Source: Cyclobacteriaceae bacterium (lineage in GTDB: Bacteria; Bacteroidota; Bacteroidia; Cytophagales; Cyclobacteriaceae). Taken from it: a DNA stretch of 64,000 nt. The notes below the pieces were generated by a model, which saw only the letters and a list, made by a program, of their open reading frames with translations, searched no databases and had not been told where the DNA came from. Of this stretch, positions 1 to 64,000 are shown piece after piece; positions within the stretch are counted from its first letter, which is position 1; every line of letters starts with the position of its first letter. The stretch is taken from positions 248,001 through 312,000 of the forward strand of contig JAEUUF010000013.1 in assembly GCA_016787645.1 (NCBI GenBank), in the 5' to 3' direction. Position numbers and translations under genes: made by a program.

Positions 1-379
1 GACCCCTGGGGTCGCAAATCACCTTGATGATCGGGTTGCCCTGCAGCAGTTCGATTTTGCGTACGAGCATCAAGGGACGGAACGTGCGCTCATATTGGTA
101 AAATCGGGGCGCACAATCGATGATGCGGAATTTGCCATCTGCGCATTCAAATTCCGTGCACAATACATTCGTGTTGGTGATGTAGTACTGTCGCGTTTCA
201 TATTTTCCTTCAGGGATAATGGAAAATTCACCCCCCAACTTTTCGTCAAGCAAGGATCCGAACACGAAGGACGAATCGAATCTTGGCCAGCAAAGCCACT
301 TGACCCGTGCGTGATCATCAATAAGCCCCAGGTAGGAACAATTTCCAATGATGCCTAAGTCATATCTGTGCTTGTGCAT
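1..379 (-). CDS. GH15-family glycoside hydrolase, N-terminal part (runs off left edge)
   Basis: The minus strand from ATG at 379 encodes 126 codons beginning MHKHRYDLGIIGNCSYLGLI and continuing through WPRFDSSFVFGSLLDEKLGG and IIDCAPRFYQYERTFRP. This is the typical N-terminal beta-sandwich start of bacterial GH15 proteins (glucoamylase/trehalase family). The catalytic (alpha/alpha)6 barrel lies outside the window, so the substrate cannot be read. The start overlaps the last 20 nt of the trehalose-6-phosphate synthase/phosphatase gene, which implies translational coupling. That context favours a role in trehalose or alpha-glucan turnover (some GH15 members are trehalases), but glucoamylase is equally possible. 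No signal peptide is visible, so a cytoplasmic enzyme is likely. Confidence 0.88.
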   Translation of the reverse strand, partial: MHKHRYDLGIIGNCSYLGLIDDHARVKWLCWPRFDSSFVFGSLLDEKLGGEFSIIPEGKYETRQYYITNTNVLCTEFECADGKFRIIDCAPRFYQYERTFRPLMLVRKIELLQGNPIIKVICDPRG

Positions 380-2594
380 GGACTTGGGTGGTTAGTTCCT
401 GTAGAAACATGAAGGCTGAAACAGATTCGGGCAGGCGATACTTGGCGCAAGAAAAACCGGGGCCGACTTTGACGGTAATGGCTCGATCCCGGATCGATTC
501 AAACATGTCCTCGTCGGTGACATCATCGCCGATGGCAAGAACAAAGTCCGCCCTTTGCAAATCGAGGAATTCGGCGGCCGCAGCTCCTTTATTGATATCC
601 GCCTGCCTCACCTCAATCACTTTGTTTCCATCCACGATAGACAAGGTTGAATTCCGGATTAGGTGCTGCAGGCAGTCCACGAGCTCGCGCGACTTGTTGA
701 AGCCTGTCTCCGGCTCGACGCTACGATAGTGCCAGGCCAGGGCAAACTCCTTTTCTTCCACAAAAGAACCGGGACAACGTTTGGTGAATAATTCGAGTGT
801 CGACCTGACGGAAGGATGAATCGGTCGCGACAAACGCTTCCTTCTTACCATGCCCGCCTCGCCGGGCCGTATGCAGGCGCCATGCTCCGCGATGATGCTC
901 AGGTTAATTCCGTCGAACCACTTCGCGAGTGTTTCATAATCGCGGCCACTGATGATCACCACGTGGTTTTGTTCGCATTCGCCAAGCGCACGAAACCAAC
1001 TAAGGAGTTCGGGTGGAGGCAGGGCCGCCTCTGGCCTATCGTTGAAGGATACCAGGGTTCCGTCATAATCCATCAGCAACAGCCTTCGCTTGGCCTTGAA
1101 AAAAGCCTCTTGCCATTGGACAGTGATTCTATTATCAATCACCTGTTGTGTTCGCTCCGCCTGTAGTGCCTTACTGCTGTTCAAGGCATCGATAAACGAC
1201 CTGACCCAGAAAGCAACATCATACTCCCTGATCCGATCCTGCAGTAGTTGCATTCGTCGCTTCTGCTCCTCGAGGGGCATTTCCATCGCCTCGGCAATAC
1301 TGGCAGCCATCGCCGTCTTGTCGGTGGGATTGACCAACAGGGCCTCCACCATTTCATGCGCCGAACCGGCGAGCTCGCTGAGAATCAATACACCGTCCTG
1401 GCTTTTGCGGCTGGCGACAAATTCTTTGGCAACGAGGTTCATGCCATCCCGCAAAGGCGTGATCAGGGCGACATCGGCCACCTGGTACAGGGCCATGAGC
1501 TCATCGAAGGAAAGGGTATTGTACCGATAGAGTATCGGCTGCCATTGAAGCGTGCTGTATTTCCCATTGATCTGGCCCACCTGTTCCTCAATCATCTTTT
1601 TCCGCTCGTTGTACTTGGAGACGATTTGGCGGGACGGAATCACCACAAGAATGAAGACGATCTTCTGCTGCCATTCAGGGTGTTGCTCCAAAAATCGTTC
1701 AAAACCGAAGAGCCGGTGTGTAATGCCCTTGGTATAATCCAATCGATCTACCGAGAAGATAATTTTATGATTGGAAAATTTCTTCCGGATGGCCTCCCGT
1801 TCAACACGGATAGCTTTGGTCTCCCTGGCCTGGTGAAACTTTTCATAGTCGATGCTGATAGGAAAAACGCCCGCCTGCACTAGCCGCGAGGATACCTGGA
1901 CAGTTCGAAAACTGTGAGCGATTCCCAAAACTTTTTGCACAGCATCCAGGAAATATTGCACGTACTCATCTGTATGAAAGCCCACCACGTCGGCGCCCAG
2001 GAGTCCCGAAACAATGCGCTCGCGCCACGGCCGGTTCATCATTCGGAAGATCTCGTAGGAAGGGAACGGGATGTGGTGAAAGTAGCCTATGGAAATTTCG
2101 GGGTGCTTTTCGCGAAGCATGGCCGGCAGCAGCATCAGCTGGTAATCATGTATCCAAACCGTATCCCCGGGCTGAACAACGTTTGAAATCTTTTTACAAA
2201 ATTCCTGGTTCACCCTTTCATACGCCTTAAACGTGGAGTCTGAAAATTCAACAAAGCTGGGAAAGTAGTGAAACAGTGGCCACAGAGTCGCATTGCAGAA
2301 TCCATTATAGAACTTGCTGTACTCCCTGGCCTCCAGAAATATCGGGTCGATGGTAAATGACGTTGAAACGGTATTCCGGAAAACAAACTTTTTCCACCGG
2401 GCCTCCGGGAAATCCGCCGAACCAATCCAAATCTTTTCCTTGTACTCGCCATCTGACTTGCTTCGGTCGAAGAAACTGCGCATGGCACTGACCAACCCCC
2501 CGGAACTTTCGCGCAACGAGATCTTGTCACCGCGTTCCGTAAGCTGGATCGGCAAACGGTTGGATACAATAATCAACCGGGGGCACTGATTCAT
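360..2594 (-). CDS. otsA: Bifunctional trehalose-6-phosphate synthase / trehalose-6-phosphate phosphatase (OtsA-OtsB fusion)
   Basis: 744 aa. Residues ~1-490 are a GT20 trehalose-6-phosphate synthase: N-terminal IIVSNRLPI, then the GGLVSAM loop, VWIHDYQLMLLP, and SVDRLDYTKGI. Residues ~500-740 are a HAD-type phosphatase with nucleophile motif DYDGT at 509-513 and GDDVTDEDMF near the end. It makes trehalose from UDP-glucose and glucose-6-phosphate in one cytoplasmic polypeptide. Such fusions are common in Bacteroidota. It lies 21 nt downstream of a tandem universal stress protein gene and overlaps the following GH15 gene, so the three probably form one stress/osmolyte operon. All motifs appear intact. 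Confidence 0.96.
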   Translation of the reverse strand: MNQCPRLIIVSNRLPIQLTERGDKISLRESSGGLVSAMRSFFDRSKSDGEYKEKIWIGSADFPEARWKKFVFRNTVSTSFTIDPIFLEAREYSKFYNGFCNATLWPLFHYFPSFVEFSDSTFKAYERVNQEFCKKISNVVQPGDTVWIHDYQLMLLPAMLREKHPEISIGYFHHIPFPSYEIFRMMNRPWRERIVSGLLGADVVGFHTDEYVQYFLDAVQKVLGIAHSFRTVQVSSRLVQAGVFPISIDYEKFHQARETKAIRVEREAIRKKFSNHKIIFSVDRLDYTKGITHRLFGFERFLEQHPEWQQKIVFILVVIPSRQIVSKYNERKKMIEEQVGQINGKYSTLQWQPILYRYNTLSFDELMALYQVADVALITPLRDGMNLVAKEFVASRKSQDGVLILSELAGSAHEMVEALLVNPTDKTAMAASIAEAMEMPLEEQKRRMQLLQDRIREYDVAFWVRSFIDALNSSKALQAERTQQVIDNRITVQWQEAFFKAKRRLLLMDYDGTLVSFNDRPEAALPPPELLSWFRALGECEQNHVVIISGRDYETLAKWFDGINLSIIAEHGACIRPGEAGMVRRKRLSRPIHPSVRSTLELFTKRCPGSFVEEKEFALAWHYRSVEPETGFNKSRELVDCLQHLIRNSTLSIVDGNKVIEVRQADINKGAAAAEFLDLQRADFVLAIGDDVTDEDMFESIRDRAITVKVGPGFSCAKYRLPESVSAFMFLQELTTQVHAQAQI

Positions 2595-2615
2595 TCGCCT
2601 AAGTTCTCCTGCGCC

Positions 2616-3539
2616 TTACGCATAGTCTTCCTGGGCAATGGTTACCCCTCGTAGTGCGTGCTTCAGGAAACTATCCTGCTCCCAGGAATGATCCGGTCGT
2701 ACACTCAACACCGGGAAATGCGCGTGGTTAATGATATCCTGCGTGTAAGGTCCAAGGAAGAAATCACCCAGCATCGGATCGAGGGTGGCGGTAATAACAA
2801 TAAGGTCCGGACGCACCTGGTTGGTGATTTCCACAACTTTCTGGGCAACGTTGTCACCCCGGTAAACATCACTGACACATAAGACCTGGTCTTCCGCCAT
2901 CTGCCTGGCCACCCGGTTTACCAATTTCTTCATGTCTTCAAAGCCGCTGGTGTCGTTCCTTTTCACAATACCAGCGAGCATCAGCGAAGAGCCATTCTTT
3001 CTGAGAATGGGACGAAGCACATCGTACTTGTCCAATGCTTGCGGAACCAGTCGGATGGGGAACAGTACTTTTTTGAAGTCCAGCCATTCATTGGTGCCCG
3101 GAATGGTCATCACCGGGCACGGCGCATTCTTGACCACCCGGTAGGCGCTCGATCCCAGGTAGGTCTGCCGAAGGCCCGAGCTACCATGTGTTCCCATAAC
3201 GATGAGGCTTATCCCCTTGTGCAGTGCCCAACGGCAAGTTTCGTCAGCAGCATTGCCCACTTGAACGACATGATTGACCACCAGGTCATGTTGAAACCGC
3301 AGCACTTTCGCCAGGAGGCCCAATTGTTCATTGGCTTTCACCATCAGTTGCGCCAACATACCGGAAGCTTCTGGCCGGGTTTCCGGAGGCACCAGCACAT
3401 GGGTGTTTTCAATTACATGCAAGAGCGTAATTGTAGCCAGCTGTCGTTTGGCCATGGCCACGGCCGTTTGCAATGCATTGACAGAAGCCGGCGAGAAGTC
3501 AACCGGCACCAGGATTCTTTTGATTTCGTAACTTTCCAT
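2616..3539 (-). CDS. Tandem universal stress protein (two UspA domains)
   Basis: 307 aa with two Usp folds. The first runs from KRILVPVDFSPAS near the N-terminus to the nucleotide-binding pattern GTHGSSGLRQTYLGSSAYRV at roughly residues 117-136. The second is less conserved (~160-285) and ends near DIINHAHFPVLSVRP. Tandem UspA proteins are cytoplasmic and typically respond to starvation, redox or hypoxic stress. It is the first gene of the minus-strand operon with the trehalose synthase/phosphatase fusion (21-nt gap). The intergenic region to the divergent AraC gene (3540-3650) must carry both promoters. I saw only an imperfect TGA-N6-TCA-like sequence there and do not claim it as a site. Confidence 0.92.
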   Translation of the reverse strand: MESYEIKRILVPVDFSPASVNALQTAVAMAKRQLATITLLHVIENTHVLVPPETRPEASGMLAQLMVKANEQLGLLAKVLRFQHDLVVNHVVQVGNAADETCRWALHKGISLIVMGTHGSSGLRQTYLGSSAYRVVKNAPCPVMTIPGTNEWLDFKKVLFPIRLVPQALDKYDVLRPILRKNGSSLMLAGIVKRNDTSGFEDMKKLVNRVARQMAEDQVLCVSDVYRGDNVAQKVVEITNQVRPDLIVITATLDPMLGDFFLGPYTQDIINHAHFPVLSVRPDHSWEQDSFLKHALRGVTIAQEDYA

Positions 3540-3650
3540 TATGTACCTATTTACAGTCCTTATTACCGTGACTCATTCCATTCACAATCTTAGCTTAATT
3601 CCAGAGGCATTTCGTGGAAGGAAACAACTCCATTATGGAACTTTTTACCG

Positions 3651-4529
3651 ATGAACCGACCCACCGAAGATATCCCCGTCTATTCGATTGAATCCCTTAA
3701 ATCGACCCGCCAGGAGGAAGTGCGTGAGTTCGACTTCTTCCGGTTCGAGTATTTTGTTCATGACATTGATCATCTGCGCGTACCCCACCGACATCATTTC
3801 TACACCTTTCTTCTTGTGACCATGGGAGATGGCAGCCACGATATTGATTTCACGACCTACGCGCTGAAGCCTAACCGTTTATTTCTCATCGCACCGGGAC
3901 AAGTGCATGCCTGGAACCAGCTCAGTCATGTTAAAGGATTTGTTGTGCTCTTTACCGACAGCTTTGTAGCCTTGTCCAAGGGTCGTAAGATCATGGCCGC
4001 CTGGCCACTCTTTCGGATGGATCAGCCCTGTTACCTGGATCTCAAGCCGGCCGAAGTAGCCTTATGGGTTGAGGAGTTCAAATACATGGAGCAAGAGACC
4101 AACCGAACGGATGACTTCAGTCGCGACGCCATCTTCTATTCTATTGGAACGCTATTGGTCCGTGCGTCCCGGCTGTACCATCACTTATTATATAAGAATA
4201 AGACGGGCACCACGGATTTGCTGGTCACTTTCCAGGAGCTGATCGAAAAGCACTTTATGGAATGGCGGGCCCCCCGCGAATATGCTGCCCGCATGAACCT
4301 CACCGCCAATTATTTAAACTCCATTTGCAAAAAGAAATCCGGAAAGTCTGCCGGAGAGCTTATCCGCCAACGCGTATTGCTTGAAGCCAAACGGTTGCTG
4401 GCGCACACGACGCTTACCGTTGCTGAAATTGCCTACAAGCTGAATTTCGAAGACAACTCTTATTTCGGCAGGTACTTCAAGAAGTATACAGGCCTCACGC
4501 CGGAAACCTTTCGACTGCAAAAGCAATAG
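3651..4529 (+). CDS. AraC-family transcriptional regulator
   Basis: 292 aa. The N-terminal ~150 residues form a cupin-like sensing domain (HHFYTFLLVTMGDGSHDIDF, then LFLIAPGQVHAWNQ). The C-terminal ~100 residues are the double helix-turn-helix, ending in the family signature VAEIAYKLNFEDNSYFGRYF and KYTGLTPETFR. It is divergent from the USP-trehalose operon and lies 47 nt upstream of the BatB-like gene, so either could be its target. The ligand is unknown. The start ATG at 3651 gives a complete cupin domain. Confidence 0.9.
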   Translation: MNRPTEDIPVYSIESLKSTRQEEVREFDFFRFEYFVHDIDHLRVPHRHHFYTFLLVTMGDGSHDIDFTTYALKPNRLFLIAPGQVHAWNQLSHVKGFVVLFTDSFVALSKGRKIMAAWPLFRMDQPCYLDLKPAEVALWVEEFKYMEQETNRTDDFSRDAIFYSIGTLLVRASRLYHHLLYKNKTGTTDLLVTFQELIEKHFMEWRAPREYAARMNLTANYLNSICKKKSGKSAGELIRQRVLLEAKRLLAHTTLTVAEIAYKLNFEDNSYFGRYFKKYTGLTPETFRLQKQ

Positions 4530-4576
4530 GCCGAACGGGTTTCCAATTCTCAGACTGTCCTCCTAACTTTGCCGGG

Positions 4577-5542
4577 ATGGCCTGGTTCCGTTCGTTCAGT
4601 TGGGTTGAAATTGCGCTGGTGGCGGGCTTTGTCCTCTTCTACGCGCTCTACATTATCCGCATGGTGCGCATCAGCCGCGCCATCCACTCGCCAATGTCGG
4701 CGGTGTTCGTCAAACTGGTCCTGCGCACCGCCCTTTTTGTCCTTCTCCTCATCGCCTACCTCGGACCTTCTTTCGGGGAAGCCAAGCGCGAGGTGCAATC
4801 CGTGGGCAAGGATATTATGATCTGCGTGGATCTGTCGAAATCCATGGACGCCTTCGATATCCAGCCCAGCCGGCTGGAGAAACTGAAGTTTGAGATGAAG
4901 AAACTTGTAGAGGCTTTCAACAGCGACCGGCTGGGGATCATCATCTTCTCCTCCGAGGCCTTCATGCAGTGTCCCCTCACCTTCGACCAAAACGCCCTCA
5001 ACCTGTTCATCGAAACCATGAACACCAACCTGGTACCCTCGAGCGGCACCGACTTCGGGCCTCCCCTGCGCATGGCCATGGACAAACTGGAAGACCCTAA
5101 TGCCGGCGGATCTGAAAAATCAAAGATCATTCTGCTGATCAGCGACGGTGAAGACTTCGGGGATGAAACCGAAGACATCGCCAAGGAAATCGCTGATAAA
5201 GACATCAAACTCTTTACCCTGGGCATCGGCACTGAACACGGTGGTCAAATTTATGCTGGCCGCAGCCTGAAGACCGACAGGAATGGTAACCCGGTTGTAT
5301 CGAAACTCAACCCGGTCTCGTTAAAGAAAGTTGCCTCCCTTACCGGGGGTCAGTATTTTGAGATCAATGAATCCGGCAATGACCTCTCCCGGCTTATCAA
5401 TACCATCAGCAAAATCGAAGGGGAAATCAGGGATACCCGCCTCGTGGATGTGTCGGCCAATCGCTACTTTTACTTCCTGCTGGCAGCCCTTGCCCTCCTG
5501 GCACTGGATATCCTGCTGAGCGTGCGCACTGTGACGATATGA
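4577..5542 (+). CDS. VWA-domain membrane protein, BatA/BatB-like
   Basis: 321 aa. There are two membrane segments near residues 10-30 and 48-66, a von Willebrand A domain, and a C-terminal membrane segment (~298-318). The MIDAS metal motif is intact: D85-x-S87-x-S89 in VDLSKSMDAFD, a Thr in SSGTDFGPPL, and Asp in LISDGEDFG. This is the Bat (Bacteroides aerotolerance) architecture. The stop overlaps the start of the TPR gene by 4 nt, as in batB-batC pairs. The usual companions (MoxR ATPase, DUF58 protein, BatD) are not next to it here, so this is an isolated two-gene unit. Role: probably envelope stress or protein-complex assembly in the inner membrane; its exact function is unknown. Confidence 0.88.
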   Translation: MAWFRSFSWVEIALVAGFVLFYALYIIRMVRISRAIHSPMSAVFVKLVLRTALFVLLLIAYLGPSFGEAKREVQSVGKDIMICVDLSKSMDAFDIQPSRLEKLKFEMKKLVEAFNSDRLGIIIFSSEAFMQCPLTFDQNALNLFIETMNTNLVPSSGTDFGPPLRMAMDKLEDPNAGGSEKSKIILLISDGEDFGDETEDIAKEIADKDIKLFTLGIGTEHGGQIYAGRSLKTDRNGNPVVSKLNPVSLKKVASLTGGQYFEINESGNDLSRLINTISKIEGEIRDTRLVDVSANRYFYFLLAALALLALDILLSVRTVTI

Positions 5543-6360
5543 AAGTTGTTCTCCTCCTCCTGCTCACCCTGCTGATCGATCCCTCCAAGATCGGCAAAAC
5601 CAATGAGGCCAAGAATAAGGCGAAGGAGAGCTATGCCCGAGGCGAGTACAAAGAAGCCGTAGAACAGTATCGCACGTTGATTGATTCCCTGGGAGTGAAT
5701 GAGGAGGAGGTCTCCATGAACCTCGCGCATTCCTATTTCCAGCTCAACGACACGCTCAACGCCCGGAATGCCTATCTCGGCATGACCAACAGCAACAATG
5801 CCAACTACAAGTCGATAAGCTACCAACAGCTCGGCAATCTTTCCCACCGACAGGGCAAACTGGAGGAGGCCCTCGCTTATTTCAAAAGTGCCTTGAAAGC
5901 AAATCCTGCCAACGAAGAGGCCCGATTCAATTACGAACTGGTGAAGAAGAAACTTGACGAGCAGAAGAAGCAACAACAGCAACAACGCAACGACCAGGAC
6001 AAGAAAGACCAGGATCAAAAAGAAAACAAGGATCAGCAGGATAAGAAAGATCAGAAGCAGAACGAACAGCAGAAGAAGGACCAGGAAAAGAAAGAGCAGG
6101 AGGAGAAGAAGAAGCAAGAGCAGCAGGCCAAGGAAAAGAAAGAACAACAGAAAAAGGAGCAGGAGCAGAAGAAAGAAGACGAAAAGAAAGACGACAAGAA
6201 GGAACCCCAACCTTCATCTGAGAAGATGAAGATGATGAAGATCAGCGAAGAGAAAGCGAAGATGGTGCTGGAAGCCATGAAGAACCAGGAGATTCAGTAC
6301 TTGCAGCAAAACAAACGCAAGGCGACAAAGCCGAAGGATAAGGGGAAACCGGATTGGTAG
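5539..6360 (+). CDS. TPR protein with long Lys/Gln/Glu-rich tail, BatC-like
   Basis: 273 aa. The N-terminus is hydrophobic (MKVVLLLLLTLLIDPSKIG), so it may be secreted or anchored. Two to three TPR units follow (~28-130; KESYARGEYKEAVEQYRTLI, then YQQLGNLSHRQGKLEEALAY). Residues ~135-230 are almost pure K, Q, E and D, expected to be a charged coiled coil or disordered rod. The C-terminus is ordered again (KMVLEAMKNQEIQYLQQNKR). BatC proteins have the same TPR plus charged region. It is translationally coupled to the VWA gene upstream. The low-complexity tail produces long spurious reading frames on both strands. Confidence 0.85.
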   Translation: MKVVLLLLLTLLIDPSKIGKTNEAKNKAKESYARGEYKEAVEQYRTLIDSLGVNEEEVSMNLAHSYFQLNDTLNARNAYLGMTNSNNANYKSISYQQLGNLSHRQGKLEEALAYFKSALKANPANEEARFNYELVKKKLDEQKKQQQQQRNDQDKKDQDQKENKDQQDKKDQKQNEQQKKDQEKKEQEEKKKQEQQAKEKKEQQKKEQEQKKEDEKKDDKKEPQPSSEKMKMMKISEEKAKMVLEAMKNQEIQYLQQNKRKATKPKDKGKPDW

Positions 6361-6510
6361 AAGCAGGGGCCAGGGGTTAGGGATCAGGGGTCAGTGAGTG
6401 GTGAGCGGTAAGAAGTAAGTAGTAAGTATGGTGAACAGTGAACGGTGACCGGTGAACAGTAAACGGTGACCGGTGGGAGGGAGCGGTGACGAGCAAATAG
6501 TGAGCGTTAA
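6361..6510. repeat. Degenerate 7-8-bp short tandem repeat tract
   Basis: Immediately after the BatC-like stop codon is a tract built from imperfect copies of GGTGAACA / GGTGACCG / AGTAAGT-like octamers, ending near 6510. There is no coding potential. Two other genes in the window (stops at 10856 and 22253) are followed by tracts of similar period but different sequence. It may be a slippage-generated spacer; no function is visible. Confidence 0.75.
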
Positions 6511-6545
6511 GGAAAAAGGGATTAGTAGGATTAAATAATAAGATC

Positions 6546-7724
6546 ATGAAAGAAGTATACATCGTATCGGCAGTGCGGACGCCGATTGGGAGTTTTGGCG
6601 GGTCGCTGGCAGGGGTGAGCGCAACGAAACTGGGTTCGATCGCTGTGTCGGGAGCGCTGAAGAAAATCAACCTGGACCCGAAGATGGTGCAAGAACTGTA
6701 CATCGGGAATGTGATCGGAGCGGGACTTGGACAGGCGCCGGCAACACAAGTAGCGGTAGGCGCCGGGCTGGGATATGAGATCCCTTGCACTATCATTAAT
6801 AAGGTGTGCGCGTCGGGAATGAAAGCCATCATGATTGGCGCACAGTCGATCATGCTGGGTGGCGCCGATGTGGTGGTCGCTGGTGGCATGGAAAATATGT
6901 CCAGCATCCCCTACTACCTCCTGAAAGCCAGATATGGTTATAAATATGGAAACGGTGAAGTGGTCGACGGGCTCACCTACGACGGGCTCACCGATGTGTA
7001 CAACCGTTGCGCGATGGGTGTTTGCGCGGATAACACGGCCAAAGAAATGAAGATCAGCCGGGAGGCACAGGATGCGTTTGCCATCGGTTCATACAAACGT
7101 TCCGCTGCTGCCTGGGCGGCCGGGAAGTTCAAGGATGAAGTTGTTCCTGTGGAACTCACCGGCAAGAAAGGTGAAGTGACACTCTTCGCCGAAGACGAAG
7201 AATACAAGAATGTGAACTTTGACAAGATCCCGGGTCTGAAGCCGGTGTTCACCAAAGAGGGCACTGTCACTGCCGCCAACGCCTCCACCATCAACGATGG
7301 AGCCGCGGCTGTTGTGTTGATGAGCAAAGAGAAAGCACAGGAACTGGGTATCAAGCCGATCGCGAAGATTCGAGGCTTTGCCGATGCGGCACAAGATCCG
7401 ATGTGGTTCACCACCTCTCCTGCACTCGCCATCCCTAAGGCGATGAAGATGGCGGGTGTGTCTAAAAAGGACATTGGCTTCTATGAAATCAACGAGGCCT
7501 TCTCCGCCGTGGCACTGGCCAACAACATCAAACTGGAGCTCGACAACAATTTTGTGAACGTGAACGGCGGAGCCGTGGCCCTCGGCCATCCGCTGGGTGC
7601 CTCCGGTGCCCGCATCACGGTGACACTCGCCAACGTGCTGAAACAAAACAACGCCTCGATCGGGGTAGCGGGGATTTGTAATGGAGGCGGAGGAGCGTCC
7701 GCCCTTGTGATTGAGAGGATGTAG
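6546..7724 (+). CDS. Acetyl-CoA C-acetyltransferase (thiolase)
   Basis: 392 aa, the normal thiolase length. The acylation Cys is C88 in NKVCASGMKA. The second-half motifs are H348 in ALGHPLGASGAR and C378 in GICNGGGGAS, so the catalytic triad is complete. N-terminal VRTPIGSFGG and ENMSSIPY are typical of the biosynthetic/degradative acetoacetyl-CoA thiolase group (AtoB/ThlA-like). It condenses two acetyl-CoA or cleaves acetoacetyl-CoA in the cytoplasm. No other fatty-acid genes adjoin it, so the pathway assignment stays open. Confidence 0.95.
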   Translation: MKEVYIVSAVRTPIGSFGGSLAGVSATKLGSIAVSGALKKINLDPKMVQELYIGNVIGAGLGQAPATQVAVGAGLGYEIPCTIINKVCASGMKAIMIGAQSIMLGGADVVVAGGMENMSSIPYYLLKARYGYKYGNGEVVDGLTYDGLTDVYNRCAMGVCADNTAKEMKISREAQDAFAIGSYKRSAAAWAAGKFKDEVVPVELTGKKGEVTLFAEDEEYKNVNFDKIPGLKPVFTKEGTVTAANASTINDGAAAVVLMSKEKAQELGIKPIAKIRGFADAAQDPMWFTTSPALAIPKAMKMAGVSKKDIGFYEINEAFSAVALANNIKLELDNNFVNVNGGAVALGHPLGASGARITVTLANVLKQNNASIGVAGICNGGGGASALVIERM

Positions 7725-7729
7725 ACCTT

Positions 7730-7746
7730 TGACCATCGATTGGTCA
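7730..7746. other. Perfect inverted repeat after thiolase gene
   Basis: TGACCA-TCGAT-TGGTCA, 6-bp arms with a 5-bp centre, 6 nt after the thiolase stop. No U-tract follows, so an operator or a weak hairpin are both possible. It has no matching copy that I noticed elsewhere in the window. Confidence 0.5.
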
Positions 7747-7782
7747 CTGATGTCGCATTCTGTTTCATAGGACTGGCGAGTG

Positions 7783-7862
7783 ACCACCGCAGAGGCGCTG
7801 AGACGCAATGCTGCGCAAAGGAAACTCAGCGATCTTTGTGCCTTCGTGCCTTTGCGGTGGTT
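7783..7862. repeat. Large imperfect palindrome (REP-like dispersed element)
   Basis: An ~80-bp imperfect inverted repeat. The left arm begins ACCACCGCAGAGGCGCTGAG and the right arm ends CTTTGCGGTGGT, with an internal CTGAG/CTCAG pair. The sequence resembles the palindromes with words like CGCTGAG, CTTTGTGCC and CTTTGCGGTGG that are dispersed in intergenic regions of many Bacteroidota genomes (from memory). It lies between the thiolase gene and the promoter of the repeat-protein gene. It could form a long RNA hairpin and act as a terminator or mRNA stabiliser, or be a remnant mobilised by a REP-type transposase. Confidence 0.65.
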
Positions 7863-7957
7863 ACCCTACCTTCGAAAGGCAGGAGTCTCCTGGCCTTCAA
7901 ACATGCCATCTGCTATGATTTTCCTTCTTGGACAACATCCCGTTCGTCAAACCGTTT

Positions 7958-7965
7958 TAGCTTTG
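7958..7965 (+). promoter_or_regulatory. -7 promoter element (TAnnTTTG) for the YwqK-like gene
   Basis: TAGCTTTG matches the Bacteroidota -7 consensus exactly and lies 9 nt before the ATG at 7975. The transcript would have a very short leader. This supports 7975 as the start rather than the in-frame ATG at 7780. Confidence 0.6.
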
Positions 7966-7974
7966 CACCGAACA

Positions 7975-9294
7975 ATGCGCTCCTTCGTTGTCATACTGCT
8001 CCTGTTTATGTCTGTGGCTGCCGTCGCCCAGCAGCTGCGGCCGATCAAGACCTATTGGGATTCTGCGAAAAGGCGCATCCATGAGGATTATTATGTCACG
8101 ATAGAGAACGACCAAATCCTGGAGGGTCCGTACAAGCGCTACTATCCCAATGGAAAGGTGGAAATGGAAGGCGCCTTCCGCGACGGGAAGCGATCAGGAA
8201 CATTCAGGGAGTTTTTTCCCAGCGGTCAACTGCAGCGGCTTATCACTTACCGCGATGGCCAGCGCCATGGTCCTGTAGAGGTCTACGATGAAAATGGTAA
8301 GCAACTTCAAAAAGGTCAGTACCAAAACAACCTGCTCGTCGACAGTGTGAAGTCGTTTTACCTCACGGGCCAGACCAAACACGAATCTTCGTTTGTCAAG
8401 GGCAAACCGGACGGTGTTCTTAAGGAGTACTATCCTTCAGGAAAAATCATGAAGGAGATCACCTACAAGAACCAGCGGCCCAACGGACTGACCACCACTT
8501 ACTACGAAGATGGCAAAGTGCAGTCCGAGGCCAACTTCAAGGATGGGATTATCAACGGGTTTTACAAGACATATTACCCCAATGGCCAGCTGGAGACAGT
8601 CTCCACGATGAAGGACGGAGAGAAGACGGGCCAGTTCAAGAACTATGACCGGGAGGGTCACCTGCTGCTGGAAGGATTTTTCACCAACGGACGGCTCACG
8701 GGTGAAAATATCGGCTACTATGTGGATGGGTCGGTTCGCCACCGTTACCAGTACGCCGATGGTGCCAAGGTGGGTACGAATTTTCAATACTATCCTAACG
8801 GAAAAGTAAGAGTACGCGAAGTGGTCTCACCTAGCCGTACCGATCTTAAGGAAGAGGCCTTTCGGTCAGACGGGACCGCTTCTTATGAAAAGAATTTCAG
8901 GAAACAGAAGCCACAGGGAACCTGGGTCTACTATTACGCCGACGGGAAGTCAGACAGTCTGCGGGAGAACTACCAGAATGGCAAGCTTCACGGCACACGC
9001 ACTTTATATTATAGAGAAGGGGGCAAGAAACTGGTCGAGGAATATCAATTCAACCTGATCACAGGAACAGTTACGAACTACTATGAAAACGGTAAGCCAT
9101 CGATGGTAGAAGAATACCGCGCCAGCCGTCCACACGGCCCTCACACCGCCTATTATCCCAACGGCCAGGTGAAAGAACAAGGCGAATTCGTAGCCGGGAA
9201 GAAGCACAAAACGTGGACTGAGTACGATGAGCAGGGCAAGGTGACCAAGACGTACGTCTTCCAGGCCGGGATCCTGATCGAGGATAAAAAGTAA
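7975..9294 (+). CDS. Secreted YwqK/MORN-like repeat protein
   Basis: 439 aa with a signal peptide (MRSFVVILLLFMSVAAVAQQ). The remainder is about fifteen or more imperfect ~23-residue repeats of the form G-x-x-x-x-Y-Y-x-x-G-K (for example GPYKRYYPNGKVEMEG, GFYKTYYPNGQLETVS), i.e. the MORN-like repeat of the YwqK antitoxin family. In Bacteroidota such proteins are usually annotated as toxin-antitoxin system YwqK family antitoxins, but here there is a signal peptide and no toxin neighbour, so an antitoxin role is not supported. It is more likely a periplasmic or surface beta-repeat protein. The start at 7975 is chosen for the signal peptide and the adjacent -7 element. Confidence 0.85.
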   Translation: MRSFVVILLLFMSVAAVAQQLRPIKTYWDSAKRRIHEDYYVTIENDQILEGPYKRYYPNGKVEMEGAFRDGKRSGTFREFFPSGQLQRLITYRDGQRHGPVEVYDENGKQLQKGQYQNNLLVDSVKSFYLTGQTKHESSFVKGKPDGVLKEYYPSGKIMKEITYKNQRPNGLTTTYYEDGKVQSEANFKDGIINGFYKTYYPNGQLETVSTMKDGEKTGQFKNYDREGHLLLEGFFTNGRLTGENIGYYVDGSVRHRYQYADGAKVGTNFQYYPNGKVRVREVVSPSRTDLKEEAFRSDGTASYEKNFRKQKPQGTWVYYYADGKSDSLRENYQNGKLHGTRTLYYREGGKKLVEEYQFNLITGTVTNYYENGKPSMVEEYRASRPHGPHTAYYPNGQVKEQGEFVAGKKHKTWTEYDEQGKVTKTYVFQAGILIEDKK

Positions 9295-9514
9295 TAAAGC
9301 TTAACGCAGGCAATTACCTCAAGTCCCCTCTCCGCGGAACTTCCCGCCATTGCGTCCTCGCGGTGAATACCCACTCACTCCGCCAGGCAGGGACGGCCAG
9401 GATGTACCAGACTGCACGTCCTAAAAAAAACTTCACGCTCTCCCTCAACTATCATTTCAAATTCGGAGTTTCGCGTCGATATTTCGATGTAGTCAAAATC
9501 TCTTATCTATTGCC

Positions 9515-10450
9515 ATGGCAGCGATCAAGGAAACCAATTTCAAATTCCCAGGCCAAACGGGCTTCTACCGAGGCAAAGTCCGGGATGTCTACTACTTCGG
9601 CGACCGTATGGTGATGGTGGCCACGGACCGAATCTCCGCTTTTGACGTGGTACTTCCCCGTGCCATCGATGACAAAGGGAGGGTGTTGAACCAAATCGCG
9701 GCCATTAATTTGGAGGCGACCAAGTCGCTGGTGCCGAACTGGGTGCAGGCCGTGCCCGATCCGAACGTAACCGTGGGTTTCCGCTGTGAGACTTTTCCCG
9801 TGGAGATGGTGGTCCGCGGTTATTTGTCGGGACACGCTGCACGCGAATACAAGGCAGACAAGCGCAGTGTTTGCGGTGTACCGTTGCCCGACGGACTTCG
9901 CGAAAGCGACCCGCTCCCCCAGCCCATCATCACGCCAACCACCAAGGCCAAAGTCGGGCACGATGAAGATATTTCCCGTGAAGAAATCCTTCGGCGGAAA
10001 CTGATCAGTGAAGAAGACTACAGTGCCCTGGAACGCTACGCACTGGCGCTGTTCAAGAAAGGTACCGAGTTGGCGGCAGCGCGCGGACTTATTCTCGTGG
10101 ATACTAAGTATGAGTTTGGTAAGCACAATGGTACGATCTATCTGATCGACGAGGTACACACCCCTGACTCGTCCCGTTATTTCTATCGCGAGGGTTACGA
10201 CTCGCGGCAGGCCAAGGGAGAACCGCAAAAGCAGCTGTCGAAAGAGTTTGTTCGGCAATGGCTCATTGAGAACAATTTCCAGGGAAAAGAGGGGCAACGG
10301 GTACCTGAAATGACGGATGCGATTGTGGCCTCCATTGCAGACCGGTATCGCGAGTTGTACCAACAAATGACCGGCGCTCGGCTGGAGCCTTTGCCCGATC
10401 AAAATATTTTGGAACGAATTGAGCGGAACATCGTTAATTACCTAAAATGA
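9515..10450 (+). CDS. purC: Phosphoribosylaminoimidazole-succinocarboxamide synthase
   Basis: 311 aa, the size of the longer (yeast-like) PurC form. Motifs: [10 protein letters not shown] near residue 20, [29 protein letters not shown], and LVDTKYEFG followed by [13 protein letters not shown] for ATP/metal binding. It catalyses SAICAR formation in de novo purine synthesis. It stands alone from other pur genes. The next ORF (STAS protein) starts 31 nt after its stop, so the two may be co-transcribed. Confidence 0.95.
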
Positions 10451-10481
10451 AGTAATTTTGAGCCCTTCAATACTCCGCCAG

Positions 10482-10856
10482 ATGAAATATACGATCGACA
10501 AACAGGAAAAGTACAGCCTGCTGCGCCTGCATGAGGAAAAGCTGGATTCCAGCGTGGCTCCTTCCCTGAAGTCCGAGCTCATCACCCTCCATGCAGAAGG
10601 CATCAAAAACATCATCCTGGACCTTGGCGAAGTAAAATACACCGACAGCTCCGGCCTGAGCGCCCTGCTGGTTGGTAACCGGATTCTACAGGAAGACGGC
10701 GGCGTGTTCATCCTCTCCAATCTCTCCGACCATACCGGCAAACTCATCAAGATTTCCCAGCTCGACAGCGTGCTCCACATAGTTCCGTCTGTGCAAGAAG
10801 CCGTGGATGCGGTGTTCATGCATGAGATTGAGAAAGACATGAAAGAGGGGGAGTGA
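10482..10856 (+). CDS. STAS-domain protein (anti-sigma factor antagonist-like)
   Basis: 124 aa, a single STAS domain. The phosphorylatable-serine region is present as VKYTDSSGLSALLVGN. In SpoIIAA-like proteins a Ser at this site is phosphorylated by a partner kinase. No anti-sigma kinase or phosphatase gene adjoins it. ATG at 10482 is preferred over an upstream in-frame TTG at 10458 because homology to the domain begins at MKYTIDKQEKY. In Cytophagales the gene is commonly next to RNase Z, as here. Confidence 0.88.
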   Translation: MKYTIDKQEKYSLLRLHEEKLDSSVAPSLKSELITLHAEGIKNIILDLGEVKYTDSSGLSALLVGNRILQEDGGVFILSNLSDHTGKLIKISQLDSVLHIVPSVQEAVDAVFMHEIEKDMKEGE

Positions 10857-10905
10857 TTCGGTGATTCGGAAATTCGATGATTCGCTGATTTGGTGATTCA
10901 ATGAC
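10854..10905. repeat. Degenerate ~8-bp tandem repeat (GTGATTCG-type)
   Basis: The stop codon of the STAS gene is itself part of the tract: six or so imperfect copies of GTGATTCG / ATGATTCG / GTGATTCA. Period and position (just behind a stop) resemble the tracts at 6361 and 22252, but the unit sequence differs. Confidence 0.7.
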
Positions 10906-10914
10906 GACTTTGAG

Positions 10915-10942
10915 AAGAGATTCCTTGCGGGGTCTCTTTTTT
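10915..10942 (+). terminator. Rho-independent-type terminator after STAS gene
   Basis: AAGAGA pairs with TCTCTT around TTCC-TTGC-GGGG, followed by TTTTTTGC. Short stem with a U-run; it ends the purC-STAS unit before the RNase Z gene. Confidence 0.6.
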
Positions 10943-10991
10943 GCTTTTAAGGAAGTAAATTGAACGAACGAGTTAGTAACCCAGTGAAAAA

Positions 10992-11912
10992 GTGTCCGAC
11001 TTCCGATTGACCATTCTCGGTTCCAGTGGTGCGCTGCCGGCGTATGGGCGATTCACTTCGGCACAGCACCTGGCGATCCGCCACCATCAATTCCTCATCG
11101 ACTGCGGCGAAGGTTGCCAGCACCAATTGCGTCGGTATGATCTCAGTCCGCAGAAGATCAATCACATTTTTATCAGCCACCTGCATGGCGATCACTACCT
11201 GGGTCTCACCGGACTGCTGTTCTCCATGCACCTTCAGCGACGCGAAAGCGACCTTCATTTGTACAGTTTCCGGGGGTTGGAAGAAATTCTCCTGGCCCAA
11301 ATGAAGCATGCACGCTCGTCACTGAATTTCAAAGTGATCCTCCACCCTCTTTCCGATGCGGGACCAGAATTAATTTTCGAAGACGATCACCTTACCGTAC
11401 AGAGTTTTCCCATGGATCACAAGATTCCCACGTGTGGATTCCTTTTTCGTGAGAAACCCCGAAGCCGTTCGCTCGACAAATCAAAACTAACCCCAGGCAT
11501 TCCCGTGGAGTTCATGAGCAAACTGCGCAGCGGGGAAGATATTATGAACGACCAAAACGAGGTGATCTACCGCAGCGACGATTACACCCTGCCGCCACGG
11601 CCATCTCGTGCCTATGCCTATTGTACCGATACTCAACCTTCAGATGGCGTACTCCCCATCATAAGCGGTGTTGACCTGCTTCATCACGAGGCAACCTTCA
11701 TGGAGGAAGAGAAGGTCAAAGCAAGGGAGACGAAGCACAGCACAGCGGCTGAAGCCGCGAAGGTTGCCCTGCAGGCCCAGGTCAGGAAACTGATCATCGG
11801 GCACTTTTCCGCCCGTTATAAAGATTTGAATGTAATGTTGAACGAGGCCCGCAACCTGTTTCCAGAAACCTATTTGGCGCAAGAAGGAGAAATCTTCGAA
11901 ATTGCCGACTGA
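10992..11912 (+). CDS. rnz: Ribonuclease Z (tRNA 3' endonuclease)
   Basis: 306 aa metallo-beta-lactamase-fold enzyme. The zinc motif HLHGDHYLGL (HxHxDH) follows FIS near residue 60, and LIDCGEGCQHQ precedes it. Later ligands include MDHKIPTCGF, a DLLHHEATF segment and IGHFSARYKD. The start is GTG at 10992, giving MSDFRLTILGSSGALPA, which is the family's N-terminus. It processes tRNA precursors. The stop overlaps the next gene's ATG (TGATG), so the transporter gene is translationally coupled. Confidence 0.95.
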   Translation: MSDFRLTILGSSGALPAYGRFTSAQHLAIRHHQFLIDCGEGCQHQLRRYDLSPQKINHIFISHLHGDHYLGLTGLLFSMHLQRRESDLHLYSFRGLEEILLAQMKHARSSLNFKVILHPLSDAGPELIFEDDHLTVQSFPMDHKIPTCGFLFREKPRSRSLDKSKLTPGIPVEFMSKLRSGEDIMNDQNEVIYRSDDYTLPPRPSRAYAYCTDTQPSDGVLPIISGVDLLHHEATFMEEEKVKARETKHSTAAEAAKVALQAQVRKLIIGHFSARYKDLNVMLNEARNLFPETYLAQEGEIFEIAD

Positions 11913-12697
11913 TGGCTCCGACCCTTGAACAAAAAAAGCACCGGCTGTTCGTCATCCTGAGTGGCATCTTTCTTACCAATGCCCTGGTGGCTGAGATGAT
12001 TGGTGTGAAGATATTCTCCGCTGAAGCTTCTGTCGGCCTGGCCCCTGCCCATCTCCCGATTCTCGGGTTCACCATGGATTTCAACCTGACTGCCGGGGTG
12101 ATTATCTGGCCCGTGGTTTTTATCACCTCTGACCTGATCAACGAGTATTTTGGCAAGCCCGGCGTGAAGCGAATCAGTTACCTCACCGCCGGACTTATCG
12201 CCTACGCTTTTCTCGTCATCTTCCTGACGATGAAGTTGCCTCCTGCCGGGTGGTGGATGGATGCCAATAACACAGACAGTTCAGGAAATTATTTTAACAT
12301 CGATTTCGCCTTCAACAAGATTTTCGGCCAGGGTCAGCGCATTATCCTCGGGTCATTGAGCGCCTTCCTCATCGGTCAGCTCACGGACGTCTTCGTCTTT
12401 CAGCGGCTGAAAAAAATTACTGGCCCCAAAATGTTGTGGATGCGTGCTACCGGTTCCACAGTCGTGTCACAATTCATTGACAGTTTCGTCGTGCTCTTTA
12501 TTGCTTTTGCCGGCACTTTCTCCGCGAAACAAATCCTCGCCATCGGGATTACGAACTACATTTATAAGTTCCTCGTGGCAATCCTGCTGACGCCACTGAT
12601 CTATCTCGGGCACAATATCATTGACAAATACCTGGGGAAAGAACATGCCCTTCGCATGTCGGACGAAGCCACGGCACAGAGTCAGAATTTCTTATGA
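11912..12697 (+). CDS. yhhQ: Queuosine precursor transporter (YhhQ / DUF165 family)
   Basis: 261 aa integral membrane protein with about six to seven hydrophobic segments. The conserved family segments VFITSDLINEYFG and RATGSTVVSQFIDSFVV are present. The family imports queuosine precursors (preQ0/preQ1) for tRNA modification. It is coupled to rnz. It ends convergently with the SpoU gene, whose stop codon overlaps its own by 6 nt (12692-12697). Confidence 0.88.
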   Translation: MAPTLEQKKHRLFVILSGIFLTNALVAEMIGVKIFSAEASVGLAPAHLPILGFTMDFNLTAGVIIWPVVFITSDLINEYFGKPGVKRISYLTAGLIAYAFLVIFLTMKLPPAGWWMDANNTDSSGNYFNIDFAFNKIFGQGQRIILGSLSAFLIGQLTDVFVFQRLKKITGPKMLWMRATGSTVVSQFIDSFVVLFIAFAGTFSAKQILAIGITNYIYKFLVAILLTPLIYLGHNIIDKYLGKEHALRMSDEATAQSQNFL

Positions 12698-13429
12698 CTT
12701 CCTGCGGAGGTTATCGAGGATCACGGCGGTTGCCACGGAGGCATTAAGTGACTCCGCCTTGCCGTAGCGGGGAATGGTGACCCGATGGGTGACCAGCTTT
12801 TCCACCGCAGGCGAAATGCCTTTCGACTCGTTCCCAATTACCAACAGTCCGGCCTTTCCAAACTCAGTGGCATGAACATCCTTCCCATCCAGGAACGCCC
12901 CATACACCGGTATCCCCGGCGACCGTAACCAATCGCCCAGGGCTGCGTAATGAACGGTAACGCGAAGAAAGGAACCCATGGTGGAATTGATGACTTTGGG
13001 ACTGTAGACATCGGTAGTCTCTGGTGAAGCGATGATTAAACCAATGCCATACCAATCGGCCGTACGTATGATTGTTCCGAGGTTACCCGGATCACGAATA
13101 TCATCGAGCACCAGGGTGAAGGTGTCCGTGGGGATGCCTTTGAATGAGCTCGGTTTCATGCGGACCACCGCAAGGGCGGCGCTGTTTGCTTCAACGGAAC
13201 CGATGGCCGTGAGCTCCTTTTCGGAAGTCTCAACAACTTCAACAGCTTTTCGGGCATGTTTCGCCTCCTGGAGGAAACTCGGGGTTGCACATAACAGCTC
13301 AACCCGGTAGTCGGAGGCCAGCACTTCGTTCACGGTCTTCGCGCCCTGCACGAGAAAGCATTGCTCCGCGAGTCGGTATTTCTTTACTTGCAACGATTTG
13401 ATGAAGCGTACCTTTGTTTTGGAGATCAT
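12692..13429 (-). CDS. TrmH/SpoU-family RNA 2'-O-methyltransferase
   Basis: 245 aa from ATG at 13429 (MISKTKVRFIKSLQVKKYR). The N-terminal substrate-binding part carries FLVQGAKTVNEVL. The SPOUT knot motifs are LVLDDIRDPGNLGTIIRTAD (motif 1), IGNESKGIS (motif 2) and VTIPRYGKAESLNASVATAV (motif 3). An rRNA or tRNA ribose methyltransferase using SAM. The start lies inside the first codons of the divergently oriented tamL gene, so the two 5' ends overlap head-to-head by ~30 nt. Confidence 0.92.
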   Translation of the reverse strand: MISKTKVRFIKSLQVKKYRLAEQCFLVQGAKTVNEVLASDYRVELLCATPSFLQEAKHARKAVEVVETSEKELTAIGSVEANSAALAVVRMKPSSFKGIPTDTFTLVLDDIRDPGNLGTIIRTADWYGIGLIIASPETTDVYSPKVINSTMGSFLRVTVHYAALGDWLRSPGIPVYGAFLDGKDVHATEFGKAGLLVIGNESKGISPAVEKLVTHRVTIPRYGKAESLNASVATAVILDNLRRKS

Positions 13430-15929
13430 TCGAACAACCCTCAAGGGGAAAGTTACCAAAATTTCGGTTGGGCTTTGTGCTGGCCTGCTGTTGAGCGGGT
13501 GTGTCGGAACGAAGTACCTCAAGGATGACGAGAAGCTCCTCTTCAAGCAATCGATAGAAACACCCAAAGGTTTTGACCGGACCGGGCTTCGCGACATTTA
13601 TGTACAGAAGTCAAACCGGCGCTTCCTGGGATTGCCGATCAACACGCTTACCTGGATGTACTATTGGGGGTTGTCTCATTTCGAAAAAGAGCATTCCTGG
13701 TTCATTCACAGTAAGAATGACTTCATCCGGAAAAAAGAAAAGAAAGAAAAGAAATTTGATGCCAAGATCGCTGCCGCAAAATCCGACCGGAAGAAATCCA
13801 ATCTTCAATTTCGCAAGCAGCGGAAAATGGATGACATCAATCTGAAAATAGAAAACGGAAACCTGCCCATGCAATGGGGCGAAAAGGTTTCTGTTTACGA
13901 TTCCGCGGCCGTCACCGAATCCATCCAGAAGATTACCTCGCTGGCGTTTAACCGGGGTTACTTCAAAGCACGTACCCGCGCGGAAGTGACGGAGAAAAAG
14001 AAACGGATTACGGTCGTGTACCACTTGTTCACCGGCCTGCCCTTTACATACGACACGATTATCTATCGGGTACCCGATTCGGCGATGCATGCCATCTTAA
14101 TCAAATCGCTTCCCAACGCCAAGATTCATCAAGGTGAGCGCTATGACCAAAAGACCCTCGGCAACGAGCGCGACCGGCTCGACATCCTGATGAAGGATCA
14201 CGGTTACTACGATTTCAGCAAACAGTATGTCGATTTCCAGGTGGACACGACCTATGGTCATCACTATGGCATCGCGGTGCAGATTTCCATTTCTGATCCC
14301 GCCAACCGGGCGGCGCACAAGACGTTCACCATCGATTCAGTACGGTTTCGGACGGATGCCGGCGTTGCCGATCGTGCGGGGAAACGTCAATCGGTCATGT
14401 ACAAGGGCATCCGCTTCAATTACCTCGTCGATGAATACAGCAAGCGCATCCTGGCCCAACGTGTCTTCCTCAAAAACGACAGTCTCTACAGCCGGGAAAA
14501 TACCTTTGCGACCCAGCGGCAGCTGGCCAACCTGGACATCTTCAAGTTTGTGAACATCAACTACGACACCAGCGGGGGAAAGTTCATCGCCAACATCTTT
14601 GCCAGCCCGCTCAACCGGTATTCGTGGACCAATGAGGCCGGCGTAACGGTGACCCAGGGCTTTCCGGGTCCCTATTATAGCCTGAGTTTCAAGAAGAGAA
14701 ACATCTTCCAGGGGCTGGAGATTTTTGAACTTAACGGTCGCTACGGATTTGAAGGTGTGGCCGGCGCTACCGACCTGGGCGGCGTGTATAAAAGCACAGA
14801 AGCCAACGTCAACGTATCGGTAACCTTCCCCCAGTTTCTCCTCCCCCTTGGCAAGCGGGCCGACGATCTTGGACGGGTGAACCCGAAAACAAAACTACTC
14901 ATCGGTTATACCTACACCGATCGACCCGAATACCAACGGTCCAACGTGACGTTTTCCAATACGTACACGTGGGAAAACAAACGGACCACCCTGTATTCCT
15001 TTACCCTCACCAATCTCCAGGTGATTCAATCCACCCTCGATCCCGCGTTTGATCAGTTGCTCACCGACCTGCAAACCAAGCAAGGCAACAACCTGAAGAA
15101 TTCATTCAAGCCTTCGTTGGTGAGTTCGATGATTTTCTCCATGACCTGGAATCCCCAGAACTACGGCAACCAGGAACGAAGCTCCTACTTCCTGCGTATC
15201 CAGGCAGAGAGCGGCGGAACGTTGTTCAACTTCTACACCCCGGATTACGCCATCAGCCGCGGGCTGGAGATCTATAAGTACCTGCGCCTGGGCGTTGATT
15301 TCCGGCGGAACAAGGTGATTGACAAGAATACTTCAGTGGCTTTTCGTTTTAATTCCGGTGTTGCCTATGCCTATGGTGATAACAAGTCGCTGCCCTACGA
15401 GAAATACTGGTTCGTAGGAGGCAGTAACAGCGTGCGAGCCTGGCGCCCGCGTCGTTTGGGTATCGGGTCGGCACCTCCTCCAATTAATCCCGATCCTAGT
15501 TCTTCGGGTGTCTTCAATTACCAGTACGAGCGTCCCGGTGAGATCATGCTGGAAGGAAGTGTCGAATGGCGAAAGAAGTTATTCGGCTTCGTCAATGGCG
15601 CCCTATTCATTGATGCGGGTAACGTCTGGACATTCGCGCAGAGTGCACCCGCCAATCCTTCGGAACCGACCACCGCACCCTGGGCAGGTGATGGAAACAC
15701 GAAATTCTATTTCGACTCTTTTTATAAGGAAATTGCCGTGGGCACCGGGTTTGGTCTTCGCTTTGATTTCTCCTTCCTAGTCCTTCGACTGGATGTGGGT
15801 ATTAAAGTATGGGATCCTGCGCGGAAGGTGGGAGATCGTTTTGTGCTTGGCAATTTCCGATTCACGGGACCGTATGATGCCAATCGGGAGCCGGTCATTT
15901 ATAACATTGGGATAGGGTACCCTTTCTAG
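13401..15929 (+). CDS. tamL: BamA/TamA-family outer-membrane lipoprotein (TamL-like)
   Basis: About 842 aa. N-terminal signal with lipobox GLLLSGC (Cys near residue 34) indicates a lipoprotein. A charged linker and POTRA-like segments follow (~150-400; GRYFKARTRAEVTEKKKRI-like, then QRQLANLDIFKFVNINYD). The C-terminal ~450 residues form an Omp85 16-strand barrel with WFVGGSNSVRAWRPRRLG (the conserved VRGW/R-G-type loop) and the final YNIGIGYPF. Lipidated TamA homologues (TamL) are characteristic of Bacteroidota and act in envelope biogenesis. Candidate starts are TTG at 13398 and ATG at 13401; both overlap the SpoU gene's 5' end. TamB is not seen next to it. Confidence 0.88.
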   Translation: MKRTFVLEIIRTTLKGKVTKISVGLCAGLLLSGCVGTKYLKDDEKLLFKQSIETPKGFDRTGLRDIYVQKSNRRFLGLPINTLTWMYYWGLSHFEKEHSWFIHSKNDFIRKKEKKEKKFDAKIAAAKSDRKKSNLQFRKQRKMDDINLKIENGNLPMQWGEKVSVYDSAAVTESIQKITSLAFNRGYFKARTRAEVTEKKKRITVVYHLFTGLPFTYDTIIYRVPDSAMHAILIKSLPNAKIHQGERYDQKTLGNERDRLDILMKDHGYYDFSKQYVDFQVDTTYGHHYGIAVQISISDPANRAAHKTFTIDSVRFRTDAGVADRAGKRQSVMYKGIRFNYLVDEYSKRILAQRVFLKNDSLYSRENTFATQRQLANLDIFKFVNINYDTSGGKFIANIFASPLNRYSWTNEAGVTVTQGFPGPYYSLSFKKRNIFQGLEIFELNGRYGFEGVAGATDLGGVYKSTEANVNVSVTFPQFLLPLGKRADDLGRVNPKTKLLIGYTYTDRPEYQRSNVTFSNTYTWENKRTTLYSFTLTNLQVIQSTLDPAFDQLLTDLQTKQGNNLKNSFKPSLVSSMIFSMTWNPQNYGNQERSSYFLRIQAESGGTLFNFYTPDYAISRGLEIYKYLRLGVDFRRNKVIDKNTSVAFRFNSGVAYAYGDNKSLPYEKYWFVGGSNSVRAWRPRRLGIGSAPPPINPDPSSSGVFNYQYERPGEIMLEGSVEWRKKLFGFVNGALFIDAGNVWTFAQSAPANPSEPTTAPWAGDGNTKFYFDSFYKEIAVGTGFGLRFDFSFLVLRLDVGIKVWDPARKVGDRFVLGNFRFTGPYDANREPVIYNIGIGYPF

Positions 15930-15944
15930 TGGCTGGTGGAAGGA

Positions 15945-16718
15945 GCCCCATCGGGGCGATATTTTGATTGCCCGGGGCTTTAGCCCGGGGATTGGATGAA
16001 GTGATAACTGAGGGCCACAGGAACATTGCCTCGATCTTCTCACTCGACTGGCCCGCACCGATGATCCGCAGGCAACCTGCGCGCCCGAAAATGTCGTCAC
16101 CCAAAGTTCAGATGCAAACATGAACACCGGACCCGACTATTCTAACCATGTCTCTACAGCCCCAGTGGGGCGACATGTTGATTGCCCCGGGCTTTAGCCC
16201 GGGGGATTGGTTGAAGTGATAATTGAGGGCCACAGGAACATTGCCTCGATCTTCTCACTCGATTGGCCCGCACCGATGACCCGCAGGCAACCTGCGCGCC
16301 CGAAAATGTCGTCACCCCAAAGTTCAGACGCACACATTAACACCGGACCCGACTTGCCCAACCATGTCTCTACAGCCCCAGCGGGGCGACATGTTGATTG
16401 CCCCGGGCTTTAGCCCGGGGGATTGGTTGAAGTGATAATTGAGGGCCACAGGAACATTGCCTCGATCTTCTCACTCGATTGACCCGCACCGATGATCCGC
16501 AGGCAACCTGCGCGCCCGAAAATGTCGTCACCCAAAGTTCAGATGCAAACATGAACACCGGACCCGACTATTCTAACCATGTCTCTACAGCCCCAGCGGG
16601 GCGACATGTTGATTGCCCCGGGCTTTAGCCCGGGGTAGGAATAAGCCGAATGAGAGAGGGCCACAGGAACATTGCCTCGATCTTCTCACTCGATTGGCCC
16701 GCACCGATGATCCGCAGG
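15945..16718. repeat. Tandem array of a ~215-bp unit (3 full + 1 partial copy) with internal palindromes
   Basis: Units start at about 15945, 16159, 16375 and 16590 (periods 214-216 bp); the fourth stops near 16718 with an internal deletion. Each begins with a short hairpin GCCCC-nnn-GGGGC, then CCCGGGCTTTAGCCCGGG, then GAGGGCCACAGGAACATTGC, and later a third palindrome CGCAGGCAACCTGCG. The 800-bp gap 15930-16729 between the convergent tamL and E1 genes consists of nothing else. Minus-strand frames within the units look alike only because the DNA repeats; none has a plausible start or RBS. No spacers, so not CRISPR. Copies differ by scattered substitutions. Confidence 0.92.
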
Positions 16719-16729
16719 CAAGGTGCGCA

Positions 16730-18823
16730 CTAGTAACGAAGGAGCCCTTCCAACTCAACCGCAACCTTCTCCGCACTCGGCAACATCATCTTTTCCAGGT
16801 CAACATTCAGCGGAACCGCGGGGAGATTGGCCGCACCCAGCGTCCATACCGGTGCATCCAAATGGGTGAAACACTCCTTGGAAATCCGGCCGGCTAATGA
16901 TTCAGCAAAAGAATTCAACAAGGGCTCTTCGGTCAACACAAATGCCCGGCTGTGCTTTTGAACGACTTGAACAATCGCCTCCCAGTCAATCGGGTTCAGT
17001 GTGCGAAGGTCCATGATCTCGACCCGCCCAGGGAAATTCTTCGAAGCCTCCTTCGCCCAGTAGACACCCATACCATAGGTGATGATCGCGGCTGTACTTT
17101 CAGCCTGATCAGGTTCTGCAGTCTGAATGATATTCGCCTTGCCCAGCGGAATGACATAGTCCTCGGACGGTTCGATAGTTTTTGCCTCGAGGGTGCCCGG
17201 CACCTTACTCCAATAGAGGCCTTTGTGTTCGAGCATTACCACCGGGTTAGGGTCGAGAAAGGAAGCTTTAAGAAGTCCCTTCATATCCGCTGCGTTGGAT
17301 GGATAGACCACTTTGATGCCCCGGATCGTGAGCAACGTTGATTCAATGCTTCCGGAATGATACGGCCCACCTCCGCCATAAGCACCGATCGGTACGCGGA
17401 TCAGCGACTGCACGGGGAATTTTCCTTTCGTCAGGTAACAGCTTTTCGACAACTCCTCCACGAGCTGATTCAATCCCGGCCAGATGTAATCCGCGAACTG
17501 AATCTCGACAATCGGCTTGCACCCCACGGCCGACATGCCCGCCGTGGAACCGATGATGTATGCTTCCTGGATCGGGGTATTGAAGACCCGCTCGTCACCA
17601 TATTTCTGCGCCAGTGTCGCGGCTTCGCGGAATACGCCGCCAAGCCGACGGCCAACATCCTGCCCGTAGAAAAGCGACTCCGGGTATTCCTTGAGAATTT
17701 CTTCCACGGCATGCAGCGCGGCATCGACCATCACTACCTTCTCGCCTCCTTCGGGAATGCGTACTCCCTTCTCCTCCACCACCGACGTGGGTGCAAACTC
17801 GTGCGAGTCGAAATCACTCAACTCCGGGTCTGGAGATGCCAGGGCACGCTCGTAGTCAGCCTTGACTTTTTTCGCAGCCTTGGTCTCAATATCTCTCAGC
17901 ACTGCAGTTTCAATTCCCCCGTCGAGTAAATAATTGCGCAACCTGACCAGCGGATCGCGCTTTTCATGCTCATTCAAATCATCTCCCCGGTACCACTCCT
18001 TCCGTACGCCGGAAGTATGATGACCCAGCAGCGGGCAAGTGGCGTGAAGTAACAATGGCGCACGCTTCTCGCGGACAAAAGCGATGGCTTCTTTCATGGC
18101 TTGATAGCTCGCGACAAAATCAGCACCATCCACCCGGCGTCGCTCGAGGCCTTTGAATCCGCCTGCATAATCAAATGCATCGCCCGTCCGCATTTCTTTT
18201 CCCGTAGCTGAAATTCCCCATTCATTGTCCTGCACGAGGAAGAGGATGGGAAGTTTCTTCAACACGGCCATCTGAAAGGCTTCGGCCACTTCGCCTTCAG
18301 TCACTGAACCATCGCCGAGAGAGCACAGGACAATAGGCTTGGTCTTTCCTTTCAGCAACTTTTGCGATTCGAGGTAGGCGATGCCTTGCGCCATTCCCGT
18401 AGCCGGAATAGCCTGCATGCCGGTGGCGGAACTCTGGTGCGGGATGATGGGGAACCCTTCACGGCGAAGCGAGGGGTGACCATAATAACTGCGGCCACCG
18501 GAAAAAGGATCGTCGCGCTTGGCCATTAACTGGAGCATAAGCTCATAGGGCTCAAGTCCCATACCCAGGAGCATGGACTCGTCGCGGTAATACAAGGAAG
18601 CGTAATCTTGAGGGGTCAGTTGAAAACCTGCCGCCAGTTGGATGGCCTCGTGACCCCGTGAAGTGCTGTGTACATATTTGCTGCAGACTTCGCGGTTCTC
18701 ATCGTACGTCTCCGCCATCCGGCGCGCCATGCACATCCGCTCATAAGCCTTCATGAGGATGTCGCTATCCAGGGTAAGTCCTTTTCGCTTCTTCTCCGTG
18801 GTCGCCTGTGGCATAATGTTCAA
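16730..18823 (-). CDS. 2-oxoacid dehydrogenase E1, alpha and beta subunits fused
   Basis: 697 aa. The alpha half (~1-340) carries the thiamine-diphosphate motif starting LGDGSVTEGEVAEAF and ending LVQDNEWGIS. The beta half (~360-697) carries FYGQDVGRRLGGVFREA, PIQEAYIIGSTAGMSAVG and the PVWTLGAANLPAVPL C-terminus. Fused E1 proteins of this size in Bacteroidota act in branched-chain 2-oxoacid (or pyruvate) dehydrogenase complexes. No E2/E3 genes adjoin it. Starts at 18823 (MNIMPQ) or 18814 (MPQATTEKK) are both possible. Its stop codon lies directly behind the last unit of the tandem array. Confidence 0.92.
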   Translation of the reverse strand: MNIMPQATTEKKRKGLTLDSDILMKAYERMCMARRMAETYDENREVCSKYVHSTSRGHEAIQLAAGFQLTPQDYASLYYRDESMLLGMGLEPYELMLQLMAKRDDPFSGGRSYYGHPSLRREGFPIIPHQSSATGMQAIPATGMAQGIAYLESQKLLKGKTKPIVLCSLGDGSVTEGEVAEAFQMAVLKKLPILFLVQDNEWGISATGKEMRTGDAFDYAGGFKGLERRRVDGADFVASYQAMKEAIAFVREKRAPLLLHATCPLLGHHTSGVRKEWYRGDDLNEHEKRDPLVRLRNYLLDGGIETAVLRDIETKAAKKVKADYERALASPDPELSDFDSHEFAPTSVVEEKGVRIPEGGEKVVMVDAALHAVEEILKEYPESLFYGQDVGRRLGGVFREAATLAQKYGDERVFNTPIQEAYIIGSTAGMSAVGCKPIVEIQFADYIWPGLNQLVEELSKSCYLTKGKFPVQSLIRVPIGAYGGGGPYHSGSIESTLLTIRGIKVVYPSNAADMKGLLKASFLDPNPVVMLEHKGLYWSKVPGTLEAKTIEPSEDYVIPLGKANIIQTAEPDQAESTAAIITYGMGVYWAKEASKNFPGRVEIMDLRTLNPIDWEAIVQVVQKHSRAFVLTEEPLLNSFAESLAGRISKECFTHLDAPVWTLGAANLPAVPLNVDLEKMMLPSAEKVAVELEGLLRY

Positions 18824-18968
18824 TTTCCGACCGGTAAATATAGGGTAAATCCATCAGGAAGGGGGATTTCCGCTCATCCCGGCGGCCTTGACGGTTCGGC
18901 GACTATTGACTAACTCGAAGACTCATTTCAATCAGAAACCTCACAACGCCAACCCAAAATCACCAACT

Positions 18969-21900
18969 ATGAAACGGATACTACTGTTGATCCTTGCCCT
19001 CATTGCCTTTGGCCCGTGGGCAACTGCACAGAAGAAAGATGACAAGGCAGCTCCTGCCAAAGAAGTGAAGAAAGACGAGTTGCCGCTATCGGGGATTAAG
19101 TTCAGGAATATCGGCCCCGCCGTAACCTCGGGTCGCATTGCCGACTTTGCCGTTAATCCCAACAATATCAACGAGTATTATGTCGCTACCGCATCCGGGG
19201 GCGTGTGGAAGACGGTCAACGCAGGTACTACCTATGAGCCCATCTTTGATAGCCAGGGCTCCTACTCCATTGGTTGTGTGGCCATCGATCCCAATAACAC
19301 CAACGTGGTGTGGGTCGGTTCTGGTGAAAACAACAACCAACGCAGCGTGGCTTATGGCGACGGCGTCTACAAATCAGAAGATGGCGGCGCTACCTGGAAG
19401 AACATGGGTTTGAAAACTTCTGAGCACATCGGAAAGATCATTGTTGATCCCCGAAACTCAAACGTGGTGTGGGTAGCTGCCGTCGGACCGCTTTGGAAAG
19501 AAGGCGGAGAACGTGGTGTCTACAAAACCACCGATGGAGGAAAGACCTGGACCCAGGTATTGAAGATTGATGATCACACCGGGGTAAACGACATTATCAT
19601 GGATCCCCGCAACAGCGATGTCGTTTACGCTTCCGCCTTCCAACGCCGGCGCCATGACTATGGGATGCTGAGCGGCGGACCTAATTCCGGGATGCACAAG
19701 ACCACCGATGGCGGCAAGACCTGGGATAAAATCAACACGGGGCTTCCTTCTGGCGACAAAGGAAGAATCGGCTTGGCCATTTCTCCCGCCGATCCCGAAG
19801 TCATCTACGCAATTATGGAAGCAGCCAAAGACGGCGGTTTCTATCGCTCGACCAACCGCGGGGCCAGCTGGCAAAAGATGAGCAGCCATGAAACTGGCAG
19901 CAACTATTACAACGAAGTCATCGCGGACCCTAAAGACGCAAATACCGTCTACACGATGGGTTATGCCATCAGCATCAGCAACGACGGCGGCAAAAATTTC
20001 CGCCCGATTGGAGAGAAATCAAAGCACGTTGACAACCACGCCCTCTGGGTCAACCCCAATGACACCCGGCACATGATCAACGGTTGTGACGGAGGTATTT
20101 ATGTTACCTATGACGGCGCGAAGACATGGGAGTTCAAATCCAACCTCCCGGTAACACAGTTTTATAAAGTTGAAGTGGATAATACCCTGCCCTTCTACTA
20201 TGTATATGGAGGAACGCAGGACAACTTCAGCCTCGGCGGCCCGTCGCGGAACCGTAGTGAGAATGGTATCCCTAACTCGGATTGGTTTGTCACCAACGGT
20301 GGCGATGGTTTCGAAAGCGCCATCGACCCGTTCAATCCTAACATTGTTTATGCAGAGTCGCAGCACGGCGGACTGGTACGTTATGACAAGGCTACCGGTG
20401 AGTCGGTGGGAATTCAGCCCCAGGCGCGGAAAGGTGAAAATGATTACCGCTGGAACTGGGATGTGCCGCTCATGACCAGCGCACATAAGAAAGGACGGAT
20501 CTACTTTGCTGCTGAAAAGGTCTTCCGGAGCGATGACTATGGAAATACCTGGCAGGTGATCAGTGAAGATTTGACCCGTGACCTGGATCGCAACAAGCTG
20601 CCTTTCATGGGCAAAGTCTGGAGTGTGGACGCCGTCGGCAAGAACAGCGGTGCTGCACTGTATGGAACCGTGAGCGCGCTATACGAATCACCCAAGAACG
20701 AAAACGTAATTATTGTCGGCACGGATGACGGTCTTATCCAGATCACCACCGACGGCGGCAAAACATGGAAAAAGACAGATGGCGTTGCGGGAGTACCTCC
20801 TATGACCTATGTCTATCATGCGCTCGCTTCACAGCACGATGAGAATGTCATGTATGTGACGTTCAACAACCATAAGCGCGGTGATTTCAAACCCTACATC
20901 TTCAAGACCACCGACAAAGGAGCAACCTGGACTTCCATTACGGCCAATCTCCCTGAGCGCGGTTCGACCTACAGCATGATGGAAGACCATGTAGATCCGA
21001 ACTTGTTGTTTGTCGCCACGGAATTTGGGGTGCATTTCTCCAACGACGGCGGCAAGTCCTGGCGCCAGCTGAAAGGCGGGTTGCCGACAATCGCAATCCG
21101 CGACATGGCCATCCAGAAGCGCGAGAATGATCTTGTGCTCGCCTCGTTTGGTCGTGGATTCTATGTCCTTGATGATTATTCTCCGCTGCGCAACCTGAAA
21201 CAGACGGAAGGCAAGGAAGCCTATATCTTCCCCATCAAGGACAGCTGGATGTATGTGGAGAGCAGTCCGCTTGGCATTCGTGGTAAAGGCTTCCTCGGTG
21301 AATCCTATTATGCAGCCGAGAATCCCAAAGTGGGCGCTGTGATTACGTATTTCTACAAAGAGGATCTTAAGACCCGCAAGGAGAAGCGCCAGGAAGAACA
21401 GAACAAGCTGGACAAAGACGGCAAGGATGTCTTCTATCCTACTTACGAAGCCCTGAAAGAAGAAGAGAAAGAAGAAGCACCATACCTGTTGTTCACGATC
21501 AAGAATGAGCGGGGAGATATTATTCGCAAGTTGAAGTCACCCGCCAAGAAGGGTGTGAACCGGATGGTTTGGGATTTCCGTTACCCCAGCACCAACCCGA
21601 TCAACATCAATGCCCAGGCCAACGACAACGTATTCCAGCCCAACGATGTGGGACAACTGGCGGCTCCCGGCAATTATACCGTGACTCTTTCAAAATATGT
21701 CGATGGCGTAATCACCGACCTGGCTGGTCCGGAGAAGTTTGTGGTGAATGTGCTCCCTGGCAGTACGCTTCCGGCGGCAAGCCGTCCCGCATTGGTGGAA
21801 TGGCAGCGCAAAGCGGCTGAGCTGCAACGCGAGATCACGAGTGCATCGCGGGCGGTGGGTGATGCCAACAACCGCATCCGTCATATGAAGGAGGCAATCA

Positions 21901-22253
21901 TGAGCGTGGCCCGCCCCAACCAGGAGTTTGTGAAAGATGTGTTGAGTCTGGAAGAAAAGATGCGCGGTATCCAACTGAAGATGAATGGCGACAACGTGGC
22001 CGGGCGGTTGGACATCGACACCCCTCCCTCGATCCAGTCGCGGCTCTTTAGCGCGATCTACAGCGGCTATGGCTCCACCAGTGATCCGACCACAACGATG
22101 AAAGATCAACTGCAGATTGCCGGTGAAGAATTTGAAAGTGTGCTGAACGACCTGAAGACGGTGGTGAACACGGACATCAAGGCGCTGGAGCAGAAGCTCG
22201 AGGCGGCTGGGGCGCCGTATACACCGGGGAGGGTTCCGGAGATAAAGAAGTAA
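18969..22253 (+). CDS. Secreted BNR/sortilin (VPS10)-like beta-propeller protein
   Basis: 1094 aa with a signal peptide (MKRILLLILALIAFGPWATAQ). Residues ~40-760 contain about ten Asp-box/BNR motifs of the S/T-x-D-x-G-x-T-W type (KTTDGGKTW, SNDGGKSW, RSDDYGNTW), expected to form one or two large propellers. The C-terminal ~250 residues are an extended beta and coiled region with PSSIQSRLFSAIYSGYGSTS-like sequence. Family members are annotated as glycosyl hydrolases, but Asp boxes are structural and I see no catalytic evidence. The start at 18969 follows from the signal peptide; an in-frame upstream ATG at 18888 would bury it. Confidence 0.88.
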   Translation: MKRILLLILALIAFGPWATAQKKDDKAAPAKEVKKDELPLSGIKFRNIGPAVTSGRIADFAVNPNNINEYYVATASGGVWKTVNAGTTYEPIFDSQGSYSIGCVAIDPNNTNVVWVGSGENNNQRSVAYGDGVYKSEDGGATWKNMGLKTSEHIGKIIVDPRNSNVVWVAAVGPLWKEGGERGVYKTTDGGKTWTQVLKIDDHTGVNDIIMDPRNSDVVYASAFQRRRHDYGMLSGGPNSGMHKTTDGGKTWDKINTGLPSGDKGRIGLAISPADPEVIYAIMEAAKDGGFYRSTNRGASWQKMSSHETGSNYYNEVIADPKDANTVYTMGYAISISNDGGKNFRPIGEKSKHVDNHALWVNPNDTRHMINGCDGGIYVTYDGAKTWEFKSNLPVTQFYKVEVDNTLPFYYVYGGTQDNFSLGGPSRNRSENGIPNSDWFVTNGGDGFESAIDPFNPNIVYAESQHGGLVRYDKATGESVGIQPQARKGENDYRWNWDVPLMTSAHKKGRIYFAAEKVFRSDDYGNTWQVISEDLTRDLDRNKLPFMGKVWSVDAVGKNSGAALYGTVSALYESPKNENVIIVGTDDGLIQITTDGGKTWKKTDGVAGVPPMTYVYHALASQHDENVMYVTFNNHKRGDFKPYIFKTTDKGATWTSITANLPERGSTYSMMEDHVDPNLLFVATEFGVHFSNDGGKSWRQLKGGLPTIAIRDMAIQKRENDLVLASFGRGFYVLDDYSPLRNLKQTEGKEAYIFPIKDSWMYVESSPLGIRGKGFLGESYYAAENPKVGAVITYFYKEDLKTRKEKRQEEQNKLDKDGKDVFYPTYEALKEEEKEEAPYLLFTIKNERGDIIRKLKSPAKKGVNRMVWDFRYPSTNPININAQANDNVFQPNDVGQLAAPGNYTVTLSKYVDGVITDLAGPEKFVVNVLPGSTLPAASRPALVEWQRKAAELQREITSASRAVGDANNRIRHMKEAIMSVARPNQEFVKDVLSLEEKMRGIQLKMNGDNVAGRLDIDTPPSIQSRLFSAIYSGYGSTSDPTTTMKDQLQIAGEEFESVLNDLKTVVNTDIKALEQKLEAAGAPYTPGRVPEIKK

Positions 22254-22303
22254 GAAGTTAGGAGTTAGGGGTTAGGAGTTAGGAGTTGGAAGTTAGAAGT
22301 TAG
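22252..22303. repeat. Degenerate heptamer repeat (AGTTAGG-type)
   Basis: Starting within the TAA stop codon of the propeller gene, about seven imperfect copies of AGTTAGG / AGTTGGA / AGTTAGA follow one another. Similar tracts follow the stops at 6360 and 10856. Confidence 0.75.
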
Positions 22304-22313
22304 TAAAATGAAG

Positions 22314-22346
22314 ATCCCCGGTCCAGGTGGCCGGGGATTTTCTTTT
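22314..22346 (+). terminator. Rho-independent terminator after propeller gene
   Basis: ATCCCCGG (22314-22321) pairs perfectly with CCGGGGAT (22331-22338), loop of 9 nt, followed by TTTTCTTTT. A strong terminator for the plus-strand propeller transcript. Confidence 0.85.
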
Positions 22347-22456
22347 GTTGCTACTGACATGGCCTTGGTTATGGTTGCTCCACTTTCTTTGAAACATTTC
22401 GATTCTTTGTGAAGAGTTCTCCATAGATTTAAGAATATCAATAAAGTATTCACATC

Positions 22457-23413
22457 ATGTCGAATTACACCCTAAGAATGATCGCTGTGTTCAGTTGTTG
22501 CTGTGTCATCCATATCAGTTCAGCTCAATCCGATGTGCCTTCATCCATTCTTGTTCCGTCCAAGACACTCCCCACCGTCGTGGAAATGCTTTTTCCGGGT
22601 GGCAAATCGAAGGCGGTGATCCTGAGCTATGATGACGGTGCGGCGAATGACCGTCGGCTGGTGCAACTGATGAATGGATTGAGTCTGAAGGGAACATTTC
22701 ACCTTAATTCAAACAAACTGGGATTCAAGGATTACATTACGCGTGAAGAAATCAAGAGGCTGTATGAGGGACATGAAGTATCGGTGCACACCGCAAATCA
22801 TCCGAATCTTACCGCGATATCGAAGATTGACGTAATCTATGAGGTGGTGGAGGACCGGAAAACATTGGAGCACCTGACGGGCAGCCCGGTCAGGGGAATG
22901 GCATATCCTTTCGGAAGTTTTAATGACAATGTCATTGAAGCGCTGCAAGGATTGGGTATTGAATATGCCCGGACTGTGGAAGATACTTACGCATTAACCA
23001 TTCCGGACAATTTTCTAAAATGGCATCCGACGATTCATCAGTTCGGCAAGGCTTATTTTCAAGGCAATTCACCGGAGATTGACAAAAAAGAACTGGCCGG
23101 CTTTTACGGGTTGGTGAACCGTTTTATCAAGGAAGAAAATGTTTCCCTGTTATATGTGTGGGGACACAGCTGGGAAATAGGCTCAGAAGAGAAGTGGGCG
23201 GATACCGAGAAGTTCTACAAAATGGTGGCCGGCAACCCGGAGATTGTTTCCTTGACACACATCGATCTCGTGGACTACATCCAAGCGTATCGAAACCTTA
23301 AGTTCTCCGTGGACCATAAAACCGTCATAAACCTGAGCGCCCGGGATGTCTTCATAAGGCAAGACAACAAGGTTTTTAAGATCGCCGCCGGCACGAAGAC
23401 TATCTTGAATTGA
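22457..23413 (+). CDS. Polysaccharide deacetylase family protein (NodB domain), secreted
   Basis: 318 aa with a probable signal peptide (MIAVFSCCCVIHISSAQ region). NodB motifs: SYDDGAANDRR (the TFDDG-like metal Asp pair), EVSVHTANHPNLT (H-x3-4-H zinc site), GMAYPFGSFND (motif 3) and WGHSWEIG (late His). It probably removes N-acetyl groups from an extracellular or peptidoglycan-type polymer. Flanked by terminator and gap on both sides, so likely monocistronic. Confidence 0.9.
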   Translation: MSNYTLRMIAVFSCCCVIHISSAQSDVPSSILVPSKTLPTVVEMLFPGGKSKAVILSYDDGAANDRRLVQLMNGLSLKGTFHLNSNKLGFKDYITREEIKRLYEGHEVSVHTANHPNLTAISKIDVIYEVVEDRKTLEHLTGSPVRGMAYPFGSFNDNVIEALQGLGIEYARTVEDTYALTIPDNFLKWHPTIHQFGKAYFQGNSPEIDKKELAGFYGLVNRFIKEENVSLLYVWGHSWEIGSEEKWADTEKFYKMVAGNPEIVSLTHIDLVDYIQAYRNLKFSVDHKTVINLSARDVFIRQDNKVFKIAAGTKTILN

Positions 23414-23601
23414 CCGGATACCATGCTTTTTTTTTGGATGGCGATCAAATACCCAGCAGTGCCATTTTGCCTCTCGTAAGCTTCGCCAGCGGGTGACCCG
23501 AAGGCATTTGTGGCCGGTGCCGATTCCAAAAATCTATTCGCTTAAGTCTTTCGCAGTTGAATGCTGCCTGCGAAATTAGCGTCTGCCACGAACCAAAAGT
23601 C

Positions 23602-24477
23602 ATGCGTGTTAAAGAATTGCTCTCCCAGGACTACCCGCTCTTTACGTTCAGGGAATCGATAGACAGGGATATCTTCTTCGGAGTTTTTCTAACCCTGTTT
23701 CTGCTGGTCTTCACACCCTTTGGTCTTGATGATTTCGCCTATGATCGGTACTACATTATTCTGGGCTATGGGTTGGTCACGTTCCTCTCCATCGTAGTGA
23801 ATGACACCGCTGGCTACACGCTGTTTCCCGGCATCTTTTCCGAGCGTCGCTGGAAAGTCTACCACCAGATCCTGTGGGGCCTCTGGCATCTGTTCTGCAT
23901 GGGAGTGGCAAACTTGACTTATGGCGTAACTGTAGGCGCCTTTCCACTGAACCTGTCCTCTTTTTTCAAAATTGAGTTATATGTCTTGCTCAGCGCGGTC
24001 ATTCCGATAGTCGTCTTTGTCCTTCTCAGGCAGAATTACCTGCTCCGGAAGAATGTTAAGGTGGCTGAAAATCTCAATCAGCAGATTCACCAGAATGCGG
24101 TTTCCGGAACCGCCGCGAAGGAGGACCTCCTTACGCTGGTCGCCGAAAACAATCGGGATCAATTGAAAGTTAATGCCGAAGCCATCCTGTTTATCGCCTC
24201 ACAGGACAACTATGCCGAGGTGGTGACTTTTGAAGGCGGAAAATTGTCCAAGCAGTTGATTCGAAGTACGCTATCCCGGATCGAGAGCAGCTTACAGGAG
24301 AGGCCCAACTTCTTCCGGTGCCACCGTGCGTTTATTGTCAATATGAACAAGGTGATTTCTGTGGCAGGCAACTCGCAGGGTTGCCAACTCGTCCTAAGTC
24401 ATCCGGTTGATCCCATTCCAGTATCCCGCGCCAATACCCGCTTACTCAAAGAGAAATTCGAAACCGCCCCCCGGTAG
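23602..24477 (+). CDS. Membrane-anchored LytTR-family transcriptional regulator
   Basis: 291 aa from ATG at 23602 (MRVKELLSQDYPLF). Four membrane segments (IFFGVFLTLFLLVFTPFGL; the YGLVTFLSIVV segment; LWGLWHLFCMGVANL; LLSAVIPIVVFVLL) are followed by a ~30-residue linker. A LytTR DNA-binding domain (~190-291) contains LFIASQDNYAEVV, NFFRCHRAFIVNMNKV and PVSRANTRLLKE. It lacks a receiver domain, so signal input must come through the membrane part. An in-frame upstream ATG at 23557 is less likely. Targets unknown. Confidence 0.9.
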   Translation: MRVKELLSQDYPLFTFRESIDRDIFFGVFLTLFLLVFTPFGLDDFAYDRYYIILGYGLVTFLSIVVNDTAGYTLFPGIFSERRWKVYHQILWGLWHLFCMGVANLTYGVTVGAFPLNLSSFFKIELYVLLSAVIPIVVFVLLRQNYLLRKNVKVAENLNQQIHQNAVSGTAAKEDLLTLVAENNRDQLKVNAEAILFIASQDNYAEVVTFEGGKLSKQLIRSTLSRIESSLQERPNFFRCHRAFIVNMNKVISVAGNSQGCQLVLSHPVDPIPVSRANTRLLKEKFETAPR

Positions 24478-24621
24478 CCCCTGCGCCATACGTCCCTGAC
24501 CGGTTGCAGCCTGTCCCAAACGTGGACATAGGTCCCAAAATCAAAGCAATTCGCCCCATTCTCCGGCGAGCAAAAGGCCTCCCTAATAGGTTTGCGTTCA
24601 CCTGCAAGAACAGGATCGCCT

Positions 24622-24993
24622 ATGGAAACCCTTGCTCTAACTTTCAACATGGTTCATCTGCTGCTCCACCAGATGGCCATTCACTATGGAAACTACTCGA
24701 GGGGTGTGACCACGGCCCGTCGACTGACCTACTCGTTGATTTGGGGGCCGGTACTTGGATTTCCACTTCTGGCCATCCGGGCTTCTTCAAGCGCACTCGA
24801 GGGCATTGCCCTCATTTTTCTGGGTTCACTCCTCTGCCTTGAACTGATTGCCTGCCGGCATGCAGGCCGGGGGCTGAACCTGCTGCTGCCTGGACGCCTC
24901 GCTGCCGATTCCCTTCCACACCCTTGTATCGCCATGGCCGCATTGACGTCGATTTGCCTTGCGATTACCAGTATTCATTTCATCCGACTCTAA
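24622..24993 (+). CDS. Hypothetical small membrane protein
   Basis: 123 aa from ATG at 24622 (METLALTFNMVHLLLHQMAI). Three hydrophobic stretches can be seen (SLIWGPVLGFPLLAI; GIALIFLGSLLCLELIA; CIAMAALTSICLAITSIHF). I do not recognise the family. It ends 11 nt before the start of the amidohydrolase-barrel gene, on the same strand, which suggests co-transcription. It could also be a chance frame in an otherwise 500-bp gap; the hydrophobic pattern and spacing favour a real gene. Confidence 0.5.
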   Translation: METLALTFNMVHLLLHQMAIHYGNYSRGVTTARRLTYSLIWGPVLGFPLLAIRASSSALEGIALIFLGSLLCLELIACRHAGRGLNLLLPGRLAADSLPHPCIAMAALTSICLAITSIHFIRL

Positions 24994-25004
24994 ATCCAAT
25001 AAAT

Positions 25005-27665
25005 ATGACTACCCGCACAATCCTCTTCATGATGCTGTTGTCCTCGCTGGGGCAAGCACAGGTACTCTACCACAATGGTAAAATCTTCACCGGCAACCGA
25101 TCCCAACCTTGGGTCGATTATTTCATCGTCCATAACGGAACCATTATGGCAGCTGGAACCGGCCATCCTGCTCCCGACAGCATTCCGAACCGGGTAAACC
25201 TTCACGGTCAGTGGGTGATCCCCGGGATTGTCGACAGCCACATACATTTCATCGACGGAGGACTTACCCTCCTGCAGGTTAATTTCGGGACCACCCTGAA
25301 TGCCCAGGAAATGAAACAAGAACTTGAACGCACCATCGACCAATTGCTGGACGGGGTTTATGTTGGCCGAAATCTGGCCCCTGCGGTATTGAAGAATATC
25401 TCGCACCCGGTCAGCCTGCTGGATCACTACTTCCCGCTGACCCCCGCGGTCATTTTTCTCAAGGGAGGTCATGCCGCGATTGCCAATACCCGTGCACTAA
25501 CCTATTTCGGATTTCACCGGGAGAAGACGCGAACGGAGATCGGCCGAGATACATCAGGAAAGCTTACCGGGTATCTCTTTGAGGCAGCGGCCATGGAAGC
25601 CAACCAGGCGATCGGGCAGCGGTGCAGCCAAGAGACCATTGAACGGGCCATCTTGGCGGTTCAGGACAAAGCTATTCGATTCGGAATCACCCTGGTCGGT
25701 GACAACACTTTCAATCCTTATCACTATAAAATTTACCAGGGAATGCAGAAGCGCGGAACACTTAAGATTCGCATACGCGCAAGAAGCTACGGCAGGATTC
25801 CGGAAACGAGCATGCTCATGCAGGGGTTGGGCAGAAAGCACCTGGGATTCATCGGCGGCGGCGTTGATCCTGAATTTGTCCGCTATCATGCTTCCAAACA
25901 TTTTGTGGATCATTCGCTTTCTGTTTCGCCCGATACACAAAACCAGGAACCGGGCGGGCAGCCCTTTCTGGAGGTGGAGCAAATCAAGAACTTGTTTCTG
26001 CTACATCCCAAGGAAGTTTTCGCCTTTCATGTACAGGGTAGACGCGGGTTAAAAAATATACTCACCGCCATAGAGCAAACAGGCACCACCCGGCGACACA
26101 TCCTGGATCACACCGGATACACATCCGATTCGCTGCTGCATGCGATCGCCGGGCAAAATCTCGCCGTAACCATGATCGCCAGCCAATTATTTGACGCACC
26201 TGCGATCAGCGCATACTACACGCTACGCGACAAAACTTTCCGGTCGTATGATTTGCTCAACTACCGCCATAACTACCGGATAACGGGCGCGGCTTTGTCG
26301 AGCGACTATCCTTATGGAATGGACACCACGTTCAAGTCATTTCCGGAAATCGACGGATTGAATCCACTGGCCAACCTCGCAGCCCAGCACCTGGGCCAAT
26401 ATCCCGATGGCACCCAGATACCTGGCATGAAGGACAAGACACTCAGCCTCGAAGAAGCATTGGTGGCCTATACTCATCGGGGTGCATTTGTCCTTGGCGA
26501 GGAAGATCGATTTGGAATGATCCAGCCAGGTTACCGGGCCGATTTCGCAATTCTGGACAGCACGCTATTTACCAAGGACAACCATAAGCTCTATACTTCA
26601 CGGGTACTTCAAACCTACATCGCGGGGGAATGCATATACCGCTTGCCCTCCGCTCCGATGAAGGATCACTTGCTTCATACCCGGGTGAAGCCCTCTGACT
26701 ACGCACTTTCGCCCATCATTGGCTATGACCCCGCGCTGGGGATGATTCTCGGCGGAGCTTACTTTCGGTTTCCGCTGAAAGTGCCCGGTCAGTACTTTGA
26801 CGCCCAACTGCAAGTGATCAGCCAGGGAAAAGTGAATTTGCAATCCACCTACACGGCTTATGGTATCCGCCGCAACATCAACGTTACCCTCAACGGTTCC
26901 TATACCACCTTCTTCCAGTACTATTTTGGCGAAGGGAATCAGACGGTCTCCGACCAATATGCTGTTCTTTACGCCAGCGCGTTAAAGGTCAAACCCGAAC
27001 TTCAATGGTTGTTGATGAATCATCACCAGCTAAATTTCTTCGGTGATGTTCGCAGTCGCAAAGAGACAGGCGCCACCGATCCCCAAGGAACGGACCTCAA
27101 CCGGCGGCTCTTTCCCGACGGGACTGGAGCAGCATTGGGACTATCCTTCCAAAAAGATACGCGGGACAATGCCTTCAGTGCGCACGTGGGAACGTTCAGG
27201 CAAATCAGCCTTCAGTACATCCCCGCCTCGTGGAATACCGCCAAGGCCGGAGACGTTGTCCAGGTTGCAGGGGAAATACGGCATTTTACATACCTCCGCC
27301 TCCAACGGACACAGGTGGTACTGGCTACCCGCCTGGCAGCAGGCTGGTCATTCGGCACACCAGACTATCTGTACCGTTATACCCTAGGCGGTTCTTTTGC
27401 CTTGCGTGGCTATTACAATAATCGCTTTCGGGGAGATCGTTACTATGTAGGGCAGGTCGAATTGCGGTTTCCTGTCTACAAACGCTTATCGGGTGTTGCT
27501 TTTGCCGATGGCGGCGATATCGCCGACGATGGATTCCGCAAACCCAAGTGGACCTGGGGGGCGGGTATCCGTTTTGCGCTGAACGAAAATATCAAGCTGA
27601 GGCTGGACTATGGGGTGGCAAAGGACCAGCAAGGGGTCTTCTTTACATTCAGCGAGGCCTTCTAA
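25005..27665 (+). CDS. Amidohydrolase (YtcJ-like) fused to an Omp85/surface-antigen-type outer-membrane barrel
   Basis: 886 aa with a signal peptide (MTTRTILFMMLLSSLGQAQ). Residues ~20-560 are an amidohydrolase-3 (YtcJ-like) domain: GIVDSHIHFID (HxH metal pair), LKGGHAAIANTRAL, AFHVQGRRGLKNIL (metal His), HILDHTG, ALSSDYPYGMD (Asp of the S-D-x-P motif), and FGMIQPGYRADFAILD. From ~575 on, GMILGGAYFRFPLKVPG begins a beta-barrel domain with GSFALRGYYNNRFRGDRYY and KWTWGAGIRFALNENIKLRL, resembling the C-terminal surface-antigen barrel of Omp85 proteins. The catalytic domain would be periplasmic or exposed. Start at 25005 chosen for the signal peptide (an in-frame ATG at 24924 exists). Domain boundary is approximate. 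Confidence 0.85.
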   Translation: MTTRTILFMMLLSSLGQAQVLYHNGKIFTGNRSQPWVDYFIVHNGTIMAAGTGHPAPDSIPNRVNLHGQWVIPGIVDSHIHFIDGGLTLLQVNFGTTLNAQEMKQELERTIDQLLDGVYVGRNLAPAVLKNISHPVSLLDHYFPLTPAVIFLKGGHAAIANTRALTYFGFHREKTRTEIGRDTSGKLTGYLFEAAAMEANQAIGQRCSQETIERAILAVQDKAIRFGITLVGDNTFNPYHYKIYQGMQKRGTLKIRIRARSYGRIPETSMLMQGLGRKHLGFIGGGVDPEFVRYHASKHFVDHSLSVSPDTQNQEPGGQPFLEVEQIKNLFLLHPKEVFAFHVQGRRGLKNILTAIEQTGTTRRHILDHTGYTSDSLLHAIAGQNLAVTMIASQLFDAPAISAYYTLRDKTFRSYDLLNYRHNYRITGAALSSDYPYGMDTTFKSFPEIDGLNPLANLAAQHLGQYPDGTQIPGMKDKTLSLEEALVAYTHRGAFVLGEEDRFGMIQPGYRADFAILDSTLFTKDNHKLYTSRVLQTYIAGECIYRLPSAPMKDHLLHTRVKPSDYALSPIIGYDPALGMILGGAYFRFPLKVPGQYFDAQLQVISQGKVNLQSTYTAYGIRRNINVTLNGSYTTFFQYYFGEGNQTVSDQYAVLYASALKVKPELQWLLMNHHQLNFFGDVRSRKETGATDPQGTDLNRRLFPDGTGAALGLSFQKDTRDNAFSAHVGTFRQISLQYIPASWNTAKAGDVVQVAGEIRHFTYLRLQRTQVVLATRLAAGWSFGTPDYLYRYTLGGSFALRGYYNNRFRGDRYYVGQVELRFPVYKRLSGVAFADGGDIADDGFRKPKWTWGAGIRFALNENIKLRLDYGVAKDQQGVFFTFSEAF

Positions 27666-27671
27666 TTCAAT

Positions 27672-27710
27672 TACTAAATATTTTACTATTTGATACTAAT
27701 ATTTTTAGTA
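27672..27710 (+). promoter_or_regulatory. Cluster of TACTA half-sites before dinB (candidate operator/promoter)
   Basis: In an AT-rich 55-bp gap, TACTA occurs at 27672, 27684 and 27694, and its complement TAGTA at 27706. The last two form a perfect inverted repeat TACTAA-N5-TTAGTA (27694-27710). Spacings of 10-12 bp put the half-sites on one DNA face. Ten nt separate the last from the dinB ATG, so a bound protein would block transcription or initiation. This is what an SOS-like repressor site could look like; no LexA-type gene is visible in the window. Confidence 0.55.
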
Positions 27711-27720
27711 TTATTACGGC

Positions 27721-28920
27721 ATGGACAGGAACATCATCCATCTGGACCTGGATGCCTTTTTTGTGGCCGTAGAGCGGAAAAACAACCCCAAGCTCAACGG
27801 GAGGCCCCTGATTGTCGGGGGGAGCAGCCGCCGCGGGGTGGTGGCTGCCTGTAGCTACGAGGCCCGCCGCTTCGGGGTGCACTCGGCCATGCCCATGTAC
27901 CTGGCCATGCAACTCTGCCCCGATGCCACCGTCGTCTCCGGCGATGTGGAAGCCTACAGCCAGCACTCCCACCTGGTCACCGAAGTGATCGCCGACAGCG
28001 CGCCGCTCTTCGAGAAAGCCTCCATCGATGAATTTTACATCGACGCCAGCGGTATGGACCGCTACTTCGGGGCCTTCCAGTGGGCGGTGGAGCTTCGCCA
28101 GAAAATCATGCGCGAAAGCCGCCTGCCGATCTCGCTGGGCATGTCCGTCAACAAGCTCGTCTCCAAAGTGGCCACGGGCGAGTTCAAGCCCAATGCCGAG
28201 AAACTCATCCCCGCGGGCACGGAAAAAGAATTCCTCGCCCCGCTGTCGGTCGACAAGATTCCGATGATCGGAAAGCAGACCTCCTCCTTTCTCTACGACA
28301 TGGGCGTGCGCACGGTGGCGACCTTGCGCGAGATGCCGCCAAAATTCCTCGTCAGCGCTTTTGGCAAAAACGGGCTGTCGCTCTGGAACAAAGCCCACGC
28401 CCTCGACGATTCGCCCGTGGTGCCCTACACCGAGCAGAAATCCATTTCCACGGAAAGCACCTTCGAGGAAGACACCATCGATGTGAAGCGCCTGAAGTCG
28501 ATCCTCATCGCCATGGTGGAAAAAGTCACCTTCCAGCTGCGCGAGCAGAAGAAGCTGGCTTCGTGCATCACCGTAAAGATCCGGTACTCCAATTTCGACA
28601 CGGAGACCAAGCAGGTGCACGTGCCTTACACATCCTCCGACGGTTTTGTATTGCGTACCGTGCTGGAGTTGTTCGACAAGCTTTACAACCGCCGCCTGCT
28701 CATCCGGCTCGTGGGCGTGCGCCTCAGCGGGCTCGTCTTCGGCAACCACCAGATCAGCCTCTTCGATGATACAGAAGAAGACATCAACCTCTACGAGGCG
28801 ATTGATTACATCAAGCACAAGCACGGATCGGACAAACTCATGCGGGCCACTACGCTGGGCGTGGGACGGCGCGTACGGATGGAGATGAACATGTTTAATG
28901 GAAGAATAATCAAACTTTAA
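27721..28920 (+). CDS. dinB: Y-family DNA polymerase (Pol IV type)
   Basis: 399 aa. Catalytic carboxylates: D9 and the LDLDAFF motif, then D103-E104 in SIDEFYID. RGVVAACSYEARRFGVHSAM is the fingers segment. The thumb has a KMIG-like helix-hairpin-helix (VDKIPMIGKQTSSF), and the little-finger domain follows. Near the C-terminus QISLF (344-348) matches the beta-clamp-binding consensus, so it should be recruited by the sliding clamp. It performs translesion synthesis. First gene of a same-strand cluster (27.7-36.8 kb) with two atypical proteins, RecQ and a second error-prone-type polymerase; it begins directly behind the TACTA cluster. Confidence 0.95.
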   Translation: MDRNIIHLDLDAFFVAVERKNNPKLNGRPLIVGGSSRRGVVAACSYEARRFGVHSAMPMYLAMQLCPDATVVSGDVEAYSQHSHLVTEVIADSAPLFEKASIDEFYIDASGMDRYFGAFQWAVELRQKIMRESRLPISLGMSVNKLVSKVATGEFKPNAEKLIPAGTEKEFLAPLSVDKIPMIGKQTSSFLYDMGVRTVATLREMPPKFLVSAFGKNGLSLWNKAHALDDSPVVPYTEQKSISTESTFEEDTIDVKRLKSILIAMVEKVTFQLREQKKLASCITVKIRYSNFDTETKQVHVPYTSSDGFVLRTVLELFDKLYNRRLLIRLVGVRLSGLVFGNHQISLFDDTEEDINLYEAIDYIKHKHGSDKLMRATTLGVGRRVRMEMNMFNGRIIKL

Positions 28921-28933
28921 ATGGTTAAAACGT

Positions 28934-29455
28934 ATGGAAACGAAAGCATCCAATGAATTGCTCTTCATCATCTCGCCGCCGCCGGCCATCGCGGAATATG
29001 TCGCGATGCTCAAGCAGCATGTCCGGCTGGCCATCGGGCATCCTTTCGAGGATGAATTTGCCAAGGCCCACATCTCCCTGTTTCGCTACCGCGATGCCCG
29101 TCCCGAAGACTGGCTCTACCAGGTCGACTCGAAAATCGCGTCCTTCGCGCCCTTTCATGTGCACGTCAAGAACCTGAATTTCTACGATCACGGGACCACG
29201 CGCACCATTTACCTGGAGGTGGTGCATAAAAATCCCATCTGCGAGATCGTCGAGCGGCTGGGGCAGCCGGAGGGAGAATTCACTCCCTACATCACCATCG
29301 CCAGCAACCTGGACATCAACGACTTTATAAAAGCGTGGATGAGCCTTAAGAATCTATCTTACAGTGATTACTTCCGATGTGATCATATTACCGTACTGAA
29401 GAAGAAAGCGGCGAGGAGATGGACGTACTATATGGATTTGTCGTTTGCGGCTTAG
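28934..29455 (+). CDS. 2H phosphoesterase / 2'-5' RNA ligase-like protein with one degenerate motif
   Basis: 173 aa, consistent with the LigT/2H fold. The first catalytic H-x-S is intact (H46-I-S48 in AKAHISLF). At the place of the second H-x-T the sequence is Y119-I-T121 (in EFTPYITIASN), where the family usually has PHIT. One base (CAC to TAC) accounts for this change. The protein may have lost 2',3'-cyclic/2'-5' phosphodiesterase activity or kept only nucleotide binding. It starts 13 nt after dinB, so co-expression with the polymerase is likely. Its role in DNA damage response is unknown. Confidence 0.8.
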   Translation: METKASNELLFIISPPPAIAEYVAMLKQHVRLAIGHPFEDEFAKAHISLFRYRDARPEDWLYQVDSKIASFAPFHVHVKNLNFYDHGTTRTIYLEVVHKNPICEIVERLGQPEGEFTPYITIASNLDINDFIKAWMSLKNLSYSDYFRCDHITVLKKKAARRWTYYMDLSFAA

Positions 29456-29481
29456 CCCTAGGTTTTCTAAATTAATGTTAT

Positions 29482-30606
29482 ATGCCTAAACAAGATGTAA
29501 AAAGAAATCTACTAGAACATTCGGCTGTAAAAGTTCGGTTGCTAGGGATATATCTTAAGAGGTACCTGAATATTATTTCAAACGACGGGTATACTGAGAA
29601 AATCTGGATTCATGATCTTTTTTGCGGAGAAGGAATTTATGAGAACGGTGGCGAAGGAAGCCCCCTGGTTATACTTAGAGAAGTCAAGGATTTGCACTTC
29701 ACTGGCGTTGCTAGAGACAAAAAGGGGCCACTAATTGATTGCCACTTCAATGATCTTGAAGGTGAAAAAGTTAAAAAAGTTGAGGCGTCAATCAAGGTTA
29801 AATCATTGTACTATCCCCGTTTCGGTGGATTGCGATTTACAACCAACGACTACAAGCAGGAGGTCAAGGAGTTGATTGACACTCTTCCAAAACTTAAGAA
29901 ACAAAAAGCATTCATCTTCATAGATCCTTACGACTACAAAAGCATTAAGGCAAATGACATAAAAGATCTACTCGCAAGTGGAAAGGCAGAGGTTCTTCTG
30001 TTTCTCCCGACACAATTTATGTACAGATTCCATGCTAATGGAACTCCGGAGGCTTTGAAAGATTTTATTGAAGAGCTCACCGAATACAAGAACTGGCGAG
30101 AAAATGACTCCCCTTGGAGCTTCATTGATCAATTAAAGGAAGCTTTCCGAGCCTTTTTGGGGTCAAGATTCTTCGTTGACACTTTTACGATTCAAAAGGA
30201 TAGTAACACAGTTTTCTGCCTCTTCTTCTTTTCTTCACATATAAAGGGGTTCGAAAAAATGCTCGAGGCTAAGTGGGAAATAGATACAGAACAAGGAAAA
30301 GGCTGGCACTTTAGTGGCAATAACCCAACCCTTTTCTTTGATCAAAAAACAAATGGCTTCCAAGACATGCTAAAGGCCTTTCTTACAACTAAGGCTAGAA
30401 CAAACGGTGAAGTCTATGAATTCACGCTTCGATCCGGCTTTCTCCCAAAACACGCAAACGAAATCTTGCACAATTGGCAGCAGACTGGTCTCCTAAAAGT
30501 AAATGGCCGGAACTCTGAAAAGGTTCGAAAAAGATCTTTCTACCTTGGCTATCAGTATTACAAGGATGACAATGACAAACAGAAAGTTTCATTCAAACTG
30601 AATTAA
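29482..30606 (+). CDS. tcmP: Three-Cys-motif partner protein TcmP
   Basis: 374 aa. N-terminal half is methyltransferase-like: WIHDLFCGEGIYENGGEGSP (the D-F-G-G loop typical of TcmP) and AFIFIDPYDYKSI (a DPY/F motif of the kind used by base-modifying enzymes). The C-terminal third (~290-374) resembles a winged-helix segment (KHANEILHNWQQTGLLKVNG). TcmP proteins are named for their steady pairing with the three-Cys-motif (Gp37/Gp68) protein, which follows here after 3 nt. The gene is clearly AT-richer than its neighbours (about 40 % GC in lines I counted, against about 60 % in dinB), pointing to a separate origin. Biochemical function unknown. Confidence 0.88.
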   Translation: MPKQDVKRNLLEHSAVKVRLLGIYLKRYLNIISNDGYTEKIWIHDLFCGEGIYENGGEGSPLVILREVKDLHFTGVARDKKGPLIDCHFNDLEGEKVKKVEASIKVKSLYYPRFGGLRFTTNDYKQEVKELIDTLPKLKKQKAFIFIDPYDYKSIKANDIKDLLASGKAEVLLFLPTQFMYRFHANGTPEALKDFIEELTEYKNWRENDSPWSFIDQLKEAFRAFLGSRFFVDTFTIQKDSNTVFCLFFFSSHIKGFEKMLEAKWEIDTEQGKGWHFSGNNPTLFFDQKTNGFQDMLKAFLTTKARTNGEVYEFTLRSGFLPKHANEILHNWQQTGLLKVNGRNSEKVRKRSFYLGYQYYKDDNDKQKVSFKLN

Positions 30607-30609
30607 GTC

Positions 30610-31365
30610 ATGGCACAATCCTCCATCGAATGGACCGAAATGACGTGGAACCCGACCACGGGCTGCAACAAGATCTCTGCGGGGTGCAAGTTCTGCTACG
30701 CGGAGGTGATGACACGCCGGTTGAAAGCCATGGGCGTAGAAAAGTACCAGAAAGGCTTCAAGATCGCCGTACATGACCGCGAACTCGACCTCCCCTACAC
30801 CTGGAAAACCCCAAAGATTGTTTTTGTGAACTCCATGAGCGATCTCTTTCATGAGGACATTTCCCTGGAGTTCATTCAGAAGGTATTCAAAGTCATGAAT
30901 GACAACCCGCAGCATACGTTTCAGGTCTTGACGAAACGCTCCGAGCGGCTGGCTCAATTTCATGCGGAATTAAACTGGACACCTAATATCTGGATGGGCG
31001 TTTCCATTGAAGATGACCGGGTAATTCATCGTTTGGCTGACCTGAAAAAATCTTCTGCACTCGTCAAGTTCCTCTCTTGCGAACCCCTTATCGGTCCGCT
31101 ACAAAACCTCGACCTGAGGGGTATCGACTGGGTAATTGTAGGCGGAGAATCAGGAAAACGAAAAATCCGGCCGATGAAACCGGAATGGGTACTGGATATC
31201 AAGTCCCAATGCCGAAAATACAATGTGGCTTTCTTCTTCAAGCAATGGGGAGGTACCAACAAAAAGAAAACCGGCCGACTGTTGAAGGGCAGAACCTACG
31301 ATGAAATGCCCAAAAGAAACGTAAAACGAAGGCAAAGCATGCCCGCCGCCGGCATTGCGGCGTAG
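30610..31365 (+). CDS. Three-Cys-motif protein (phage Gp37/Gp68 family, DUF5131), radical-SAM-like
   Basis: 251 aa. The N-terminus IEWTEMTWNPTTGCNKISAG and following CKFCYAE give C19-x6-C26-x2-C29, a variant of the radical-SAM CxxxCxxC cluster. NSMSDLFHEDI, QVLTKRSERL, NIWMGVSIED, FLSCEPLIGP and VGGESGKRKIRPM are the family's conserved blocks. The basic C-terminus (KRNVKRRQSMP) could bind nucleic acid. Members occur in phages and chromosomes with TcmP, often near DNA repair genes; the reaction is not established. GC returns to the local average here, unlike tcmP. Confidence 0.9.
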   Translation: MAQSSIEWTEMTWNPTTGCNKISAGCKFCYAEVMTRRLKAMGVEKYQKGFKIAVHDRELDLPYTWKTPKIVFVNSMSDLFHEDISLEFIQKVFKVMNDNPQHTFQVLTKRSERLAQFHAELNWTPNIWMGVSIEDDRVIHRLADLKKSSALVKFLSCEPLIGPLQNLDLRGIDWVIVGGESGKRKIRPMKPEWVLDIKSQCRKYNVAFFFKQWGGTNKKKTGRLLKGRTYDEMPKRNVKRRQSMPAAGIAA

Positions 31366-31425
31366 CCTTCCCTACAGTTCTTGCTTCACCTTGAGGCAAT
31401 CTTCTTCACGCGATTAATAAGTACT

Positions 31426-31468
31426 CAATTCTGGTTTCCGTGAAAATTTCATCCGGAAAACCAGATTG
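31426..31468. other. Long inverted repeat upstream of recQ
   Basis: CAATTCTGGTTTCCG and, 12 nt on, CGGAAAACCAGATTG: 15-nt arms that pair with one or two single-base bulges around TGAAAATTTCA, itself near-palindromic. It lies 61 nt past the three-Cys gene and ends 46 nt before the recQ ATG. No U-run follows on the plus strand. It could be a bidirectional hairpin separating two transcription units, or an operator. Confidence 0.6.
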
Positions 31469-31513
31469 CCCTGCACAACGATGATCCTTCATCTTAGCCG
31501 AAAAGAAAAATCC

Positions 31514-33661
<2,148 letters not shown>

Positions 33662-33737
33662 CGAACGTCAGCCTTTCAACTTCAATCAGGCTGAGACGAA
33701 GCAGCGGTGGGCGTAGACAAGTAGTAATTGGAATTTC

Positions 33738-36700
33738 ATGTATCTCAACTGTCACACCGCGTTTAGTTTCAAGTATGGCACCTTGTCGGTGCTGGCGCTG
33801 TTTAATGAAGCACGCCGGTGCGGAGTACACAAGCTGGTATTGACGGAGATCAACAACGTTTCGTCCTATATCGAAATGCTGCGGGTCTGCCAGGAGAACC
33901 GGCCCCTGCCCGGCAGCACACGCACGAAGTACGGCAAAGAAGGCTATGCCCTCGACCTGGCCCTGGGCATCGAATTCCGGCGTGACCATGAACTCCTCTA
34001 TATCGTTCTCGCCAAAGACAATGCGGGCTTCGAAGCCATCAACCGCTTCCTTTCCCATCACCATGCCGAGGGCAAGCCGCTGCCCACGCGGGCCCCTGAA
34101 CTTCCCCAAAGCCTGGTCCTCTATCCGTTCGGACGGATGGAGCCCGACCAGTTGCGGGAAAATGAGTTCATCGGCATCCGCATCCAGGAACTGACGACCT
34201 TCGCCTTCTACGCGCCATACAAAACACATCCCCACAAGTTTGTGGCGCTGCACCCTGTGACCTTTGCGAACCGGATCGACTTCAATACGCACCGGTTGTT
34301 GCGGGCCATCGACAAAAACACCTTGCTCAGCAAACTTCCTCCGCACGAACAGGCCAATCCCAACGAGATGATGATGCCCGAGGAAGAGCTGATCCGCCAC
34401 TATAAAGATTATCCTGCCCTCCTGGCCAACACCCGGCAGCTGATCGACCAGTGTCACATCGACTTTACCCTGGGGCAGGACAAAAACAAAAAGCACGTCA
34501 CGGGCAGTGAGACGAGCGACTGGGATGTACTGGTGACCAAATCCTGGGAAGGATTCCAGCAGCGCTACGATGTCAGCCAGCCGGAACTTCGCGAACGCAT
34601 CCAGCGCGAACTGAACATCATCCGGCAGAAAGGATTCATCGCCTATTACCTCATCGCCTACGACCTGATCCGCTTTGCCAAAGAGCGGGGCTTTGATTAC
34701 GTGGGGCGCGGCAGTGGGGCCAACAGTGTGGTGGCTTACTGCCTTGGAATTACCAACGTGGACCCCATTGAACTCGATCTCTATTTCGAACGATTCCTCA
34801 ACTCTGAACGCACCTCACCGCCGGACTTCGATATTGACTTTTCGTGGGACAACCGCGATGAGGTGTATGACTATTTCTTCTCCACCTACGGACGTGACCA
34901 CGTCTGCCTGTTGGGAACACACGTCACCTACCAGAAACGGTCGGTACTGCGCGAGCTGGGAAAAGTGTTTGGCCTGCCCAAGGAAGAGATCGACCTCATC
35001 GTGGAGGAGCCCGCCGCTCACCGCGACCGCGATCAGATCACGGAACTGATCTTCCGCTACGCCGACCGGATCAAGGACATGCCTGCGAACATTTCCATCC
35101 ATGCGGGCGGCGTACTGATCACCGAAAAACCCATCTACGCCTACACCGCCACCGAATTGCCACCCAAAGGATACCCGGTGTCACAGTTCGAGATGCACAA
35201 CGCCGAAGACATCGGCATCTTCAAGTTCGACATCCTCAGCCAGCGCGGCCTCGGCCACCTGAAGGAGGCGGCGCATCACGTAAAGCAAAATCAGGGCGTG
35301 GACGTGGACATCCACCGGTTCGTCGACTTTAAGAAAGATGAAAAAATCCGGGAGCTGCTGCGCAACAGTAAAGCGATGGGCTGCTTCTATGTTGAATCAC
35401 CCGCTATGCGTATGCTGCTGGGAAAACTCCGCTGCGAAGACTACCTGACGCTGGTGGCGGCCAGCAGTATCATCCGTCCCGGTGTGGCCCGGTCGGGCAT
35501 GATGCGCGCCTACATCGAACGGTTTCACGCCGTGCGAAACGGAAAGACTTACGAGTCCATCCACCCGGCCATGGACGAACTCATGCGGGAGACGTATGGC
35601 GTCATGGTGTACCAGGAGGACGTGATTAAGGTGGCCCATCACTTTGCCGGCCTCACCCTGACCGAAGCAGACGTGCTGCGGCGCGGAATGTCCGGCAAGT
35701 ACCGGTCACGTGATGAGTTCAGACGGGTCGAAGAGCGTTTTTTTGAAAACTGCCGGGCCCGGGGATACCCGCAAAAAGTGATCGACCGGGTGTGGTATGA
35801 GATTGAAAGTTTTTCCGGGTACTCCTTTTCGAAGGGACATTCGGCCAGCTACGCTGTGGAAAGTTACCAGAGCCTGTTCCTCAAAGCCCATTACCCGCTG
35901 GAGTTCATGGTGGGCGTCATCAACAATTTCGGCGGCTTTTACCGGACCGAGTTTTACTTCCACGAGGCGCGCATGAACGGCGCGACCATCGAAGCGCCAA
36001 GCCTCAACCAGAGCAATTACCTCACTACGATACTCGGCAAGACCATTTATATTGGCTTCATCCACCTGAAAAGCCTGGAGGTGAAAATCGCCAAGCACAT
36101 TGCCGTGGACCGCGAACGGCAAGGGCCCTATCGCAGCCTTGATAATTTCCTCCGCCGCACCCCCGGTATCGGTCTCGAACAGGTGCGTCTGCTCATCCGT
36201 GTCGGAGCCTTTCGGTTCACCGGGAAATCCAAACAGAAACTATTGTGGGAGGCCATGCTTTACTTCAGCAGTGTACAAGCCAAACCAGTCAGCACCGAAG
36301 TACTTTTTGACACGGAGCCCAAGCACTATCCACTCCCCGTCTTGCAGCGCAACGAGCTCGAAGACGCGTTTGACGAAATTGAGTTGCTGGGCTTCCCGCT
36401 CTGCGATCCATTCAAACTGTTGCAAACCACTGACTACGGAGACACCACGGCACGTGATCTTCCCCGGAAAATCAACCGTCGCGTGCGGATCGTCGGGTAC
36501 GTGGTGACCACCAAAGACACCGCCACCCTCAAGGGAGAGCCTATGCATTTCGGAACCTTCTACGACGCCCAGGGTGAAGTCTTTGACAGTGTTCATTTCC
36601 CGGACATCGCGCGCAAATACCCGTTCCGCGGCCGGGGATTCTATGAAATGAAAGGAAAAGTCGTTGACGATTTTGGTGTGACCATGATTGAAGTTTCGTC

Positions 36701-36782
36701 GATGGAGAAATTGCCTATGGTACACAAGCGGCCTGAAGCGGCGGTCGCCGGCGATACCGGTAGTCCTAGAACTTCCGCTTAA
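33738..36782 (+). CDS. dnaE2: DNA polymerase III alpha subunit, short error-prone type (DnaE2/ImuC-like)
   Basis: 1014 aa, shorter than replicative DnaE (~1160). The palm catalytic motif PDFDIDFSW is at 362-370, with the GRGSGANSVVAYCLGIT fingers motif before it; HAGGVLI and SFSKGHSASYAVESYQ follow. The PHP domain at the N-terminus reads YLNCHTAFSFKYGTLS where active PHP domains have H-x-H...DG, so the metal site is incomplete. The C-terminus has helix-hairpin-helix and OB-fold (RRVRIVGYVVTTKD). Together with dinB in the same cluster it suggests a mutagenic translesion pair, though no ImuB/ImuA is present. Its 3' end overlaps the convergent receptor gene by 17 nt. Confidence 0.9.
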   Translation: MYLNCHTAFSFKYGTLSVLALFNEARRCGVHKLVLTEINNVSSYIEMLRVCQENRPLPGSTRTKYGKEGYALDLALGIEFRRDHELLYIVLAKDNAGFEAINRFLSHHHAEGKPLPTRAPELPQSLVLYPFGRMEPDQLRENEFIGIRIQELTTFAFYAPYKTHPHKFVALHPVTFANRIDFNTHRLLRAIDKNTLLSKLPPHEQANPNEMMMPEEELIRHYKDYPALLANTRQLIDQCHIDFTLGQDKNKKHVTGSETSDWDVLVTKSWEGFQQRYDVSQPELRERIQRELNIIRQKGFIAYYLIAYDLIRFAKERGFDYVGRGSGANSVVAYCLGITNVDPIELDLYFERFLNSERTSPPDFDIDFSWDNRDEVYDYFFSTYGRDHVCLLGTHVTYQKRSVLRELGKVFGLPKEEIDLIVEEPAAHRDRDQITELIFRYADRIKDMPANISIHAGGVLITEKPIYAYTATELPPKGYPVSQFEMHNAEDIGIFKFDILSQRGLGHLKEAAHHVKQNQGVDVDIHRFVDFKKDEKIRELLRNSKAMGCFYVESPAMRMLLGKLRCEDYLTLVAASSIIRPGVARSGMMRAYIERFHAVRNGKTYESIHPAMDELMRETYGVMVYQEDVIKVAHHFAGLTLTEADVLRRGMSGKYRSRDEFRRVEERFFENCRARGYPQKVIDRVWYEIESFSGYSFSKGHSASYAVESYQSLFLKAHYPLEFMVGVINNFGGFYRTEFYFHEARMNGATIEAPSLNQSNYLTTILGKTIYIGFIHLKSLEVKIAKHIAVDRERQGPYRSLDNFLRRTPGIGLEQVRLLIRVGAFRFTGKSKQKLLWEAMLYFSSVQAKPVSTEVLFDTEPKHYPLPVLQRNELEDAFDEIELLGFPLCDPFKLLQTTDYGDTTARDLPRKINRRVRIVGYVVTTKDTATLKGEPMHFGTFYDAQGEVFDSVHFPDIARKYPFRGRGFYEMKGKVVDDFGVTMIEVSSMEKLPMVHKRPEAAVAGDTGSPRTSA

Positions 36783-39174
36783 AGCCCAGGGTAATCACCT
36801 GCGATTCGAAGTAGTTGTTGGCATCCAGCGTGAAATTGGTACCGGTAAAGTGCTTCCGGATTTGAAACGTGTTGACCAGGTCGGTCGCTGATAACCGCCA
36901 TTCCGTCTTGCCGTCTTTGGACGTCTTCTTTACGCCCAGGTCCAACGCATAGCGCTCCAGTACCTTTCCCTGCGGAATGAGGTCGGGCGCATAGTAAGCA
37001 CTGCTCACCTGGAGTTCGTAACCATTCTTCAGCTTCCCGTTGAACACCAGTTTGAAATTCCCGGTCGTCAGCGTACTGGCGGGCGAACTGAAAGGCTGCG
37101 GATAAGGGTAATAGCTGGTTCCACTGAAGGCATCAATGTGATTTTGGTAGATCGTGACGCTACCGGTGACCTTCCAGGATTTGCCCAGTGCTTGCTGCCA
37201 AGTTAATTCTCCACCCAGGTTGGTTCCACGGCCGAGGTTAGCCGGGATGGTGTTCACGATCGTGTAGGCCGAGGTGCTGTCCTGCGTGTATATCCGCGAA
37301 AAAATGTTTTCAATCTGGCGATAGAAGACCGAGGTGAACAATGATCCCTGCTCCCAGTAGTGCTTATACGCCGCCTCCCAGGTATTGGTAAACTGCGGGC
37401 GCAGGTTCGGATTGCCGGTCTTCAGGATTTCCGGGTCATCATATTTCGGAAAGGGCCGCACGTCAAACTCTCCCGGGCGGTCCACACGGCGATTGTAGAA
37501 CAGCGAAAGGGTATTCCCTCCTTCCAACTTGCGTGTAAACCGTATGCTCGGAAACAACGGGAAGTACTCATAGGCGTTGTTCTGGTAGTACTGGTTGGCG
37601 GGATCCAGTTCGTACTTTACAAAAGAAGGTTCGAAGCGCACACCCGCTTCAATGTCCGTCTTTGGCCGTTCCCTGATAAAGTTGAGATAAGACGCAAAGA
37701 CATTCTCCGTATACCTTGACCACTGGCCCAGGTTGGGATCAAGGATAGAATTTTGGCCGGGTGTCAGGGTATAAGTAATTGGAATGTTTCGCAAGGCAAC
37801 GCGGGCTCCGGCCTCCAACCTTCCCGCCCGCATTGGTTTCACATAGTCGGCGGTAAAGGCGTGTACGTATTCAAACACCGTGAGGAAGGTCGCATCATTG
37901 CCCACCCGGGTTGCGCTGGAGTCGGTGAAGGGAAAGTACTCATCCTCGCCTCCCCCGGTGTATTGGTATCCCGCCTTCAATTCATGACCGGGTTGGAGAA
38001 ATTTATGTTGCAGGTTGACGGCATAATTAATAAACCGCGTGCGCTCATCTTCCTTCCACGTCCAAAGCCGCAACCGCTGGCCGGTTTCCAGGCGGTCGTA
38101 CGGCACATCACCCGCATCGATATGATACTCATCCTGCCACAACGCGAATAACGTGATGGTCGTGCGATCACTGGCAAACCAATCCAGGCCACCTTTGAGG
38201 TTGTACAGTTTCTGCGTCCTGTTTTCCAGGAATTGAGACTGAATGTTCGGCGTCCCATCGTTATAGATACGTGTGGAGAATTCATTGGCATTAACGCGGC
38301 GCCGTACAATTCCATCCCCCTGGAAAAACCAATTGACTTTCTCCGAACGATAGTTGAGGCTGACAGTTGGGTTGATCTTTGGCGTCCACGCATACTTGGG
38401 AGAAATGCGCGGAAGGTTCTCCTGGCGGGTCCAAAGTTCACCTACACCGGCAGCGAGTCCCCCTTCGCCAGAGAAACCCGTTTGTTTCTCCTTCTTGTAA
38501 ATGATATTGATGATCCCTGCCATCCCGGCGGCATTGTATTTCGCCGAGGGGTTATTGATGATCTCAATTTTTTCGATGTTGGAGGCTGGCAGGTTATCGA
38601 GTCCCTTTTGATTTCCAAACCCCGTGAGGCTGCTCGTCTTACCGTCAATCAACACGGAGACCTGGTCGCTGCCCCGGAGTTGAACTTTTCCATCGGATGT
38701 CACCGTGACCCCCGGAAGGTTGCGCATGGCGTCAAGCACACTACCACCCTGCTGAGAAAAGTTGTCGGCCAAGTCAAAGGTCTTTCGCTCCAGCGCCTGG
38801 GAAACCATTTCCCGGGACGCGGATACGGTTACATCACCAAGCTGGGCAGCCGTTGTACTGAGGAATATCTTTCCAAAATCAAACGTCTTATTCAGCGTTC
38901 CTACCAGCAGCGGTAAGGTCACGGAAGAATAACCTACGTAAGAAACCCCTAGAACATAATTGCCCGAGGGGATGCCTGCCAGGACAAATCGTCCGTCGGC
39001 ATCCGTGATCACACCCGTTACCAGTGTGCTGTCGGGCTTTCTCAACGTAACCGTGGCAAACGGCAGCACCGCCTGGTCCGACTTATCCAGAACAATCCCG
39101 GAAACTGTTGCCTGCTCCTGGGCCCACACAAATTGGACGATCAGGAGGGGAAAAAGGATGAGTGGCAACCGCAT
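36766..39174 (-). CDS. Outer-membrane beta-barrel receptor (CarboxypepD_reg-like + TonB-dependent-type barrel)
   Basis: 802 aa with a signal peptide (MRLPLILFPLLIVQFVWAQE). Residues ~22-105 are a carboxypeptidase-regulatory-like beta-sandwich (GIVLDKSDQAVLPFATVTLR, then ITDADGRFVLAGIPSGNY). A plug domain follows (DAMRNLPGVTVTSDGKVQLR, then VLIDGKTSS), then a large barrel of the OMP_b-brl_3 class. It ends in ...VITLGFKRKF with a C-terminal Phe. Substrate unknown; no SusD partner adjoins it. The 3' end overlaps dnaE2. The amidase gene lies just upstream (7-nt gap), suggesting co-transcription. Confidence 0.88.
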   Translation of the reverse strand: MRLPLILFPLLIVQFVWAQEQATVSGIVLDKSDQAVLPFATVTLRKPDSTLVTGVITDADGRFVLAGIPSGNYVLGVSYVGYSSVTLPLLVGTLNKTFDFGKIFLSTTAAQLGDVTVSASREMVSQALERKTFDLADNFSQQGGSVLDAMRNLPGVTVTSDGKVQLRGSDQVSVLIDGKTSSLTGFGNQKGLDNLPASNIEKIEIINNPSAKYNAAGMAGIINIIYKKEKQTGFSGEGGLAAGVGELWTRQENLPRISPKYAWTPKINPTVSLNYRSEKVNWFFQGDGIVRRRVNANEFSTRIYNDGTPNIQSQFLENRTQKLYNLKGGLDWFASDRTTITLFALWQDEYHIDAGDVPYDRLETGQRLRLWTWKEDERTRFINYAVNLQHKFLQPGHELKAGYQYTGGGEDEYFPFTDSSATRVGNDATFLTVFEYVHAFTADYVKPMRAGRLEAGARVALRNIPITYTLTPGQNSILDPNLGQWSRYTENVFASYLNFIRERPKTDIEAGVRFEPSFVKYELDPANQYYQNNAYEYFPLFPSIRFTRKLEGGNTLSLFYNRRVDRPGEFDVRPFPKYDDPEILKTGNPNLRPQFTNTWEAAYKHYWEQGSLFTSVFYRQIENIFSRIYTQDSTSAYTIVNTIPANLGRGTNLGGELTWQQALGKSWKVTGSVTIYQNHIDAFSGTSYYPYPQPFSSPASTLTTGNFKLVFNGKLKNGYELQVSSAYYAPDLIPQGKVLERYALDLGVKKTSKDGKTEWRLSATDLVNTFQIRKHFTGTNFTLDANNYFESQVITLGFKRKF

Positions 39175-39181
39175 GGAACAA

Positions 39182-40831
39182 TCACTTCAGGAACATGGCC
39201 GGATGCTTTTCTTCGTGCTCGGTCGCCTGCTGCAACAGGTAGGCTGCTTCCAGCATCGGTCCCTCATCATACAAGTTGCCCAATAACATGACGGACGTTG
39301 GCCGCCCACGCTTGTCAAAACCGCTGGGTAATGCGATGGCAGGATGACCCGTCAAGTTGGTGATCAGCGAAAGATTCCGGCCGTTTTCCGGCCCCACCAC
39401 AAAATCATAAGGGGACAAAATACGGTTGAACTTTTCAATGAGCACCTTCCGGTGACGATACGCTTGCAGGTACTCGACCGCAGAAATAAATCGTGACTGC
39501 CGCAGTGAATTTGCTCGCGACCCATCATCCTGCTCAGACAGAAGTCGATCCCGGTGTTCACGAACCAGTTCGTCAAAGAAGGAGCCGGCTTCCGCGCGCA
39601 GAATGATGTCAAACGCGTTGAAGTAAACTGAATCTGGAACGTTTATTTCATGAAGTTCAGCGCCCAGGGATTTCATGGTTTCGAGCATCGCCTTGTTGGC
39701 GGCGCTGGTTCGGCCCGTATCCTGGTCAAAGAGTTTTTTGAAGTACCCAATCTTGTACCCTTTCAGGTCAGCGGGCGGCTTGAATCCCCACGGATAGTCT
39801 ACAACCGAGCGATCCTTCTCGGAGGAACCTTCGGATCCCTTGATCACCTGGAATACGATGGCGCAATCTTGTGCCGTGCGGCAGATTGGGCCCGCTTTGT
39901 CCATCGACCAGGAAAGGGCCATCGCTCCGCCGCGGCTGACGGCGCCAAACGTAGGCCGCAACCCCGTGGCTCCACATCTTGAGGATGGGGCCAGGATGGA
40001 TCCCAATGTTTCAGTGCCGATGGAAAAGGCCACGAGTCCTGCGGCTGTAGCTGATGCCGATCCTGCCGACGATCCGCTTGCGCCCTGGGTGAGGTCCCAA
40101 GGGTTTGAGGTCCTCCCGCCAAACCAAACATCTCCCCTTGCCAGGGCACCCGAAACCAGTTTGGCCACTAACACAGCGCCGGCGGCTTCCAGTTTTTTAA
40201 CTACCGTGGCCGTTTCATTGATCACTTGCTTTTCATAGGGCTCCGCACCCCAGGTGGTTGGATAACCGGGAACAGCAAACAAGTCCTTAATGCCATATGG
40301 AATACCATGAAGTGGGCCTCTATACATACCCTCTGCTATTTCCGCATCAGCTGCAGCGGCCTGCTGAAGCGCCAGGGTTTCGGTGATGGTCACTACGGCT
40401 TTGAGGGTATCAAACCTTTTCAGTCGTTCGAGGTAGATTTTCGTGAGCCGGAGCGAAGACAGTTTCCCGGATTTTAGCAGGGTGCCTAACTCGGCTACCG
40501 AAAGAAAGGCGATGTCCGCATCGCGCTCGGGGAGCGTTACCTGGTCAGGAAGTTTCCAATTGGAAGTGCCTTCTCGAATCTTCTGTTTGAAATGATCAGG
40601 ACGTGGATCAAAGTAGGAAGCCGGCGCCACGTCGTAGTCGACATGGATCTTCCGCATGCTGTCATACCCGGCGCGGTTCTGCCCAAGATACCCCAGCATC
40701 GTTTGCTGCTCTGTTTTGGAAAATTCAACGCCCACCAGTTTCTGCGCGCTGACCACATCGCGTTGGGAAATCTTCTGGCTGGAACTGCAACTAAACAGTA
40801 CGGGAAGGAGAAAAAGAAATCGCTTTGACAT
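39182..40831 (-). CDS. Amidase-signature-family lipoprotein
   Basis: 549 aa from ATG at 40831. N-terminus MSKRFLFLLPVLFSCSSSQ has a lipobox (LFSC), so a membrane-attached, periplasmic or surface enzyme. Amidase signature: catalytic Lys in HGIPYGIKDLF, Gly/Ser-rich stretch GASGSSAGSASATAAGL with the cis-Ser and nucleophile Ser, and GTETLGSILAPSSRCG. It hydrolyses an amide or ester bond; substrate unclear. It appears to precede the outer-membrane receptor gene in one transcript, which could supply its substrate or export its product. The in-frame ATG at 40852 would precede the signal by seven residues. Confidence 0.9.
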   Translation of the reverse strand: MSKRFLFLLPVLFSCSSSQKISQRDVVSAQKLVGVEFSKTEQQTMLGYLGQNRAGYDSMRKIHVDYDVAPASYFDPRPDHFKQKIREGTSNWKLPDQVTLPERDADIAFLSVAELGTLLKSGKLSSLRLTKIYLERLKRFDTLKAVVTITETLALQQAAAADAEIAEGMYRGPLHGIPYGIKDLFAVPGYPTTWGAEPYEKQVINETATVVKKLEAAGAVLVAKLVSGALARGDVWFGGRTSNPWDLTQGASGSSAGSASATAAGLVAFSIGTETLGSILAPSSRCGATGLRPTFGAVSRGGAMALSWSMDKAGPICRTAQDCAIVFQVIKGSEGSSEKDRSVVDYPWGFKPPADLKGYKIGYFKKLFDQDTGRTSAANKAMLETMKSLGAELHEINVPDSVYFNAFDIILRAEAGSFFDELVREHRDRLLSEQDDGSRANSLRQSRFISAVEYLQAYRHRKVLIEKFNRILSPYDFVVGPENGRNLSLITNLTGHPAIALPSGFDKRGRPTSVMLLGNLYDEGPMLEAAYLLQQATEHEEKHPAMFLK

Positions 40832-40898
40832 AGATTGTGAGGGTACACCCAAGCAATAATACGGCGGCCTGTTATTAGAAAGGTATTAATTAGGATGA

Positions 40899-41807
40899 CT
40901 AGTGGTGCTTGTAATCCTTCTCGCCTGCACGCACTTCCGTATCCATCACATTTTGGATGGGCGGCAGCGGGCACGTGGCAAACTCGGTAAAGGCGCAGGG
41001 CGGATTTTCAGCCTTGTTGAAGTCAAGGGGCACCTCGCCGAGTGAGTCCGGCTTTGGCACGTAAAGGTATCTCCCGGCTCCGTAAGTTTCCCTGGTATTG
41101 GTGGCATCGCCAAAAATGACAAACAATCGGTCAGGATCACCTTCATCGAGCGCATCCAGCCGATACTCGCGTCCATTGAGACTGAAGACCAACGTGCCGG
41201 GCGCGGATTGTGGGGTGGTTTGACCAAGAACGTTGGTGATGGAGATAGTTCGTCCCGGTGTCTCCTCCCAACGTGCCGTCACTTTCCACGCCGCATCTAC
41301 CGGGTACCGTTCAATCCCCGCAAATGAAAACAAGTTTGGGTGATTCAAATCACGCAGGCGAACACCATATTTAGTATCCCGTTTGATCACGAACCAGCGG
41401 AGAGAACCGGATTCCATTACCGGCTGCCGCGCCGAATCGGGATGAAAGACAACCTGGGTTTCCGCAACCCGTTTTCCGGAATTGGTGACAAGGACACCAG
41501 GCATCAAGACTTGCTTCACCATGCCCTTGTCAAGAAGGAAATAGCCGTAGTTCTGCACTTCGGCCACCGGAGGAAACACCAGGTCATTGTCTGCCGCCGC
41601 CCCGAACGAATTGATCCCTTCCTTCAGCCAAAACAGGCCAGCGAGGTTGAGCCAACCCGTTGGGCTTTTCAATACCTCCACCCGGTAAACATGCCAGGCA
41701 TCGATTTCTTTTACATACACAGGATCGGGAGGCATGGTTTGCTTCTTCGAGCATGCCCCGAGAGAAAGTGAAGCAATCAGGATAATAAGGGGTACTTTGT
41801 AGTTCAC
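40899..41807 (-). CDS. DUF1684 lipoprotein
   Basis: 302 aa if started at GTG 41807 (VNYKVPLIILIASLSLGACS, lipobox SLGAC). An in-frame TTG at 41822 would lie inside the terminator of the upstream gene and is less likely. Family features: GWLNLAGLFWLKEGINSFGA near the start, a DUF1684-type beta core (KRDTKYGVRLRDLNHPNL; RLDALDEGDPDRLFVIFGDA; YGAGRYLYVP), and the C-terminal FNKAENPPCAFTEFATCPLP. No biochemical function is established for the family. Confidence 0.88.
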   Translation of the reverse strand: MNYKVPLIILIASLSLGACSKKQTMPPDPVYVKEIDAWHVYRVEVLKSPTGWLNLAGLFWLKEGINSFGAAADNDLVFPPVAEVQNYGYFLLDKGMVKQVLMPGVLVTNSGKRVAETQVVFHPDSARQPVMESGSLRWFVIKRDTKYGVRLRDLNHPNLFSFAGIERYPVDAAWKVTARWEETPGRTISITNVLGQTTPQSAPGTLVFSLNGREYRLDALDEGDPDRLFVIFGDATNTRETYGAGRYLYVPKPDSLGEVPLDFNKAENPPCAFTEFATCPLPPIQNVMDTEVRAGEKDYKHH

Positions 41808-41814
41808 GCTCCAA

Positions 41815-41848
41815 AATAACAAAACCCGCAGGGAATCCGTGCGGGTTG
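41815..41848 (-). terminator. Terminator of the THX gene
   Basis: On the minus strand AACCCGCA (41847-41840) pairs perfectly with TGCGGGTT (41830-41823) around a 9-nt loop, followed by TTGTTATTTT. It ends the THX transcript 24-50 nt after its stop and lies directly before the DUF1684 gene. Confidence 0.8.
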
Positions 41849-41871
41849 GAATGAATTGGGTGCCCGAAAGG

Positions 41872-42066
41872 TTATTCTGCGGCAGCTTCCTTCTTACGCG
41901 TGGTGCGTTTGGCCTTGGGCTTCTCCTCAGTTGCCACTTCCGTAGCGGCAGCAGGTCGAGAATTGACGCGCTTCAGTCGGGCTTTGATGCCCTTCTTGTT
42001 GCGCGATACACCGTATGAACCTATCGCAATCTTTCCTTTCCTTGATTTTTTATCTCCTCTTCCCAT
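41872..42066 (-). CDS. 30S ribosomal protein THX
   Basis: 64 aa, strongly basic: MGRGDKKSRKGKIAIGSYGV matches the Thx family (MGKGDKKTRRGKI... in relatives), followed by a Lys/Arg/Ala-rich tail that is longer than the ~27-residue thermophile form. It binds 16S rRNA in the head of the small subunit. A purine-rich RBS-like GGAGG occurs upstream (complement of 42080-42085). Followed by a strong terminator, so it is probably monocistronic. Confidence 0.85.
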   Translation of the reverse strand: MGRGDKKSRKGKIAIGSYGVSRNKKGIKARLKRVNSRPAAATEVATEEKPKAKRTTRKKEAAAE

Positions 42067-42137
42067 GGTAGTTGAATTGAGGAGGCAATTATAGCAAGGA
42101 GCGTCATATTAACCAAACCTGCGGCTAATCCAGTAGT

Positions 42138-43196
42138 TCAAAACGGGAAATAGAGCTGAAATACGGAACCCTCAACCTCTGCCGATTCAGCATGAATTAC
42201 ACCGCGCAACTTTTCGATGGCTTTTCGGGCAATGTAGAGCCCAAGTCCGCTTCCGTGAGATTGGACAGACGCGCGGTGGAACATCCCCATGATGTGCTCC
42301 AATTCCTTGTCCGGTATACCTTGTCCGTTGTCCTTTATCGCAATCCGATGCTGACCGTCCATGCACTCATAACTCACATGAATCTCCAAATCACGGTCTT
42401 CCCGCCGGTAAGCAAGTGCATTTTCCAGGATAGGTCGCAGCGCGAGGCGAAGCAAGTTGCCGTCTGTGGTTATTTCAACTCCCGTTGAGTCAATCTGCAC
42501 TGACGAAACGGGCACACCCATATCCGTCAAAACACCTTCCACCAGGGTTGACAAGGAAATCTGTTGACTTACCGGACTCCATTCCTGGATATGTGTGAGT
42601 TGCAGTAAGGAGTCATTTTGCTTCTTTAAGCGTTGGATCGTATCGTCAAGGTGTCTGAATGTCTCGCTTTGCTGAAGGAAATCATGTTCCAAGATCAGCA
42701 GGTTGCACAAACCTGCCAACGTGGTGACGGGGGCTCTTAAGTCATGCGAGGCTTTGTACAACAGCGTATCCAATTCCTCATTTCGCATCTCGAGCATTTG
42801 CTGGTTCTTCTTCGACGCGTCAATGTCCTGGACGGACACCACCATATGTGAATATTCGTTGCCGATCCTGACGCCAGCTACCGCGAGGCGGACCCAGATA
42901 ATTTCGCCTGTTTTACGAACATACCGCTTTTCGTAGTAGTACTCATTCACCTCGCCATTCAAAAGCTTGTTATACAGGTTGAGGTTGCGACCAATGTCCT
43001 CCTTGTAGGTAATATCCAGGAACGTTTTGCCGGCCAGCTCATCACGGGAATAGCCGGTGATTTCACAGAAACGTCCGTTCACAAACTGCCATTTTAGCTC
43101 ACGATCAATAATAACAATCCCTACCGGTGCGTGTTCCACCACCTTCTTGAAGTTCTCCTCTGAAAATACCGACCAACTCACTGATGAATTTAGCAA
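42138..43196 (-). CDS. Cytoplasmic PAS-domain sensor histidine kinase
   Basis: 352 aa, no membrane segment. One PAS domain (~15-130; APVGIVIIDRELKWQFVNGR, then EITGYSRDEL and a PAC motif ending VVSVQDIDASKKN). A dimerisation domain has the H-box ASHDLRAPVTTL near residue 155. The ATPase domain contains LRPILENALAYRR (N-box), DNGQGIP and GSGLGLYIARK. No response regulator gene adjoins it, so it is an orphan kinase. It is divergent-free: flanked by GNAT upstream and THX downstream on the same strand with gaps. Confidence 0.9.
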   Translation of the reverse strand: MLNSSVSWSVFSEENFKKVVEHAPVGIVIIDRELKWQFVNGRFCEITGYSRDELAGKTFLDITYKEDIGRNLNLYNKLLNGEVNEYYYEKRYVRKTGEIIWVRLAVAGVRIGNEYSHMVVSVQDIDASKKNQQMLEMRNEELDTLLYKASHDLRAPVTTLAGLCNLLILEHDFLQQSETFRHLDDTIQRLKKQNDSLLQLTHIQEWSPVSQQISLSTLVEGVLTDMGVPVSSVQIDSTGVEITTDGNLLRLALRPILENALAYRREDRDLEIHVSYECMDGQHRIAIKDNGQGIPDKELEHIMGMFHRASVQSHGSGLGLYIARKAIEKLRGVIHAESAEVEGSVFQLYFPF

Positions 43197-43264
43197 AGTT
43201 TGAACCCGCTGAACAAGTATGGATTTTCCCTTGACACCCGATTGGCCAAACGCACCTGCCTTTG

Positions 43265-43822
43265 TTATTTACCCTCCGCCTGTGCGGGCATCGGAAACCT
43301 GAAGACCAGGCAGTCTTTCAAGGCCTGCCCCTGGTTGACAAATCTGAACCATTGTTCACGGCGTTCGACCAGCTTGAGTCCTGACTTTTCCAACACGCGG
43401 ATGGATGCGACATTATCAGCATCGACAAATGTTCCCACTGAATTGACCCCGGGAAGGCCGGACACAATTTCCATCAGCTTGCAGCACATCTCCGTAGCAT
43501 AGCCATTCCCCCATTGACTGGGACTGAGGATATAGCCGAATTGAATGGATCCGTTATCATTAATTACGCCGCAGCTTCCGATCAGACGGCGCCCTTGTAA
43601 CCGGATGGCAAAGGAATAATCAACGCCAGCCTCCCACCCTCGCCGGGAGACAACCAGGTACGACCGGGTATCACGGAGGGTCTCGTGGGTAGCCCAGGAA
43701 ACATATTTTGTCGCTTCCGGCTTGCTGGCATAGGTATAAAATATTTCTTCTGCATCTTCGTGCCGAAGACGGAACATGCCCAATCGCTCGGTGAAAAATT
43801 CTTCCGGCATGTCGAGTTTCAT
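43265..43822 (-). CDS. GNAT-family N-acetyltransferase (RimJ/RimL type)
   Basis: 185 aa from ATG at 43822 (MKLDMPEEFFTERLGMFRLR). Typical blocks: EDAEEIFYTYASKPEATKYV, GSCGVINDNGSIQFGYILSP, QWGNGYATEMCCKLMEIV (acetyl-CoA binding Q/R-x-x-G-x-G/A) and NVASIRVLEKSGLKLVERR. Acceptor substrate unknown. Upstream in-frame ATG at 43864 would run into the 5' region of the divergent small gene. Confidence 0.88.
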   Translation of the reverse strand: MKLDMPEEFFTERLGMFRLRHEDAEEIFYTYASKPEATKYVSWATHETLRDTRSYLVVSRRGWEAGVDYSFAIRLQGRRLIGSCGVINDNGSIQFGYILSPSQWGNGYATEMCCKLMEIVSGLPGVNSVGTFVDADNVASIRVLEKSGLKLVERREQWFRFVNQGQALKDCLVFRFPMPAQAEGK

Positions 43823-43900
43823 ATGCCAAAATACAACACCCTGATGAGTTCCAATATTGTCCATCGCTATTTCAAGAAAGAACTGGAAGGATCAACAATT

Positions 43901-44083
43901 ATGGTACGTGTAAATCCCGTACATTTCAAAGGCACCGAACTCGTCATTGACAGCCGGGGCCGGGTGGAAAGCCGGGACCTCGAATTTGACGAGGCAATTT
44001 TCGATGATCTGGCGGCTGATGATTTCAAGGAGGCCAGCGCCATGGAATTCCAGTTGTATGCCTCCGGGCTGGCCGGAATTTGA
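43901..44083 (+). CDS. Hypothetical small acidic protein
   Basis: 60 aa from ATG at 43901 (MVRVNPVHFKGTELVIDSRG), preceded by GGAAGGA as a plausible RBS. The composition is ordinary for a folded or partner-binding protein (DLEFDEAIFDDLAADDFKEA is strongly acidic). No family recognised. A longer in-frame version from 43844 (MSSNIVHRYF) is possible. Its stop codon overlaps the -33 region of the yebC promoter. It is divergent from the GNAT gene. Confidence 0.6.
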   Translation: MVRVNPVHFKGTELVIDSRGRVESRDLEFDEAIFDDLAADDFKEASAMEFQLYASGLAGI

Positions 44084-44109
44084 CCTTTCCATTTGCCCTC
44101 CTATTTTTG
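44080..44109 (+). promoter_or_regulatory. Promoter of yebC (TTG -33, TAnnTTTG -7)
   Basis: TTG at 44080-44082, 19-nt spacer, then TATTTTTG at 44102-44109: an exact match to the Bacteroidota housekeeping promoter. Expected start of transcription near 44114, leader ~17 nt before ATG 44131. Confidence 0.75.
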
Positions 44110-44130
44110 CACCTCGATTGATTAAGCACT

Positions 44131-44838
44131 ATGGGCCGCATATTTGAAAAGAGAAAGCATAAGATGTTTGCACGCTTTGACCGGATGGCCAAAGCGTTCA
44201 CGCGCATCGGCAAGGACATTGCGATTGCTGTAAAAGCAGGCGGCCCCAACCCCGACAATAACCCCCGTCTCCGCATGGCTATTCAGAACGCCAAGGGGGT
44301 GAATATGCCCAAGGATCGGGTGGAAGCGGCCATCAAGCGGGCTTCGTCGAAAGAAGAAAAAGATTTCCAGGAAGTGATCTACGAGGGCTATGCTCCTCAT
44401 GGTGTACCTGTAGTGGTCGAATGCGCTACGGACAACCCAACACGGACAGTCGCCAATATTCGCCTTCATTTCTCCAAACACGGCGGCAACATGGGCAATT
44501 CCGGATCTGTATCCTTCCTGTTCGAACGAAAAGGCGTATTCAAGTTTGATCCCGCCAAGCTCAACCTGGATGAATACGAATTGGACCTGATTGATGCCGG
44601 AGCGGAGGACATCCAGCGGGAAGAGGATGAAATCGTTGTGTATACCAAATTCACTGAATTCGGTCAGATGCAGAAATTCCTGGAATCCAAGGGGCTGGCT
44701 GCCAAAAGTTCAGAACTGCAATACATACCTACCGCAACCAAAGAGCTGGGCGAAAAGGAACTGGACGAGGTGATGGAGTGCATCACTGCCCTTGAAGAAG
44801 ACGAAGACGTTCAGACCGTCTTTCACAACATCGCCTGA
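44131..44838 (+). CDS. yebC: YebC/PmpR-family protein
   Basis: 235 aa, normal length. N-terminus GRIFEKRKHKMFARFDRMAK; AVKAGGPNPDNNPRLRMAIQ; VVVECATDNPTRTVANIRLH; FSKHGGNMGNSGSVSFLFER. Members act as DNA-binding regulators (PmpR) or, in other bacteria, assist translation at proline stretches; which applies here cannot be told. It has its own promoter. The stop codon abuts the stop of the convergent sulfatase gene with no base between (TGATCA at 44836-44841). Confidence 0.95.
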   Translation: MGRIFEKRKHKMFARFDRMAKAFTRIGKDIAIAVKAGGPNPDNNPRLRMAIQNAKGVNMPKDRVEAAIKRASSKEEKDFQEVIYEGYAPHGVPVVVECATDNPTRTVANIRLHFSKHGGNMGNSGSVSFLFERKGVFKFDPAKLNLDEYELDLIDAGAEDIQREEDEIVVYTKFTEFGQMQKFLESKGLAAKSSELQYIPTATKELGEKELDEVMECITALEEDEDVQTVFHNIA

Positions 44839-46839
44839 TCAGGGCCTCTTCGCCGCAGGAAGCAGCGAACCCTCCATCGTGAGGTTATCATCCACCATGC
44901 GATTCTTATACTGCTGCAAGAAAGCCTTCAGCTCGATTTCCATTGTCCTCACTGTATCGGGGAGTTGCGTCAGTAAGTTGTTGACCATTAACTGATCCTT
45001 GCGAAAATCGTAAAGTCCTACCGATTTCGTACCATCAAACTGGAGCAGGTAATCGCCCCGGAAGGACTGGTAGGAATCATCCAGGAAATTAAATGCTTCA
45101 GGGCGAGTTCGCCGATCAAGAATATCCCGACCAAAAGCTATATAGGGCTTATCATAGTGCAGGTGTGAAAGGACCGTGGGCATAATGTCAATTTGCTGTA
45201 TGATCTCCGGCTCCATCGGCATCGGCGGGTTGCCGGGTTCGAAAAAGAAAATGGGAATTGAAAAATATCCCCAAGCTGAATTATACTCCTTCAGGCGGAT
45301 TTGTGCTGAAGCATGATCGGCAGTAATGACGAAGATGGTGTTCTTGTACCAGGGCATTGCGGACGCTTTCTTAAAAAACATACGCAAGGCAAAGTCGGTA
45401 TACTCGATGCATTTGTAGATGGTCATTTCGCCCCCTTTGAACCTTTCCCGGAACTCCTCCGGAAGGTTGTAAGGGTGATGGGATGAAACCGAGAAGAAGT
45501 TGGTATAGAACGGTTCCTTGAACGTATTCATTTTCTCGGCGTAGAAGTCCAGGAATTTGTGATCCCAGATTCCCCATATGCCATCATAATCCTGATCGTT
45601 GTTGTACTCGTCCTTTCCGTAGTAATCATCAAAGCCACAGGAATTGGCAAATGCCTGGAAACCCATAGAACCGTTGGGAGCACCATGAAAGAAAGCCGTG
45701 TAGTACCCCTTCTCGTTTAACAGGCTCGCCAGGCTGGTTACCCGGTTGCCTGAGTAATGCGATAGTACAAAGGGCACTTCGATGGCCGGGATGCTGCAAA
45801 TCACACTGGGCATGGCATCAATGGACTTGCGGCCGTTGGCAAACGAATAACGGTAAGCATGCGACCGCCCAATCAGGGAGTCCAGGAACGGAGTATAACC
45901 CCGATAGGCGCCGTTGTCAGCCCCGGTGTTGTAAACGCCGAAGAATTCCTTGCTGAAACTCTCGAGGATAATGATTACCACATTCCTGGGAGTGAAGGGA
46001 ACCGAGTCCTTGGGGTGATGAATCGGCGAAAAAATCTTCTCCGCCTCATCGTCGGCAGCAAAATAGTTCACCTTGGTGACCACCGGAGTCTTCGCTGTTC
46101 GGAGCAGGGCGAATGGAGTATTCAACACCAGGTTGATGTCTTTGGGTACCGTGGCATATTGAGCCGCATTACTGAGGGTGATGGGGCGAGTACTCTCACC
46201 AAATCCTCCGCGGATACCTGCTACCACCAGGCCAATGATCAGCACCATGGCCACGGTGCCTCCTCCATAAAACACACGATTATCGGAAATCATCGGACCC
46301 TTCGCAGGAAGTATCCGGTTAATCAGCTTTGACATCACCCACACCAACAGGACAAGGAAGAGCAGCGCATACCAATAGTCCACGAGAAACTGAAAAAATA
46401 ATCCTGTTACATTTTTTTCATTTTCGAATTGCCTTATGACGCTCAGTGTGGTTCGGCGGAGGGTATACCGATAATAGACGGTGTCTGCCACATTCGCCAC
46501 CAGGCCCAGGGTGTTGGTAAAGAGAAACAGGTAGGTGAGTACTTTCTGGTAAACAGGCCGGAAGCGAAACCGGAAAGGAACAATCATCATCAGGACGAAC
46601 AGCAAATTGAGGTATAATACCGCCGTCAGGTCAAAACGAATTCCCCCCCAGGCGATCCTTCCAAAACGCGCCAGCGTCATGTCAGGAAAAAAGGGAAGGT
46701 TGAACCAGTAGAAGGCAATGCGACAGACCATGTAAAGGCCCATCATCAGTAGCAGGGAAGCGGCCAGCGTCACATAAAGGTTGCCCTTGAACTGAAACTC
46801 CCTGCGTGAACGGGCAAATGCTTCGAAGATGGATTTCAT
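44839..46839 (-). CDS. LTA synthase-family membrane sulfatase/phosphoglycerol transferase
   Basis: 666 aa from ATG at 46839 (MKSIFEAFARSRREF). Five N-terminal membrane segments (to ~residue 215) precede an alkaline-phosphatase-fold domain. Metal/catalytic motifs: NVVIIILESFSKEFFG (metal Glu), SFANGRKSIDAMPSVICSIP (the Ser aligns with the nucleophilic Thr of LtaS) and FVITADHASAQ (Asp-His). In Gram-negative Bacteroidota these proteins probably transfer phosphoglycerol or phosphoethanolamine to lipids or glycans outside the inner membrane. A start at 46875 is possible. Confidence 0.9.
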   Translation of the reverse strand: MKSIFEAFARSRREFQFKGNLYVTLAASLLLMMGLYMVCRIAFYWFNLPFFPDMTLARFGRIAWGGIRFDLTAVLYLNLLFVLMMIVPFRFRFRPVYQKVLTYLFLFTNTLGLVANVADTVYYRYTLRRTTLSVIRQFENEKNVTGLFFQFLVDYWYALLFLVLLVWVMSKLINRILPAKGPMISDNRVFYGGGTVAMVLIIGLVVAGIRGGFGESTRPITLSNAAQYATVPKDINLVLNTPFALLRTAKTPVVTKVNYFAADDEAEKIFSPIHHPKDSVPFTPRNVVIIILESFSKEFFGVYNTGADNGAYRGYTPFLDSLIGRSHAYRYSFANGRKSIDAMPSVICSIPAIEVPFVLSHYSGNRVTSLASLLNEKGYYTAFFHGAPNGSMGFQAFANSCGFDDYYGKDEYNNDQDYDGIWGIWDHKFLDFYAEKMNTFKEPFYTNFFSVSSHHPYNLPEEFRERFKGGEMTIYKCIEYTDFALRMFFKKASAMPWYKNTIFVITADHASAQIRLKEYNSAWGYFSIPIFFFEPGNPPMPMEPEIIQQIDIMPTVLSHLHYDKPYIAFGRDILDRRTRPEAFNFLDDSYQSFRGDYLLQFDGTKSVGLYDFRKDQLMVNNLLTQLPDTVRTMEIELKAFLQQYKNRMVDDNLTMEGSLLPAAKRP

Positions 46840-46981
46840 GGATTCGAACTCACCGGAAAATCCGGCTTGACACACGCAAAATAAGGTATTGATCGTTAGA
46901 GTTTATCGGCCAAATGGCCATTTTCTGTTAGATTTGTAATCCCTCCCACCGAGGGCTATTAACCTGGCCTTGACCTGTTAC

Positions 46982-47878
46982 ATGAGAACGATTTTTGTTG
47001 GCGTACTTCTTGCCTTGCTCGCAAAGCAACTCGCTGCACAGAATATTGAGTCGTTCGGCGTTTTCGGCGGCGTGAACGTACCCATTACCATCGACCAGGG
47101 ATTGTCCAATGACCCCCGCTTTGCATCACGGTTTTCTATTCGAGGTACACCCGTTGGCTTCTATTGGGGCTACGATCGACCCGGGCTCGGGATCTTTGTG
47201 TCGCCGAATTACCTCTCGATCGGACAGAATTACGTCATCAAGAACACCACCGGCGGCGATGTCGGTTCACGCGATATTAACCTTAACTACCTGAGCCTGC
47301 CGGTAGGGCTGAAGTTCCACCTGAATAACCTCGCCTTTTTCAGACTCAGCATGGTTGCCGTTCTTGACTTTGCCTTCCTCCTCGACGGGCAGGAAACTTT
47401 CACGCATGTGGCTTCCAAGTTGCGATTTCCGGCAGGGGTTTCAGTGCCCACGGATCCGGGGTATACCGTCGCCTACGACGGTGTCTTTGTACCCGATGTA
47501 AAAAACCAGGTGCATGTACCCAAGGACAAGTTCAATACGTTCCAACTCTTTGGTGGTGTAGGTATGCGCGCCGATCTCGACCTCAATGACAAATGGAGCG
47601 TGATGGCCGATGGCCGGGCCAACTTTGCGCTGCTGGAGTCCCGCAACAGTGCCTACCTTGATCAGCTCAAGAATCCCTCCGGTCCGCCTGATATCAAGGG
47701 GGCGCCGGGCGCACCGGATTTGTATGGAGCGCGACGCGACATCTACCTGTCTTTCACCCTGGGTATTGCTCGGATCATCACGACGAAAACGAAGTTCAAG
47801 GCGCGTCAGTCCAGCCCCATCCCAAAAATGGCCTACCCCAAAGCCAAAACCAAAAACAAGAAGCAAAAACTAAAGTGA
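46982..47878 (+). CDS. Outer-membrane beta-barrel protein (PorT-like)
   Basis: 298 aa with a signal peptide (MRTIFVGVLLALLAKQLAAQ). The body alternates hydrophobic and polar residues (GFYWGYDRPGLGIFVSPNYL; INLNYLSLPVGLKFHLNNLA; FNTFQLFGGVGMRADLDLND), consistent with an 8-10-strand barrel of the PorT / OMP_b-brl_2 class. The very basic C-terminus (KAKTKNKKQKLK) after the last strand is unusual for an outer-membrane barrel, which normally ends at an aromatic residue. Function unknown. Convergent with the USP gene (3-nt gap). Confidence 0.8.
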   Translation: MRTIFVGVLLALLAKQLAAQNIESFGVFGGVNVPITIDQGLSNDPRFASRFSIRGTPVGFYWGYDRPGLGIFVSPNYLSIGQNYVIKNTTGGDVGSRDINLNYLSLPVGLKFHLNNLAFFRLSMVAVLDFAFLLDGQETFTHVASKLRFPAGVSVPTDPGYTVAYDGVFVPDVKNQVHVPKDKFNTFQLFGGVGMRADLDLNDKWSVMADGRANFALLESRNSAYLDQLKNPSGPPDIKGAPGAPDLYGARRDIYLSFTLGIARIITTKTKFKARQSSPIPKMAYPKAKTKNKKQKLK

Positions 47879-47881
47879 TAA

Positions 47882-48304
47882 CTATCTCCTTTTTTGAGGA
47901 ATAATCACGACGGGGATATTGGTTTCCTCTACCAATTCAGTAAACGATTCCGCACTGGCCAGTTTCTTTCCGATCACGAGGAGCACATCATTGTGCTTTT
48001 TAGCATGTTCGGTGATTCGATCACGCAAGAAGCCAATTTCCGCCTTGAAGTCGAAGGAGATCTTGCTCTTTTGCAGCATACCTTCCGCTAAACGCTCAAA
48101 CTTCTCAGCGGCTTCCAACTCCAATTCCTTTTTTGATTGAATCCCATTCTCCTTCTTCTTCACTTGGTCCAGGCGATAGGGATAGAGCACGGAAAGATGC
48201 AGGTTATGGTTGAGCGCTTCCGCAATAGCCCATTCAAGCGCCGACATTGACGAATCAGAAAAATCAGTCACATAAAGCAACGAGGGGGTAGCGGACGCGG
48301 CCAT
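47882..48304 (-). CDS. Single-domain universal stress protein
   Basis: 140 aa Usp fold: SLLYVTDFSDSSMSALEWAI at the N-terminus, NDVLLVIGKKLASAESFTEL in place of the usual G-x2-G-x9-G ATP loop (so ATP binding is doubtful) and IPVVIIPQK at the end. Divergent from the PAS kinase with 99 nt between. A -7 element TACGTTTG lies at 48331-48324 on this strand, with the TGA-N6-TCA site two helical turns further upstream than at ccoNO. Control by the neighbouring REC-CRP regulator under low oxygen is therefore likely. Confidence 0.85.
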   Translation of the reverse strand: MAASATPSLLYVTDFSDSSMSALEWAIAEALNHNLHLSVLYPYRLDQVKKKENGIQSKKELELEAAEKFERLAEGMLQKSKISFDFKAEIGFLRDRITEHAKKHNDVLLVIGKKLASAESFTELVEETNIPVVIIPQKRR

Positions 48305-48323
48305 TGGAGAACTCTTGACCCTA

Positions 48324-48331
48324 CAAACGTA
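48324..48331 (-). promoter_or_regulatory. -7 promoter element for USP gene
   Basis: TACGTTTG, an exact TAnnTTTG. Predicted transcription start near 48320, 16 nt before the ATG. The centre of the TGA-N6-TCA site at 48378 is then near -63.5. Confidence 0.6.
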
Positions 48332-48377
48332 GGTCGATTCATAAGGCCGCTGAACTTATATTCATCATGGATAGAAG

Positions 48378-48389
48378 TGATTTTAGTCA
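48378..48389. promoter_or_regulatory. CRP/FNR-type site (TGATTTTAGTCA) between USP and PAS kinase genes
   Basis: TGA-TTTTAG-TCA, one of four near-identical intergenic sites in the last 16 kb. It is immediately followed on the plus strand by TATTTTTG (48390-48397), an exact -7 element for the kinase gene. A bound activator would therefore overlap and probably repress the kinase promoter while activating the divergent USP promoter. Confidence 0.7.
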
Positions 48390-48397
48390 TATTTTTG
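48390..48397 (+). promoter_or_regulatory. -7 promoter element for the PAS kinase / REC-CRP operon
   Basis: TATTTTTG directly behind the TGA-N6-TCA site and 6 nt before ATG 48404, implying an almost leaderless transcript. If real, the operon is autoregulated by occlusion. Confidence 0.5.
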
Positions 48398-48403
48398 TTT
48401 ACG

Positions 48404-49669
48404 ATGGACAAAAAGACGACCCTGTTTGGACTGCCGGTCATTACCGGAGACGCACTAAAGGAAATCTTCCAAAGTATGATGGAAGGTTTCGTGGTTGTCG
48501 ATAAGGAGGGTACCATCCTGGTGGTCAATCCAATCGCTGAACGCATGTTTGGATACGAGTCCGGTGAATTAATCGGCAAGCGGATGGAGATGCTCCTCCC
48601 GGAACGATATCGGGGGCATCATGTACACCTTCGCAATACGTTTAACAACCAACCCTCCCCCCGGCGGATGGGACTTGGGCGAGACCTTACCGGCATCCGG
48701 AAAGACGGCATGGAGTTCCCCCTGGAAATCAGCTTAAGCTATTCCAATGTGGGGGGCACATTTATCGCCATCGCCTTCATCAGCGACATCACCCTCCGAA
48801 AGCGGGCAGAAGAATCGCTCCGGCAAAGCGAAGAGCAATTGATTGTTTACGCCACCGAACTGGAAAAAAAGGTAAAGAGCCGAACGGAAGACCTCAATAC
48901 GTCGATTCATAAACTGGAGAAAGAAGTAGCGGAACGTATCCGGGCTGAGGAAGAAGTGCTCAAAGCGCTGAATAAAGAACGTGAACTTAATGAGATGAAA
49001 TCAAAATTTGTGTCGATCGCATCGCATGAATTCCGTACTCCGCTGAGCACCATCTTGAGTTCCATTTCGCTCATCGAGCAATACCGCAAGGCAGGGCAAC
49101 TTGACAAGATAGACAAGCATATTAACCGGGCACGGGCTTCTGCCAACCACATGACCTCCATACTCAATGACTTCCTGTCGGTGGGTAAACTGGAAGAAGG
49201 AAAAGTAGAAATCATCCGGGAGCAGGTGGATATCCGGGAATTATTCGTCGATATCACCGAAGAAATCAGGTTAATTCTTAAACCGGGCCAGCGGATAGAG
49301 ATGAACTGCTCCTCTGCAGCCACCACCTATACGGATAGCCGTATGCTTCGAAATGTGCTGTTTAATTTGCTTTCGAACGCCAGCAAGTACTCTGAACCCG
49401 AGAAGGTAATCCGGCTAACCTGCTCGTCAACTGAAAACAACCTTACCGTAATCATCCAGGACGAGGGGATCGGGATACCTGAAGAGGACCAACGACATCT
49501 ATTTGAACGGTTCTTTCGGGCCAGCAACGTTATCAATATTCAAGGTACCGGGCTTGGTCTCAATATTGTAAAACGATATCTTGATTTGTTAAATGGTTCG
49601 ATAACCTTTGCCAGCGAATACGGTAAAGGCAGTACTTTTACAATTCAACTCCCAATTCAACCCTCATGA
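48404..49669 (+). CDS. PAS-domain sensor histidine kinase, FixL-like
   Basis: 421 aa, soluble. PAS domain ~16-118, coiled coil ~120-195, H-box SHEFRTPL with H208, N-box NLLSNASKYS, DEGIGIPEED, and GTGLGLNIVKR. The PAS region 66-102 aligns without gaps with the haem PAS of Bradyrhizobium FixL as I remember it, placing H73 (in YRGHHVHL) on the haem-ligand His and R93 (in GLGRD) on the distal Arg. This PAS subtype often keeps these residues, so haem binding is a hypothesis. The gene overlaps the REC-CRP gene by 4 nt (ATGA). ATG 48404 preferred over GTG 48377. Confidence 0.88.
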   Translation: MDKKTTLFGLPVITGDALKEIFQSMMEGFVVVDKEGTILVVNPIAERMFGYESGELIGKRMEMLLPERYRGHHVHLRNTFNNQPSPRRMGLGRDLTGIRKDGMEFPLEISLSYSNVGGTFIAIAFISDITLRKRAEESLRQSEEQLIVYATELEKKVKSRTEDLNTSIHKLEKEVAERIRAEEEVLKALNKERELNEMKSKFVSIASHEFRTPLSTILSSISLIEQYRKAGQLDKIDKHINRARASANHMTSILNDFLSVGKLEEGKVEIIREQVDIRELFVDITEEIRLILKPGQRIEMNCSSAATTYTDSRMLRNVLFNLLSNASKYSEPEKVIRLTCSSTENNLTVIIQDEGIGIPEEDQRHLFERFFRASNVINIQGTGLGLNIVKRYLDLLNGSITFASEYGKGSTFTIQLPIQPS

Positions 49670-50727
49670 AGAAGATCCTGTTGATCGAAGACAATGCGGA
49701 AATCCGCGAGAATACCGGAGAAATCCTGTCCCTGGCTGGTTACGAGGTGATTACCGCGGAAAACGGCAAAGTGGGCGTCCATCACGCCCAAGAACAGAAC
49801 CCCGACCTTATTATTTGCGATATCATGATGCCGGAGCTGGACGGTTACGGTGTACTCCACATCCTGAGCAAATCCCCGGATACAGCCCGAATCCCGTTTA
49901 TATTCCTTACCGCCAAAACAGAAAAGGCCGATATCCGCAAGGGCATGGAACTGGGCGCGGATGACTATCTGACCAAACCCTTCAGCGATACCGAACTGTT
50001 GAACGCCATTGGTACACGACTCCGCAAGCACGCCCTCCGGGTGAACGAATACAGCACCACGCCGGAAGGCCTGGACACATTCATCCGGGACGCCCAGAAG
50101 GTCCTCAACCTGAAGGATCTCTGCAAGGATAAGAAAGTGAAACAGTACAAAAAGAAAGCAGAGATTTTCAGCGAAGGTGATATCCCACAATCGGTTTACT
50201 TCCTAAAGTCGGGCGATGTGAAAACCTTCAAGTCACACCAGGATGGGAAGGAATTGATCACTGACCTGTATAAAGAAAATGACTTCTTTGGCTTTGAGCC
50301 CATCCTCGAAGGCACTGACTACCACGACTCGGCCGTTGCCATGCAGGATTCGGAAGTAATTGTCATCCCCAAGCACGACTTCCTCACGTTACTTTACAGT
50401 CACCATGATGTGGCTTCTGGCTTTATCTCCCTCCTTTGCCGGAAAGTAGCTGAAAAGGAAAAGCAACTGCTTAACCTGGCCTACAGCTCGGTTCGTCAAC
50501 GCACCGCCGATGCCCTGCTGAAAGTAACCCAATTGAAAGATCAAAAGGACAAAATCAACATCTCTCGTGACGACCTCGCCAAGATTGTCGGCACCGCTTC
50601 GGAATCCGTGATCCGCGTACTATCTGACTTTAAGGAAGAAGGCCTTATTGAAATTGAAAGTGGGAAGATTCGCGTGCTCCAGCCTGGTAAACTGGAAAAG
50701 ATTGTACGCTGGAACGTCGTTCGCTAG
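49666..50727 (+). CDS. Response regulator fused to CRP/FNR-type regulator (REC-cNMP-HTH)
   Basis: 353 aa. Receiver domain 1-125 with phosphoacceptor D52 (ICDIMMPELDGYG) and K104 (YLTKPFSD). Cyclic-nucleotide-binding-like domain ~145-260 (AEIFSEGDIPQSVYFLKSGD). CRP helix-turn-helix ~280-345 with SRDDLAKIVGTASESVIRVL. The E-S-V-I-R pattern keeps the Glu and Arg that read TGA half-sites in CRP/FNR proteins. No N-terminal Cys set for an Fe-S cluster as in FNR. It is coupled to the kinase gene and faces the cbb3 operon convergently (stop to stop, 4 nt), making it the obvious regulator of that region. Confidence 0.92.
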   Translation: MKKILLIEDNAEIRENTGEILSLAGYEVITAENGKVGVHHAQEQNPDLIICDIMMPELDGYGVLHILSKSPDTARIPFIFLTAKTEKADIRKGMELGADDYLTKPFSDTELLNAIGTRLRKHALRVNEYSTTPEGLDTFIRDAQKVLNLKDLCKDKKVKQYKKKAEIFSEGDIPQSVYFLKSGDVKTFKSHQDGKELITDLYKENDFFGFEPILEGTDYHDSAVAMQDSEVIVIPKHDFLTLLYSHHDVASGFISLLCRKVAEKEKQLLNLAYSSVRQRTADALLKVTQLKDQKDKINISRDDLAKIVGTASESVIRVLSDFKEEGLIEIESGKIRVLQPGKLEKIVRWNVVR

Positions 50728-50731
50728 TTGG

Positions 50732-51415
50732 CTACGGACAGATCACTTCAGTTGCCTGGGCGGCAGATTGCGCCTGAGGCTGATTGAAGAAGTACGCAGA
50801 ACGGGCGACCAGTAAGGCGCCTAAAATAATCATCACCAAAGTAATCATGCGCTGCACCTGCCACCGGAAACGGTTGGAGAGCAACTGAATGACCCACGGC
50901 AACCCCAACATAACAGGCAAGGTTCCCGCTCCGAAGGTCATCATGAACACGAATCCCTCTGTCGCGCTGGGCAGCGTAATGCAATAGGTCAACGCGAAGT
51001 AAGTCAACCCACAGGGTAACATGCCATTGATAATTCCCATACCTAGTAATGACACTCTTGTGCCGGATTTCAGCTGACTGGCAAAAGCCTTCTTGAGCCA
51101 CGAAGTGAAGCGTTGGAAAATCGGGGTGACCACCGGCATACGGATCGCCTGAATGCCCGACAAGCCAAAAAGAATAAGCAGCGCACCGAGGACTGCAGAA
51201 AGCCATACCTGGTAGTTCGTAAACCCCGCCAGCGCTCCAAACGCACCAACCCCTGCTCCCATCACGCCATAGACCAGGATGCGGCCTCCGTTATACAGCA
51301 TCCTGTTGGTGACCGCTCGAGGTGACAAGGCGGTAACCGCTGTCGCCAGGGGACTACACATCCCCACGCAGTGGAGGCTACCCGCCAAGCCAATCAGGAA
51401 TGCAGTAAGGATCAT
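50732..51415 (-). CDS. TauE/SafE-like (DsbD_2) membrane protein of the cbb3 cluster
   Basis: 227 aa with six to seven membrane segments. The N-terminal motif GSLHCVGMCSPL (H-C-x-G-M-C) is the hallmark of the CcdA/DsbD_2-like proteins found next to ccoI/ccoG genes in Bacteroidota; it probably handles copper or reducing equivalents for oxidase assembly. It is last in the ccoNO-Q-P-G-H operon and starts directly at the ccoH stop (TGA then ATG). No ccoI-type copper ATPase is seen in the window. Confidence 0.85.
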   Translation of the reverse strand: MILTAFLIGLAGSLHCVGMCSPLATAVTALSPRAVTNRMLYNGGRILVYGVMGAGVGAFGALAGFTNYQVWLSAVLGALLILFGLSGIQAIRMPVVTPIFQRFTSWLKKAFASQLKSGTRVSLLGMGIINGMLPCGLTYFALTYCITLPSATEGFVFMMTFGAGTLPVMLGLPWVIQLLSNRFRWQVQRMITLVMIILGALLVARSAYFFNQPQAQSAAQATEVICP

Positions 51416-51841
51416 TCAAAGATAAATTACACGTTCAAGGTAATAGTCCTTGCCATCCATCCGCCAGCGCAGCTTAGCCTTATACATCCCTCCCTGCACG
51501 CCTTCAAGCGCAATGCGCTGCACGTGGCTGATCGACGCTATCGTGTAACGCCGGTCCAACTTCGCATCGGAAGGACGGAACAATTCCAATTCACCTTGCT
51601 CAATTTCCGGCAGGCGGCTAAACTGCACCTCCAACGCACCATTCACCACCTGAACCAAAGGCTTCTCTTTCAGTTGCTCGGCATTCGTCATCCGGTCCAA
51701 CTGCTGCTGATAATGAAGTTCCTGGTCATAATAATTGGTCGTAACCAGTGCAATGTCCTGTCTCAGGCACACAACTACCAACGAACCTATAAACAGTGCA
51801 AAAAGCACAAAGGCTAGCACTATGGATTTTCCCCAATTCAT
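51416..51841 (-). CDS. ccoH: CcoH/FixH-family cbb3 oxidase assembly protein
   Basis: 141 aa. One N-terminal membrane helix (KSIVLAFVLFALFIGSLVVV), then a periplasmic beta domain (ALVTTNYYDQELHYQQQLDR; YKAKLRWRMDGKDYYLERVI). FixH helps maturation of the cbb3 complex. Overlaps ccoG by 4 nt (ATGA). Confidence 0.88.
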   Translation of the reverse strand: MNWGKSIVLAFVLFALFIGSLVVVCLRQDIALVTTNYYDQELHYQQQLDRMTNAEQLKEKPLVQVVNGALEVQFSRLPEIEQGELELFRPSDAKLDRRYTIASISHVQRIALEGVQGGMYKAKLRWRMDGKDYYLERVIYL

Positions 51842-53295
51842 CGCGATGACTTTACCGGTCCCACAAATTTAACTTTTACTTTTTCAAGCAATCTATCTTC
51901 CTGGTATACCCCGATGATTACGATCGTCCTTGCTTCCGAAATTGCATCTGCGGGAAGCTTGATGAAACACATTCGCTTCATCAACCCCTCGGCCGGAAGA
52001 AGGATGTCAGAACCTTCCGGGAGTACCAACGTCGCCGTTGAAGGACTCTCTACTTTGACCTTCAATTGCAACGGGTCAAATGTTTTGTTCACAAATTCAA
52101 TGGTGTACAAGTTCGTAAAGAATCCGTCATCCGTGCGCTGGAAAAGCGTACCCGGCACCTTCAATACCGTTGTTTCAACATCTGACCGTGTAGCCAGCGT
52201 GAAGCTCAGGATCGTGATCAGCGCCAGCAACACCACCGAATATCCGATCACCCGGGGGGTAAATAGCAATTGAATGCCATTCTTAATGGAATTGTAGGAC
52301 GCGTAGCGGATCAAACCTTTTGGCTTGTTGATCTTGACCATAATGTCATCGCAGGCATCCATGCAGGCCGTGCAATTCACACACTCAAGCTGTGTCCCGT
52401 TGCGAATGTCAATTCCTGTTGGGCAGACATGTACGCACAATTTGCAGTCGATACAATCGCCCGTCTTCGGTGCTTCAGCCGATGCTTTTCTTCGGCGACC
52501 ACGCGGTTCACCGCGAAGCCAATCATAAGCTACCACAATCGAATCCTTGATGAGCAAAACACCCTGGAGTCTGCCGTAAGGGCAAACGACCACGCAAGCT
52601 TGCTCACGGAAATAGGCAAACACACTGTAAAAAATTCCGGTGAACGCCACCATGCCCATGAATCCCCCCACGTGCTCCGATGGGGACTCCTGTACAATAG
52701 CGAGTGCCTGGTCCTTTCCGATCAGGTACGCCATGGCGATATGGGCGATGATAATCGATAACAACAAGAAGAGAAGTTGCTTGAAGCCTTTCTTTGTGAT
52801 TTTTTCCGTGTTCCAAGGCATCCGGTCTAACCGTCGCTGTTGATTTGCATCTCCCTCAATCCAGTATTCAATCTTTCGGAAAACCATCTCCATAAACAAA
52901 GTTTGCGGACACGCCCACCCGCACCACAGCCGCCCGAAAACTACGGTAAACAAGATGACAAAGACGAAGAACGTGATCAGGGTAAGGGCGAGCAACACGA
53001 AATCCTGGGGCCAGAAAGCCTGGCCGAAGACCACAAACTTTCGCTCAAAGAAATTCAGCAGAAGAATGGGCCTTCCGCCAATCTGAATGAAGGGTCCGGC
53101 AAAGAAAAGGGCAAGCAATATGACCGTGACCACGATGCGACGGTTGTGGTACGTGCCCGATGGCTTCTTGGGATAGAGCCATACCCGGTGCCCGGACTCG
53201 TCAACCGTGCTGATGCTATTGCGAAACTCTTCGTCGAACTGATAGAGTTCGCTGCCTTGCTCCACCGCCTCTGATGCCTTCCCTTCCTGGATCAT
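51838..53295 (-). CDS. ccoG: cbb3 oxidase accessory protein CcoG (FixG/RdxA), Fe-S
   Basis: 485 aa. Membrane segments in the first 230 residues, including LWCGWACPQTLFMEMVFRKI. Two Fe-S Cys sets: CVVVCPYGRLQG, and the ferredoxin-like pair CIDCKLCVHVCPTGIDI and CVNCTACMDACDDIM. The C-terminal Ig-like FixG domain (~370-485) is present. CcoG reduces copper for oxidase assembly in other bacteria. Lies 3 nt after ccoP and is overlapped by ccoH. Confidence 0.95.
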   Translation of the reverse strand: MIQEGKASEAVEQGSELYQFDEEFRNSISTVDESGHRVWLYPKKPSGTYHNRRIVVTVILLALFFAGPFIQIGGRPILLLNFFERKFVVFGQAFWPQDFVLLALTLITFFVFVILFTVVFGRLWCGWACPQTLFMEMVFRKIEYWIEGDANQQRRLDRMPWNTEKITKKGFKQLLFLLLSIIIAHIAMAYLIGKDQALAIVQESPSEHVGGFMGMVAFTGIFYSVFAYFREQACVVVCPYGRLQGVLLIKDSIVVAYDWLRGEPRGRRRKASAEAPKTGDCIDCKLCVHVCPTGIDIRNGTQLECVNCTACMDACDDIMVKINKPKGLIRYASYNSIKNGIQLLFTPRVIGYSVVLLALITILSFTLATRSDVETTVLKVPGTLFQRTDDGFFTNLYTIEFVNKTFDPLQLKVKVESPSTATLVLPEGSDILLPAEGLMKRMCFIKLPADAISEARTIVIIGVYQEDRLLEKVKVKFVGPVKSSR

Positions 53296-53298
53296 GGA

Positions 53299-54276
53299 CT
53301 ATTTTCCTCCCTTCGTAGAATCAGCCGGTGCGACCGTCGCTTCCGGGGCTACCAAATTCCCCTGTGGCTTCTTAGCGTCCGGAGGATTCGTTCCCTGCAA
53401 GCTCATCACATAAAAGGCAACATCCCTGACATCGCTTGGACTCATCACTTTACCCCAAGCCGGCATGCCCTTCTCCACCACCCCTTTATTAATGGTCTGG
53501 AAAAGATTCTTAATCGTGCCACCATGGATCCAGTATTGATCAGTCAGGTTTGGTCCAATCGCATTCCCGCCGCCGTCAGCACGGTGACATTGCTGGCAAT
53601 TGTTGCTGACAAATACTTTCTTCCCGTTGGCCAAAATGGCGGCGTCAGGTGAATATGCCAGTGTGTTCTCGTCAATGGTTGCAACGGGCTGACTGGCCTG
53701 GTAAGCTCGGATTTGTTCAGCCGCAGTCGCCAATTCATTTTGATATTCATCGCCGGAGAGGGGCAGAGAACCCATAAAGTGATACACGAACAGGTAAATT
53801 ACTGCCCAGATCATACTACCATACAGGATTCCCTTCCACCACGGGGGCAAATGGTTGTCCAACTCACGAATGCCATCATACTCGTGGCCCAGGTCGATGT
53901 CCTTCTCCTGCGATAGCGGCACCGATGCATTGAATTCATCCCACATCTTGGACCACCAGGACACAGTGGGTGCGTACGGGATGCCGAGGCGCTTGGCCCT
54001 CTCCTCTTCTGCCTGTTTGACGAAGAGGTTAAGTATCCGGAGCATATATACAGCCACCACCATCACCAGGATAAGGGTGACGAACAGTAACCCGGTTACC
54101 AGGTACAGGGGTGCCATCGGATGATTCACAGGATCGTCCATAAAAGACTTCGGCGCGTCCTGGGCGGAGGCAGGAAACCCGATAAGTACGAAAAGTATAA
54201 TCGACAGGGTCACCCTGAACAGGTTGCGATGGTTGACCAATCGGGTATTCATATCTTGAGCGTTGGTTGATTTCAT
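53299..54276 (-). CDS. ccoP: cbb3-type cytochrome c oxidase subunit III (CcoP), mono-haem
   Basis: 325 aa. An N-terminal signal or helix (LFRVTLSIILFVLIGFPASA), two further membrane helices (PLYLVTGLLFVTLILVMVVA; WWKGILYGSMIWAVIYLFVY), and a C-terminal cytochrome c domain with a single CxxCH (SNNCQQCHRADGGG) and a later Met ligand candidate in GMPAWGKVM. Classical proteobacterial CcoP has two haems; the one-haem form is usual in Bacteroidota. Alternative start MNTRLVNHRN at 54252. Confidence 0.92.
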   Translation of the reverse strand: MKSTNAQDMNTRLVNHRNLFRVTLSIILFVLIGFPASAQDAPKSFMDDPVNHPMAPLYLVTGLLFVTLILVMVVAVYMLRILNLFVKQAEEERAKRLGIPYAPTVSWWSKMWDEFNASVPLSQEKDIDLGHEYDGIRELDNHLPPWWKGILYGSMIWAVIYLFVYHFMGSLPLSGDEYQNELATAAEQIRAYQASQPVATIDENTLAYSPDAAILANGKKVFVSNNCQQCHRADGGGNAIGPNLTDQYWIHGGTIKNLFQTINKGVVEKGMPAWGKVMSPSDVRDVAFYVMSLQGTNPPDAKKPQGNLVAPEATVAPADSTKGGK

Positions 54277-54283
54277 AGGATCA

Positions 54284-54472
54284 CTAAGCGTTTAAGTCCA
54301 GTTGATTATCCTTGTCATTTTCCAGGGGCATCTCCTTCATGTGCCGGATGTATTTCCGGTCCACCGTGAAAGTCCACCACAACAGGCACAGGAAGAAACT
54401 GAAAAAGATGAAGAACGAGATCATCGGCCAGATGGCCACATGATCAATGTTTTGAAGAATTTCCTTGTACAT
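54284..54472 (-). CDS. ccoQ: CcoQ-like small subunit of cbb3 oxidase
   Basis: 62 aa from ATG at 54472 (MYKEILQNIDHVAIWPMISF). One membrane helix (FFIFFSFFLCLLWWTF), then a charged tail DRKYIRHMKEMPLENDKDNQ. Size, topology and place between ccoNO (10-nt gap) and ccoP (7-nt gap) fit CcoQ, which stabilises the oxidase. Confidence 0.85.
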   Translation of the reverse strand: MYKEILQNIDHVAIWPMISFFIFFSFFLCLLWWTFTVDRKYIRHMKEMPLENDKDNQLDLNA

Positions 54473-54482
54473 GGCTGTGTGA

Positions 54483-56609
54483 TTAACGTTCTGCGACCTT
54501 TTCTGACTTGATATCCTTGCCCAACCGCTGCAGGTACGCAATGAGTGCAACAATCTCTGTCTGTGGGGCAACTTCAATTCCTTCCATGTTGAGATTCTCG
54601 CTAATGGTAGTAGCCTGCTTCATGAGGGCCTCATTGGCGGTGTCTTCATACCCTTCCGCATAAGGAACACCCACCTTGCGTAATGCCCGGATCTTGGGGG
54701 CAGTCTGCTCAAGATCGAGGGATTGCTCGAACAGCCACGGATAGGCCGGCATGATTGATCCCGTGGATACCGCATCCGGGGCGAGCATGTGGTTGTAGTG
54801 CCAGCTGTCGGAGTACTTACCACTTATCCGATGGAGGTCTGGTCCCGTCCGCTTAGATCCCCAGAGGAACGGGTGATCATAAACATACTCACCGGCCTTT
54901 GAATACTCACCGTATCGTTCCGTTTCGGAGCGGAAAGGTCTTACCATCTGTGAGTGGCAGCTGACGCAACCCTCCCGGATGTAGATGTCTCTCCCGTGAA
55001 GTTCAAGCGGTGAGTACGGTGTAACGGAAGCAATCGTTGGGATATTGGACTTGATCAAGAAAGTTGGGATGATCTCCACAATTCCACCGACCAGGATTGA
55101 AATGAATGCCAACACGGTAAAGAGTACAGGCTTGCTTTCGAGCACCCTGTGGTGCCAGCCTCCTGAAGTAGCCGCAGGAACTGCAGCGAGAGGAGCCGCT
55201 TCGGCCGGCTCATCCGCAATGAATTTCCCGGAGTACGCGGTCTTGATCAGGTTATACGTCATCAGGATCGCACCGGTCAAGTACAGGCCGCCACCTACAG
55301 CGCGGATCATATACAGGGGTATGATTTGCACCGTTGTCTCGAGGAAGTTTTTGTAGACAAGGAAACCATCCGGGTTGAACTCCTTCCACATCAGGCTTTG
55401 CACCACTCCCGAAACGTACATCGGCAACGCCCAGAATATAATGCCGAGTGTTCCCAGCCAGAAATGGATATTGGCCAGTTGATTCGAGTAGATCTTAGTA
55501 CCCCACATTTTGGGGACAACCCAGTAGAGAATACCAAAAATCAGGAACCCGTTCCAACCAAGACCACCGACGTGTACGTGTGCGACAATCCAATCGGTGA
55601 AGTGGGTGATCGCGTTGATGTTTTTGAGAGAAAGCAGCGGGCCTTCCAGTGTGGCCATCCCGTAGGCCGTTACAGCGACCACCATAAATTTCAGCACAAC
55701 GTTTTCACGCACGCGGTCCCAGGCTCCCCGCAGGGTCATCAAGCCGTTGATCATTCCTCCCCATGAGGGGGCAATGAGCATGATTGAAAACACCGTGCCC
55801 AGGGACTGCGCCCAATCAGGCAGGGCGGTGTAGAGCAGGTGGTGAGGACCCGCCCAGATGTAAATAAAGATGAGGGACCAAAAGTGAATGATGGAGAGTC
55901 GATAGGAATACACAGGCCGGTTCGCTGCCTTGGGTAAGAAGTAGTACATCAATCCCAAGAAGGGAGTGGTCAGGAAGAAAGCAACCGCATTGTGACCATA
56001 CCACCACTGTACCAATGCATCCTGTACGCCGGCATAGAAGGAATAACTCTTCAACCAGTTTACCGGCATCTCAAAGGAGTTGACCACGTGCAGTACGGCT
56101 ACGGTCACGAACGTGGCGATGTAGAACCAAATAGCCACATACATATGTCGTTCGCGCCGCTTGAGGATGGTACCGATCATGTTCCATCCAAACACTACCC
56201 AGATCAAGGTGATGGCTATGTCAATTGGCCATTCCAATTCAGCATACTCCTTGGAGGTGGTGATGCCCAGGGGCAGGGTAATGGCCGCGGCAAGGATAAT
56301 CAACTGCCATCCCCAAAAATGGATCCAGCTCAGGGTGTCGCTGAACATGCGTGTTTTCAGCAAACGCTGCATCGAATAATATACGCCGGCAAACATGGCA
56401 TTGCCGACAAAGGCAAAGATGATGGCATTCGTATGAAGCGGACGGATGCGGCCGAAGGTGGTGTACTGAAAATCAAAATTGAGGGCGGGGTAGAAAAGTT
56501 GGATAGCGATGGTGAGACCCACCAACATGCCAACCAATCCAAAAATCACGGTAACGATAATGAACGCCCTGACAATCTTGTTGTCGTAACTGAACTTGTC
56601 TAACTCCAT
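54483..56609 (-). CDS. ccoN: cbb3-type cytochrome c oxidase subunits I and II fused (CcoN-CcoO)
   Basis: 708 aa. The CcoN part (~1-470) has about twelve helices and the haem/CuB ligands: RPLHTNAIIFAFVGNAMF, YGHNAVAFFLTTPFLG, WAGPHHLLYTALP and DWIVAHVHVGGLGWNG. After a linker rich in Ala/Pro (~460-480) the CcoO part carries one helix and a single CxxCH (YIREGCVSCHSQMVRPFRSE). It is the catalytic high-affinity oxygen reductase. First gene of the minus-strand operon; a TGA-N6-TCA site and an exact -7 element lie upstream. Confidence 0.95.
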   Translation of the reverse strand: MELDKFSYDNKIVRAFIIVTVIFGLVGMLVGLTIAIQLFYPALNFDFQYTTFGRIRPLHTNAIIFAFVGNAMFAGVYYSMQRLLKTRMFSDTLSWIHFWGWQLIILAAAITLPLGITTSKEYAELEWPIDIAITLIWVVFGWNMIGTILKRRERHMYVAIWFYIATFVTVAVLHVVNSFEMPVNWLKSYSFYAGVQDALVQWWYGHNAVAFFLTTPFLGLMYYFLPKAANRPVYSYRLSIIHFWSLIFIYIWAGPHHLLYTALPDWAQSLGTVFSIMLIAPSWGGMINGLMTLRGAWDRVRENVVLKFMVVAVTAYGMATLEGPLLSLKNINAITHFTDWIVAHVHVGGLGWNGFLIFGILYWVVPKMWGTKIYSNQLANIHFWLGTLGIIFWALPMYVSGVVQSLMWKEFNPDGFLVYKNFLETTVQIIPLYMIRAVGGGLYLTGAILMTYNLIKTAYSGKFIADEPAEAAPLAAVPAATSGGWHHRVLESKPVLFTVLAFISILVGGIVEIIPTFLIKSNIPTIASVTPYSPLELHGRDIYIREGCVSCHSQMVRPFRSETERYGEYSKAGEYVYDHPFLWGSKRTGPDLHRISGKYSDSWHYNHMLAPDAVSTGSIMPAYPWLFEQSLDLEQTAPKIRALRKVGVPYAEGYEDTANEALMKQATTISENLNMEGIEVAPQTEIVALIAYLQRLGKDIKSEKVAER

Positions 56610-56640
56610 AAGCGAAGAGGTTTAGGTAAATGGTTGCGGT

Positions 56641-56684
56641 CAAAAGTAGCAAATGGGCAAAAAAACCAGACATGATTTTCGTCA
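56641..56684 (-). promoter_or_regulatory. ccoNO promoter with CRP/FNR-type site at about -41.5
   Basis: On the minus strand the site TGACGAAAATCA (56684-56673) is followed by 24 nt and then TACTTTTG (56648-56641), an exact -7 element. Predicted start of transcription near 56637 puts the site centre at about -41.5, the class-II activator position. No -33 TTG is present, consistent with activator dependence. Confidence 0.75.
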
Positions 56685-56827
56685 GGGACAAGACTGTCTT
56701 TTTTTAGAAGCGTAAGTACTTACTTCGTGCCCTACCCCTGAATCGGATGAGCGGAGTATCTACCGGTCAAACGGAACATTGACTAACAACCGTTGTTCTG
56801 AAAGATCGTTGCCTCAAGTATCGAGGC

Positions 56828-56839
56828 TGATTCTTGTCA
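56828..56839. promoter_or_regulatory. CRP/FNR-type site (TGATTCTTGTCA) before the DUF2892 gene
   Basis: TGA-TTCTTG-TCA, 48 nt before ATG 56888. A weak -7-like TATCTAGC starts 23 nt downstream (56863). Between this site and the ccoNO site (56673) lie 143 bp with no other recognisable element. Confidence 0.6.
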
Positions 56840-56887
56840 TATAAAAGAGACTGGGTTAGCCGTATCTAGCGCGATCAACACAAGCAA

Positions 56888-57124
56888 ATGCTAGCTTTTC
56901 TTAAGCCCAATGTGGGCATGTTCGACAAGATGATCCGGTATGCAGTCGGGGTCATCCTGATTTCTATGAATCTTTCAGGATGGACATCCGGAATACTTGG
57001 CACCATAGCTGTCATGGCAGGTCTCGTTATTCTGCTTACCGGGCTACTCCGATTTTGCCCTATCTATCGAGTACTGGGTATAAATACCTGGAAAGGAGAA
57101 ATGAAAGAAACACGAAAGGAATAG
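56888..57124 (+). CDS. DUF2892 small membrane protein
   Basis: 78 aa with two membrane helices (MIRYAVGVILISMNL; LGTIAVMAGLVILLTGL). N-terminal KPNVGMFDKMIRYAVG and C-terminal LRFCPIYRVLGINTW are the DUF2892 (YgaP-tail type) signatures; the Cys in FCPIY is conserved. Function unknown; often linked to rhodanese or sulfur/low-oxygen genes. Preceded by a TGA-N6-TCA site and convergent with the globin gene (2-nt gap). Confidence 0.88.
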   Translation: MLAFLKPNVGMFDKMIRYAVGVILISMNLSGWTSGILGTIAVMAGLVILLTGLLRFCPIYRVLGINTWKGEMKETRKE

Positions 57125-57126
57125 GC

Positions 57127-57498
57127 CTATTCGGGCAGTTCAATTCCGAGCCGATGCCTGAATAGCATGGCGATGCTGTTCGCCCTGGCTACCGCTTCAT
57201 CCGCACGAGCACCCTCGAAATTACCCCGGACAGTCCCCGTGAAGAGCTCGAGCCACCGGTCAAAGTGCTCGCCCGAAATAGCAAGTCCAATATGTTTTTG
57301 GAAAGGATTTCCCAGGTAGGAACCATCCCCCAGCAGGATAGACGACCAAAAATTATACATCGTCGGGAGATGTGCCGGCCAGTCTACATGTGCAAAAACC
57401 GGGAAGAGCAGCGAGTCGCGGCGAACCTGATCATAAAATCGGTCCACCAGCAACTGCACGTCTTCCCGGTTCTGGATATCAGGGAGCGGCGTTCCCAA
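57127..57498 (-). CDS. Group 3 truncated haemoglobin
   Basis: 123 aa. LPDIQNREDVQLLVDRFYDQ and VRRDSLLFPVFAHVDWPAHL lead to MYNFWSSILLGDGSYLGNPF and QKHIGLAISGEHFDRWLELF, where H of QKH is the proximal-type His of this class. Trp in FDRW is the usual G8 residue. Group 3 globins bind O2/NO and are linked to NO detoxification or microaerobic growth. Lies 4 nt after the FAS1 gene, so it shares its promoter and TGA-N6-TCA site. Confidence 0.92.
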   Translation of the reverse strand: MGTPLPDIQNREDVQLLVDRFYDQVRRDSLLFPVFAHVDWPAHLPTMYNFWSSILLGDGSYLGNPFQKHIGLAISGEHFDRWLELFTGTVRGNFEGARADEAVARANSIAMLFRHRLGIELPE

Positions 57499-57502
57499 TT
57501 AC

Positions 57503-58066
57503 CTATTTCTTTTGCGGAGGAAGCAACACGCCATCCACTACATAGACCACACCATTGGATGCAGGCACGGTACCTACTATGTTGGCACCATTCACGGTAT
57601 ACTTGCCATCTTTCACCCCGATGGTGACGTTGTCAAGATTGGCCTGGTTGATGGTCATGCCATCTCTCATATTCTCGAGCTTGTACACCCCTACGGCCAC
57701 ATGGTACTCGAGGATATTCCGCAGCGCATCTTTAGACTCCGGTTTCAGCAAGCCTTCCACCGTTCCGGCGGGCAACTTGGCGAATGCATCATTGGTTGGC
57801 GCGAATACCGTGAAAGGTCCGGCATTGGATAATTCATCAAGGTATTCGGCGGTCTTCAGTGCCGTTACCAACGTGCTGTGGTCGGCTGATCCGGCGGCAA
57901 CCCGAACAATATCTTTCTGGGAATCGTCATCCTTCACATTGGACTGGCCACCATCTGCCGGCTGAACAGCCGTTTCCGTGGAGGCAGTTTGATTGCTGGC
58001 CTGGGTACAGGAAAGTAGCATAGCAGCCGAGAGCAAGGCGGCAACGAGGGATAGTACAGTTTTCAT
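57503..58066 (-). CDS. FAS1 (fasciclin) domain lipoprotein
   Basis: 187 aa from ATG at 58066 (MKTVLSLVAALLSAAMLLSC), a lipoprotein signal with lipobox MLLSC. One FAS1 domain (~65-187): H1-like FTVFAPTNDAFAKLPAGTVE and H2-like NGVVYVVDGVLLPP. A Ser/Thr/Gln-rich linker follows the Cys. FAS1 lipoproteins often sit in nitrous oxide and denitrification loci of Bacteroidota, role unknown. Forms an operon with the globin. An upstream TTG at 58072 is in frame. Confidence 0.9.
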   Translation of the reverse strand: MKTVLSLVAALLSAAMLLSCTQASNQTASTETAVQPADGGQSNVKDDDSQKDIVRVAAGSADHSTLVTALKTAEYLDELSNAGPFTVFAPTNDAFAKLPAGTVEGLLKPESKDALRNILEYHVAVGVYKLENMRDGMTINQANLDNVTIGVKDGKYTVNGANIVGTVPASNGVVYVVDGVLLPPQKK

Positions 58067-58100
58067 ATTCAAATTGGGTTTGATGGGAGATTTCGGAAGA

Positions 58101-58144
58101 TGAAGGTAGAGGGTCCACCTGTTCTGGCCATATGATTTTCGTCA
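58101..58144 (-). promoter_or_regulatory. FAS1-globin promoter with CRP/FNR-type site at about -41.5
   Basis: The minus strand reads TGACGAAAATCA (58144-58133), 24 nt, then TACCTTCA (58108-58101), a -7-like element with 4 of 6 consensus bases. The 12-bp site is identical to that before ccoNO and the spacing is the same. Start of transcription near 58097, leader ~31 nt. Confidence 0.7.
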
Positions 58145-58179
58145 GATATTGAACTATATTAAGACTATTCAGTCCTATA

Positions 58180-58944
58180 TTAAATGTCCTTTCGGAGGAA
58201 TTTCCGCAAGGCATACAGCAAGGGAATCAGGGACCAGGCCACCAGCAAACTCATGGAATAGCCAATGCCCAAACCCGTACCAAAGAAATTCTTCAGAAAC
58301 GCCCCCGTGTACCCCATGAGTGCCGAGATGTCCAGCTTCAGCAAAATGACGATGCGCGCCAGGTCAACCGGGTTGAGGGAAATCAGCGCCAAGGTCAACT
58401 TCTCCATGGGGTAGTCACTGAAGGAGTAGATCAGGTAAAGAATAAGCCCGTCATAGATCAGGCTGAAATAGAACCAGAACAACAGGGACATCCCGATACC
58501 CCTGGCCTTGTCGCGCGTACTCACCGAAGCCGCAAAGGCCAAGGAGACAAATACCCAGGTAAGTAAGAGGCCGGATACCAACATGTACAAGGCACCTTGC
58601 CCACCCAGCAGCAATACCGGCAACCCCACACCCACCAGGTATGCCGCCGACAGGGCAATGCTTATGGCAAGGAACTCGCTGAAGAAGATCACCTTCCGGT
58701 CGATCGGCTGAGAAAGCAGCAGTTCGATAAATTCGTAGGAGTTGAAAAAATAGATGGTGGTAAAGATGATGCTCACCAAGGGTACTACCATGAGGACAAT
58801 ATTGAGCAGGCTCAGTATAGCCTTGCCGGGATCACTGTCGAGGCTGAACAAGCTGAACGTGATGATCATGAGAAACACCGCATAAAACAGTACAAACCGG
58901 TTGCGCAGAATATCGTATAAGGCGTGTTTTGTGATCCGGATCAT
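58180..58944 (-). CDS. nosY: NosY-type ABC transporter permease
   Basis: 254 aa, about six membrane helices (FVLFYAVFLMIITFSLF; LNIVLMVVPLVSIIFTTIYF; LSAAYLVGVGLPVLLL; LVSGLLLTWVFVSLAFAASV and others). YEFIELLLSQPIDRKVIFFS is the family's cytoplasmic coupling segment. With NosF it forms the transporter that supports Cu-S centre assembly in N2O reductase. Coupled to nosF (4-nt overlap); last gene of the nos operon. Confidence 0.9.
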   Translation of the reverse strand: MIRITKHALYDILRNRFVLFYAVFLMIITFSLFSLDSDPGKAILSLLNIVLMVVPLVSIIFTTIYFFNSYEFIELLLSQPIDRKVIFFSEFLAISIALSAAYLVGVGLPVLLLGGQGALYMLVSGLLLTWVFVSLAFAASVSTRDKARGIGMSLLFWFYFSLIYDGLILYLIYSFSDYPMEKLTLALISLNPVDLARIVILLKLDISALMGYTGAFLKNFFGTGLGIGYSMSLLVAWSLIPLLYALRKFLRKDI

Positions 58945-59663
58945 GACGGGTTCGCCTTAAAGTTATTGCGCATCATACCCGCTATGGCGCGACCCAGTTT
59001 CTCTTCGCCCGTTTGGCGTTTCAGTTCAGCAATCATGTTATCATATCGCACGATGCCTTCCTCAATATAAAGGATGTGCGAGGATAGCTCATCCAGGTCG
59101 CTCATGATGTGCGAGGTGATCAGGAATACCTTCCCTCGCTCCTTCTCTTTCAGAATCTTGGCCTTCAGGATTTCTACCGAAAGTGGGTCCAGTCCTGCCG
59201 TGGGCTCATCCAGGATCAGCACCGCCGGGTCGAAAAGAAAACTGATGGCCGCACTTACCTTTTGACGCGTTCCTCCTGAAAGTGTATGCATCCGCTTGTC
59301 CGACAACTCATCGAGACGGAGTTCATGAACCAGTTCGTCATCCGTTGCCTTGGCGGTTCCGCGAAGATCCCGGATCATGGTGAGCAATTGACCAATCTTT
59401 ATGTTATCCGGGTAGCGACCAATTTGCGGCATGTAACCGATCCTTTCTCGATAACTCCAGTGACCCCTAACCGATTCACCATCCACCTCGATCGTGCCGG
59501 AATCGGGAAGCACCATCCCAAGAATACTTTTGATCAGTGTCGTCTTCCCCGAACCGTTCGGTCCGACAATGGCGTAAGATCCTCCTTTCTGAAAGGTCGC
59601 GTTTACCTCCCGAAGAACTTCGAGTTTCCCAAACCGCTTGTTCACATTCCTAACTTCGATCAT
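58941..59663 (-). CDS. nosF: NosF-type ABC transporter ATPase
   Basis: 240 aa. Walker A GPNGSGKTTLIKS, Q-loop YMPQIGRYP, signature LSGGTRQKVSAA, Walker B LILDEPTAGLDP, H-loop ITSHIMSDL: all intact. Partner of NosY/NosD in N2O reductase maturation. ATGA overlaps at both ends with nosD and nosY. Confidence 0.94.
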   Translation of the reverse strand: MIEVRNVNKRFGKLEVLREVNATFQKGGSYAIVGPNGSGKTTLIKSILGMVLPDSGTIEVDGESVRGHWSYRERIGYMPQIGRYPDNIKIGQLLTMIRDLRGTAKATDDELVHELRLDELSDKRMHTLSGGTRQKVSAAISFLFDPAVLILDEPTAGLDPLSVEILKAKILKEKERGKVFLITSHIMSDLDELSSHILYIEEGIVRYDNMIAELKRQTGEEKLGRAIAGMMRNNFKANPS

Positions 59664-60925
59664 AACATTCTCATCGATGGACTATCATCCCTGAGATTCT
59701 CGGGGGTAACTGCCGGCACTACTTTTTCGGCGCGATCGAGCAACATCACCAGGAAGCTGCGCCAAAGCATTACGGAGGTGGGCATCTTCTCCACGATCAT
59801 ACCGTAAAGGCTCACGGGGTGATAGGGAACATCCCCGGTGCCATCCCGGTTCAAATCATAGCCCTCATACTTATCCCAATAATTACCGGCGAGTGTGTTC
59901 AGGCTGATCGATCCATTGGTGGCTACATCGAACGTATTGGCAATAAAGTTGTTCCTCGTCAGCGTGTTGTTGTCGCAGCTGGCCTGTATTTTCAAGGCCC
60001 AACCGTTTTCACGGAAGGTATTGTCCTTCAGGATACATCGGCTGGATCCCTCCATGTAAATACCCACTGTGTTACGGGCAAATTGGCATTGCTCGATCCG
60101 GCTGTCTCCAATATCCTTGAGCAGCAGACCGTAGGAGGCAGCCCCCTGGTTTCCTTCAAATCGGTTGCCCACCATCGTTACACCTTTCGTATACATGATG
60201 GCAACCCCCGAACCATTATTCTGAAAGGTGTTGTCCATGTATTCATCATCATTCGAAAACATGAAATGCAGTCCGTAGCGAAGGTTCTGGTGACTGAAGT
60301 TTCCGCTAACGCGGGATCGGGTGACAAATTCAAAATAGATCCCATCGCGGTGGCCGGTAACGTCGTTATTGCGGATCGTAATGTGGTCGCTCTTCCAAAG
60401 ATGGATGCCGTTACCGACGTCTTGTTCGGCCCTGGCGCCTGCAGTACCCTTGAGCATGTTTCCTTCGATGAGACACTGGCTTGAATTGGAGAGGTGAATT
60501 CCGAAGAATGTTTCATCAAACCGGTTGTTCAAAATCTTCATTCGCTTCACATCCAATCCTTTGATCGCCGCGATATCGTTGATGCTGGCAGCGCCTGTGT
60601 TCACCAGATGCAATCCCTGGATGACCACATCGGTGGCGGCTACCGTAATTATTTCATACTTATCTTCACCATCGAGGACCGGGTAATCGCGGCCGATGAG
60701 GACCAGCGACTTCCTGATCAGTATGTTTCCTTCCCGGTAGTTGCCCGGATACACGAGAATGGTATCTCCCGGGTGGGCAGCCGTTACCGCTTCCTTTATC
60801 GTTTGAAAGGACTGCTGCTGACCTACCGACAGGGTGATCGCCCCAGCAGGGAAGGACATAATCATTACAAACAAAGAAACCAGGAAGCTTGCCGCCAGCA
60901 TCCGGGGCACTGTCGGTTCCATCAC
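59660..60925 (-). CDS. nosD: NosD, periplasmic beta-helix maturation protein
   Basis: 421 aa with a signal peptide (LAASFLVSLFVMIMSFPAGA). From ~30 on, right-handed parallel beta-helix coils with N-x-F/I ladders (NNRFDETFFGIHLSNSSQCL; NDVTGHRDGIYFEFVTRSRV), then GNYWDKYEGYDLNRDGTGDV and PYHPVSLYGM, conserved in NosD. Acts with NosFY in delivering sulfur for the CuZ centre. Overlaps nosL and nosF by 4 nt. Confidence 0.94.
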   Translation of the reverse strand: MMEPTVPRMLAASFLVSLFVMIMSFPAGAITLSVGQQQSFQTIKEAVTAAHPGDTILVYPGNYREGNILIRKSLVLIGRDYPVLDGEDKYEIITVAATDVVIQGLHLVNTGAASINDIAAIKGLDVKRMKILNNRFDETFFGIHLSNSSQCLIEGNMLKGTAGARAEQDVGNGIHLWKSDHITIRNNDVTGHRDGIYFEFVTRSRVSGNFSHQNLRYGLHFMFSNDDEYMDNTFQNNGSGVAIMYTKGVTMVGNRFEGNQGAASYGLLLKDIGDSRIEQCQFARNTVGIYMEGSSRCILKDNTFRENGWALKIQASCDNNTLTRNNFIANTFDVATNGSISLNTLAGNYWDKYEGYDLNRDGTGDVPYHPVSLYGMIVEKMPTSVMLWRSFLVMLLDRAEKVVPAVTPENLRDDSPSMRML

Positions 60926-61374
60926 TTGAATTGTGTGGTTACTTCGGCCCAGCCGAGCAGGATGCCCCCATTGGCTCGCTTGAATTGGATCGCCCGGTCA
61001 TACGTTTCAAAGGCAGCCACTTTACTGGCCATGGGGCTGCGGATGGCGTCCGACTTTACAAAGAAGACTTCTCCGGCATTGAGAAAGTGTTGGGGATGTT
61101 CGTAATCTACAACGAGTGTAAAAGCGATGTCACGATGGTGTATGTCACCGGAATTGTAGAAGGCCATCATGCAATTGATATCGTCGAAGATATACACTTT
61201 ACCAGTTTGGGTTACCAGTTCGGCGCCAAACTTCGTGTCGGCCAGGGTCATTTTGCAGGAGTAACAGGTGTCCTTTCCATAGCTCAATGGCTGTGGTTCA
61301 GGCTTGCACCCGGCGAGCCACAATACTCCCACGATCCAGCACAGGACCGACCGACGATGAGCAAGCACTTTCAT
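60922..61374 (-). CDS. nosL: NosL-family copper-binding lipoprotein
   Basis: 150 aa from ATG at 61374. Signal with lipobox (VGVLWLAGC). The Cu motif C-x2-C-x-M is in GKDTCYSCKMTLADTKFGAE. Later FDDINCMMAFYNSGD and GGILLGWAEV are family blocks. NosL is a copper chaperone for NosZ. ATGA overlap with the preceding membrane protein gene; upstream in-frame starts exist (to 61419) but would precede the signal peptide. Confidence 0.9.
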   Translation of the reverse strand: MKVLAHRRSVLCWIVGVLWLAGCKPEPQPLSYGKDTCYSCKMTLADTKFGAELVTQTGKVYIFDDINCMMAFYNSGDIHHRDIAFTLVVDYEHPQHFLNAGEVFFVKSDAIRSPMASKVAAFETYDRAIQFKRANGGILLGWAEVTTQFK

Positions 61375-61973
61375 TCTACCTTCGTTCTGATTTTTGGCAC
61401 CTCTTTGTGGGCATGCCATTCAAAGTAAATGATTCCGAGGAGAACCACGCCATTCAATATAAAAATCCAACCTCCGGAATCCGGACCGGAGAAGGCGGTG
61501 AAATTCAAAAGTACTTTGGTGCCAATGAGCGGCGGCTGGTAGGACATACCTTCCACCTTGATCGCCGCATCGGGGTTGAGGTTGTGTCCATAGTCATAGC
61601 CCCAGAGATAAAAATCTACCAGCGCGGCAAGGCCCACAAACACCATGACTCCCAAATAGGCCAGCAACCCAGCCCTTTTCCCCCACAAGGCAGCAAGCAG
61701 ACCAACGGCAATGATTCCTCCCACGATATAGATCATGTACCCGAATTCAGGGAACATGCTGACCTCGATGTGTTTCATACCAATGTAGTGGTTGAGCGCA
61801 CTGATGATCTTGACGTCACCGCTGAGGTTATTGATCCATATCTTCATCTCAAGTCCTTCCGGGTACTGAGGCGCCCAGAGCAGGATGCGCCAGAGGGGAA
61901 CAAAATATACCGAGATGAGTGTGAGTGCCGAAACGGCAAGCAGTAGGCGGGAAATTCGTTGTAAAGGCATCAT
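61371..61973 (-). CDS. Integral membrane protein of the nos cluster (function unknown)
   Basis: 200 aa, about five helices: LLLAVSALTLISVYFVPLWR, FGYMIYIVGGIIAVGLLAAL, LLAYLGVMVFVGLAALVDFY, and WIFILNGVVLLGIIYFEW near the C-terminus. Conserved-looking polar loop residues: LNHYIGMKHIEVSMFPEFGY and LWGYDYGHNLNPDAAIKVEG have several His/Asp. Its place between nosZ and nosL resembles that of membrane proteins (NosB-like) in other clade-II clusters. I recognise it by place only. Confidence 0.75.
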   Translation of the reverse strand: MMPLQRISRLLLAVSALTLISVYFVPLWRILLWAPQYPEGLEMKIWINNLSGDVKIISALNHYIGMKHIEVSMFPEFGYMIYIVGGIIAVGLLAALWGKRAGLLAYLGVMVFVGLAALVDFYLWGYDYGHNLNPDAAIKVEGMSYQPPLIGTKVLLNFTAFSGPDSGGWIFILNGVVLLGIIYFEWHAHKEVPKIRTKVE

Positions 61974-61992
61974 ACTATAAAAATAAGGGTTA

Positions 61993-62027
61993 AGAAAGTG
62001 CTCCCGGTAACCCGGGAGACACTTTCT
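61993..62027 (-). other. Long hairpin between nosZ and downstream nos genes
   Basis: AGAAAGTGCTCCCGG pairs with CCGGGAG-A-CACTTTCT: a 15-bp stem with one bulge and a 4-nt loop. On the minus strand a U-rich stretch (TTATTTTTA) follows after ~8 nt. Probably a processing or partial-termination hairpin that makes nosZ more abundant than the assembly genes. Confidence 0.7.
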
Positions 62028-62067
62028 GCCGCTGTAGCGGTCACCTGTAAACTATGAAGAAAACAGG

Positions 62068-64000
62068 CTAATTCGCCCCGGTTCCCTCGGTTTCGATCTT
62101 GCCGGTTGAAAACTTCAACGGCACATTCGAAGACGCAGGAGAAACCCTTATATAACCCTGCATCTCCTGGTGTAACGCGGAGCAAAAGTCAGTACAGTAG
62201 AACGGGAACACGCCAACGGTCTTGGGCTGCCACTTCAGGGATTGTGTTTCACCCGGCATAATGAGCAACTCTGCATTCAAGGCTCCCTTGATCGCAAAAC
62301 CATGCGGCACATCCCAATCCTGTTCGAGGTTGGTTACGTGGAAGTAAACGTCATCGCCCACTTTTACGCCTTCAATGTTGTCGGGTGTAAGGTGCGAACG
62401 GATGGCGGTCATATACACATGTACCTGGTTGCCCTTACGCTCTACGCGCGCCTCCTTCTCTCCTTTGGCGGCATACGGGTGACCGTTGTCCTCGATTTTA
62501 TAGAATTTCACGGAGTTGGGTGAAACCAGGTTAGCGGGAATAGCTTCTGCATAGTGAGGTTCACCCACCGTCGGGAAGTCAAGCAATAGTTGCATTTTAT
62601 CCCCGGAGATATCATACAGTTGAGCAGACTGGGTCAACTCGGGGCCAGTCGGCAGGTAACGGTCTTTCGTGATCTTATTGTAAGCGATAACGTATTTACC
62701 CCAGGGCTTGGCTGTAGGTCCGCCCGGCACGCAAAGGTGGCCGATGGAATAGTAGGTCGGTACGCGATCAAGAACCTGCAAGGTCTTGACATTCCACTTT
62801 ACAATTTCAGAAGACACGAAGAACGAAGTATACGCATTGCCATTGGCGTCAAACTCGGTATGCAAGGGGCCAAGGCCGGGCTTCTTCACTTCACCATGGA
62901 GGGCAGACTCATACTTGATCACCGGAATACCGGCAAATTCACCTTCGAAATCCTTGTTGGCAATGGCTTGCTGAATCTTCGTGAATGAAAATACCGGGAT
63001 CAGTGCGGCCAGTTTACCGCTACCAATGATGTATTCACCGGTCGGGTCTGTATCGCAGCCGTGTGGTGACTTGGGACAAGGAATAAAATAGAGGATGTCC
63101 TTCAGTTCGGTCGGGTCCAATTGGAGAACTTCTTCCATCATGGTGGAAGTCGTCATATTGGTCTTTTCATCCAACACGTTATGGGCATACTTGGACTTCA
63201 CTTTCTTACCCTTCCCTGCCTTCATGTATTCTTCGGCCTTCTTCCAGTTCACGGCCATAATAAAGTCCTTGTCCTTTTGAGAAGCATTCACTTCGAGGAG
63301 CGTGTAGGCTTGTTCGGTGTTATAGCAAGAGAAGAAGAACCAGCCGCCAGAGGGACCTTTGCCGGCGCGAGCCAGGTCAAAATTCACACCGGGAGTTACC
63401 AGCTGGAAAGCAATGTTCATGTTGCCAGTCGTTTTATCCACACCGATGAACGAGATGGTGCCTTTGAAGTTCTGCTTGAAACTGCTGATCGGTACATCGG
63501 TCTTGTCGCCCATGGGTACGCTGAAGCGTGTTCCGGCTACTACGTACTCGGAGTTTTCGGTGATGAAGGGTGAAGAGTGGTTACCCCCGCTATTGGGGAG
63601 TTCGATTATTTCAGCGGTATGAAAGGTCTTCAGGTCGACGCGCGCTACCCGGGGTGTATTGTTGGCATTCCCAAATGCCCAACGTCCATCGTGTACACCA
63701 TTGGTGACCGACAAGGCAATATGGTGAAGGTCATCCCACGGAACATATCCATGAGAAGTGTTCAGCATAGCCTTTGATTCTTCACTGTATCCGTACCCGT
63801 TTTCCGGAAACTGGGAGAAAACCGGGATGATCCGGAACAGTCGTCCGGAAGGAAGGCCATAAATGCCCATTTGGCCATTGAAGCCACCAGAGACAATGTT
63901 ATAGAACTCGTCATATTGACCCGGAGCCACATAGACTTTGGAAGCTGCGTCGCCGGTAATGGCGCCTTTCGGCCCTTTGGGCGCGCAGCTGTTCATCGAC
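62068..64000 (-). CDS. nosZ: Nitrous oxide reductase NosZ, clade-II type (5' end beyond window)
   Basis: 644 codons visible; frame is open to the edge. An in-frame ATG at 63996 gives MNSCAPKGPKG, but the frame continues upstream and the residues look like the tail of a lipoprotein signal, so the true start is probably outside. Motifs: AITGDAASKVYVAPGQYDEF, YVPWDDLHHIALS (CuZ His), FIPCPKSPHGCDTDPTGEYI, TEFDANGNAYTSFFVSSEIV, and the CuA site YCTDFCSALHQEMQGYI (C-x3-C-x3-H-x2-M). It reduces N2O to N2 in the periplasm. First visible gene of the nosZ-L-D-F-Y operon. Confidence 0.94.
   Translation of the reverse strand, partial: SMNSCAPKGPKGAITGDAASKVYVAPGQYDEFYNIVSGGFNGQMGIYGLPSGRLFRIIPVFSQFPENGYGYSEESKAMLNTSHGYVPWDDLHHIALSVTNGVHDGRWAFGNANNTPRVARVDLKTFHTAEIIELPNSGGNHSSPFITENSEYVVAGTRFSVPMGDKTDVPISSFKQNFKGTISFIGVDKTTGNMNIAFQLVTPGVNFDLARAGKGPSGGWFFFSCYNTEQAYTLLEVNASQKDKDFIMAVNWKKAEEYMKAGKGKKVKSKYAHNVLDEKTNMTTSTMMEEVLQLDPTELKDILYFIPCPKSPHGCDTDPTGEYIIGSGKLAALIPVFSFTKIQQAIANKDFEGEFAGIPVIKYESALHGEVKKPGLGPLHTEFDANGNAYTSFFVSSEIVKWNVKTLQVLDRVPTYYSIGHLCVPGGPTAKPWGKYVIAYNKITKDRYLPTGPELTQSAQLYDISGDKMQLLLDFPTVGEPHYAEAIPANLVSPNSVKFYKIEDNGHPYAAKGEKEARVERKGNQVHVYMTAIRSHLTPDNIEGVKVGDDVYFHVTNLEQDWDVPHGFAIKGALNAELLIMPGETQSLKWQPKTVGVFPFYCTDFCSALHQEMQGYIRVSPASSNVPLKFSTGKIETEGTGAN

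Follow-up and report, generated by a model that had tools for sequence, protein, structure and literature searches.

Does a run of six genes that begins with one translesion polymerase and ends with another encode a single repair machine? The run lies in the window, the whole stretch of 64,000 nucleotides from a Cyclobacteriaceae bacterium that was analyzed here, and the initial annotation read it as a repair cassette built on TcmP and a three-cysteine partner protein. Profile searches confirm six genes on the forward strand in the order first claimed, each matching its family. They are dinB, a Y-family polymerase of the IMS/DinB family (27721-28920; PF00817/PF11799); a gene of the 2H fold and 2'-5' RNA ligase superfamily (28934-29455; 2_5_RNA_ligase2, PF13563, 41.1 bits); tcmP (29482-30606; TIGR04474, 144.3 bits with a cut-off of 53); a gene of the phage Gp37/Gp68 family, here called DUF5131 (30610-31365; PF07505, 325.9 bits with a cut-off of 28.9); recQ (31511-33661; TIGR01389, 717.9 bits); and a DnaE2-like, error-prone dnaE (33738-36782; DnaE family match). 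The gaps between them are 13, 26, 3, 145, and 76 bp. The recQ start is the ATG at 31511, with a TTG upstream at 31466. The 145-bp gap in front of it (31366-31510) contains one weak terminator-like hairpin at 31381-31399, but the scanned region has 16 such sites compared with 12.1 expected, and the hairpin is not evidence by itself. Overall, the terminator and promoter scan of the locus gave about what is expected from shuffled sequence.

Both polymerases appear from their residues to be active, in line with the two translesion polymerases first proposed. Residues D9, D103, and E104 of DinB and G369 in its tail are invariant in 57 of 57 homologues, and the catalytic aspartates of DnaE (D365, D367, and D498) are intact and invariant in 53 of 53. 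The presence of D9, D103, and E104 rules out that the Y-family protein is ImuB. The clamp motif claimed for DinB is present as a clamp-like QISLF at residues 344-348. The tail also carries the segment IKHKHGSDKLMR at residue 364, in which the glycine is found in 57 and the arginine in 48 of 57 aligned homologues. We take this segment to resemble the N terminus of RecA (RecA-NT), a likeness drawn by eye, and a strict RecA-NT regular expression matches only 8 of 56 DinB tails.

The closest known system is the DnaE2B-PolY-RecA putative mutasome of Bacteroidetes (Timinskas and Venclovas 2019, PMC6511836; 2026, PMC12926913). The two share an active Y-family polymerase adjoining an active DnaE2, a RecA-NT-like tail, and an operon without ImuA or ImuB. 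They differ in that this locus has a variable cargo slot between the polymerases, while the available text on the published system mentions no cargo. Like the ImuA-ImuB-DnaE2 cassette, the locus is an SOS-type operon with an error-prone DnaE last; in contrast to that cassette, its Y-family protein is catalytically intact and the operon has no ImuA or ImuB gene. Their absence was noted correctly at the outset, but the supposed alternative organization is not new, since PolY-DnaE2 without ImuA is already described in the parts of PMC6511836 and PMC12926913 that were available.

The operon carries a LexA-type SOS box, which agrees with the earlier view of a DNA damage-type polymerase operon. The box, CTAATATTTTTAG, is at 27696-27708 on the forward strand, 12 bp 5' of the dinB ATG. 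The exact pattern CTAA-N5-TTAG occurs once in the window with 0.42 expected, and at least one box appears in 33 of 100 window shuffles, so that the window count alone is not evidence. Across the genus, however, the pattern is found in 29 of 30 dinB upstream regions, compared with a Markov expectation of 0.9%. The same genome has an HTH-S24 repressor gene with two tandem extended boxes upstream. Over the whole genome, the extended box shows no enrichment (four places, one of them inside a gene, versus eight for a reversed control pattern). The placement of CTAA-N5-TTAG 5' of dinB and the S24/HTH repressor with its own boxes both resemble the Bacteroidetes LexA regulon (PMC8565304). In the accessible portion of that paper imuA-imuB-dnaE2 and RecQ are among the LexA-regulated genes named, while TcmP, DUF5131, and the 2H protein are not.

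The stretch from dinB to dnaE is a slot with variable contents. In the genus cassettes the two polymerase genes are either adjacent or parted by cargo. No unrelated gene interrupts the six in the window, as first stated, but the same set is found in none of the 29 other whole cassettes of the genus, and the predicted co-conservation therefore fails. In both closest relatives, G014 and G040, there is a break at the slot. Elsewhere the slot contains RAYT-like transposase-type proteins or, in G032, outer-membrane-type ORFs. Fifteen of the 29 cassettes have none of the cargo genes 2H, TcmP, and RecQ, showing that none of these is needed for the polymerases. The expected co-occurrence was also missing from the TcmP side: homologues of dinB, dnaE, 2H, and recQ were found at 0 of 21 TcmP loci of other genomes, where only the fetched flanks, short in some cases, were scanned. 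The lack of co-conservation and the swappable cargo indicate that this is not one conserved repair machine.

Two of the cargo genes are bound to the slot in the relatives examined. Of the 78 genomes searched, 10 carry the 2H gene, and in every one of these it occupies the slot position after dinB; in G179 a more distant 2H gene is found away from the slot. The protein belongs to the 2H fold family as annotated, but it does not have both HxT/S motifs; the first, HISL, is present, while the second is degenerate (PYITIA, with YITI at the motif itself). The second-motif histidine is kept in 10 of 14 aligned homologues and lost in the window, G014, G078, and G125, and the alignment shows that one or the other catalytic histidine is lost in some lineages. 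Given the missing second histidine, an active 2H phosphoesterase is doubtful. The RecQ is a cassette-type paralogue, 61-67% identical to other slot copies and 42% identical to another RecQ elsewhere in the same genome. This type was found in seven of the 78 genomes, all within the genus and all in the slot upstream of dnaE.

Structural models give TcmP a methyltransferase fold and suggest a radical-SAM-like fold for DUF5131. Modeled TcmP is a class I methyltransferase with a C-terminal winged helix. RlmJ ranked first in the fold search and was tied with histamine methyltransferase by the rule of that search. RlmJ is the 23S rRNA m6A2030 methyltransferase (DUF519) and its motif IV is DPPY. TcmP is only 13-14% identical to it, has the extra winged helix, and in the window carries FIDPY, with a single proline, in place of a DPPY-type motif IV. 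The DUF5131 model, of middling confidence, looks like a partial barrel with an N-terminal cysteine loop (residues 22-28; pLDDT below 50). This apparent barrel and the three-cysteine motif recall members of the radical SAM superfamily, namely lipoyl synthase, spore photoproduct lyase (SPL), and viperin, with SPL matching no better than the other two. The canonical radical SAM motif is CX3CX2C, whereas the spacing in DUF5131 is CX6CX2C in all 71 sequences of at least 200 amino acids. A sequence profile search of the PDB gave no credible relative of either protein.

The pair is mobile cargo that moves independently of the slot, and its partners are exchanged. On the DUF5131 tree TcmP type changes 18 times, compared with a shuffled mean of 18.2; the association is random, with TcmP freely swapped and DUF5131 more constant. 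One genome (G061) has two DUF5131 genes whose DNA is 96.4% identical from the start codon on, next to unrelated TcmPs, and a second (G250) likewise has two with unrelated TcmPs, 91.6% identical from position -13. The DUF5131 proteins of the window and G029 are sisters in the tree, but their TcmPs have no BLAST match. Third-position GC (GC3) of tcmP is below that of DUF5131 in 39 of 50 pairs and below the neighbors' median in 45 of 50. Of 64 pairs, just 12 follow closely behind another gene on the same strand; in seven of these 12 that gene encodes a restriction subunit or an N6/N4 DNA methylase, so that the link to restriction-modification covers 7 of 64. The close downstream neighbors that were scanned singly (8 of 22) are mixed. 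Two pairs are phage-borne, and one of them adjoins a repressor and an integrase; tblastn found no type I TcmP in phages, and more distant TcmPs adjoin phage DUF5131.

Both genes strongly match PADLOC models that have candidate status, PDC-M30 and PDC-M41. TcmP scores 521 bits to PDC-M30A and DUF5131 408-419 bits to M30B/M41B, so both PDC-M30 components are matched. The window pair differs in lying inside an SOS polymerase operon, and the antiphage role is described as no more than a candidate in the material available. PDC-M30 was predicted in 32 of 100 Pseudomonas aeruginosa strains, and 68.8% of those 32 were phage resistant (PMC10855318, available part). The literature searched contained no paper on the function of this widespread pair, the accessible text of papers naming PDC-M30 or TcmP gave no mechanism, and a term search of PMC10853773 did not find TcmP.

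The link between the pair and damage control is partial. Although the pair is mobile, within the order's DnaE2-bearing genomes 3 of the 12 DUF5131 loci adjoin dinB or dnaE, which is above chance, though the two cases in the slot could stem from a single event. At stand-alone tcmP genes the LexA box was found in 4 of 39 versus 2 of 222 background cases (p=0.005), and seven control palindromes showed no significant excess. A further comparison gave 2 of 27 versus 0 of 34, and with a looser background the contrast became 4 of 41 versus 14 of 555. In total, the box is present at just 6 of 66 stand-alone tcmP genes; among the first four, that of L006 falls within the gene upstream, and of all six, two are more than 120 bp away.

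The preferred reading is an SOS-controlled PolY-DnaE2 mutasome operon whose slot holds 2H, RecQ, and the mobile TcmP-DUF5131 pair, to which, with the proposed roles taken jointly, we give a probability of about one half. The polymerase operon is of a known kind. A somewhat unlikely alternative is that the pair is an antiphage system that merely hitch-hikes in an interval tolerant of insertions and is not functionally connected to translesion synthesis. The RAYT-like and outer-membrane-type occupants of the slot, the PADLOC candidate status, and the phage resistance of P. aeruginosa strains fit this. However, the pair's position, strand, and gaps of 26 and 3 bp place it in the presumed SOS transcript, some stand-alone pairs have LexA boxes, and the association with the polymerase genes exceeds chance. 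It is unlikely that TcmP and DUF5131 are lesion-repair partners in an integrated cassette, for example through a TcmP-guided, SPL-like radical step; the six genes are not conserved together, translesion genes were absent from the fetched flanks of other TcmP loci, close neighbors include restriction and DNA methylase genes, SPL is no better a match than lipoyl synthase or viperin, and a freely exchanged TcmP would be odd if the lesion were fixed. That the cargo encodes added mutasome subunits, with a structural 2H protein that lost its catalytic histidine and TcmP or RecQ tuning fork access, is quite improbable given the cassettes without these genes and the 2H gene outside the slot in G179, even though 2H is slot-bound in 10 of 10 matches, its histidines are lost in some lineages, and RecQ precedes dnaE in all seven genomes that have it.

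Under the preferred reading, DNA damage would lead to cleavage of the S24/HTH LexA-like repressor and expression of the whole operon. DinB and DnaE would then bypass lesions together with RecA, and RecQ would open stalled forks. TcmP may bind SAM and nucleic acid through its methyltransferase domain and winged helix and set target specificity, while DUF5131 would supply the constant part, a [4Fe-4S]/SAM chemistry by which a base is modified or freed of a modification or lesion. The restriction subunits, DNA methylases, and one phage repressor among the neighbors suggest that the pair serves primarily to mark or process DNA or RNA during conflict with phages. Membership in an SOS operon would turn the pair on upon damage, prophage induction, or the appearance of newly made unmodified DNA. 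Tentatively, the pair could be a new two-component system for nucleic acid modification or demodification, with a constant radical-SAM-like CX6CX2C catalyst and an exchangeable methyltransferase-fold targeter. Its partner would be swapped at the DUF5131 junction, and it would be partly wired to the SOS response in Bacteroidota, including by insertion into a PolY-DnaE2 operon.

A translesion polymerase operon can thus serve as a slot for exchangeable cargo. The relatively constant DUF5131, the exchanged TcmP, the restriction and methylase genes next to some pairs, the LexA boxes at some tcmP genes, and the predicted folds together give a testable hypothesis, that the pair may act on nucleic acids by radical chemistry directed by the TcmP partner, in situations of conflict and damage.

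The polymerase core of the operon is of a known kind. The window lies at G000:C15:248001-312000 within a 4.0-Mb genome, and the six genes recognised by the initial annotation at 27721..36782 (dinB, a gene for a 2'-5' RNA ligase superfamily fold (2H) protein, tcmP, the three-Cys gene DUF5131, recQ, and dnaE) are real and all on one strand, with intergenic gaps of 13, 26, 3, 145, and 76 bp. DinB carries a clamp motif, and its tail is similar to the RecA-NT motif described in part of PMC6511836. Its catalytic residues are retained in 57 of 57 homologues, and the three catalytic Asp of DnaE are retained in 53 of 53. The operon had been proposed as an alternative to imuAB-dnaE2, which is right but not new, since passages of a 2019 paper (PMC6511836) already report an active Bacteroidetes PolY adjoining DnaE2 without ImuA. 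The same arrangement is named DnaE2B-PolY-RecA in a section of a 2026 paper (PMC12926913).

An exact LexA box, CTAA-N5-TTAG, the Bacteroidetes motif given in a passage of PMC8565304, is found at 27696-27708, 12 bp before the dinB ATG. At least one exact box per window also occurs in 33 of 100 shuffles, so a single copy alone is not unusual, and the evidence for this box is its place and conservation, not its count. Exact boxes are present in 29 of 30 dinB upstream regions of the genus (the exception is genome G024), compared to 0.9% in Markov shuffles. The extended form ACTAA-N5-TTAGT shows no overall enrichment in the window's genome, with four places versus eight for the reversed control. 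Of these four, one is that of the cassette, one falls inside a gene, and the remaining two stand in tandem ahead of an 83-aa ORF that precedes an HTH-S24 LexA-like repressor gene. The other published Bacteroidetes SOS motif, GGA-N5-TCC, occurs three times ahead of each dinB in loci L087-L091 of family f11.

The interval between dinB and dnaE is a slot. It is wholly visible in 29 dinB-dnaE cassettes of the genus besides the window, and five more loci are partial. The 2H gene is found in seven of the 29, a RAYT-like Y1 gene in eight, the cassette RecQ in four, and the TcmP-DUF5131 pair in one (G029). Fifteen have none of these, three of them with other called ORFs (one in G017, four in G032, and one of 63 aa in G038). 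The cargo is scattered over the dnaE and dinB trees. Other genera of the family have dinB-2H-dnaE (G078, G125) or dinB-Y1-2H-dnaE (G279). In a further genus of the family (G152), an opposite-strand ORF shares the slot with a DNA alkylation repair enzyme of the AlkD family (PF08713, 208 bits; L086:7978-8700), showing that a recognised repair gene is accepted too. The contigs of the nearest relatives, G014 and G040, stop at the slot, and DUF5131 is absent from both searched assemblies (G014 is 84% complete). Several draft genomes break within the slot (contig ends L024, L030, L038, and L051), which is what strain differences there would give.

The RAYT-like protein, with MPNHIH/YIHLNP motifs, recurs in slots (L045:4419-4982, L027, L029, L042, L052, L053, L079, and others); one slot Y1 protein scored 65.3 bits with the REP-associated tyrosine transposase model, under the cut-off of 80. 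A second cassette, or an additional dnaE standing alone, is present in some genomes (L032 in G015, L080 in G279, and L061 in G043). In G312 a DUF763 protein (456 bits; L081:9883-11079) directly follows dnaE on the same strand.

The 2H protein was found in ten of the 78 searched genomes, always in the slot, and in G004 and G041 a RAYT-like gene or piece separates it from dinB. A more distant 2H gene, labelled by a profile built in this analysis, lies outside the slot in G179. Slot 2H proteins of some lineages lack one or other catalytic His (window 28934-29455, L030, L077, L078, and L037): the second is changed to Y, G, or S, and the first to Y in L037. The cassette RecQ type occurs in seven of the 78 genomes, all of the genus, always upstream of dnaE in the slot, with a called 81-aa ORF between the two in G041. 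Other RecQ-family genes elsewhere in the window's genome are 42% and 44% identical. A 54% copy in G049, from another family, lies in a 12-kb locus without dinB, dnaE, or other labelled gene.

The TcmP-DUF5131 pair is mobile independently of the cassette. None of 21 loci fetched by TcmP similarity, with flanks of a few bases to 10 kb, contains homologues of dinB, 2H, recQ, or dnaE. By the ORF table, DUF5131 is directly 3' of tcmP in 20 of them, and its first residues are at the contig end in the other (L016). Pairs of TcmP type T1 from two genomes (L004 and L070) are 94.8% identical in DNA over 1,915 bp and scarcely beyond the two genes. Of 50,697 phage and 72,556 plasmid records, 159 and 405, respectively, have a DUF5131 match. 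Four such regions were inspected: TcmP is convergent with DUF5131 in two phages, one adjoining a repressor and an integrase; the two are in tandem in a Hymenobacter plasmid; and a Mycobacterium phage has DUF5131 without annotated TcmP. Repeats of ~80-120 bp, imperfect palindromes by eye, follow DUF5131 and recur nearby in L070 and L071 (G061) and L004; they could be mobility sites of the attC or MITE type.

Among 68 pairs, 64 have a called upstream gene, and in 12 of these it is close (same strand, within 70 bp). Seven of the 12 encode type I R or S subunits (four) or N6/N4 DNA methylases (three, one scored type III). The other matches, with ten of the 12 scanned in all, are a dCMP-deaminase-family protein, a glycosidase, and a DUF5677-like protein barely under cut-off. 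A 619-aa dCMP-deaminase-family protein lies 1 bp upstream of tcmP at L111:4600-6456. L149 has an additional type I R subunit directly before tcmP and is outside the 68 because DUF5131 was uncalled. Eight of 22 close downstream genes, scanned singly, gave one type I S subunit, one HD phosphohydrolase, one ExoVII-like protein, two transporters, one DUF3644, and two without a match. An HD-domain protein is 32 bp downstream of DUF5131 in L105, and an ExoVII-large-subunit-like protein 36 bp downstream in L064. No family occurs more than four times among the 125 wider neighbours, and the models seen most often include restriction, methylase, Fic, and HD/dGTPase.

Within the pair, TcmP has been exchanged and DUF5131 kept. 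TcmP proteins form eight clusters at the chosen thresholds, and the listed DUF5131 partners of T1 to T5 share 57-74% identity with the window copy, mostly ~70%. In G061, two DUF5131 genes with unrelated TcmPs share 96.4% DNA identity beginning at the start codon; two in G250 share 91.6%, beginning 13 bp upstream of it. On the DUF5131 tree there are 18 changes of TcmP type, no different from shuffled labels (mean 18.2, range 15-19); a caution is that T1 makes up 22 of the 41 tips, 18 of them retrieved by a T1 query. In 45 of 50 pairs the GC3 of tcmP is below the median of its neighbours, and in 39 of 50 it is below that of DUF5131; in the window it is 0.421, compared to 0.627 for DUF5131 and 0.713-0.812 for the other four genes. 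The DUF5131 proteins of the window and G029 group as sisters in the tree, and their TcmPs (T1 and T2) have no BLAST match, so on these sequences the pair may have entered the slot once, followed by TcmP exchange.

Among the order's genomes also having this DnaE2, three of 12 DUF5131 loci adjoin dinB or dnaE. Two of these, the window and G029, are slot cases; the other is G291 of another genus, where a pair with a third TcmP type, T6 (L094:1730-3573), is directly after dnaE and convergent to it. This gives a binomial P of 2.4e-6 (2.7e-4 if the window is left out); a single event may account for both slot cases. A LexA box lies within 200 bp of four of 39 stand-alone tcmP genes versus two of 222 other genes (p 0.005), although one of the four, in L006, falls within the upstream gene, and one of the two background genes is divergent from a boxed tcmP. 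The contrast is 4/41 versus 14/555 with a looser background and 2/27 versus 0/34 in a class-level set. In the comparison of 39 with 222 genes, seven control palindromes gave no significant excess.

A literature search found no publication describing the function of the TcmP-DUF5131 pair. Models of the pair appear in PADLOC as candidates. In the part of a P. aeruginosa survey consulted, 32 of 100 strains are predicted to carry PDC-M30, with phage resistance in 68.8% of the 32 (PMC10855318), and a table for S. meliloti places a TcmP gene beside the phage-defence gene hna among upregulated genes (PMC12445080). Candidate chemistries are lesion repair, as initially proposed, base modification, and base demodification. 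The best explanation as a whole, an SOS PolY-DnaE2 operon with a variable slot and a mobile TcmP-DUF5131 module, has roughly even odds (about 0.5). Two points lower it slightly: the restriction-modification link is not frequent, holding for 7 of 64 pairs, and RlmJ tied with another methyltransferase. The observations are consistent with a mobile nucleic-acid module of the defence type that has come to lie in an SOS polymerase operon.
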